Shown here one piece after another: positions 1 through 40,286 of a stretch of 40,286 nt of DNA (position 1 is the first letter of the stretch; every line of letters starts with the position of its first letter). Both the position numbers and the translations under genes were made by a program. Below the pieces are notes generated by a model, which saw only the letters and a program-made list of their open reading frames with translations, was not told the DNA's origin and searched no databases. Source of the stretch: Nanobdellota archaeon (lineage in GTDB: Archaea > Nanobdellota > Nanobdellia > Pacearchaeales > GW2011-AR1); contig JAUSIC010000023.1 of assembly GCA_030648285.1 (NCBI GenBank), positions 1 through 40,286 of the forward strand, in the 5' to 3' direction.

Positions 1-707
1 GAAAGTTCAGCCAAGTCTTTCTTCAATGCATCAATTGCCTTCTTGAAAATTTCTTTTGGTTCAAGTTGTCCGAAGGATTCTATTGTGATTAGCAATTCAT
101 TTGTTGAATTAACCTCTGCTTTTTTTCCTGCTCTTTCTGCAATTCCTTCACAAGCATCAGTAACTTCTCTTCTTTTGTCATCAATTATTACTGCTTTGTC
201 TCCTTTTTCTTTAACTTCAATTTCTGGAAAAACTTTTTTTATCTTATCTACTAAATGTTTGTCTACTTTTATTTCAAAAATATTTCTGTAAAACATCAAT
301 CCTGGAGAGAACTTAGCATGTTCTGTTCCTTTTCCAAGCTTTGTTGTTGCAAATAATTCTAATTCTTGTCCTTTGTTCAAAGAAGTTATTGGAATTTTGT
401 CATAAACAACATCTGCATTTCCCTTGAATTCTCCAGAATAAACAAGTCCTTCTTTTGCAGAACTTAATGTAAGCTTGATATCTGACTTGTCGCTGACTCC
501 TTTTTCCATTCTTAGGGGAATTAATCCAATTCTGTGCGCAATTGTTTCATCATATAGAGGGGAATCATTTTTTACTATTTCTACCTCATCTACAGCTAGG
601 ACTGGAATTTGCAAGACATATCTTCTTATTGCATTTGCTAAGCTTTCATCTATTTCTGCTTTGAATGCAATCAGGTTATCGTTTTTTTCTACTAGTTCTA
701 TATTCAT
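1..707 (-). CDS. rpoD: DNA-directed RNA polymerase subunit D (Rpo3), 3' end truncated by window edge
   Basis: Reverse-strand translation from ATG at 707: MNIELVEKNDNLIAFKAEIDESLANAIRRYVLQIPVLAVDEVEIVKNDSPLYDETIAHRIGLIPLRM..., typical RpoA/RpoD alpha-like motif; open to window edge. Confidence 0.93.
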   Translation of the reverse strand, partial: MNIELVEKNDNLIAFKAEIDESLANAIRRYVLQIPVLAVDEVEIVKNDSPLYDETIAHRIGLIPLRMEKGVSDKSDIKLTLSSAKEGLVYSGEFKGNADVVYDKIPITSLNKGQELELFATTKLGKGTEHAKFSPGLMFYRNIFEIKVDKHLVDKIKKVFPEIEVKEKGDKAVIIDDKRREVTDACEGIAERAGKKAEVNSTNELLITIESFGQLEPKEIFKKAIDALKKDLAEL

Positions 708-803
708 ATTATCTTATCTAAATTTTGATTTTTAAATCTAACTAAGTTTACTTAAGGACGTCTTCCTCTAATCAGCTTGCCTGATTTGGAAGGTTAGGGC
801 GTC

Positions 804-1322
804 TTACGGTCTCCTTCCTCTACGTCCACCCTTCTTTTTCGGTCCTCCTCTTGGGAACCTAGTTGTATCTAAAATATTGATTATCTTGAATCCCTCTCTT
901 GACAAGCTTTTGATAATTGCGTTTGCTCCTGGTCCTGGCGCAGGATTTCTTGTTTTTGCTCTTATCTTCACATATAATTCAGTAATTCCTAAATCTTTCA
1001 TTGTCTCAGAAATTCTTTTTGAAATAAACATAGCAACAGTTGGATTTGCTTTTAATCTTCCTTGTTTTGTAACTTGTCCTCCTGTAACTTTTGCTAATGT
1101 TCTGCCAGACATGTCTGTTACATGCACTAAAGTATTATTGAAAGAAGTGTAAATGTTGATTACTGCTTCAATATCTTTTCCTTTTTTAATTTTCTCTGCT
1201 GATTTAATCTCTACTTTCTCTTCTTTAACCTCTTCTTTCTTCTCTTGTTCAACTTTGTTGGACAAATGGCTAACTTCTTGTTTGCCATCTTCTTCAACTT
1301 TTGTTTCTTCTTCTTTATTCAT
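804..1322 (-). CDS. rps11: 30S ribosomal protein S11 with a ~50 aa charged N-terminal extension
   Basis: Core INIYTSFNNTLVHVTDMSGRTLAKVTGGQVTKQGR...GPGANAIIKSL...DTTRFPRGGPKKKGGRRGRRP. Confidence 0.95.
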   Translation of the reverse strand: MNKEEETKVEEDGKQEVSHLSNKVEQEKKEEVKEEKVEIKSAEKIKKGKDIEAVINIYTSFNNTLVHVTDMSGRTLAKVTGGQVTKQGRLKANPTVAMFISKRISETMKDLGITELYVKIRAKTRNPAPGPGANAIIKSLSREGFKIINILDTTRFPRGGPKKKGGRRGRRP

Positions 1323-1809
1323 TCGCTATTTCCTCCATTTTTACTTTTTCTTTAACAGGTTTTGTTTTTATTTTCAGTGAAATACTTTTTTCTAATTCAA
1401 CAGGAACAATGTAAGAAGGAATACTAACAATATTTCCATCAACAAGAACTTTTTTGTGAACAATTAATTGTCTTGCTGCTTTTGGCGTTGTAGCCATGTG
1501 TTTTTCTACAAGAACTGTTTGCAATCTTCTTCTCAAGTAATCTTTTTTATCTAAAGATAAAATGTCAGATATTGAGTTTACTTTGAATCCCGATTTTCTA
1601 AGATTTTCAAATAATTTTTCTTGTAATTCAGGACTTGCAGAAATTAAGTTTTTTGCTTTTTCTCTCATTTTTTTTACTTTTGCTTCTGCTTTCCAGATTT
1701 CTCTTTTCTTTTTCAAGCCGAATTCTTCTTTTATTTCAACTTCTTCTTCTATTCTTGGCTTGTCAAAAGACTTTTTTGGTTTTGAATATTTTTTATGTTT
1801 TCTTTTCAT
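1315..1809 (-). CDS. rps4: 30S ribosomal protein S4
   Basis: S4 domain: LRRRLQTVLVEKHMATTPKAARQLIVHKKVLVDGNIVSIPSYIV; overlaps the rps11 start. Confidence 0.93.
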   Translation of the reverse strand: MKRKHKKYSKPKKSFDKPRIEEEVEIKEEFGLKKKREIWKAEAKVKKMREKAKNLISASPELQEKLFENLRKSGFKVNSISDILSLDKKDYLRRRLQTVLVEKHMATTPKAARQLIVHKKVLVDGNIVSIPSYIVPVELEKSISLKIKTKPVKEKVKMEEIANE

Positions 1810-1811
1810 TT

Positions 1812-2063
1812 TTATTTAATTTCACGGAATTCGTTTAAGTATTCTAAAGGTACATCTGCTAAGAATCCTCTTTCTCCTTCTCCAAATGGTCCAGTAACAA
1901 ATAAAGTGCCCCTTTCAGGGATAACTTTTAAGATATAATCTTCAGTATGAGATAAAGTAGGATGTAAATTTCCAACGTATATAAATTTTTTTTGACTTAA
2001 AGATTCATTTATTAAATCAATAGCTACCTTTCCTAATTCACTTGTTGTATGTTTATTGCTCAT
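1812..2063 (-). CDS. Uncharacterised 83 aa protein between rps4 and rps13
   Basis: Compact ORF tightly packed between ribosomal protein genes, no family recognised. Confidence 0.7.
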   Translation of the reverse strand: MSNKHTTSELGKVAIDLINESLSQKKFIYVGNLHPTLSHTEDYILKVIPERGTLFVTGPFGEGERGFLADVPLEYLNEFREIK

Positions 2064-2575
2064 TTTTTACCCTTTCCTGTATATTGTGGTGGTGCTTCTC
2101 TCTTCACAACTTTCTTTTTAATTCCAGAACCCTTCTTCTTGTTCTTTCTGAAATGGCTTCTTGTTCTTTGTCCTCTCACAGGCAATCCAGCAACATGTCT
2201 TATTCCTTTGTAACTCTTTATTTTCTTTAATCTCTTTATATCTAAATCTTTTTGCAATTCTAAATCTGTTCCAACCAAATGCCTGTCATCTCCTGTTTCA
2301 AAATCTTTTCTTCTGTTAAAAATAAAGATTGGTAAAGTTGGTTTTTTCAAGAATTCAGATACTCTTTTGATTTCTTCTTCTGTCAAAGAACCAATTTTTC
2401 TGTTCTTGTCAATATTAAGTTTTTTGCAAGCTGCATTTGAAATTCCCCATGAAACTCCTTTTATTTTTGCCAATCCAGGATAAACTTTCATTTTTCCTTC
2501 TATGTCTTTTGATAAAATTCTTACTATTCTTTCTTCATGTCCTTCTTTCATCTTTGTTATGTTCTTTTGTTCCAT
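2060..2575 (-). CDS. rps13: 30S ribosomal protein S13 (start MEQKNITKM..., not the longer 2707 ORF start)
   Basis: VRILSKDIEGKMKVYPGLAKIKGVSWGISNAACKKLNID...YKGIRHVAGLPVRGQRTRSHFRKNKKKGSG; AAGGAG Shine-Dalgarno upstream of the 2575 ATG. Confidence 0.93.
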   Translation of the reverse strand: MEQKNITKMKEGHEERIVRILSKDIEGKMKVYPGLAKIKGVSWGISNAACKKLNIDKNRKIGSLTEEEIKRVSEFLKKPTLPIFIFNRRKDFETGDDRHLVGTDLELQKDLDIKRLKKIKSYKGIRHVAGLPVRGQRTRSHFRKNKKKGSGIKKKVVKREAPPQYTGKGKK

Positions 2576-2667
2576 TAATATCTCCTTATCGATTTTGTAT
2601 TTTCCATTATGCAAAATACTTCCATGTCGATTTTGTATATGTGCTGAAAATTTCTTATTTCTGTCAT
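2575..2667 (-). promoter_or_regulatory. Leader/coupling element copy A upstream of rps13 (u[33 protein letters not shown])
   Basis: Minus-strand ATGACAGAAATAAGAAATTTTCAGCACATATACAAAATCGACATGGAAGTATTTTGCATAATGG... plus a partial second copy of the 3' half; stop TAA overlaps rps13 ATG. Confidence 0.8.
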
Positions 2668-2675
2668 TTTTAAAT

Positions 2676-3212
2676 TTAATGTACAAACAGGTTGTACCTC
2701 TCAACATTTGTCAGTTCTTCAATTATCCTTTTTTCAACTGCTTTTTCAGGATCAGGAAGATTTTGTATTCTTTCTTTCATTTCTTCAAAGTTCTCAAAGG
2801 GCTTTACTTCCCTTTGCTTCAAGATATCATTCATATGCTTTTTTCCAAATCCAGGAAGAAGTTCTATCTGGTGAACTCTCTTGTTTATTGCTTCTGCTTT
2901 GTTGAAAAATTCGATGAATTCTTTTTCTCTTTCTTTGACTGTTTTCTTGATGAATTCTTGTAATTGATTCTTTGCAGACTCTGTAAGTTTTTCTCTCTTT
3001 AATCTTCCAAGAATGTAATATACCTTATCTCTTTTCCCTTCTCCGATGTAAACATCTTCTCCTATCGTTAAAGCTACTCCACGTCTTGGAACTAATTCTA
3101 AAAGAGTTAAATTTGTCTTACCAATTGCCTGTGCTATAGGCATCATTTTTCCTTCTAGAGGATATCCATTTGGTAAATATTCTAGGACTATTGCATATTC
3201 TTCTTTTTCCAT
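2676..3212 (-). CDS. DUF655 (COG1491-like) putative RNA-binding protein
   Basis: EYLPNGYP...AQAIGKTNLTLLELVPRRGVALTIGEDVYIG...LLPGFGKKHMNDIL helix-hairpin-helix; typical archaeal neighbour of rpoF. Confidence 0.85.
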   Translation of the reverse strand: MEKEEYAIVLEYLPNGYPLEGKMMPIAQAIGKTNLTLLELVPRRGVALTIGEDVYIGEGKRDKVYYILGRLKREKLTESAKNQLQEFIKKTVKEREKEFIEFFNKAEAINKRVHQIELLPGFGKKHMNDILKQREVKPFENFEEMKERIQNLPDPEKAVEKRIIEELTNVERYNLFVH

Positions 3213-3217
3213 TTTTT

Positions 3218-3514
3218 TTATCTGAATTCTTTAATTGTGTCAAGTATTTTGTTTGATTCATCTTCATCAAGACTAACATCAATAAAAATTTTATTTAAGT
3301 CAGAGACTGTCTCAGGAATTAAATCAATTATCTTTGAAATGTGTTCTTCTCTTATTTTCATCAATCCAAGGTTAGAGATTTTTTCTCTTATCTTAGCAGC
3401 TTCTTTCACGTTCAATTTGTTGAATTTTTTTATGAAGCCAGCTATCTCTGAATCTTCTTTCTGGATGTATTTCAAGGCTTCAACCATGCTTAATGGTTCT
3501 GTGTTTCTTATCAT
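3218..3514 (-). CDS. rpoF: DNA-directed RNA polymerase subunit F (Rpo4)
   Basis: 98 aa, PLSMVEALKYIQ...EEHISKIIDLIPETVSDLNKIF; conserved order rpl21e-rpoF-DUF655. Confidence 0.88.
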   Translation of the reverse strand: MIRNTEPLSMVEALKYIQKEDSEIAGFIKKFNKLNVKEAAKIREKISNLGLMKIREEHISKIIDLIPETVSDLNKIFIDVSLDEDESNKILDTIKEFR

Positions 3515-3521
3515 TTTAGTA

Positions 3522-3776
3522 TTATGCAGTTTTCAATTTTTTTAAGTGTATTGGTTCTATGAGATATCTTTTTTCTTTGTTCAAATCATTTAATCTTATA
3601 ATGTAAGCCTTTCCTCTTTTGGATTCAACAATTCCTGTTCTTCCTTGAAGTCTTTCTGGAAAATTTGAAGCTACAGATAGTTCTTTTATAACAGCTACAC
3701 TGTCTCCTTCTTTTAATTCTTTGAAGTATTCACTAAAAGAGAGTTTACCTTTTGTTCTAATATTTTTCTTTTTCAT
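3522..3776 (-). CDS. rpl21e: 50S ribosomal protein L21e
   Basis: 84 aa, GDSVAVIKELSVASNFPERLQGRTGIVESKRGKAYIIRLNDLNKEKRYLIEPIHLKKL. Confidence 0.88.
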   Translation of the reverse strand: MKKKNIRTKGKLSFSEYFKELKEGDSVAVIKELSVASNFPERLQGRTGIVESKRGKAYIIRLNDLNKEKRYLIEPIHLKKLKTA

Positions 3777-3838
3777 CTAATTCATTCAGAAAAATTCTAT
3801 TTAAAAAACTATGGTTTTACGAGATAAAGTCCTTAATT

Positions 3839-4003
3839 TTACTCTTTATAGAGACTAAGATTTCCACTTTCTCTAGCTTTTTCCATTTTAGCCAGCATCG
3901 AGTTGAACCATTTTTCTCCCCATGTTCTTATCCCGCAATTATTGCAGACAGTTAAAGGACGGTCATCGTGAATTTCTGCGTGGCAATACATACATTTTTG
4001 CAT
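3839..4003 (-). CDS. 54 aa zinc-ribbon mini-protein
   Basis: Minus-strand translation MQKCMYCHAEIHDDRPLTVCNNCGIRTWGEKWFNSMLAKMEKARESGNLSLYKE*; two CxxC motifs; below the ORF-track length cut-off. Confidence 0.75.
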   Translation of the reverse strand: MQKCMYCHAEIHDDRPLTVCNNCGIRTWGEKWFNSMLAKMEKARESGNLSLYKE

Positions 4004-4076
4004 TTTAATTCTTTAAGAAGATGTTAAATTCCTCTTTTATTTTATGTTGATGAGAAATTAGTTTTTAAAGATTTCT

Positions 4077-5291
4077 CTACTCGTAACGTAGTGCATCAAC
4101 AGGTTTTAGTTTTGATGCTTGCATTGCAGGAAGGACTCCTGAAAGAGTTCCGATTAAAAAAGAGAATGTTAATGCCCCAAAGATTAATGGAAAACTTATG
4201 CTTGCTCTCAATAAATTTGTTCCTAATGCAGTTGCTGCTATGAATTCCACGCTTTTTCCTAACCCAATTCCCAATGCAACACCAATTGTTCCTCCTACTA
4301 ATCCTAAAAGTCCAGACTCAAATAGAAATATTTGAAGTATGTCAGAATTTTTTGCACCAACAGCTTTCATTGTTCCAATTTCTTTTGTTCTTTCTAGAAC
4401 AGAAGTATACATTGTATTCATGATTCCAATTCCTCCGACAACAAGAGATATAGCTGCAATTCCGACCAATACTGCTTGGACAATTCCAAAAATATTTGTA
4501 AATGTTGTTAAAAGTTGTTCAGAAGTCTGCACATTGAATGTCTCTTGGTCTTTTTTTTCATCTCTTTCTTGCCTTAATTTTCTGATTATTGCATCTGCGA
4601 CATCACTAGGATTAAATCCACTTTGGGTTTTAGCAATTATTTCACTTTCTTCATCATTGACGTTCAATACTTCTCTCAATGTTTCTTTTGGAACATATAT
4701 TCCTGCATCGTTGTAAGGATCTCCTGTTTTTCCCAAGATTCCAACGACCTTGAATTCGACTCCTTCAATTTCAATTGTGCTTCCGACTTCAACTGCCTTT
4801 TTCCATATCTTTTCATCTACAGCATTATTGTATCCGACAATTGCTTTAAAGCCATCTCCTTTTTTTAAATTTCTTCCATCTATAACCTTGAAATTTTGCA
4901 TCTCAGAGAAAATGGAAATATCTTCAGGGTTTATTCCAATAGCGAATGTTATCTTGGATTCATCTTTGAATTTTAAAAAAGATGTTTTCATTAGCATTCC
5001 AACAACACTTTCAACACCCCTGACATTCTTTATTGCCTCTAAATCTTTTGTTGTTAAAATCAATTTTTCAGAAGTAGCACTTCCAGGAGGTCCTATTGTT
5101 TTGCTTTGAATTATAATCTTGTCTTTGCCTAATTGTTCAAATTGCTCGTTAATTGCTCCTTGTAATCCTTGTCCAAGGCTTATCAAACCAACAACAGCAG
5201 CTATTCCTATAAAAATTCCAATCATAGTAAGCCAGCTTCTTAATCCTCTTCTTCTTAAATTAGAAAAAGCAAGAAAGAAATGATCTTTCAT
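4077..5291 (-). CDS. ABC transporter permease, MacB/FtsX family
   Basis: N-terminal TM, MacB-like periplasmic domain, C-terminal TMs with GGIGIMNTMYTSVLERTKEIGTMKAVGAKNSDIL. Confidence 0.9.
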   Translation of the reverse strand: MKDHFFLAFSNLRRRGLRSWLTMIGIFIGIAAVVGLISLGQGLQGAINEQFEQLGKDKIIIQSKTIGPPGSATSEKLILTTKDLEAIKNVRGVESVVGMLMKTSFLKFKDESKITFAIGINPEDISIFSEMQNFKVIDGRNLKKGDGFKAIVGYNNAVDEKIWKKAVEVGSTIEIEGVEFKVVGILGKTGDPYNDAGIYVPKETLREVLNVNDEESEIIAKTQSGFNPSDVADAIIRKLRQERDEKKDQETFNVQTSEQLLTTFTNIFGIVQAVLVGIAAISLVVGGIGIMNTMYTSVLERTKEIGTMKAVGAKNSDILQIFLFESGLLGLVGGTIGVALGIGLGKSVEFIAATALGTNLLRASISFPLIFGALTFSFLIGTLSGVLPAMQASKLKPVDALRYE

Positions 5292-5293
5292 AA

Positions 5294-6163
5294 TTACTGT
5301 CCGTTCCGTTTATTTCTGTTCTTCTTTCTAATTCTTCTGTAAACTAAGAATATAATTATAACTCCGACAATAGAAATAATTATTAAAAAAGTATTATTTT
5401 TGTTTATCAATCCTAAACCAATTGCTTCTTTCTGAGTGTAAGTTTTTATCAAGATATTTTCTTCTTTTGTTATTTGATTATTTCTAGAATCTGAATAAGT
5501 TAGTTGAATTGGCAGGCTTATAGAAGATGGAGAATCCGCCTTTACAAAAACACTGAAATCAGCACTATCAAAATCATTGCTGTCTATATTTCCAATATAA
5601 ATTTTATTTGAACCTGTTGCCTGTATTCCATTAATAGCACTTAAGCCAACGCTCAAAAATTTAGCATCTCCCAATCCAGAATTAACAATTTTTACTGTGA
5701 CTTTTCCGCTTGTCCCTTTAACTAAAACACTTCCTTCATAAGAAACTTCAATATTTGGTTTTGCGTTTATTATAACACCCACAACTTTTTCTTCTGGTGT
5801 AGCATGTGTTCCATTAGCATGATCATAATTAATTGTAACAGGGATTGTGTAAGTTCCAGAAATAGCATCAGAAGAAGCAATCAAATCAAAATTTGCTTTT
5901 TCATTGTCATCTCCGTTGATATTGTCTATTCTGACTTCATTTGAAGATTGATAAGGTGCAAAAAAAGTTTCGCTTAAATCTAAGCTTATAACAACATCTT
6001 TTACTTCTTCATTTAAGTTATTCTCTATTTTCAGATTAAGACTAAATTTTTCTCCTGGTTGAACCTCTTGAGGATTGCTAATCACAGAATCAATTGTCAG
6101 AGCAGAAGTCAAGCATATTTGTAAGAGAAACAATGCCGCCAAAATTATTAAAATTTTTTTCAT
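5294..6163 (-). CDS. Exported, C-terminally membrane-anchored NEW3/COG1361-like protein
   Basis: Signal peptide, beta-rich repeats (LNLKIENNLNEEVKDVVISLDLS...), C-terminal TM; sits between ABC ATPase and permease genes. Confidence 0.75.
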   Translation of the reverse strand: MKKILIILAALFLLQICLTSALTIDSVISNPQEVQPGEKFSLNLKIENNLNEEVKDVVISLDLSETFFAPYQSSNEVRIDNINGDDNEKANFDLIASSDAISGTYTIPVTINYDHANGTHATPEEKVVGVIINAKPNIEVSYEGSVLVKGTSGKVTVKIVNSGLGDAKFLSVGLSAINGIQATGSNKIYIGNIDSNDFDSADFSVFVKADSPSSISLPIQLTYSDSRNNQITKEENILIKTYTQKEAIGLGLINKNNTFLIIISIVGVIIIFLVYRRIRKKNRNKRNGQ

Positions 6164-6219
6164 TATGCAAAATACCTCCCTGCCAATTTTGTATTTGTGC
6201 TGAACGTTAGTTCTGTCAT
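6163..6219 (-). promoter_or_regulatory. Leader/coupling element copy B (uORF MTELTFSTNTKLAGRYFA*)
   Basis: Minus-strand ATGACAGAACTAACGTTCAGCACAAATACAAAATTGGCAGGGAGGTATTTTGCATAATG; ATGA overlap with the upstream ATPase stop and TAATG overlap with the downstream start. Confidence 0.85.
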
Positions 6220-6923
6220 TTTACTTTTTGTTGTTTTATCTTTCTGTGTTCGATTATCTTCCCGTCAGCTATTTTTAAAACTTTCTGTGCATATTTTATC
6301 AAATCGAGATTATGCGTTACAAGAATTATTGTTTTTCCTTTCTTGTTTAAGTCAACGAACAATTTTATGATTTCCATTCCTGTTTTGCTGTCTAAATTTC
6401 CAGTTGGTTCATCAGCGAGTATAACTTCGGGATCGTTTGCGAGAGCTCTGCCAATTGCAATTCTTTGTCTTTCTCCTCCAGAAAGCTGTTTTGGAAGATG
6501 TTCTCTTCTGTGCGTTAAGCTGACTTCTTTCAGTATTTTTTCTGCTCTTTCCATTCTTTCTTTTTTTCCAACTCCATGAAAAATCATCGGAAGTGCAATA
6601 TTTTCAATCGCATTTAAAGTGGGAATTAGATTGAATGTTTGAAAAACAAAACCTATTTTTTTCCCTCTTATTTGTGCTAAATCAGATTCAGGAAGATGTT
6701 CTATATTTTGTCCATCAAGGAAAATATCTCCTCTGCTCGAAATATCCAACGCCCCAACAAGGTTCATCATTGTGCTTTTTCCACTTCCAGAAGGCCCGAC
6801 AATTGCGAGGAAATCTCCTCTTTTTATCTGCAAGTTAACATCGCAAAGAGCTTTTATTTCTGTATCTCCTAACTTGTAATATTTGCATACGTTTTTTAGT
6901 TCAATTATATAATCATTTTTCAT
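6216..6923 (-). CDS. ABC transporter ATP-binding protein (LolD/MacB-type)
   Basis: Walker A GPSGSGKST, LSGGERQRIAIGRAL signature, DEPTGNLD; start MKNDYIIELKN preferred. Confidence 0.93.
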   Translation of the reverse strand: MKNDYIIELKNVCKYYKLGDTEIKALCDVNLQIKRGDFLAIVGPSGSGKSTMMNLVGALDISSRGDIFLDGQNIEHLPESDLAQIRGKKIGFVFQTFNLIPTLNAIENIALPMIFHGVGKKERMERAEKILKEVSLTHRREHLPKQLSGGERQRIAIGRALANDPEVILADEPTGNLDSKTGMEIIKLFVDLNKKGKTIILVTHNLDLIKYAQKVLKIADGKIIEHRKIKQQKVK

Positions 6924-7051
6924 ATTTTTCTCTCTCAGAATTAATCTGAGGCATGCTAACACCTCTTTAGATACCTCGATGTAATCTTATTTAAACGTTA
7001 TGGAACAGAATTTCTACAAAGCTTTATAAACCAAAAATAAGAGATAATATT

Positions 7052-7249
7052 ATGATAATCCCAGTTAGATGTTTTTCATGCGGAAAGCCAATAGGGCACT
7101 TATGGGAAGAATATAAAGAAAGAATTGCAAAAGGAGAAAATTCTAAAAAAATAATGGATGATTTCGGATTAGAAAGACCTTGTTGCAGAGCTGTTTTCAT
7201 AGGACAAACTGATTTAATCGAGTTGGTTGGAAAGTTCAAAAAATCTTAG
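7052..7249 (+). CDS. rpoN: DNA-directed RNA polymerase subunit N (Rpo10)
   Basis: MIIPVRCFSCGKPIGHLWEEY...GLERPCCRAVFIGQTDLI; TATA-like TTTATAAA ~30 nt upstream. Confidence 0.95.
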   Translation: MIIPVRCFSCGKPIGHLWEEYKERIAKGENSKKIMDDFGLERPCCRAVFIGQTDLIELVGKFKKS

Positions 7250-7250
7250 A

Positions 7251-7508
7251 TTATCTAATTTTCCACCTCATCACATTTTCACACTTCTTGCATTCTACTG
7301 TTTTAATCTTGTTTTTTATGCTCTTAACTTTTAAATCAGGACTATAACATTTCTTGCAGAATTTTTTCCTTAAATCTTCTAATTTTATGCTATACTTCAT
7401 TGCAAGTTTTTTTATCTTCTTGATTTCTTTTGGAGTTTTGTTTTTTATATTTTCAAAAAAATCTTTAATTTCTTTTTTTGCTTCTGTTTTAGAAAGTTTT
7501 TCTTTCAT
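7251..7508 (-). CDS. RNase P protein component 4 (Rpr2/Rpp21-like)
   Basis: 85 aa, RKKFCKKCYSPDL...TVECKKCENVMRWKIR. Confidence 0.7.
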   Translation of the reverse strand: MKEKLSKTEAKKEIKDFFENIKNKTPKEIKKIKKLAMKYSIKLEDLRKKFCKKCYSPDLKVKSIKNKIKTVECKKCENVMRWKIR

Positions 7509-7605
7509 AGTTTAATCAAGAATTAATTCCTTATAAAAATAGTGAAGATGAGTGAAAGTAAATCAGAGATTTCCATTCACTTTCTTTTTAACAAAATAAA
7601 GTGAA

Positions 7606-7714
<109 letters not shown>

Positions 7715-7778
7715 TCAAGATTGTCTATAATTGACGATTTATAAAGGTTTTTATATGAATATTTAATGATATTCTTAT

Positions 7779-7906
7779 GCGGGGGTGCCAGAGTGGTCAA
7801 ATGGGCAACGCTAAGGCGAGAGTTTGCGGAGTAATCCATATGCAAGCAGGCCTCGGAGAAACGTTGTGGCTTAGTGCCTGCGCAGGTTCAAATCCTGTCT
7901 CCCGCA
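7779..7906 (+). tRNA. tRNA-Leu-like (class II, A73) with a ~44 nt intron; anticodon provisional (AAG if the intron is at 37/38)
   Basis: Acceptor GCGGGGG/CTCCCGC, T-arm GCAGGTTCAAATCCTGT, long variable arm, anticodon stem CAACG/CGTTG separated by an insert. Confidence 0.85.
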
Positions 7907-7958
7907 TTAAATACCCTATTATAATAATCTTTAAATATAGATATCTTTTGATTTTAAA

Positions 7959-8624
7959 ATGGAAAGTAAAACAGGAATACTTTGCCATGGAAGGCACGTT
8001 CTAGCAAATAATTGGGAATTGCATCAATGGGGAGATAAGGAAAAAGGATTGCTTGGACAAGTTCTGAAAACATTGTCTCTTGCCGCTAAACAATACCCTG
8101 AAGTTGTGGTATTTGGGACAGGAGCATCAGAAAAAGATGGATTAAAAGAATCAGAGTATACTATTAGATATATGTTTGAACATTTTGATGAGATAAACGA
8201 ATTTCCACAATTTAATGGAGCAGATATGCAAGGTTTGAAAAATTTTATGTCTGCACACTCTGTTCCAGAAAAAAAATCACAAAATACTCTTGAAGAATTG
8301 AAATGCGCTATGGACATTTTTTCCTCTTATTCAGTAAGTAGAATTTTTATTGTTTCAAATCCAGACCATATCTCAAGATGCATGCAATTGGCTCATCAGG
8401 TTTATCATGATTTAAAACCAAGAGGTTTAGATGAGATATTCGCTGCTCAAAGTGATGTTGGTTATAACGGAACCTTAAGTGTTACATCAAAAATTATAGA
8501 AATGCCTCATCGCGGAGATGACCCAAGTCCAGATTTATCAAAATACATAGGAAGTTATTTTAGGCTTCCATTAGAAAAGAAAATAGAGTTTGTAGAACAG
8601 GTAAGAAAATTTTTAGGACAATAA
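7959..8624 (+). CDS. DUF218/YdcF-like protein (tentative)
   Basis: 221 aa; VVVFGTGASEKDGLKESEYT...RIFIVSNPDHISRCMQLA resembles the DUF218 layout. Confidence 0.5.
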   Translation: MESKTGILCHGRHVLANNWELHQWGDKEKGLLGQVLKTLSLAAKQYPEVVVFGTGASEKDGLKESEYTIRYMFEHFDEINEFPQFNGADMQGLKNFMSAHSVPEKKSQNTLEELKCAMDIFSSYSVSRIFIVSNPDHISRCMQLAHQVYHDLKPRGLDEIFAAQSDVGYNGTLSVTSKIIEMPHRGDDPSPDLSKYIGSYFRLPLEKKIEFVEQVRKFLGQ

Positions 8625-8897
8625 TTAAAAAAAACTAACAACTCCTTTCTGAAGAAGAAGTATTCCAAAAATTATGCTTATGAATATCGGCATTGCAATT
8701 AGAGAGGATAAAATCAAAACAGCTCCTGAAAGTAAATCAACCCAGCCCCCAAATTCTTTGAACATCCCTAAAAAAGATTTTGCAATTAAAATAATTCCTA
8801 AGATTAATAAAAGTGGTGAAGGAAGTTTTACTCCTGCCCCAAATAATAATATTAAACCAGATGAAATGTCAATTGCTCCAAGAATTTTAATCAGCAT
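8625..8897 (-). CDS. Small multi-TM membrane protein
   Basis: 90 aa with alternating hydrophobic helices. Confidence 0.6.
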   Translation of the reverse strand: MLIKILGAIDISSGLILLFGAGVKLPSPLLLILGIILIAKSFLGMFKEFGGWVDLLSGAVLILSSLIAMPIFISIIFGILLLQKGVVSFF

Positions 8898-8967
8898 ATT
8901 TTTTAAATCAAATTACTCTTTAAAAATGTGCCCTTGTGATACTAAAGAACAAGGGTGAACGAAGTAA

Positions 8968-9042
8968 GCCCTTGTAGCTCAACTTGGATAGAGCGACACC
9001 CCCCTAAGGTGTAGGTTGCAGGTTCAAATCCTGTCAAGGGCG
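8968..9042 (+). tRNA. tRNA-Arg(CCU)
   Basis: Acceptor GCCCTTG/CAAGGGC, D-arm GCTC/GAGC, anticodon stem ACACC/GGTGT with loop CCCCTAA, T-arm GCAGGTTCAAATCCTGT. Confidence 0.9.
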
Positions 9043-9112
9043 TAAAATTTGGATTTGAACTTTTTGCATATATATCTTCAATCACTAAAAAATTTAAAAA
9101 GAGAAGTTATTC

Positions 9113-9733
9113 TTGTCTAATATGCCAAAAGAGGACTGGAATTCATCAGGAAAGAATCCTTCTAAAGGACAAATAGATTATTCTATGAGAGAACCTTTCA
9201 TGAGAAAACTCAAGACTGTTGGACAAATGAGCGAAATAAGAGAAAAAATAAAAAAAGAGGGAAAAACCCTTGTATGGACAAATGGGTGCTTTGATCTAGG
9301 GCATTGGGGACATGTGAGATATTTCTCATGTGGGAAAGCATATGGAGATTATCTTATAGTAGCAATAAATAGTGATGATTCTGTCAGACGATTAAAAGGA
9401 CCCCATAGACCAATAATGGATTGGATGGCACGCATAGAAGCAATATCTCATATAGAATCAGTAGATTTTATATTAATCTTTGAAAGTGATTCTCCTTTAA
9501 GAGAACTAGAAATTCTAAAACCAGATGTTTGTCTAAAAGGTAATGATTATACTCTGGAAACAGTAAATCAAATGGAAAGAAAACTTATTGAAAGTTACGG
9601 GGGAAGAATAGAAATAACCCCTACATCTGTCGATTCAACCACAAAAGTTCTGGAAAGAATAACAGATTATCTTAAAACATTATACGATCCTCAAACAGGA
9701 GAATTTGACCTTAAGAAAGGCGGATATGTTTGA
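9113..9733 (+). CDS. RfaE/HldE-C-like nucleotidyltransferase (cytidylyltransferase family)
   Basis: VWTNGCFDLGHWGHVRYF...AINSDDSVRRLKGPHRPI...PDVCLKGNDYT; start may be MPKEDW at 9122. Confidence 0.85.
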   Translation: MSNMPKEDWNSSGKNPSKGQIDYSMREPFMRKLKTVGQMSEIREKIKKEGKTLVWTNGCFDLGHWGHVRYFSCGKAYGDYLIVAINSDDSVRRLKGPHRPIMDWMARIEAISHIESVDFILIFESDSPLRELEILKPDVCLKGNDYTLETVNQMERKLIESYGGRIEITPTSVDSTTKVLERITDYLKTLYDPQTGEFDLKKGGYV

Positions 9734-9766
9734 TAATTTTTTAAATAGGAAAAATAAATATAATCT

Positions 9767-9982
9767 ATGAAATTTGAAAATATTGTTCGTTATGAACATT
9801 TTATTCTTATCGGAATTATCATGAGTATTGGAACTCTGATAAAACTTCTTGGATTTTGGGATTTTTCTTCTGATTGGTTTTGGTTTCTTGCAGGAATAGG
9901 GCTAACTGTTGAAGGAGTAATTTCTTTGGTTAAACAGAAAAGATTCGATAAGAAATATAAAATTGTCGAAAGAGAAGAATGA
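9767..9982 (+). CDS. Small membrane protein, 71 aa
   Basis: Two hydrophobic segments; TATA-like element upstream. Confidence 0.55.
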   Translation: MKFENIVRYEHFILIGIIMSIGTLIKLLGFWDFSSDWFWFLAGIGLTVEGVISLVKQKRFDKKYKIVEREE

Positions 9983-10030
9983 TTTTTTCTATAGCAAACT
10001 TTAAAACTCTGTTTTAGGTAATTAAATTAA

Positions 10031-10164
10031 GCGCTGATAGTTCAGTGGTAGAATGTCTGCCTTCCAACAAGAAGAACCATATGGTTCTTCCTTGGACCAT
10101 CTCCTTTCAAAGGGAATAATCCGGAAGACAGCAGACGACTCGGGTTCGAATCCCGATCGGCGCA
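10031..10164 (+). tRNA. tRNA-Gly(UCC) with a ~63 nt intron near 37/38
   Basis: Acceptor GCGCTGA/TCGGCGC, anticodon stem TCTGC/GCAGA, loop CTTCCA..A, BHB-like CTTCC/GGAAG plus ACA bulge, T-arm TCGGGTTCGAATCCCGA. Confidence 0.92.
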
Positions 10165-10170
10165 TACAAA

Positions 10171-10221
10171 ATGAGCAAACAGGAAATTTGCCACAAACAT
10201 AAAATAGGAAATTTTACATAA
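10171..10221 (+). promoter_or_regulatory. Leader/coupling element copy C upstream of secF (uORF MSKQEICHKHKIGNFT*)
   Basis: ATGAGCAAACAGGAAATTTGCCACAAACATAAAATAGGAAATTTTACATAATG; stop overlaps secF ATG; begins 6 nt after the tRNA-Gly 3' end. Confidence 0.8.
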
Positions 10222-11135
10222 TGGAAGAAACACAAATTCATCAACCAAAACAGAAATTTTCAGAAAAATTTGGAAAATTTCATGATAAATATTACAAATT
10301 ACTATTAATTATTCCAGTAATTCTTTTCCTTATTGGTTTTATTTACATGTTCAGTTTTTATCAAAAAAACAATGACTACATATATAGAGATATTTCTTTA
10401 ACAGGAGGAACTTCTGTCACAATAAACAGAGCAATAGATATGAATGATTTATCAAATGCAATTTCTGATAAGCTTGAAAATGTAAATCTTCGCGAGATTT
10501 CTGATTTAGTGACTAAAAAGCAAATAGCAGTTATTGTAGAAACAAAAAGTGATGCCGAACTCACTCGTTCTGTTTTAGAGGAATATCTTGGTTATCAATT
10601 AGATGGAGAAAATAGCAGCTTTGAATTCACAGGTTCAACTCTGAGTGGAAGTTTCTACAGACAGCTTTTGATTGCAGTCTTAATAGCTTTTGTTTTAATG
10701 GCAATAGTTGTCTTTATTCAATTTAAATCATTTATTCCTTCTCTTGCAGTAATTACCAGTGCATTTGCAGATATCTTCATGACTCTTGTTGTTGCTAACA
10801 TGATTGGATTACAAATTTCAACAGCAGGAATAGTCGCATTCCTCATGCTGATTGGTTATAGTGTTGATACAGATATTCTCTTGACTACAAAAGTTATCAA
10901 AAGAGATGAAGGAAGTTTGAATAAGAGAATCTTTGATTCATTCAAAACAGGAATAACAATGACTTTAACTTCTTTGGTTGCGGTTATCATTGCACTGATA
11001 ATTGTCGGGAGATTTTCTTCAATTCTTTCTCAAATTTTTACAATAATGGCTATCGGTTTGGGTTTTGATATCTTTAATACATGGGTGACAAATGTTTCAA
11101 TAATTAAATGGTATGCTAAAAAACATAAAAAATGA
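10221..11135 (+). CDS. secF: Protein-export membrane protein SecF
   Basis: DISLTGGTSVTI..., LLIAVLIAFVLMAIVVFIQFKSFIPSLAVI..., LMLIGYSVDTDILLTTKVIKR. Confidence 0.93.
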   Translation: MEETQIHQPKQKFSEKFGKFHDKYYKLLLIIPVILFLIGFIYMFSFYQKNNDYIYRDISLTGGTSVTINRAIDMNDLSNAISDKLENVNLREISDLVTKKQIAVIVETKSDAELTRSVLEEYLGYQLDGENSSFEFTGSTLSGSFYRQLLIAVLIAFVLMAIVVFIQFKSFIPSLAVITSAFADIFMTLVVANMIGLQISTAGIVAFLMLIGYSVDTDILLTTKVIKRDEGSLNKRIFDSFKTGITMTLTSLVAVIIALIIVGRFSSILSQIFTIMAIGLGFDIFNTWVTNVSIIKWYAKKHKK

Positions 11136-11188
11136 GCAAACAAGAAATTTGCCACAAATACAAAATTGATTGGGGGTATTTTGCATAA
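11132..11188 (+). promoter_or_regulatory. Leader/coupling element copy D upstream of secD (uORF MSKQEICHKYKIDWGYFA*)
   Basis: ATGAGCAAACAAGAAATTTGCCACAAATACAAAATTGATTGGGGGTATTTTGCATAATG; ATGA overlap with secF stop and TAATG overlap with secD start. Confidence 0.85.
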
Positions 11189-12753
11189 TGAATCTTAAAT
11201 TGACTTGGAAAATTTGGTTGTGGCTAGCTGTTTTATTGTTTGCTATAATTTCTCTCGTTAATTTTCCATATCTTTTTCAAAAAGGAGTTTTAATAACGAG
11301 TGTAGAACAAAACTCTACTGCATTCGAGCAAGGATTAAGAACAATAGATAATGGAAAATCTATGGTTATTACGGCGATTGATGGAAAGAAAATAGAAAAT
11401 GTAAATGATTTCTCAAAAATAATCAGTGAAAAATTTCCTTCGAATGAAAATGTAAAAACAGCTTTCATTGTAAATGGGAAAGAATACATCTTATATTCAA
11501 AAAATGCTCCAGAAATAACTGTTTCAGAGATTAAGAAAACAAATTTAAGGACAGGTTTGGATTTGTCAGGAGGAGCAAGAGCATTAGTTCAGGCAAAAGA
11601 TGAAAAATTAACCCCTGAACAAGTTAGCGATTTGGTGAGTGTCATCAGCAACAGATTCAATGTTTATGGAATTTCCGATATAAATGTAAAACCTGTTACT
11701 GATTTATCGGGAAATAATTTTATTCTGATTGAAATTGCAGGAGCAACTCCTAGAGACTTACAAGGATTAATTTCAGAACAAGGAAAATTCGAAGCAAAGA
11801 TAGGAAATGAAACTGTTTTCATAGGAGGTATGGGTGGAGAAAAAGATGTTACTTCTGTTGGAAAAACAGCACAAGAAGCAAGAATAGAATCTTGTAATCC
11901 TTCTCAAGAAGATTATTTTTGTAAATTCAGTTTTTCAGTTTTTCTCAGTGAACAAGCAGCAGAGCGTTTTGCAGAGGCGACTAAAGATTTGGAAGTCAAT
12001 GCATCTTCAACAGGAAATTTTTTATCCAAAAGTATTGATTTTTATATTGATGACAACCTTGTTGATAGTTTGACAATTGCAGAAAGTCTTAAAGGCCAAG
12101 TAACAACACAAGTTTCAATTTCAGGTACAGGATTAGGAAAAACAGAAAAAGAGGCATATGACTCTGCAATAGAAAATATGAAGCACCTACAAACAATTCT
12201 TCAAACAGGAAGTCTTCCTTTCAAGCTTGAAATCGTTAAATTAGATACTATTTCTCCAACTCTTGGAGAAAAATTTAGCAGATATATTTTTATTGCAGCC
12301 TTTGCAGCTCTTTTTTCAGTTGTAGTAATTATTTTCATAAAATATAGAAAATTAAAGTTAGCAATTCCTCCATTGATTATTGCCGCATCAGAAATAATAA
12401 TTACTCTGGGAGTTGCCGCATTTATGAAGCAGGATTTAGATCTTCCCGGTATTGCAGGGATTTTGGCTGCAATTGGTACAGGAATTGATGACCAGATAGT
12501 TATGCTTGATGAAACAAAAAGAAAAGGAGAAACCTTGAGCATAAAACAAAGAATCAAGAGAGCATTTGGAATAGTATTAGGAGCATACTTCACAGCCTTT
12601 GTTTCACTATTACCCTTATTATGGGCTGGTGCAGGATTATTGAAAGGATTTGCAATCATGACCTTAATAGGAATTACTTTTGGGGTTTTAGTCACACGTC
12701 CTGCATTTGCAGACATCATAAGAAAAATAGAGGAAAAAAATGCTTCCGCATGA
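11188..12753 (+). CDS. secD: Protein-export membrane protein SecD (start MNLKLTW)
   Basis: RTGLDLSGGARALVQ..., VSNRFNVYGISDINVKPV, LPGIAGILAAIGTGIDDQIVMLDE. Confidence 0.93.
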   Translation: MNLKLTWKIWLWLAVLLFAIISLVNFPYLFQKGVLITSVEQNSTAFEQGLRTIDNGKSMVITAIDGKKIENVNDFSKIISEKFPSNENVKTAFIVNGKEYILYSKNAPEITVSEIKKTNLRTGLDLSGGARALVQAKDEKLTPEQVSDLVSVISNRFNVYGISDINVKPVTDLSGNNFILIEIAGATPRDLQGLISEQGKFEAKIGNETVFIGGMGGEKDVTSVGKTAQEARIESCNPSQEDYFCKFSFSVFLSEQAAERFAEATKDLEVNASSTGNFLSKSIDFYIDDNLVDSLTIAESLKGQVTTQVSISGTGLGKTEKEAYDSAIENMKHLQTILQTGSLPFKLEIVKLDTISPTLGEKFSRYIFIAAFAALFSVVVIIFIKYRKLKLAIPPLIIAASEIIITLGVAAFMKQDLDLPGIAGILAAIGTGIDDQIVMLDETKRKGETLSIKQRIKRAFGIVLGAYFTAFVSLLPLLWAGAGLLKGFAIMTLIGITFGVLVTRPAFADIIRKIEEKNASA

Positions 12754-13204
12754 ACATTTAATTTCAGCAATCATTTTTTCAGGAATATTTTTCCTGATTT
12801 CTCCTTCAATAGGATTTTTAGGGGTATTATTGATAATACTTTCAGCAGTTTTGGTTGATGTTGATCATTATATTTTTTATGCTGTCAAAAAAAGAGATTT
12901 GAGCTTGGTAAATGCGTATAAATGGTATCAAAGCAATAGAGTAAGAACACATCATTTGTCAAGAAAAGAAAAGAGCAAAATCTATTTTGGATTTCATTTT
13001 CTTCATGGAATTGAAATCTTTGCAATAATTTATCTCTTGTATGCTTATGTTAATCCTGTTTTCCTTTATGTTATGATGGGATATTCTTTGCATTTCTTTG
13101 GAGATTTGTTAGTTGAAGTAGTCTGGTGCGGAAAAACAGACAAGATATCTGTGATTTATAGCTTCTTTAGGATGAACAAGCTGAAGTTTGTTGATGATAT
13201 CTAA
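12740..13204 (+). CDS. YdjM/DUF457-like membrane-bound putative metal-dependent hydrolase
   Basis: MLPHEHL..., DVDHYIFY, RTHHLSRKEK, HFFGDLLVE histidine/aspartate pattern in a TM protein. Confidence 0.6.
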   Translation: MLPHEHLISAIIFSGIFFLISPSIGFLGVLLIILSAVLVDVDHYIFYAVKKRDLSLVNAYKWYQSNRVRTHHLSRKEKSKIYFGFHFLHGIEIFAIIYLLYAYVNPVFLYVMMGYSLHFFGDLLVEVVWCGKTDKISVIYSFFRMNKLKFVDDI

Positions 13205-13205
13205 C

Positions 13206-14183
13206 TTATTTTACATGAATTTCATTTTTGTTCTTAACAAGAACCCCATATATAAAACCAATTCCATACGCAAAGTGTGTAACTACAGAAGTAGTCATAA
13301 CAAAAATGCTTGTTTTCATGTTTTCATAGATGCTTGTAAAAATCATGATTAGAAAATAAAAAAATAGCAGAAGTGAAAAGAGGTTTCTTATTACTGGATA
13401 AAAAGCAGACAAAACAGCTCCTGTTAATAATCCAATTACAAATAAACTTAGTAAAGAAAAATAAAGCATATTTAAAGAAAACTCTTCTTTAGCTAACCAA
13501 GCAATGTCTCTTCCATAAATGAACATTTGTTTGATGTGTTTTTTTATGCTATCTCTTCTATGGTGGTAAACAATAACATCTTTTGCATAGAGAATTTTGT
13601 ATCCTCTCTTTTTAATGTCAAAACAAAATTTAGAATCTTCTGCGGTTAAAAGTCCTTCTTTATATTCTGGAGATATTTCTTTTCTTGAAATATAATTGCA
13701 AGAAGGTAGTTCTTTGACAAACTTATTTTTTTTCGATATCTTATATCTGACATTTGCAGGTCCGCTCACCCAAAAATTTCTAAGAACATAACCAGATATT
13801 TTCTCATCAATATTTCCTTCAACTGGAGTTAAGTTCGGCCCACCGACTATCCCTATTTTTGAATTATCAAAATACTCCATTGCATTCTTAAGCCAGTTTT
13901 TATCTGGATAAGCATCTGAATCAATGAAAGCAAAAAATTCTCCTTTGGCTTTTTCCATACCTAGATTTCTTTTAACAGCTGGTTTGACTTTTCCTGTTTT
14001 TATTATTTTTATTTTTTTATCATTAAATTCTTTTAGTTCTTTTTTGCCAAAATCATCGGGAAGAACGATAATTTCATAGTTAGGATAATCTAATTTCAAA
14101 CATTCTCTTAAGCATTTTTCAGTTAAATTATCAATCTCTTTACATGGGATAATTATTGAAATTTTTGCATCAGGCATCTTCAT
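13206..14183 (-). CDS. Glycosyltransferase family 2 with C-terminal TM helices
   Basis: [18 protein letters not shown]..., [38 protein letters not shown]. Confidence 0.9.
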
Positions 14184-15114
14184 TTTTAATTAACCATTTA
14201 AAATAATCTATTGTTTTCTTCAGCCCTTCATTCAGTTGTATTTTGGGTTCCCATCTAAGAAATTTTTTTGCAAGAGTTATATCTGGTTTTCTTTGTGTAG
14301 GATCATCCTGAGGCAATTCTTTATATTCAATTTTGCTCTTTGAACCAGTTATTTTTACAACTTTTTTTGCAAGTTCTATAATTGTGAATTCTCTAGGATT
14401 TCCAAGATTAATCGGTCCAATACAATCTGATTCCATTAATCTATAGAGTCCTTCAATTAAATCAGAAACATAGCAAAAACTTCTTGTTTGTTTTCCTTCT
14501 CCATACATAGTAATGGGTTCATTCTTTAAGGCTTGCATGATAAAATTGCTAACAACTCTTCCGTCATTTTTATCCATGCTTGGGCCATAAGTATTAAATA
14601 TTCTTACAATTCTGATTGGTACTTTATACTTTCTATGATAGTCCATGAATAATGTTTCTGCTACTCTCTTTCCTTCATCATAACATGCTCGTGGTCCAAG
14701 AGTATTAACATTTCCCTTGTAAGTCTCTTTTTGAGGATGTTCTAATGGATCTCCATAAACTTCTGATGTAGAAGCTTGCAGAATTCTTGCTCCGTTTAAT
14801 TTTGCAAACTCTAGAATATTTATCACCCCCAAGGTATTCGCTTTGACAGTTTTAATAGGATCAAATTGGTAATGAACAGGAGAAGCAGGACAAGCCAAGT
14901 TATAGATCCTGTCAAAATGTTCTTGAATATTAATTGGATTAGTTATATCATGAGGAATTACTTTAAACTTAGCATTTTTCTTCAAATCCAGTATATTTTT
15001 ACTTTTTCCAGTAAAAAAATTATCCAAACAAACAACTTCATGTCCTTTTCCAAGAAGATATCTGCATAGATGACTTCCAATAAAACCTGCTCCACCAGTA
15101 ACTAGAATTTTCAT
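14170..15114 (-). CDS. UDP-glucuronate decarboxylase (UDP-xylose synthase-like SDR)
   Basis: [17 protein letters not shown]..., [59 protein letters not shown]. Confidence 0.9.
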
Positions 15115-15115
15115 T

Positions 15116-15976
15116 TTATAAATAATTATTTTTTGATGTTGCTCCAGTTATATTCAACCAGTCTTTATTTTTTCTGACTCTTTCATTCGTTCTCCAGATT
15201 TCCTGAAGAAGATAGGGGTCATATTCATGCTCTTGAGAAAGTCTTATCAAAGCCTTCAAATCTTTTGGAAAGCATTTTCCTCCGAATCCAAAATCTCCAT
15301 CATTCCCTGGAACATCAATATTTTTTCCGATTCTTGGGTCAAGAAGGATTGCGTTCTTCACTGTTTCATAATTGATTCCAGTAGCCTGACAAATCTGATA
15401 AATTTCATTGGCAATTGCTATTTGTGAAGCAAGCGTAATATTTGCAGCATATTTTATCATTTCTGCTTCTTTTCTTGTTACTATTATATACTGGGCATTT
15501 GGAAATATCGGTTCATAAATATTTTTTAACTGACTTGCACTTTTTTCATCATTTGCTCCGATTACTATTCTGTTTGTGTTCTCCATGTCTTCAATAGCAT
15601 GTTTTTCTCTTAAGAATTCTGGATTGAATGCAAATCTAAATGGATACTTCCAGGTTAATTTGTCAGTTGTACCAGAAACTGCAGTCGATCTTATTACAAT
15701 CAACATGTCTTGGGGGCTTCTTTCAATTTTTGCCGCTTCTTGTATAACTTGTTCTATTGAGCTATGAACAGAAGAATAGTCTATCTCACCAGTAATTTTC
15801 ATTGGTGTAGGAACACAGATAAAGATAACTTCGGAATTTAAAACTAAACTTCTTAAATTCTCTTCCGAATAGTATTCAGGCTTGAATTTATCATAAAGAT
15901 ATACTTCATGAGCTTTTTCTAAGACTTTTGCAGTAGCTCCTCCGACAATACCCACTCCAATCACACCAATCTTCAT
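15116..15976 (-). CDS. UDP-glucose/GDP-mannose 6-dehydrogenase family, short form
   Basis: GXGXXG N-terminus, [34 protein letters not shown] catalytic Cys; ends at 286 aa without the C-terminal UDP-binding domain. Confidence 0.85.
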
Positions 15977-16071
15977 AAAGAAATAGATAAAGAGCGACTT
16001 TTAAACATTTATCTACAAAAAGACACAATTAATCTTAGGAATACCTTTTTATATCCAAAAATAAAGATAAA

Positions 16072-17601
16072 ATGATGTCAGATGGAAATATGGAAGTTAA
16101 TCAGGGATTAAAGTTGCTCGCAAAATCTTCTTTTGTCGTATCTATAACTTTGATTATTTCAAAAGTTCTTCTTTATTTATATAGAATTGTAATCGCCAGA
16201 AAGTTTGGCCCTGAAATATATGGGTTGTTTACCTTGTCTGTTGTAATAGTCAGTTGGTTCAGGCTTTTCTCTGGATTAGGGATTAAAGATGGAGTTATAA
16301 GATTTATCTCTCTGTTCAGAGCAAAGAATGAAAAAGAGAAAATCCAATATATCCTGAAAAAGTCCCTGATTATTTTAATATTTACAAGCATTTTAGCAGG
16401 TATTCTGTTGTTCGTGCTATCTGATTTTATTGCTATTAGATTTTTTTCTAATTCTAAATTGATTCCTTTCTTAAAGATTTTTAGTGTCACACTTCCATTT
16501 ACTGTACTAGGCGCAATTTTTCTTTCTATAATAAGGGGATTTGAAAAAATAAGCTGGTTTGCATTCATCTCTGAAGTTTTAGGCAATTTCATCCAACTAA
16601 TCATCTTGATTCTTTTAGTTTTCTTAGGTTCAAACTCTGTTCCAATCTCCTATTTAATCGGAACATTTTCGATATTTATCGTAGCTTATTTTGTATCTAG
16701 ATTATCTGTTCCAAACATTTTTGTTCCAAATAAAAATTCAGAAAAAAATAAAAAGACTTTCAAAGAAATGTTCTCTTATTCATGGCCTTTTCTTTTTTAC
16801 AGTGTGATTAATTTCATTTTTTATTGGACAGATTCTTTTATGATAGGTATCATTGAAAATGCAGAATCTGTTGGATTTTATAATGCAGCTGTTCCTATTG
16901 CAATGTTGATCTATTTGCCATTTAGTCTTTTTGCACAGCTTTTTTTTCCATTAGTAACTAAAGAATTTTCTAAAGGAAATATGGAGACAGTTAAACAATT
17001 AAGCCAACAAGTTGGAAAATGGATTTTTATGATTGTTATGCCTATCTTCGTTATATTTATGATTTTTCCAGGAGTTTTTATAAATCTACTTTTCGGAGCA
17101 GAATATCTCGTTGCCGAAAACTCTCTGAGATTCTTGTCTATTGGAGCTTTGTTTATAACGCTCTCTGCTGTTTCCCAGGAACTTCTTTCCATGAAAGGGA
17201 AATCAAAACTAATTCTATTTGATATTATTTGTGCAACGATAATAAATATAATTCTCAATGCAGTATTTATTCCCCCCTATGGGATTAATGGTGCAGCATT
17301 TGCTACAATGCTCTCCTCTATTGTTTTAAGTGCTTTATTATTTATACAATCTTATAAAATTATTTCTATAATTCCTCTTAGAAGAAAAATGCTTGGAATA
17401 ACCTTGATTGTGATAGTCTCAACAATCCTCTTATTGGTTATTAGGCAGTTAGTAGAAATCAACCTTTTAACATTAATACTCTGTAGTATTTTTTTCTTAG
17501 CTATTTATATTTTATTAATCCTTTTGACAAATTGCTTGGATAAGAATGATTGGTATATCTTAAAAACATTCCTCGGTAGATTAGGAATAAAAAAGAATTA
17601 A
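16072..17601 (+). CDS. Flippase / polysaccharide biosynthesis protein (Wzx/MurJ-like, MOP superfamily)
   Basis: 509 aa polytopic; RIVIARKFGPEIYGLFTLSVVIVSWF, FYNAAVPIAMLIYLP. Confidence 0.9.
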   Translation: MMSDGNMEVNQGLKLLAKSSFVVSITLIISKVLLYLYRIVIARKFGPEIYGLFTLSVVIVSWFRLFSGLGIKDGVIRFISLFRAKNEKEKIQYILKKSLIILIFTSILAGILLFVLSDFIAIRFFSNSKLIPFLKIFSVTLPFTVLGAIFLSIIRGFEKISWFAFISEVLGNFIQLIILILLVFLGSNSVPISYLIGTFSIFIVAYFVSRLSVPNIFVPNKNSEKNKKTFKEMFSYSWPFLFYSVINFIFYWTDSFMIGIIENAESVGFYNAAVPIAMLIYLPFSLFAQLFFPLVTKEFSKGNMETVKQLSQQVGKWIFMIVMPIFVIFMIFPGVFINLLFGAEYLVAENSLRFLSIGALFITLSAVSQELLSMKGKSKLILFDIICATIINIILNAVFIPPYGINGAAFATMLSSIVLSALLFIQSYKIISIIPLRRKMLGITLIVIVSTILLLVIRQLVEINLLTLILCSIFFLAIYILLILLTNCLDKNDWYILKTFLGRLGIKKN

Positions 17602-17603
17602 AT

Positions 17604-17903
17604 TTATTTATTCTGTTGATGGTTTTTTTCGCTATTATTGCGCTTCTTGTAATATAGAAAAATAGATATATAAAAAATAGAAGTCGTTATGCCAAGACTA
17701 TATTTTATTTTAAGAGGCGTTTGCCCTATCAGGAAAGCATAAGTTAATGCAATAATATTTGCTATAAGATAAATTACAAAAAGAGTAATGCTAACCCCCT
17801 CTGTATTTTTCATTTTTACTGTTTTTATTAATTGGGGAACAAGCATTATAGAGAATAGAATTGTTGCGGTCCATCCAAAAATTTGTGAAATCTCAATAAT
17901 CAT
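17604..17903 (-). CDS. PQ-loop / SemiSWEET-like transporter
   Basis: 99 aa, 3 TM; LVPQLIKTVKMKNTEGVSITLF. Confidence 0.8.
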   Translation of the reverse strand: MIIEISQIFGWTATILFSIMLVPQLIKTVKMKNTEGVSITLFVIYLIANIIALTYAFLIGQTPLKIKYSLGITTSIFYISIFLYYKKRNNSEKNHQQNK

Positions 17904-17914
17904 TTTTAGAACAA

Positions 17915-18709
17915 TTAAGTGTATCCCAATGCTCTTAACTTATCCATAACTATTTCTCTTACAATTCCTCTTCCTGCTCTTTCATGGGCATTTGGGTCTA
18001 AGTTTTTTTCTGTGCAGTGAGTGCATCCCAGTGAAGTATATCCTTGCTTGTAAATGGGATTGCATTCTATATTAAATCTATTAACATATTCCATTATATC
18101 TTCTCTTCTCCAAAACAAAAGAGGATGTACTCTAAAATGAGCTGGATTTTTTCTTGGAGAGAAAAAAACCTCTTTGGCTCTTTCTTCATGTTCTACTCCT
18201 CTTAAACCAACTAGAAAGGCACCAAACTTGAAATCTCCAATCGCTTTCATCATTGGAGATATTTTGTGATAATCACAACAAGTAGTTGTAAATTCAGGAG
18301 TTTTTAATCCTAAATTTTGTTTGAATTCTTCAAATTTATTTTTTTCTGCCATAACTGCAGTATATTTAGTCAATCTCCAGTCTTTTCTTATCTTTTCTAT
18401 GAACTGATATGTTTCTGGAAATTCATGCTGGGTATCAACAAAAACAATAGGAATGTCTGACTTTATCTGCAGAGTAATATGCAATAGTATAAGGCTGTCT
18501 GTGCCTCCACTGAATCCCAAGCCTATATTTGGGAATTTTTCAATCGCTTCTTTTATTATCTCTTTGGATTTTTTTATTTTTTCATCCAACGGCAAATCTA
18601 TGAGGACTCTTGCTTCAGGAATCATCAAATCTTCACATCTTTGTGTCCTTATCTTAGTAAACCTATCACCAACATTATTTATATCAATGAACTCACCCTC
18701 ATTTGTCAT
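17915..18709 (-). CDS. PAPS/APS reductase-like PP-loop protein
   Basis: SGGTDSLILLHI PP-loop, VFVDTQHEFPET, TTTCCDYHKISPM, GCTHCTEK. Confidence 0.85.
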   Translation of the reverse strand: MTNEGEFIDINNVGDRFTKIRTQRCEDLMIPEARVLIDLPLDEKIKKSKEIIKEAIEKFPNIGLGFSGGTDSLILLHITLQIKSDIPIVFVDTQHEFPETYQFIEKIRKDWRLTKYTAVMAEKNKFEEFKQNLGLKTPEFTTTCCDYHKISPMMKAIGDFKFGAFLVGLRGVEHEERAKEVFFSPRKNPAHFRVHPLLFWRREDIMEYVNRFNIECNPIYKQGYTSLGCTHCTEKNLDPNAHERAGRGIVREIVMDKLRALGYT

Positions 18710-18710
18710 G

Positions 18711-18730
18711 TATAATTATGCATAATTATA
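18711..18730. promoter_or_regulatory. Perfect 20-bp palindrome TATAATTATGCATAATTATA between TATA box and start codon
   Basis: Directly read; followed on the upstream side by GTTTAAATAC (minus strand). Confidence 0.65.
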
Positions 18731-18763
18731 GTATTTAAACATTCTTATGCTATAACAGACATA

Positions 18764-18991
18764 TTAATATCCTAAATTCTTTAAGCGCAACCTTATTTTT
18801 TCTGTTTCTTCATTTATTTTTGAATCTTTATCTCTCGATAAAACTTCTCTTAGAATATAAGTGACATAAGCAGAAACAGAATTCATCCCTGTTTTTTTTA
18901 TTCTTTTTTTTATTCTTTTAATCAAGGGAAGAGGTAAGGAAATAGTTCCATACTTTACCTTGTTTTCATCTTCTTTTTTTGGTCTTTTCAT
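18764..18991 (-). CDS. RHH/CopG-like small putative DNA-binding protein
   Basis: KYGTISLPLPLIKRIKKRIKKTGMNSVSAYVTYILREVL...IRLRLKNLGY; start MKRPKK preferred over 19003. Confidence 0.65.
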   Translation of the reverse strand: MKRPKKEDENKVKYGTISLPLPLIKRIKKRIKKTGMNSVSAYVTYILREVLSRDKDSKINEETEKIRLRLKNLGY

Positions 18992-19026
18992 GTTATTATA
19001 CAATTGAACAAGATTATAAATTTTTC

Positions 19027-20202
19027 TTAGATTTCTTGAGTCATGTTTCTTTTTTCTTCAGGATCTTTTTCTAAATCATATTCTTCAACACCCTGATGAT
19101 GATATCCCTTGCAGAGGTTGCAGAAATTATTTTGGGAAATAATTATCTTTTTACTTTTTGTTCTGATTGTTTTGATATCCTCACATAATCCATCGACCGA
19201 AAAAATTTCATCTCTTATAGGAATATTGTTAATTATCAGGGGCAAGAAAGACTTTCCGTCGAACTTTTCTTCTGTTTGCAGATGGAGATAATCTAAAATG
19301 CTCGGAATTATATCCACATTTTGAACAAATCCGTTTATTTCTTTTGCACTTATTCCAGGAAAATGGGTAATCATAGGAGTGTGTATTGAACCATCATATA
19401 ATCCAGAAGAACTGAAATATATCTCGTGTTCTGTTAAGTTGGTTCCGTGGTCGCCCATTACAAAAAGTATGGTGTCATCAAATAAGTTTCTCGATTTCAA
19501 AAAATCATAAATTCTACCAATTTCTTTATCAACATCTATTATAGACAAGTCATATTTTTCTTCCATTCCTTGTAAAGAATATAACTTTTTTCCAATAATT
19601 CTTTTTCTTAAGTATTCTCTCTGCTTCTCTCCTTTGATGCTTCCAAGCATGTTCTCAATATCTGTTTCATCGCCTTCTCCCGAATATTTTGTGTTTGGAA
19701 AAGGAAAATGAGTGTCCCAAAAATGAAGAAGCAAAAAAAATGGTTTTTGAGCTTGAGACATTTTTTCCATAGCCAAGTCAGTTATTTCTTTTGCAGGTCT
19801 AAAAGGTGCTAGTGGTTCCACATAATCCTCTTTTTCTTCTCCTTCCCCATAATAATCAAATCCTTTCTTGAACCACATTCCTATCCAGTCGATTGCTATT
19901 GTTTCATAACCAAGGTTTTTTAAGTACTCTGGAAACCAAAATTTAGTTACTTCATTGAATTTGTTTATCTCTTCTGGTTTTGTATATGGAAGCTGATGAA
20001 TTATTCCATGATTACGGGAATATTTTCCGGTTAACATTGAAGTTACAGCAGGAGCAGTGGAATTTGAAGAAGAAAAATTATTTCTGAATAGTATGCTTTC
20101 TTTAGAAAGTATTTTTAAATTTTTATCTGTCTCTTTGTGATACCCAAATAAGCTTAAATTCTTTGGTCTCAAAGCATCAATGATAATAAAAATTATGTTC
20201 AT
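19027..20202 (-). CDS. Sulfatase-fold / alkaline-phosphatase-superfamily hydrolase (Thr at nucleophile position)
   Basis: MNIIFIIIDALRPKNLSLFGYHKETDKNL, STAPAVTSMLTGKYSRNHG, LFVMGDHGTNLTEHE. Confidence 0.88.
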   Translation of the reverse strand: MNIIFIIIDALRPKNLSLFGYHKETDKNLKILSKESILFRNNFSSSNSTAPAVTSMLTGKYSRNHGIIHQLPYTKPEEINKFNEVTKFWFPEYLKNLGYETIAIDWIGMWFKKGFDYYGEGEEKEDYVEPLAPFRPAKEITDLAMEKMSQAQKPFFLLLHFWDTHFPFPNTKYSGEGDETDIENMLGSIKGEKQREYLRKRIIGKKLYSLQGMEEKYDLSIIDVDKEIGRIYDFLKSRNLFDDTILFVMGDHGTNLTEHEIYFSSSGLYDGSIHTPMITHFPGISAKEINGFVQNVDIIPSILDYLHLQTEEKFDGKSFLPLIINNIPIRDEIFSVDGLCEDIKTIRTKSKKIIISQNNFCNLCKGYHHQGVEEYDLEKDPEEKRNMTQEI

Positions 20203-21185
20203 TTAAGAGGTCTCCACCAATTTTCATTATCCCTGTACCATTGAACAACTTGGGGTAATTCTTTTTCTAAATCAGAATGCAAATAACAAAAACCCAGGTT
20301 TTTTAATTTAGTTCCGTCTATAGAATATCTAAAATCATGCCCCTTTCTATGAGAAACAAGTTCTATCATTTCTTTTCCATAACCAAAACAACTTAAGATT
20401 GTTTTTGTCATCCAGATATTTGTTCTTTCATTTCCTCCAGGAATATTATAAACTTCTCCAATACTTCCTTTTTTTGCTAATAGCCAAATAGCTCTGCAAT
20501 TGTCTTCAACATGTAACCAGTCTCTAATATTTAAACCAGGATTTTCTTCGCTCCACATAAGAGGAACCTTTCTTTTATCAATAAGATTTGTTATGAAAAG
20601 AGGGAGAAGTTTTTCTGGATATTGATAGTCTCCATAATTATTTGCGCTTCTTGAAATAATAACAGGAAGTCCGTGAGTTTCAAAAGCCGCAAGAACCAAA
20701 TCCTCTGCTGCGGATTTGGTAGCAGAATAAGTGCTTCTTGGGTGTTTCGCATCTATCTCAAGACACGATTTATCTTCGTTAGATAAACTCCCATAAACTT
20801 CATCTGTAGAAATTTGAAAGAATAAACTAGTTTTATTTCTTATTGCAGCTTCTAATAAAACATGAGTTCCTAGAATATTTGTAGTAACAAAAGGAGTTCT
20901 TGTGTCAATGCTTCTGTCTACATGGCTTTCTGCAGCAAAATTAAAAACAATATCTGGTCTGAATCCAGAAAAAACATCTTGAACCAATTTTTCATCGCAG
21001 ATATCTCCATTAACAAATTCATATCTTTCACTTATTTCAATTCCCATATGCTTCAAATTTTCTCCTCTTCCTGCATAAGTTTTCTTGTCTAAATTAATCA
21101 CTTTAACATCCTCCACTTCAGATAAAATATACTTGATAAAATTGCTTCCTATGAAACCACACCCTCCTGTCACTAAAATCTTCAT
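20199..21185 (-). CDS. rmlB: dTDP-glucose 4,6-dehydratase
   Basis: [71 protein letters not shown]. Confidence 0.92.
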   Translation of the reverse strand: MKILVTGGCGFIGSNFIKYILSEVEDVKVINLDKKTYAGRGENLKHMGIEISERYEFVNGDICDEKLVQDVFSGFRPDIVFNFAAESHVDRSIDTRTPFVTTNILGTHVLLEAAIRNKTSLFFQISTDEVYGSLSNEDKSCLEIDAKHPRSTYSATKSAAEDLVLAAFETHGLPVIISRSANNYGDYQYPEKLLPLFITNLIDKRKVPLMWSEENPGLNIRDWLHVEDNCRAIWLLAKKGSIGEVYNIPGGNERTNIWMTKTILSCFGYGKEMIELVSHRKGHDFRYSIDGTKLKNLGFCYLHSDLEKELPQVVQWYRDNENWWRPLK

Positions 21186-21219
21186 AAAAAAAGATAAACT
21201 AAAGTCTATTTAAAGATTA

Positions 21220-22620
21220 TCAATATTCATAAATAGATTTTGGATCTTTTCCTTCTATAAAATTCTCTGCTAATTTAAACCCCATTTCCACTGAATTATC
21301 AAGATTATTATACCGAAATATTCCTGTTCTTCCTAATAAAAATAAAGAATCAGATTCCAAGAATTTTACAATTGCATTTAATTTTTTCTTATAATCCAAG
21401 TCATATACGGGATATGCATTCTTGAGCCTAAAAACATAAGAAGAAACTTTATCTTTCTTGTCTATGTAATTTATTCTTTTTGCATCTGAAATTGTTTTCT
21501 CTGATAATTTATCATCAGACATATTCCATATCTTATCTCCTTCGTAAGTTGTTATGTCAAAACAAATAGAAGTTTTGCCTTCAGGACACATTTTAGGTGA
21601 CCAGTTACTGAATTCTACTGCTCTGTTGAATATTATATTCTTGTCTGGAAAATACAACCAACTGTCTTTCGAAACATTTTTTCTGTCTAAAAAAAGATAC
21701 ACAAAAATTATATCCATGTATCCAAGCTTTTTCAGTGATGATTCAACTTTTGGATCTTTTCTGTCTTGTAATTTGTAAAAATCATGTAATGGAATAGTTG
21801 AGATTAATTTATCATATTTAGCAGAATATTTCTTCTTATTAAGAGTATAATAAATAATTTTATCTTTAGTAGAAATCCCGGTTATTTCTGTAGAACAAAG
21901 AATTTCTGCCCTGTTTTTTATTGAAACTCTTGCAAGGGAATCAGAAAGTTCTTGAATTCCTCTCAATGGATAATAAAACATTCCTCCGTCAGGGGCGAGT
22001 TCATCGTCTTCTAGTTTGTAACTGCTAAAATCAAGAGTTATTATTTTCTTGATAATCTTTTTAATGAGTCTTCTTAGTCCCTCTTTTGGAAATCTTTGGT
22101 CAGCCCAGTCAACAGATATTTTTCCAGGGTCCATGTGCCAAATCTTAGAAGTATAAGGATAGCACATCACGTTGTAAAGTTGTTTTCCATAAAAGTATAC
22201 AAACCAGTCTTTGTAAGAGATTATTCTTGGTTTTTTGAATTTCTTTTTGATACTATTCATCAAAAATGAAGTTCCACTTAGTACGCTTTTATGAGGGGGC
22301 ATTGCAGCCAGTAAATTTTGAATTTCAAAAGGATATTTCAGATATTTGTTGAACATGTAAATCCTGCTTCTTTTGGTGTGTTTGTAAAGTTTCAAGTTTG
22401 GCAGAGAAGTAATTTCTTTTAGTAATTCTTCGTTTTTGGTGTGAAATCTATGTGCGCAAAAATCTAGATAAAAACCATTATGCTTGATTGTTCTAGAAAG
22501 CCCCCCTATTTGTTTTTCTTTTTCTAACATGAGTATGGAAGAACCTTTTTCAGATATTTTTTTGGCAAATGCTAAACCTGCTATTCCTGCTCCTAAAACC
22601 ACAAAATCATATTTTTTCAT
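21220..22620 (-). CDS. FAD-dependent amine-oxidase/UDP-galactopyranose mutase-like protein
   Basis: MKKYDFVVLGAGIAGLAFAKKISEKGSSILMLEKEKQIGGLSRT; start at 22620 rather than 22743. Confidence 0.8.
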   Translation of the reverse strand: MKKYDFVVLGAGIAGLAFAKKISEKGSSILMLEKEKQIGGLSRTIKHNGFYLDFCAHRFHTKNEELLKEITSLPNLKLYKHTKRSRIYMFNKYLKYPFEIQNLLAAMPPHKSVLSGTSFLMNSIKKKFKKPRIISYKDWFVYFYGKQLYNVMCYPYTSKIWHMDPGKISVDWADQRFPKEGLRRLIKKIIKKIITLDFSSYKLEDDELAPDGGMFYYPLRGIQELSDSLARVSIKNRAEILCSTEITGISTKDKIIYYTLNKKKYSAKYDKLISTIPLHDFYKLQDRKDPKVESSLKKLGYMDIIFVYLFLDRKNVSKDSWLYFPDKNIIFNRAVEFSNWSPKMCPEGKTSICFDITTYEGDKIWNMSDDKLSEKTISDAKRINYIDKKDKVSSYVFRLKNAYPVYDLDYKKKLNAIVKFLESDSLFLLGRTGIFRYNNLDNSVEMGFKLAENFIEGKDPKSIYEY

Positions 22621-22660
22621 TATAATTATCTTCAAATTCTGATTTGTCTTATAAAGATTA

Positions 22661-24361
22661 TTATACAGAATTATAAGATGAAAGACTGCTATTTTGTATT
22701 TTTTTATAAATATAATAGCTCCCGATTTGTTTTTCCAATTCAAAATATTTTATGTTTTCTCCAAACTTGGATATGTCTCTGTTCCATATAATTAAATATT
22801 TAATATCTTCATTTTCAGCATATTCTTTTTTGAATAACTCTGGATTGTCTCTATAGTGAGTGAAGACAATCTCGTGATATTCTGAAAGATTAAGGTAATA
22901 ACCGATGTTTATGTGTGTTATGACTTGCCATGCAGAAATATTATTTTCTTTTAAGTATTCTAAAACCTCTTTCTTTCCAGTATCACCATATTTGAAATGA
23001 GTAGAATAATCTGCAGTCATGTGAACAACATCTATGTAAAAGTAAGCGAACATTGTTAACAGCAGTAATGAAACTAGCAATGCCGCCCTTAATTTTTTAA
23101 GCTTAACGAATAAAAATGAAAATGTAAAAACAAAGGGGATTAAGAAATATAAAGAAAAATTAATCATTACTGGATTTATTACTTCAGAGATATTGACATT
23201 GGTTCTTGTTTCATCAAATTCGGGAATTAAGGGATTCTTGACAAAAAGAATAAAGAATGTAGATAAAATTAATATTAATACCAGAAATGTTTTTATTAAT
23301 TTTTTAGATTTTAAATATTCAAAAATGTTGCTTTTGGAAAGCATAGAAATAATAAAAATAGATATTGCTGGCATTGCTATATCTTGATATTTTATGAATC
23401 CATATGAGCTATCTCCCACATAAAAATATATCAGAAGGACTACCAGAGCAAAAAGGTTCATCAAGAGGATATTCTTATTTTCTTCATTTTTTAAGAAATC
23501 TTTGTTTTTGATAGCTTTTCTATAAAATAATACTGTTAATATTAAAAAGAGCAAAATAAAAAATGGAACAGCAAAATAAACAAACAATTTTTGAGTCCAT
23601 AAACTTGTAAGAATGTTTACTAAATTAAAATTTTTTTGTGCAGCCCCAAAATTAAATTTAAAGAACATTAAAAAATCAAACTTTGCAAAAAGGGTGTATA
23701 TGAACCAAGTAATTCCTGTAATGATACCTGCTCCTAAGAACAGGAGAAAGATAGAAGGAATTTTTTTATAATTTTTGGTTATCAAGTAAAAGAGAAACAA
23801 GCTTGCAAATAGGACAATTGGCCCAATTTCTTTCGAAAAAAAGATAAACAGTAATGCAGGGAATAAAAAGAAATAATTCTTTTTTTTAACAAAGAGGTAG
23901 AGAAAGAGAGTTAAACCAAAATTTACCAATGAACCATCTGGTTCAACAATTATTGAATTTATCAAAGTTAATGGATTAAAAATGTATAAACAGACCGCAG
24001 CCAATGCCCAATAATCCTTATGGTGATTCTCTTTAAGAATTTCTTTGGTTATAAGATATATTAAAATCACAGTAAGAACATTAAACATCATCATGAAAGA
24101 TTTTATCAGATAAATATTGTCTCCAAAAACAGAGATAATTCCTGCTAGTATGTATCTATAAAGAGGGATATGATGTTCGCATTTGTAATCAGGCATTTCT
24201 GCTCCATAAGGAGTTATAGGAAAACCATTCTGTGTTATTGCTTTCGCGCAAGTAACATCTAAAACCTCATCTCCCACATAATATTGATACATTGACATTG
24301 CTGCAATAAAAATGTAGATTGCAATAATCAAGACAAGAATCAAATTTGCTTTAATCTTCAT
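22661..24361 (-). CDS. GT39/ArnT-like membrane glycosyltransferase
   Basis: Polytopic; YYVGDEVLDVTCAKAITQNGFPITPYG...YILAGIISVFGDN. Confidence 0.75.
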   Translation of the reverse strand: MKIKANLILVLIIAIYIFIAAMSMYQYYVGDEVLDVTCAKAITQNGFPITPYGAEMPDYKCEHHIPLYRYILAGIISVFGDNIYLIKSFMMMFNVLTVILIYLITKEILKENHHKDYWALAAVCLYIFNPLTLINSIIVEPDGSLVNFGLTLFLYLFVKKKNYFFLFPALLFIFFSKEIGPIVLFASLFLFYLITKNYKKIPSIFLLFLGAGIITGITWFIYTLFAKFDFLMFFKFNFGAAQKNFNLVNILTSLWTQKLFVYFAVPFFILLFLILTVLFYRKAIKNKDFLKNEENKNILLMNLFALVVLLIYFYVGDSSYGFIKYQDIAMPAISIFIISMLSKSNIFEYLKSKKLIKTFLVLILILSTFFILFVKNPLIPEFDETRTNVNISEVINPVMINFSLYFLIPFVFTFSFLFVKLKKLRAALLVSLLLLTMFAYFYIDVVHMTADYSTHFKYGDTGKKEVLEYLKENNISAWQVITHINIGYYLNLSEYHEIVFTHYRDNPELFKKEYAENEDIKYLIIWNRDISKFGENIKYFELEKQIGSYYIYKKIQNSSLSSYNSV

Positions 24362-24456
24362 TTTTAGTTCAAAATATTATTTTTTATAAGTATTTCGCTG
24401 TTTTATATATAGTGTCCAATAATAATGTTTAAAAGTTAAAAACATTCTTCTAAGGG

Positions 24457-26163
24457 GTGGCAGAAAAAGGAATTATCTTCGGAAAAGGGTTTCTTGGAAA
24501 GAGACTTGCAGATGAATTGCATTATCGTATAACTTCTTTAAATCCATTAGACCTGAATGCACTAAGGGATTTTTTAGATTTTGAAAAACCAACAGTAGTT
24601 ATCAACGCAATTGGAAAAGCAGGAAGACCCAACATAGATTGGTGTGAATCACATAAAGAAGAAACTACTCTCTCAAATGTTTCTGCAGCTATAAATCTTG
24701 GAATAGAATGCACAAAGAGAGGAATTTATTTTGTTCACTTGGGAAGTGGATGTTTGTATGCTGGAGACAACAACGGAAAGGGATATACTGAAGAAGATGA
24801 TCCTAATTGTTTAGGTAATCAATTCTATCAAAGAACAAAATATGTTGCAGAGCAAATACTAAGGGAATTTCCTTGTTTGATATTAAGAATAAGGTTTCCA
24901 ATAGATGATCGCCCTCATGAAAGGAATATAATAGACAAGCTTTTAGCTTATCCTGCTGTTATTGATATTCCAAATTCAATGGGAACAGTTCCCCATATGA
25001 TAGAAGCGATAGAAAAATTAATACAGAAAAGAGCTAAAGGAATTTATCATTTGGTTAATCCCGGAATGATTTCTCCTCTAGAGATTCTTAAAATGTACCA
25101 AAGTATAGTAAATCCTTCTTTCGTTCCAAAAGAAATGACTTTGACAGAATTAGATCGTGTCACAATAGGAAAGAGAACAAATTGCATGCTGAATACAGAC
25201 AAACTAAATTTTTTAGGTATTCACCTTCCAGAGATTCACGAGGCAGTTAAAGAATGTTTATTGAGATACAAAGAGAGTCTAAGGGAAAAAAAAGTAAAAG
25301 GAATAATCCTTGCAGGTGGAAAAGCAACAAGATTATATCCTGCAACTCAAGCAGTTAGCAAGCAGTTAATTCCTGTTTATGACAAGCCCATGATTTATTA
25401 CCCTCTTTCAATTCTGATGCTCTCTGGAATAAGGGATATCTTGATTATTTCAACACCACAGGATTTGGAAAAATTTAAGAAACTTTTAGGAGATGGTTCA
25501 AGAATAGGTGTTAAATTTTCTTATGCAGAACAAGATTATCCAAGAGGGCTTCCAGATGCATTCAGAATAGGAAAAGATTTTATTGGAGAGGATAATGTCT
25601 GCCTTGTTCTTGGAGATAATATTTTTTATGGACAGGGTATTGAAGAAATACTAATTGAAGTGACAAAAAAACAAAGAGGGGCAACAATTTTTGGACATGA
25701 AGTAACTGACCCGCAAAGATATGGTGTTGTTGAATTTGATAAGAATGGAAAGGTTTTATCAATAGAAGAAAAACCACAAAATCCAAAATCAAGATACGCG
25801 GTTATTGGATTATATTTTTTTGACAACAGAGTTATCAAGATGGCAGAAAACTTGCAACCTTCTAATAGAGGAGAAACTGAAATTACTGATTTGTTTAAAG
25901 CTTATTTAGAAACAGGAGAATTAGAAGTTAAAACTTTAGGAAGAGGTTTTTCCTGGTTTGATACAGGAACTTTTGATTCAATGTCAGAGGCGAGTGAATT
26001 TGTTAAATTAATACAAAAAAGACAAGGGCAACCCATTGCCTGCATTGAAGAAATCGCTTATAAAAAAAGTTTTATTGGAAAAGAACAACTCAAGGAGATA
26101 GTTAGTTCTTTGGGAAAATCAGGATACGGAGAACATTTGTCCCGCTTGTTAGAAGAATCTTAA
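24457..26163 (+). CDS. Fusion: NRS/ER(UER1)-like 4-keto-6-deoxyhexose epimerase/reductase SDR + glucose-1-phosphate thymidylyltransferase (RmlA); GTG start
   Basis: N-terminal IFGKGFLGKRLA...GRPNIDWCESHKEET...GSGCLYAGD...DIPNSMGTVPHM...; C-terminal VKGIILAGGKATRLYPATQAVSKQLIPVYDKPMIYYPLSILMLSGIRDI...GDNIFYGQG. Confidence 0.9.
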   Translation: MAEKGIIFGKGFLGKRLADELHYRITSLNPLDLNALRDFLDFEKPTVVINAIGKAGRPNIDWCESHKEETTLSNVSAAINLGIECTKRGIYFVHLGSGCLYAGDNNGKGYTEEDDPNCLGNQFYQRTKYVAEQILREFPCLILRIRFPIDDRPHERNIIDKLLAYPAVIDIPNSMGTVPHMIEAIEKLIQKRAKGIYHLVNPGMISPLEILKMYQSIVNPSFVPKEMTLTELDRVTIGKRTNCMLNTDKLNFLGIHLPEIHEAVKECLLRYKESLREKKVKGIILAGGKATRLYPATQAVSKQLIPVYDKPMIYYPLSILMLSGIRDILIISTPQDLEKFKKLLGDGSRIGVKFSYAEQDYPRGLPDAFRIGKDFIGEDNVCLVLGDNIFYGQGIEEILIEVTKKQRGATIFGHEVTDPQRYGVVEFDKNGKVLSIEEKPQNPKSRYAVIGLYFFDNRVIKMAENLQPSNRGETEITDLFKAYLETGELEVKTLGRGFSWFDTGTFDSMSEASEFVKLIQKRQGQPIACIEEIAYKKSFIGKEQLKEIVSSLGKSGYGEHLSRLLEES

Positions 26164-26198
26164 GGAATATTTAAAAATCTTTATCTTCTTTTTTATAA

Positions 26199-26588
26199 AT
26201 GAATGAAAAACTTAGGTTGTTTCTTGGTTATGTTCTTTTCGGAGGAATTGCCGCATTAGTAGATTTGGGAGGATTGTATATCCTGACTGAATTTGCAGGC
26301 ATTAATTACCTAATCTCTGCAGTCTTTTCTTATATCGGGGGGATGATAACGAATTATTCTTTGAACAAGGTATTTAATTTTAAAAATAAGAGCAAAAAAA
26401 TTGCAAAGCAATTCGGGTTATTTACTCTCGTGGCTTTGATTGGATTAGGATTAAATCAACTTATTCTTTGGATCTTGGTTGAACTTGCAGGAATTTGGTA
26501 TATATGGGCAAAGATAATCAGCATCTCTTTGATTATGGTTTGGAATTTTTTTGGGCATAAAAAATTAACCTTCGGCTTGATTAAATAA
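26199..26588 (+). CDS. GtrA family membrane protein
   Basis: LRLFLGYVLFGGIAALVDLGGLYIL...FSYIGGMITNYSLNKVFNF. Confidence 0.9.
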   Translation: MNEKLRLFLGYVLFGGIAALVDLGGLYILTEFAGINYLISAVFSYIGGMITNYSLNKVFNFKNKSKKIAKQFGLFTLVALIGLGLNQLILWILVELAGIWYIWAKIISISLIMVWNFFGHKKLTFGLIK

Positions 26589-26630
26589 AATCTCATAAAA
26601 CTTTAAAAATAACTCAAATTTACGAGTTAA

Positions 26631-28055
26631 ATGAAGGAAAAACCTAATATAATTTTTATAACCCTTGATGGTCTTCGGCCTAAAAACCTTAGTTGCTATG
26701 GATATTCAAGAAATACTTCTCCAAATATAGATTCTTTGGCTAAACAAGGAGTTCTTTTTGAAAACTTTTTTTCATCACATAATGTTACCATGAAATCTAT
26801 CTTGTCGATTCTTGGAGGAAGGCATGTTTTAGGACAGGATTTAGGTTCACATTATACTAAAGAAGAAATAAAAACTTTCTTTGAGACAGGAGGAATCTTA
26901 TTTCCAGAAGTGCTAAAGAAAAATGGGTATAAGACTTATTGTCTGAAAAAATTATATGGTTATCAAAAAACTGGTTTCGATTATTATTTTAAACAGGATG
27001 CTCAAGAAAAATCAAAGAAATGGAATTTAATAAGATTTCTGAAAAAAATCCCCTTATTGTATACATTACCCAAGTTTTTTCTCCACAATTTCTATTTTAT
27101 TCCAAAAAAGATAGAAAATAAAATGAGATTTAATAATAGTGGGGAAATAGCAACTAAAAAAGCAATAGAAATAATAAGACAGAACAAAAAAAATAATTTC
27201 TTTATGTGGGTAGAATATTCTGATACCCATGTACCATATGTATCTTCTTATAAATTTAGTGAAAAATTTAAATCTAATAAAAAGAGCCCAAATTTTTTTG
27301 ATATACTAAAGAATAAAAAAGGGTATAACAAAACAGATATAAGTTTCTTGAAGGGCTGTTGGAAATCTAAAGATACTGTTGAGGATATAATTGCCAAGTA
27401 TGATAATGCCTTGTCTTACGATGATTTTCTTGTTGGAAAAATAATTGATACACTTCAAGAAGAAAATTTATTGAAGAATACAATTATTTTTTTGTTCGCA
27501 GATCATGGAGAAAGCTTAGGAGAACATGGATTGTATTTTACTCATGAAGGACTGTATGATGTTACATTCAACATCCCTCTTATAATTTCAGGCAATTTAA
27601 TACCAAGAAATAAAAGAGTTAAAACTCTGACCCAATTGGAAGATATAGTTCCAACTGTTCTCGATTTAGCAGGAATAAATCATGACCCTTCTTCTTTTGA
27701 TGGAGAAACTCTTTCACCACTATTAGTTGGAAAAGAGAAGAAGATGAGAGAATCCATCTTTATTGAAGAATCTAGCTGCGGATTAAAAAGAAGAGGAATA
27801 AGAACAGAAAAATACAAATATGTTGAATCTTCAGAAAAAGAATTCTCTGTTTGCACAATGTGCGGCACTTGTCACGGGGATATAATCGATTTATTTAATT
27901 TAAAAAAAGATAAAGAAGAAACAATCAGCTTAGCTAAAAAAGATAAAGAGCTCCTTATAAAAATGAAAATAGAACTAGAAAGAAAGATAAAGGATATGAA
28001 AACAATGAATGAGAAAAGAAAAATAAAAAGTTTTATAAGTAAAATAGGTAAGTAG
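26631..28055 (+). CDS. Sulfatase-fold / alkaline-phosphatase-superfamily hydrolase (Thr at nucleophile position)
   Basis: PNIIFITLDGLRPKNLSCYGYSRNTSPNIDSLAKQGVLFENFFSSHNVTMKSILSILGG; FADHGESLGEHG. Confidence 0.88.
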   Translation: MKEKPNIIFITLDGLRPKNLSCYGYSRNTSPNIDSLAKQGVLFENFFSSHNVTMKSILSILGGRHVLGQDLGSHYTKEEIKTFFETGGILFPEVLKKNGYKTYCLKKLYGYQKTGFDYYFKQDAQEKSKKWNLIRFLKKIPLLYTLPKFFLHNFYFIPKKIENKMRFNNSGEIATKKAIEIIRQNKKNNFFMWVEYSDTHVPYVSSYKFSEKFKSNKKSPNFFDILKNKKGYNKTDISFLKGCWKSKDTVEDIIAKYDNALSYDDFLVGKIIDTLQEENLLKNTIIFLFADHGESLGEHGLYFTHEGLYDVTFNIPLIISGNLIPRNKRVKTLTQLEDIVPTVLDLAGINHDPSSFDGETLSPLLVGKEKKMRESIFIEESSCGLKRRGIRTEKYKYVESSEKEFSVCTMCGTCHGDIIDLFNLKKDKEETISLAKKDKELLIKMKIELERKIKDMKTMNEKRKIKSFISKIGK

Positions 28056-28061
28056 AATAAG

Positions 28062-28787
28062 ATGATAGATAAATTAAGGCAAAAGTGGATTCAGTATAAT
28101 GATTTTACATTAAGAGAAATTATTAAGCTTTTAAATGCAAAAATATCTGGACGTATTTTGTTGCACTGTGCATACTGTATGATTGCTCAGAGAATAATAA
28201 GAGAACCAATAAAAACAGTAATTGACATCGGAGCATATGATGGAGAATATTCAAAATGTGCCAAATATGTTCTTCCTTCAGCAAAAATATATGCATTTGA
28301 ACCAACAGAAATCTGCAAGAAAATTAGTGGAAGAGACATAACTGCTTTTAATTTTGGATTATGGGATAAAACAGGCAAAGGAGTTTTTTATCAAACATTT
28401 GATTTGAATACAGGAATTCCTTGTTGTGATAGTTCTTTCTTTAAGACAAAGGATACGAAAAATAATGAAGGTTTTAAAAAAGTCATTATTGAAAGAAAAA
28501 GATTTGATGGATTGGATATTAAAATTGAAAGACCTTGTTTTGTAAAAGTAGATGCAGAAGGCGCAGAATATGAAGTCTTGAAAGGTTTTGGAAATAAATT
28601 AAAAGAAGTTGATGTGATACAGTTAGAATACCTCTTTGAAGAGAATTACAGCAGGCAAAACTTTATTAAAATAATTCAATTATTAAACAAGTACAACTTT
28701 CATGGTTTTTTCCAACCAATAACAACATGGCCAAAAGGAAAATTACCTCAGTCCAATGATTGGATATTTTTTAAATACGAAAAATGA
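28062..28787 (+). CDS. FkbM family methyltransferase
   Basis: VIDIGAYDGEYSKCAKYVLPSAKIYAFEPT...CFVKVDAEGAEYEVLKGF. Confidence 0.88.
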   Translation: MIDKLRQKWIQYNDFTLREIIKLLNAKISGRILLHCAYCMIAQRIIREPIKTVIDIGAYDGEYSKCAKYVLPSAKIYAFEPTEICKKISGRDITAFNFGLWDKTGKGVFYQTFDLNTGIPCCDSSFFKTKDTKNNEGFKKVIIERKRFDGLDIKIERPCFVKVDAEGAEYEVLKGFGNKLKEVDVIQLEYLFEENYSRQNFIKIIQLLNKYNFHGFFQPITTWPKGKLPQSNDWIFFKYEK

Positions 28788-28993
28788 CAAGTAAAATAAC
28801 TATCTCCCTACCAGATAATCTAAGGGAAAAATTAGAAGAAAAAATAAAAGAGACAGATTTTAAGTCCATAGAAGATTATATTTTATATGTGTTAAAACAA
28901 ATGGTTTCTGTTGATTCTAAGGAAAAAGTAACTTATTCTGATGAAGATGAAGCTGCTCTCAAAAAAAAGCTTAAAGAAATGGGCTATCTTTAA
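28784..28993 (+). CDS. RHH/CopG-like small putative DNA-binding protein
   Basis: MTSKITISLPDNLREKLEEKIKETDFKSIEDYILYVLKQMV...EAALKKKLKEMGYL; ATGA overlap with the fkbM-like gene. Confidence 0.7.
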   Translation: MTSKITISLPDNLREKLEEKIKETDFKSIEDYILYVLKQMVSVDSKEKVTYSDEDEAALKKKLKEMGYL

Positions 28994-30101
28994 TAATCTC
29001 TTTTAATACACTGCAGATGTATTCAATTTCATTGTCGTTTAAGTCGCTTGAACTTGGAAGATAAAATCCCCTTTCTCCAAGCATGTCTGCCACAGGAAAA
29101 TTTCCAGAACAATCAGGAGCATTTTCAACAGTCTTGTTATAATAAGCCGGCTGTTTGTGCATTGGAATAAAAAATCCTCTTGTTTCAATCCCCCTCTCTT
29201 TTAGTCTGTCCATAACTTGTTCTTTTGTGAGTTTTATTGAATTATCCAGGACAATTCCATACATCCAGTAAACATTTTTTGCATAAGGTTTTTCAACAGG
29301 CAAGATTAACCCAGGAGTATTTTTCAGTAACTTATTATATCTCAGCCCAACAGAGCGTCTTGCTTCAATAAGCATTTGTGCATTTTCCATTTGTGCAAAT
29401 CCTATCGCTGCTTGTATATTAGTCAGCCTGTAGTTGTATCCTACTTCACTATGGACAAATCTTGGCAAATCAAACGCATGATTTCTCAATTTTCTCATTT
29501 TTTCTGCAAGTTCTTTATTGTCTGTAACGCACATTCCTCCTTCTCCTGTTGTAATTATTTTGTTTGCATAAAAACTGAAACATCCAATGTCAGATAAGCT
29601 TCCTGCCTTTTTTCCTATGTATTCTGCACCTGTTGCTTCTGCCGCGTCCTCAATAATGAATAAATTGTGTTTCTTTGCAATTTGATATATCATAGACATA
29701 TCACAAGGATGTCCATAAATATGAACAGGCATTATGGCTTTTGTTTTTGAAGTTATTTTTTCTTCTATTTTTGTAGTGTCAATATTCCATGTATCTATTT
29801 CAGAATCAACAAGAACAGGAGTGGCTCCCGTGAATATAATAGCATTTACTGATGCAGCCATGGTAAATGTTGGAACTATCACTTCATCCCCTTTTTTTAA
29901 TCCTAAAGAAACACAGGCTAAATGAAGTGCAGCCAACCCGCTTGTGCATGAAACAGCATATTTTGTTCCACAATATTTTGCAAATTCTTCCTCGAATTTA
30001 TCGAGATATTCTCCTTTGCTGCTTATCCAATTAGTTCTTATTGCATCAAGAACATATTTTTCTTCATTTCCAGGAAGCCAGGGTTTACAAACAGGAATCA
30101 T
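28971..30101 (-). CDS. DegT/DnrJ/EryC1 aminotransferase, GDP-perosamine synthase-like
   Basis: MIPVCKPWLPGNEEKYVLDAIRTNWISSKGEYLDKFEEEFAKYCG..., VHIYGHPCDM, ANKIITTGEGGMCVT. Confidence 0.88.
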   Translation of the reverse strand: MIPVCKPWLPGNEEKYVLDAIRTNWISSKGEYLDKFEEEFAKYCGTKYAVSCTSGLAALHLACVSLGLKKGDEVIVPTFTMAASVNAIIFTGATPVLVDSEIDTWNIDTTKIEEKITSKTKAIMPVHIYGHPCDMSMIYQIAKKHNLFIIEDAAEATGAEYIGKKAGSLSDIGCFSFYANKIITTGEGGMCVTDNKELAEKMRKLRNHAFDLPRFVHSEVGYNYRLTNIQAAIGFAQMENAQMLIEARRSVGLRYNKLLKNTPGLILPVEKPYAKNVYWMYGIVLDNSIKLTKEQVMDRLKERGIETRGFFIPMHKQPAYYNKTVENAPDCSGNFPVADMLGERGFYLPSSSDLNDNEIEYICSVLKEIIKDSPFL

Positions 30102-30190
30102 TTTATAATTTTAATTTAGGTATATCTTTTAAGCTTTTGTATGTTATATTTTATAATAATCTTTTTAAGCATATAAAATTCTGTTTTATT

Positions 30191-30868
30191 ATGGAAGAAA
30201 AAGATGTTTTATTTGTAGAAAATTTAGTAAAACCAGAATATGAGAAAATAAGAGACTGGTCTCATGGTTGGTTACATATTTTAGGAGTTAAAGAGTCTTC
30301 TATTAAATTAGCTACAGCAGAAAATTATGACACTAATGTGTCTGCAGTTCTTGCTTATTGCCATGATCTGGGAAGAGTTTTAGAAGAGCAAGATAGTTCT
30401 CTTGGTTCTCATTCTGTTTTATCAATAGAGCCTTCTGTACGAATTCTACAACAAATTGGAGTAAAGGGTAAACTTTTTGGTTCTATAATTGAAGCAATTG
30501 CAGTGCATTCTTATAAAGATTATCAAGGAAAAGATTTAGCAGCTAAAGTTTTAAGAGATGCTGATAAATCAGAGGCTCTTGGACCCAAAGGAGTACTGCG
30601 TGCCGCAAGATATATCTTGAGAAGAGATTTTGTAGATACAGATTTAATTTTTAGAAATTATCATAATCAAGAATTGATGGATTTATTTGCTAAAGAAACC
30701 TTAGAGAGAATAAAAAAAGATCCAGAAGCCCTTAGCAGATATTTAAAAGATTTTAGTTTCACTTTAGAATGGATTAATGAAAAAATGTTCGATACAAACT
30801 CAGCATACAGATTGTTTGAAGAAGAAATGAAATATATCAAAAAATCACATGAGTTTTTATTGTCCTAA
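30191..30868 (+). CDS. HD-domain phosphohydrolase
   Basis: HGWLHILGVKESSIKLA...VLAYCHDLGRVLEE...DADKSEALGP; ATG at 30191 preferred. Confidence 0.85.
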   Translation: MEEKDVLFVENLVKPEYEKIRDWSHGWLHILGVKESSIKLATAENYDTNVSAVLAYCHDLGRVLEEQDSSLGSHSVLSIEPSVRILQQIGVKGKLFGSIIEAIAVHSYKDYQGKDLAAKVLRDADKSEALGPKGVLRAARYILRRDFVDTDLIFRNYHNQELMDLFAKETLERIKKDPEALSRYLKDFSFTLEWINEKMFDTNSAYRLFEEEMKYIKKSHEFLLS

Positions 30869-32487
30869 TTTATTTTAATTCTCACAACATCCTCTTCATA
30901 ACCTGTTCCTTCTCGTGATTCAGAAATAAGATCTATCATTACTGCTTTCTCTATTGCCTTGAATGTATGAATTATCTTCGGAGGAATTGTAATCAGTTCT
31001 CCTGCATTTAGGATGATTTTTTTAACATTATTTGGTTCATTTGCAGGAGCAATTAGAACTTCAAAAGTTCCTGATAAAATATAAGAGTATTGTGTAGATA
31101 ATTTGTGATAATGGTTTCCTCTTACTCCATTAATTTCTGTTGTAATCAAGCCCACATGATTTATTTTTTCATTCAGCAAGTCAGAAATAATTCCTCTCTC
31201 ATCTGAATAAACAGGATCTATCTTTTCTATTTTCAAAGGCAATGAATCTTCATTTATACTTCCAATAATAACTGGTTTTGGAATAGGGATTATGAAACTT
31301 CCTGTTTTCAGGAAATCTTTACTATTCTTTATTATCTCGCTTGCAAAATTCCAAGCAAAAATAATTCCATAATCTGCTTGTTTTTCTCCTCCCACAATAG
31401 GAATATGCATACCAGGAGTATAATGCCCTCTTTTTATCAATGATTTCTCTGTCATATAATCAATGACACTTGTATCAATCTTGCAATAATTCAGCAAGGT
31501 GTTTCCCTTTGCAGGAGCACTTATTCCAACTATTTTTTTGCCTTGTTTTTTCAAGTCTCTAATCAATTCGCTGAATATTTTCTTGTGTTCAGCAACCCTT
31601 CTAGCAAATTCATCCAATGTTTTTTTATTATAAATTCCTTTATCTTCTTCTAGTTTAATCAGGTTCTTCACATTCTCTGCTATTTGTTTTTTTCCATTCC
31701 AGCAAACAAATACTCTTATTGATTTTCCATGAATCTCCTGCCTTTCTACATCAAAAACATCCATTCCATATTTACTGAAAAAGTTTACCAATGGTTTTAC
31801 AGAAAGGTATTCCAAATGATCCAGATAAATTGTATCATATTCTAAATTTTTTATTAAATCGACAAAATAAGGAGCTTCAATTATAAAAATTCCCTCTTCA
31901 TCAAGCATTATTTGCAGACTTTCCATTAATCCTTTTTTATCGTCAATATGAGCAAACACATTTGTTGCACCAATAACTTTAGCTTTTCCTTTTTCATTCA
32001 CGACTCTTCTTGCAACATTTGGATTAATAAATTCCTGCCAGGTTTCAATTCCTCTTTCATTTGCAATTTTTGCAATTCTTGGTGCAGGGTCAATTCCAAG
32101 AATATTCATTCCATTTTTCTTGAAACCTTCTAATAAAACACCAACATTGCTTCCTATGTCTACAATTAATGAGTTTCTTTGAAGATTAAATTTCCTGCAT
32201 ACAGAATCAGCCATGTCAAAAAAATGTTTTTTTCCTGTTTCTGTTATAGAAGACTCATAAAGATATTTTTCGTTGTAAAGATATTCTGGTTTTACAGCAT
32301 ATACTAATTGAGTTAATCCGCAATCTTCGCACTGGCAGACTTTTAAAGGGAAAAAAATTTCTGGCTGATTAATTTCCTCTTCACTTAATACTCCATCAGC
32401 AGGAGGCAAAAAACCAAGATTTAGAAATTCATATAATCTGGGTGAATTGCACATTCTACAATTTGTTAATTTTCTTCCGAATTCCAT
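30865..32487 (-). CDS. Fusion: NDP-hexose C-methyltransferase-like SAM methyltransferase + C-terminal FdtA/WxcM-like cupin
   Basis: N-terminal Zn-binding [23 protein letters not shown]...[14 protein letters not shown] motif [30 protein letters not shown]-terminal cupin [24 protein letters not shown]...[13 protein letters not shown]. Confidence 0.85.
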
Positions 32488-33647
32488 TTTTTTGTGTCTG
32501 GCAATTTAATTCCGTATTTTTCAGCAAATTCTAAGAGGATTTTTATCGAAGAAGAAATTTTCTCTCCGACCTCTTTTTCTTTTCCTTCCACATATGCTTC
32601 TTTTTGGGCTAACGCCAAATCGTGTTCAACCATTCTTTTTACTAATTGTTTAAATCTAATTCTTGGTTCCCATCCTAATTTGTTTTTAGCCTTAGTATAA
32701 TCTGCACATAGAACGTCTACTTCTGCTGGCCTCATGTATATTGAATCAATTTTAACAATAACTTTTCCATTTTCATCCAGATATTCTTCATCTTTTCCAG
32801 TTTTCCCGTTTGACTTTATTTTCATTCCTAAAATATTTGCAGCCTCTTCTAAGAATTCACGGATAGAATGCATTTCTCCTGTTCCAACAACATAATCATC
32901 TGGTTGTTCTTGTTGAAGAATTAGCCACATTGCTTCTACATAATTTTCTGCATGCCCCCAATCTCTCTTTGAATCCAAATTCCCAAGAGACAAGCAGTCT
33001 ACTAGTCCCAATTTTATCTGGCATAAAGTTCTTGTTATTTTTCTAGTAACAAAATTCTCCCCTCTTCTTTCAGATTCATGATTGAATAATATTCCGCTTG
33101 AAGCATATATTCCATATGATTCTCTGTAATTTACAGTTATATTATGAGCATAAACCTTTGCGCAACCATAAGGACTTCTTGGATGAAAAGGAGTTTTTTC
33201 AGATTGAGGAACTTCTGTTGGTTTTCCTGAGAACATTTCTGAAGATGAAGCTTGGTAGAACTTTGCTTTTGGGCATATGTCTCTTATCGCTTCTAGCATT
33301 CTTAGTGTTCCTAATGCAACCACATCAGATGTATTTTCAGGAACATCAAAACTAATTCTTACATGACTCTGTGCACCAAGATTGTATACTTCATCAGGCA
33401 TTATTTCCTTGATTAATTTTTTGACAGAAGTAGAGTCTGTTAAATCTCCATAATGAAGTATTGGTCCGCTAATATCATCAAATGATTTTTTTCTATTTGT
33501 CAAATGTTCTAATCTATCTCTATTATTGAAATTGCTTGTTCTTCTTACAATCCCGTGAACTTCATAACCTTTTTTTAACAAGAACTCTGCGAGATAACTG
33601 CCATCTTGTCCTGTTATCCCTGTGATAAGTGCCTTCCTTTTTTCCAC
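32466..33647 (-). CDS. gmd: GDP-mannose 4,6-dehydratase
   Basis: [45 protein letters not shown]..., [53 protein letters not shown]. Confidence 0.95.
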
Positions 33648-33708
33648 AAAAAGAAAGTGAAGTTTTGATTTAAATAGTTTATGAAATAGGAATATACATT
33701 TTAATCTA

Positions 33709-34461
33709 TTATATTCTTCCCACTAAAATCATATTCCAATGCTTTTCTGTTAATTCTTCACCAAATTCATAAGAAGGGCATAAATGAATTAATTCAAATT
33801 CTTCGTCATTCATGTATTTTTCTAATTCTTTTGGAAAGAAGAATCTGACTTTGTGTATTTCTTCATATTTTTTTATCAAATTATCATTTTTAAAAATTTC
33901 AACCTCAAATTTCACATTATTTATATGATTTTTTACATCTAAATCAGGAAAGCTTCTCCTTACAATTTTTAATCCCTTAACTTCAACAATTTTCTCTCTG
34001 CTTGTTGGCAACTCATGCATTACCCCCAAACCATTCCAGCAATCAATAATTAGCAGTCCATTTGGATTTAGATGCCTTTTAACACATTTGAAGAAATTTT
34101 CAATTTGTTTGTTCTCTGTTAAATATCCTATTGCTGAAAACATGCAGATGATAGAATCAAATTTCTCATTCAATTCAAAATTGGACATGTCTCCTACAAC
34201 AAACTTAACATTCGGAGTTTTCTCTTTTGCTATTTCTATCATATCTGGCGATAAATCCAAGCCAGTCATCTCATAGATTCTATCAGAAAGCTCTTTTTCA
34301 TGAAGTCCTGTTCCGCATCCCAAATCAAGAACTTTTTTATTTTTTAAGTTAAATTTTTTAAATACTTGTTCTAAAAAATCAATCTCTTTTTTGTAATCTT
34401 TATTCTTGTTGAATAAGTCATAATATCTTGCATAACTTCCCTCAAATTTTTTATCTTCCAT
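33709..34461 (-). CDS. Class I SAM-dependent methyltransferase (start MEDKKFEG at 34461)
   Basis: [39 protein letters not shown]...[13 protein letters not shown]. Confidence 0.9.
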
Positions 34462-34520
34462 TATGCAAAATACCTCCATGTCGATTTTGTATTTGTGGAA
34501 AATTTCTTATTTTCTGTCAT
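34461..34520 (-). promoter_or_regulatory. Leader/coupling element copy E (uORF MTENKKFSTNTKSTWRYFA*)
   Basis: Minus-strand ATGACAGAAAATAAGAAATTTTCCACAAATACAAAATCGACATGGAGGTATTTTGCATAATG; TAATG overlaps at both ends. Confidence 0.85.
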
Positions 34521-35686
34521 TATGTATTAATTATCTGTTTTATTCTTTTAATAAAATTTTCTCTTGAAAAAAATTCTGCCCTTTTCATGAATTTTTTAGG
34601 ATTAATCTTTTCTTTCTCTAATTTTTCCAGGATTTCTTCTAATTTTCTTCCTCCGTCTTCAACATCATCAAATCCAACCCCCCATTTTCCTTTTTCCACA
34701 ACCTCGTCCCATGTTCCACAGTCTTTAGAAGTAAGAACAATTACTCCAGAAGCCATCGCTTCAACAGAAGTCAGGGTTATGCTTTCTCCTTGCTGGGAAT
34801 CTATCAAGACCTTAGCTTGAGATAATATTTCTCTTAGTTCCTCAAAAGTCGGGTTTTTGATTATTCTTACTCTTTTGGATATTTCAAATCCCTTGATTAA
34901 TTGATTCAAATAATTAATATAATCCTCAGAATCAGGAGTACTTCCACCCATTATAATTAATTCATAATTAGAAAATTTTTTGGTTCCATTATAAAAAATC
35001 TTTATGGAATCATCCACCATCTTGTTCTTTGCAATTCTTCCAAAAACTATTATCAGATTTTTTTTAAGTTTTTTATCATAAAAAAATTTGTCTGTTTCTA
35101 CTCCGGGATACAGGTTTTCTTTTAGCCTTATCTTCCAATATTTTTCAAGCTCATTTCGTGTATAGTTATCTACAGGGTAGATGTCGTATTTATCATTTAA
35201 TCTTTCTTTTTTTAAGTTAATAACTGCCTTAATATTGTCCTTGATTTTTCTTTTATAACTTCTATGCAAATTTGGAAATTTATCCAAATCAGATCTCACA
35301 GGAGACACACGCCATACTATATATCTTGGTGGATTCTTTGGAAGATATTTATGAAGTATCCTTCCGTCCATGTCGATTATCAAGTCAACTTCTTTAGCCA
35401 TTTTTTTAAATTCTTTTTTTATTACTTTTCTTGCGAGAGTGTCTTCTTTGCAAAAAAATCTTTTGAATTTGCTGCAACTGTAGATTTTTTTTATTTTAAA
35501 TTTTCCATAAAATTTTGTAATTTTTTCTATATCTAATCCAAAAGGGCTAAGCAAATATACTTCTATTCCAAGATAATCTAACGTAAAGATTAAATCTCTC
35601 ACAACTTTTGGAAACCCTCCTCCGCCAGAAGAGATATCAGGCATACACACAATTCCAACTTTACTCACTTTTTGTAATCTTTTCAT
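34520..35686 (-). CDS. Glycosyltransferase, GT4/GT-B-like
   Basis: SSGGGGFPKVVRDLIFTL, NLIIVFGRIAKNKMVDDSIKIF, SQQGESITLTSVEAMASGVIVLTSKDCGTWDE. Confidence 0.88.
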   Translation of the reverse strand: MKRLQKVSKVGIVCMPDISSGGGGFPKVVRDLIFTLDYLGIEVYLLSPFGLDIEKITKFYGKFKIKKIYSCSKFKRFFCKEDTLARKVIKKEFKKMAKEVDLIIDMDGRILHKYLPKNPPRYIVWRVSPVRSDLDKFPNLHRSYKRKIKDNIKAVINLKKERLNDKYDIYPVDNYTRNELEKYWKIRLKENLYPGVETDKFFYDKKLKKNLIIVFGRIAKNKMVDDSIKIFYNGTKKFSNYELIIMGGSTPDSEDYINYLNQLIKGFEISKRVRIIKNPTFEELREILSQAKVLIDSQQGESITLTSVEAMASGVIVLTSKDCGTWDEVVEKGKWGVGFDDVEDGGRKLEEILEKLEKEKINPKKFMKRAEFFSRENFIKRIKQIINT

Positions 35687-36824
35687 AAAACGCTTCCATT
35701 TCTTTTATTTTTTTGTTCAGTCTAAATTCTTCCTGAAATTTCTTGACGTTTCTTTGTAATTGAGCATAATCTTTTTTTTCAAGAATTTTTCTTAGATTTT
35801 TTAAATCATTCAAGTCAACACCAAACCCGATTTCATATTTTTCAATTATCGCTCTCATGTATTCACATTCTTTGTCAATAATTATTGGCAATCCTGCCTC
35901 GAGATAATTTAACATTTTTGCGCCAAGGAGTATTTTCTGTTCATTTAAGCTATTCTCATCCATGTCTTCGAATGGTGGAAAAATTCCATAATGATACTGG
36001 GACATTTCTCTGTTTAATTCATTAGGTTTTATCCCCTTGTGATAAGAATAATATTTGTTCTTTTTTGCTTCGTTTGCAAAAAATTCCCCGTCTTTTTTAT
36101 CAAGACACTCCCCATAAGTATGAAAATGAATCTTTTGAGAAGTGATAACTCTCATTGCATCGATGTAGCGATTTTTTCCAGGCCATATTGAATGAGGGCT
36201 TCCTCCAAATACTATATGGATATCTTTTCCATTCTTTTTTTTTGGAGCAAAAGTCCACTCATCAAGTAAGCTTGGAGATATGTACATTTTAGGAGCATTT
36301 ACCTTGTAACTCAATAATTCAAATTCTTTTGGAGACATCTTGTTTATCACGCCATCTACATCTCTCATGCAAACCTTTTCAGAGAATTTCTGAATCTCTC
36401 CTTTTATCCAGAACTCTTTTGTAAAGAAGAAATTTCTCTTGTCCATTCCCCATATATCATTTGCATAATAAATTTTCTTGCTGTTTCCCATGAATAGCAT
36501 AGTCATTAAACTGAATGCATCAGGACCTGTAACATGAAAAAGATATGGCTTCATTTTTTTTATATCTGTAAAAAATTTTCTTCCATCTTTGCTTGATATT
36601 TTATTAAAAAAATCCTTGATAGTATGGAGAAAGTTTCTGTCCATTTTGTGGCTTAATTCAAGAACCAGAATCTTGTCATAGGCACTTGAATAGAATTGCT
36701 TGTCTATCTTGGAAAAAGTAACCAGAATTACCTCATACTTGCCTGTTAATTTTAATGTTCTTGCTATCCTGTAAATTATAACTGTCGGTTTTGGTTCGAC
36801 AAACACAATTTGTTTTTTTTCCAT
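35661..36824 (-). CDS. Glycosyltransferase, GT-B-like
   Basis: IVFVEPKPTVIIYRIARTLKLTGKYEVILVTF; KMLNYLEAGLPIIIDKECEYMRAII. Confidence 0.75.
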   Translation of the reverse strand: MEKKQIVFVEPKPTVIIYRIARTLKLTGKYEVILVTFSKIDKQFYSSAYDKILVLELSHKMDRNFLHTIKDFFNKISSKDGRKFFTDIKKMKPYLFHVTGPDAFSLMTMLFMGNSKKIYYANDIWGMDKRNFFFTKEFWIKGEIQKFSEKVCMRDVDGVINKMSPKEFELLSYKVNAPKMYISPSLLDEWTFAPKKKNGKDIHIVFGGSPHSIWPGKNRYIDAMRVITSQKIHFHTYGECLDKKDGEFFANEAKKNKYYSYHKGIKPNELNREMSQYHYGIFPPFEDMDENSLNEQKILLGAKMLNYLEAGLPIIIDKECEYMRAIIEKYEIGFGVDLNDLKNLRKILEKKDYAQLQRNVKKFQEEFRLNKKIKEMEAFYEKITKSE

Positions 36825-36859
36825 TTTATATAGATTAAATTGATTATAACAAATAATTT

Positions 36860-37753
36860 TTACATAATATCTTTAATTTCCACGCTCGTATGTCCTAACT
36901 GCTGTTTGTAATCTGTCTTGGATTTTACATCACAAGGATTGCATTCTCCAAATTTATTGCAGATTCTAAATATATCTTCTACCTGAAAATCATCTCTAGT
37001 CATGTTCCCAATTTGATTTTCTTCATGATACAAGTCTCTGTGGCATCTGTAGACTTTCCCATCAGGCCCTATTATCAGTTCTGAAGTCTTGCATGAACAG
37101 TTTTTTAATTGTCTTGAATTTATCGCTTCTGGATATTTTGAATAGTTTCCATACAATTCTGAATTATATTCTCCTAGAAATTCTTTCAGTCTGAATAATA
37201 TTCCTGCTTCAGCACATTTGAATTGCATTTGATTGATTGCCTGCAGTTGTTCTGGACTTGGATATAAAACAGAATAAATTCCAATTGAAAATCCTGCGTC
37301 CTTGAGTTTTTTTGCATTGCTCACAAGTTTATCTGCATCCTGCATTTGCTCTGGATGATAACTGACTCTTATTGAAGGATATTTTGAATCTCTGCTTATT
37401 TTTTCTGGTTTGACTTCATTAATAAATCTCTGTATGCCATAATCACTCCATTGCAGGTTTGTCATTATGTCAATTTTTAATTCTGGTTTTATGTTATTTA
37501 TTATATATATGAAATCCTTGTGAAGAAAAGGCTCTCCTCCACTGAGAGTCACAGGCACATTTTCTTTTGGTTTGATTTTGTTAATAATTTTAACCCAATC
37601 TTCTCCTGAAATTTCCCTGAATCTTATCCTGTTGAACTCTTGGCTTTTGTCATATGCATTGATGCAAAAACTGCAGTTCAAATTGCATCTCATTGTTAAG
37701 AATGCTGCGATATATTTGTAACTTTCAGGAAGATTAATCTCTTTTCCATCCAT
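36860..37753 (-). CDS. Radical SAM protein with C-terminal Cys cluster (SPASM-like)
   Basis: FLTMRCNLNCSFCINAYDKS (CxxxCxxC), VTLSGGEPFLHKDFIYII, C-terminal C..C..C..C. Confidence 0.88.
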   Translation of the reverse strand: MDGKEINLPESYKYIAAFLTMRCNLNCSFCINAYDKSQEFNRIRFREISGEDWVKIINKIKPKENVPVTLSGGEPFLHKDFIYIINNIKPELKIDIMTNLQWSDYGIQRFINEVKPEKISRDSKYPSIRVSYHPEQMQDADKLVSNAKKLKDAGFSIGIYSVLYPSPEQLQAINQMQFKCAEAGILFRLKEFLGEYNSELYGNYSKYPEAINSRQLKNCSCKTSELIIGPDGKVYRCHRDLYHEENQIGNMTRDDFQVEDIFRICNKFGECNPCDVKSKTDYKQQLGHTSVEIKDIM

Positions 37754-37838
37754 TAGGATAAGATAAAATAAGGCTTTAAAATGTTTATGATGCTTGCATA
37801 ACAATAATGCTTAAAAATAGTTTTTATCTCATCAAGAA

Positions 37839-38831
37839 ATGAACCTTGATAAATGGAATGATTTTTTATCTAGATGGGCAAGAGCAGTTTCTTCTTATGA
37901 AACTCCTGCTGATTTTGTTTATGGTGCAAGAGTTTTATCTCAAAAATGGGAATTTGATGGAAAACCCCTTGAAGTTAGAGTTATTGTTTCTCCTAACAAC
38001 GCATTAAGAAGAGAGTTAATGGCGAAACAAAAAACATATGTTTTTCAGAAACAACAAAGCGAATATATTTTTCGTCTTGATGAAAAATGCTTTTTATGCC
38101 AGAATGTTGTTCAAGCGATTGATTCTATTGGAAATTCTCTTGTTCCTAATAATATTATTTCAATAGAAGGAAGTTGTATGATTTTGCCAAATAGATATCC
38201 TGCATTTATAGGACATTCTCTTTTTGTTCCAACAAATCATGATGATACTTCTCATAGAATAACTCCTATGACCGTAACATTTGGAGATGATAAAAAAAGG
38301 CAAGTCTATATGCCAGAGCAAGGAAAAACAGCAGGAGATTTAATGAATTCAGATTATCTTGCTAATTTAATTGACGTTTGTAATAAATATTCTCTTGTAG
38401 CATTGAATAACCATGTCAGAGATGGAATGAGTATTCCAGGGCATAAACATTTTCATCTTTACCCTGAAGATTTAGAATTATTTAGCAGGGCGCCCACAAG
38501 GTTTTCACCTACAGAATTTGGAGCAGGAATGAATGTAGATGATACCCTTTTTTCAACTCTTGCATTTTCAATGCATAGTTATGATCAGATAGATAGAGCC
38601 GCAGAAACATTGCAAAGAATGGAACAAGCTAATGAGGTATTTACTTTAGCATATGTTAATAAAGTTCTTTTTGTAAGTCCAAGAAAAAATATTCCTGTTG
38701 GAGAGAGAATTCAAATTGGAGCAGGAGTTCCAGTTCATTTTTTTGGAAGTGAAGAAGGAATGAAAAAAACAGTTTCAAGATATGTTCCTGTAAAATCAGA
38801 TAATTACAATTGGGAGAGATTTATCAAATAA
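37839..38831 (+). CDS. HIT/GalT-like nucleotidyltransferase or phosphorylase (DUF4922 / GDP-hexose phosphorylase-like)
   Basis: CFLCQN, ILPNRYPAFIGHSLFVPTNHD, ALNNHVRDGMSIPGHKHFHLYPE (HxHxH-type). Confidence 0.65.
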   Translation: MNLDKWNDFLSRWARAVSSYETPADFVYGARVLSQKWEFDGKPLEVRVIVSPNNALRRELMAKQKTYVFQKQQSEYIFRLDEKCFLCQNVVQAIDSIGNSLVPNNIISIEGSCMILPNRYPAFIGHSLFVPTNHDDTSHRITPMTVTFGDDKKRQVYMPEQGKTAGDLMNSDYLANLIDVCNKYSLVALNNHVRDGMSIPGHKHFHLYPEDLELFSRAPTRFSPTEFGAGMNVDDTLFSTLAFSMHSYDQIDRAAETLQRMEQANEVFTLAYVNKVLFVSPRKNIPVGERIQIGAGVPVHFFGSEEGMKKTVSRYVPVKSDNYNWERFIK

Positions 38832-38832
38832 A

Positions 38833-39480
38833 ATGCCAACAATAAATTATACGCCAATAGATTATGGAGCATGGAATTTTGATGGACAAGGAATAAATAT
38901 TCTAGATAGACTTTCAACTATTGAAAGAGAAATCTGGAAAAAGGGGTTGCCTTTTCAAGACAAGAGAAATGACACAGGACACGCAGAGGTTGCGACTTAT
39001 TTTGCATTAATCCTTACAGAAAGAACAGGCAGAAATAGGTGTGTGACTGTTCCTGCGATAATAACACATGATATAGGTTATAGAGTTGATCCAGAGAAAT
39101 TTAGAGAAGCATTTATTTCTAAACCAGATAAAGAAGCACAATTAAGAATTAGATTAGAACACCAGATAAGAGGAGGTATTTTAGCTTATAATATTTTAAG
39201 AGATTCTGGGCTTTCTTCTGATTGTATAGCAGAAATTTTAAGAATAAATTTAGACCATGATACTCGTTTTTATGAAACAACTCCTGATGGAGAAATTGTC
39301 CAAGATGCAGATGTTCTGTGGCGTGCTACTAAACCTTGTATAGATGCTTATCTTTCAGGAAAACCTGTTGAAGAGGTTCGTAGACTATCTGAAGATAATA
39401 TATTCCCTCTATTGAATTTGCCATTGTCAAAAGAAATTGCAAGAATTGAATTAGAAAATTCAATGAGATTCTTCAAATAA
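38833..39480 (+). CDS. HD-domain hydrolase
   Basis: TGHAEVATYFALI...VPAIITHDIGYRVD...RLEHQIRGG...VQDADVLWR. Confidence 0.75.
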   Translation: MPTINYTPIDYGAWNFDGQGINILDRLSTIEREIWKKGLPFQDKRNDTGHAEVATYFALILTERTGRNRCVTVPAIITHDIGYRVDPEKFREAFISKPDKEAQLRIRLEHQIRGGILAYNILRDSGLSSDCIAEILRINLDHDTRFYETTPDGEIVQDADVLWRATKPCIDAYLSGKPVEEVRRLSEDNIFPLLNLPLSKEIARIELENSMRFFK

Positions 39481-40286
39481 AATTATCATGCTCTTCTGGA
39501 TTTTTTAACCTGTATAAGTATCTATTTATTACATCCAGTCTGCATCCTTTCCTGCATGTCTCACAACCTATTTCTCTTAATTTTTTCAAAACTTCTTTCC
39601 TTTTTTCGCTATTCCAAACCTCAGAGAAATTATTTTCATACAAGTTTCCATATGTAAATTCTTTGTTTCCATAAAAAAGATTGCAGGGAACAACATTTCC
39701 TTTAGCATCTATCAGAGCAAAAAATGGCAAACCATAGCATTCAGGATAAGTTATTCCTTCCTGAATTCTTTCTATTGTTGCTTTCCTGAAAAATATCTTG
39801 AAGCCATCAGAATCAAATTCTTTTAATTGAGCCTCAACCTTGTTGTATTCCTCTGTATCTATTACTAAATCATTAACGCTGTCTGGATGTTTTGAATAAG
39901 GTTTAATCTGAAGATTGTCTGCACCTTCTTCTTTTAACACTCTTGCGAGTTTGACTGCTTCATCTTTATTCTGAGGAATCATTAGAAATTGCGCGCCAAT
40001 CACGACATTTAATCCAAGTTCTTTTTTTAATTTTGCACATTCTTTAATATTCTCAATTAACCTGCCAAAATCTTCTTTGTTTGTTCCATGTATTAATGCA
40101 TAATTTTCAGGACTTCCAGAATCAATGCTAAATCTTATCCAGGACAAATTAGGAAGAATTTCTTTTATTCTTTCTTCTGTTAGAGGAATTCCGTTAGTTG
40201 TTATAGATACATCAATTCCATTTTCTTTTGCAGTTTTCACAAACAAGCAAATGTCAGGATGCAGAACAGATTCTCCTTCTCCAGCA
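39473..40286 (-). CDS. Radical SAM/SPASM protein, 5' end truncated by window edge
   Basis: Translation continues upstream of M40246 as AGEGESVLHPDICLFVKTAKENG; C-terminal PCNLFYGNKEFTYGNLYENNFSEVWNSEKRKEVLKKLREIGCETCRKGCR. Confidence 0.85.
   Translation of the reverse strand, partial: AGEGESVLHPDICLFVKTAKENGIDVSITTNGIPLTEERIKEILPNLSWIRFSIDSGSPENYALIHGTNKEDFGRLIENIKECAKLKKELGLNVVIGAQFLMIPQNKDEAVKLARVLKEEGADNLQIKPYSKHPDSVNDLVIDTEEYNKVEAQLKEFDSDGFKIFFRKATIERIQEGITYPECYGLPFFALIDAKGNVVPCNLFYGNKEFTYGNLYENNFSEVWNSEKRKEVLKKLREIGCETCRKGCRLDVINRYLYRLKNPEEHDNFI

Follow-up and report, generated by a model that had tools for sequence, protein, structure and literature searches.

Introduction

Rickettsia palindromic elements (RPEs) are small elements dispersed in unrelated housekeeping genes (Ogata et al. 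2000, reviewed in PMC10969869). They are compatible with coding, occur in many copies and keep an open reading frame (ORF) through the element, which becomes an internal part of the host protein. MITEs and REP-type elements of prokaryotes are short, apparently non-autonomous, hairpin-forming and multicopy, and they vary between species (PMC10969869, PMC3733652). The Start Associated Sequences (SAS/ESAS) of Cluster K mycobacteriophages are 13-bp repeats with an AGGAG core, located upstream of many start codons in one orientation and associated with an inverted repeat in about half of the cases (PMC3203893); the SAS consensus, GGGATAGGAGCCC, lies in the leader, which has no translated unit. Short translated ORFs that hand ribosomes on are known from integron attI1, where ORF-11 boosts cassette translation by coupling and has a peptide sequence that is largely unimportant (ORF-11/ORF-17; PMC8876359), and from synthetic nfORF boosters, in which an upstream nonsense ORF with a strong internal ribosome binding site by its stop increases translation in E. 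coli by as much as 20-fold (PMC13255528).

The cassette described here shares a part of its properties with each of MITEs, REPs, RPEs, SAS and integron ORF-11, and the whole set with none of them. Like RPEs, it keeps an open frame through many copies; in contrast to them, it is located after the start codon and has a peptide of its own, so that the host protein stays as it was. It resembles MITEs and REP-type elements in the features listed above, but it lacks clear terminal inverted repeats, has no partner transposase that we could find, targets the start codon and keeps its frame. As in SAS/ESAS, a repeat with a Shine-Dalgarno (SD) sequence adjoins many start codons in one orientation; the cassette sequence is different, however, and includes an open mini-ORF ending in TAATG, whereas no mini-ORF, new start codon or filled and empty insertion sites behind an ATG have been described for the phage repeats. 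ORF-11/ORF-17 and nfORFs occupy one fixed or engineered site and are not dispersed behind start codons. The cassette has the overlapping stop and start of gene pairs coupled by termination-reinitiation. Mobile translational bypassing elements (byps) of yeast mitochondria are hairpin elements that are also neutralised at translation, being skipped by the ribosome inside genes, whereas the cassette is, in our proposal, translated and followed by re-initiation. The preliminary description of the locus did not recognise a described family and, consistently, we found none with these properties in open-access full texts, although an earlier description may exist elsewhere.

Results

Five copies in the window belong to a genome-wide repeat

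The window (the whole stretch of DNA analysed, 40,286 nt, 31% GC) comes from the genome of a Nanobdellota archaeon, hereafter the source genome, an assembly of 0.62 Mb in 25 contigs with archaeal genes. This genome was covered by pattern and profile searches, and by reading stretches of about 365 kb plus individual loci. The preliminary description reported five sites in the window, A to E, each an open mini-ORF whose TAA overlaps the next ATG. All five exist as described (Table 1), and the mini-ORF ATGs of B, D and E do overlap the upstream stop, with stop-to-ATG distances of -4, -4 and -1. Two copies were more complex than reported: A is not single but a head-to-tail pair made up of a newer element and an older remnant, and C is present with a shortened right arm and without GGAGGT. 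The set itself is real, but since long versions (77-203 nt) exist, A to E are short members of a length-variable family.

Table 1. Cassette copies and the genes that they precede in the window
Feature	Position	Strand	Remarks
Copy A, newer element	2605..2667	-	behind start codon, ahead of older remnant; in-frame reading into remnant
Copy A, older degraded element	2576..2607	-	ATG-GAAAATACAAAATCGATAAGGAGATATTA-(ATG of S13); profile match 2577-2602
Ribosomal protein S13 gene	2060..2575	-	starts at copy A end; PF00416, 2.5e-36
Copy B	6161..6219	-	mini-ORF MTELTFSTNTKLAGRYFA, stop; SD-like GGGAGGT; precedes CARDB-domain protein gene
CARDB-domain protein gene	5294..6163	-	starts at copy B end; PF07705, 1.5e-6
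Copy C	10171..10223	+	ATG, element, ATG; mini-ORF 10171-10221 (MSKQEICHKHKIGNFT, stop); precedes SecD/SecF-family gene
SecD/SecF-family gene, 304 aa	10221..11135	+	starts at copy C end; PF02355, 1.4e-27
Copy D	11132..11190	+	mini-ORF 11132-11188 (MSKQEICHKYKIDWGYFA, stop); ATG overlaps upstream stop (ATGA)
Copy D hairpins		+	left 11136-11152; right stem 11161-11166 / 11178-11183; SD-like GGGGG 11172-11176
SecD/SecF-family gene, 521 aa	11188..12753	+	starts at copy D end; PF02355, 1.7e-20
Copy E	34459..34520	-	mini-ORF MTENKKFSTNTKSTWRYFA, stop; SD-like GGAGGT; ATG overlaps upstream stop (TAATG)
Methyltransferase gene	33709..34461	-	starts at copy E end; PF13649, 4.1e-22

Upstream of S13 the frame stays open through copy A (2060-2707, minus strand), and gene-calling software would extend the protein by 44 residues. 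A tRNA gene match at 10031-10164 (plus strand) ends 6 nt ahead of copy C; given its length of 134 nt, this tRNA probably contains an intron.

The window contains 7 matches to the core CACAAATACAAAAT (up to two mismatches allowed), where 1.9 are expected and 100 shuffles gave at most 6. Across the source genome, the pattern search proposed in the preliminary description gave 17 matches and none with the reversed control; a looser right end (RGGTWTTTTGCATAATG) gave 30, again with 0 for the reversed pattern; and a sequence-only profile, built from 21 short copies, identified about 48 copies (double hits merged, manual count). These counts put the repeat far above chance, and the five copies in the window belong to a set of about 48, so that the observation is larger in extent than first reported. 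The outcomes that had been named as contrary to it (no further copies, copies scattered inside genes, loss of the open frame and the TAATG overlap) were found neither in the source genome nor in its relatives. The picture of a dispersed element at gene starts, with core, open frame and TAATG overlap kept, thus extends to many further copies and other genomes.

Anatomy of the cassette

The element begins with ATGACAGAAA and ends with TTTTGCATAATG. Its parts follow in the order ATG, a first hairpin (e.g., GAAAT-AGGAA-ATTTC, GCAAA-CAGGAAA-TTTGC or GAAC-TAAC-GTTC), the core CACAAATA, a second stem (CAAAAY...RTTTTG) whose loop holds a Shine-Dalgarno-like GGAG or GGAGGT, and CATAATG, in which TAA is the stop of the mini-ORF and ATG the start of the host gene. 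The gap from SD to ATG is rather long, about 9-10 nt. Lengths range from about 26 to 203 nt across genomes: short copies in the source genome measure 50-60 nt and the longer ones (77-203 nt) carry extra hairpin-rich stretches; relatives have a tighter form of 44-56 nt, e.g. ATGACAGAAAATAAATTTTCAGCACAAATACAAAACAGGAGTTTTGCATAATG; and tandem units in one relative, G112, go down to 26 nt (ATG-ATAAAAAACAGGAGTTTTTCATA-ATG).

Both hairpins show compensatory pairs: GAAAAT/ATTTTC, GAAC/GTTC, GAGC/GCTC and GCAAAT/ATTTGC on the left, and CAAAAC/GTTTTG and CAAAAT/ATTTTG on the right. Covariation across genera at left pairs 2, 4, 5 and 6 and right pair 5 exceeded nearly all of 2000 partner-letter shuffles, a comparison that ignores kinship, and right pair 5 also covaried in a second test, with three pair types. 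The set included one hand-shortened form of a long copy (L051), which contributes no new hairpin. Single-sequence folding gave a weak signal (mean z of -1.45 for the left and -0.3 for the right hairpin), and it is covariation between genomes that carries the case for the hairpins. Both stems belong to internal hairpins: we found no classical terminal inverted repeats, just ATG/CAT and an imperfect complementarity of the ends. An Rfam search of the window matched 5S rRNA and two tRNAs only, and no cis-regulatory family.

The cassette is inserted behind start codons

Four comparisons between filled and empty sites within a genus, at the genes for ribosomal proteins L13, L4 and S3 (twice), revealed that the cassette had been inserted cleanly after the start codon, ahead of codon 2. 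At L13 (filled in G119, empty in G069) the flanks are 76% identical and interrupted by a single 50-nt gap at AATAAA|ATG. The L4 site is filled in G131 and empty in G101, as well as in the other eight genomes examined, from which we infer that the filled state is derived. The S3 gene is filled in G120 and empty in G071, and likewise filled in G119 and empty in G069. Filled sites read ATG, then the cassette ending in TA, then ATG. In these alignments the left border, which is the ATG of the mini-ORF, was originally the start codon of the downstream gene.

The surroundings of further copies are consistent with this. In 20 relatives the L13 and S9 genes overlap or are usually a few bases apart, with a stop-to-start distance of -4 in most; in the source genome the junction has +5, then the element, then the ATG of S9, whose N-terminus is unchanged relative to those of the relatives. 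The mini-ORF ATGs generally sit at distances from the upstream stop that are typical of gene starts in operons: -4, -1 and +1 to +5 in most copies. The cassette had been viewed as a linker placed in operon junctions. Its location at gene starts stands, but the filled and empty sites indicate that it is inserted behind the gene's own ATG and takes over the role of that codon. It had also been called mobile or recombining, which the differences between species support; mobility is seen in that form only. An ATG at both borders is expected equally from a 3-nt target duplication and from a target that is recognised and rebuilt.

Insertion inside proteins, as in RPEs, is not what we observed: translation of the downstream protein begins with the new ATG. 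One copy in G112 (L221) is instead an in-frame N-terminal fusion. Copies stacked head to tail build up at one and the same ATG and are mostly open to the last TAATG. At L254-L259 and L192, also in G112, two to three minimal hairpin units are arrayed at one start codon, mostly open in this way. In two species of one genus (G134 and G016; L226, L227), a different insert ahead of S3 has an 11-nt repeat, ATGGAYGAAAG, on either side, resembling a longer target duplication.

Targets of the cassette

Each of the 35 copies tabulated in the source genome has an ATG at its left border and the ATG of a gene at its right border. The downstream genes are mixed and mostly housekeeping, including those for SecD/SecF, S13, S9, S3, S4e, S27ae, RNase Z, proteasome alpha, Sec61 beta, RpoL and a methyltransferase, among others (genes that we take to encode S3ae, S27ae, RpoL, Sec61 beta and proteasome alpha were named by reading their sequences). 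That these genes are unrelated argues against a regulon, and the suggestion of a regulated re-initiation found no support. Among 41 target genes in relatives, 8 have a homologue that is also a target in the source genome, against roughly 2-3 expected by our own estimate. The genes for S3, L10e, RpoL, Sec61 beta, proteasome alpha and S4e carry the element in more than one genus, sometimes as different subtypes.

In a 365-kb sample of the source genome we counted 456 predicted genes; on the two strands together, 1352 ATGs fell entirely within non-coding DNA. Random entry at any tolerated ATG would place about 25% of copies at gene starts; nearly all intact copies are there, and two decayed copies (L241, L245) lie elsewhere. 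The bias may reflect either an insertion preference, the loss of copies elsewhere, or selection favouring copies at starts. On one contig of G119 (C3, 623 kb), 10 of 10 pattern matches are on the plus strand; the genes of the stretches fetched from it are also mostly on that strand, and the pattern may be due to gene strand bias.

The reading frame is kept, the peptide varies

The mini-ORF is directly open and in frame, with a length of 2 mod 3, in 30 of the 35 tabulated copies, so that translation from the old ATG would end at TAATG. With restored or fused frames included, the frame is open in 34. Of the off-frame copies, three (57, 57 and 162 nt) run into a stop at codon 4, but a new internal ATG reopens the frame as far as TAATG; the newer element of copy A (60 nt) continues in frame into the older remnant, the composite being open; and L051 (118 nt) has the one broken frame. 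Variants differ in length mostly by multiples of three (18, 42, 45, 48, 60, 105), and TAATG is present in nearly all intact copies. Mini-ORFs are about 15-67 codons long; MTEIGNFSTNTK is an example of a predicted peptide. The core had been noticed to be read in different frames, and we observed all three (HKYK, TNTK and AQIQ), which indicates that the peptide is not what is kept; openness and frame are. The long versions had no significant Pfam match that would suggest a functional protein. Apart from these elements, no ATG-to-TAATG mini-ORF recurred at real gene starts in the 365-kb sample.

Distribution and mobilising activity

Within the family, whose members have small genomes, 15 of 113 genomes, in 12 of 87 genera, had profile scores for the cassette, and the ten genomes that we read besides the source genome show its anatomy in full or in part. 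Other GTDB genomes contained six exact matches to the 18-nt right end, without shared context and close to chance (records near the source genome were possibly masked). Viruses as carriers were rejected: the 16-nt right end occurs in 40 IMG/VR stretches that have no context in common, and four specific exact patterns gave one chance match in viral contigs, inside a phage gene.

The presence of the cassette did not correlate with that of candidate mobilising enzymes. Y1_Tnp was found in 5 of the 15 profile-positive genomes and in 35 of the 98 others, and not in the richest carriers (the source genome, G119 and G112, all incomplete assemblies); RVT_1 was found in 2 of 15 and 37 of 98, respectively. 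No full-length copy with a transposase between cassette ends was seen. The source genome does encode a reverse transcriptase (334 aa), as part of a diversity-generating retroelement (L135, contig C16, near 47.8-48.4 kb) in which the template and variable repeats are 85 nt long (2342-2426 and 2676-2760) and the variable protein ends in WFYAGSDRANLNCGRNPHYWYSGLGVRATRHE. We discarded it as the mobiliser, given this role and the lack of association with carriers. The activity that mobilises the element is probably provided in trans.

Discussion

We propose, with a probability of roughly 80%, that these are miniature insertion elements that enter directly behind the ATG of protein genes, in sense orientation, and are transparent to translation through a relay of termination and re-initiation. 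The original start codon would retain its upstream initiation signals and would now start the mini-ORF through the element. Translating ribosomes would open both hairpins, terminate at the TAA and re-initiate at the overlapping ATG of the right end, aided by the GGAG-type Shine-Dalgarno in the loop of the right hairpin. The peptide of the mini-ORF would be a by-product, and some copies may raise translation. Since the host protein is unchanged, an insertion would be nearly neutral, and copies could build up at the start codons of essential genes. Of 14 overlapping stop/start pairs tested in Haloferax volcanii and E. coli, 13 were strictly coupled (PMC6728339).

A transparent relay fits better than a regulated re-initiation. 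A regulatory RNA leader, riboswitch-like or bound by a protein and inherited with the genes of a regulon, would account for the conserved core, the hairpins and the SD in a loop, but it is very improbable considering that the targets form no regulon, that Rfam matches in the window are limited to 5S rRNA and tRNAs, and that the orthologous genes lack the element in most relatives. The cassette could also be a functional translation module, i.e. a translated leader with an internal ribosome binding site that raises expression and was copied by recombination and spread by selection. The boosts by nonsense ORFs in E. coli and by integron ORF-11, the many ribosomal and secretion targets and the excess of targets shared with relatives all speak for such a module; the functional mixture of the targets, the differences in sites between species of one genus, and the tandem arrays and long variants, which resemble a history of insertions and not a design, make it somewhat unlikely.

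Two other possibilities concern how the element moves. Template switching or microhomology-mediated insertion, in which border ATGs and hairpins allow copying without a dedicated enzyme, agrees with the ATG at both borders, with the minimal 26-nt tandem units and with the lack of any association found with Y1 or reverse transcriptase genes. A 3-nt microhomology alone, however, would not single out start codons of unrelated genes, and the long variants share both exact ends, so we regard this as unlikely. A MITE of an IS200/IS605-type (HUH, Y1) transposon, with end hairpins, a single orientation and entry 3' of a short fixed sequence, would explain the two hairpins near the ends, the absence of classical terminal inverted repeats, the insertion 3' of ATG and the strict orientation, and Y1_Tnp genes occur in 40 of 113 genomes of the family. 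Such an origin is nevertheless quite improbable: the cassette showed no association with Y1 presence, the richest carriers yielded no Y1 gene and no genome a full-length transposase copy with these ends, and a Y1 element should enter ATGs other than start codons too.

The cassette appears to belong with miniature mobile elements that are neutralised at the level of gene expression; its combination of start-codon insertion and translated relay appears new. That it represents a categorically new class of mobile DNA, which recognises start codons, inserts behind them and is made harmless by a translated relay, is possible, at somewhat less than even odds. If the choice of target does depend on reading a start codon, insertion itself may be linked to mRNA or to the initiation of translation.

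The filled and empty start sites in orthologous genes constitute dozens of natural experiments on termination-reinitiation, in archaea that are difficult to grow in the laboratory. They also affect the annotation of start sites, as gene callers will take the elements as N-terminal extensions or small genes. More generally, the cassette shows a way for DNA to enter essential, tightly packed operons without breaking them: to bring a start signal and restore the start codon. This would be a further neutralising route, beside self-splicing (introns, inteins) and in-frame tolerance.
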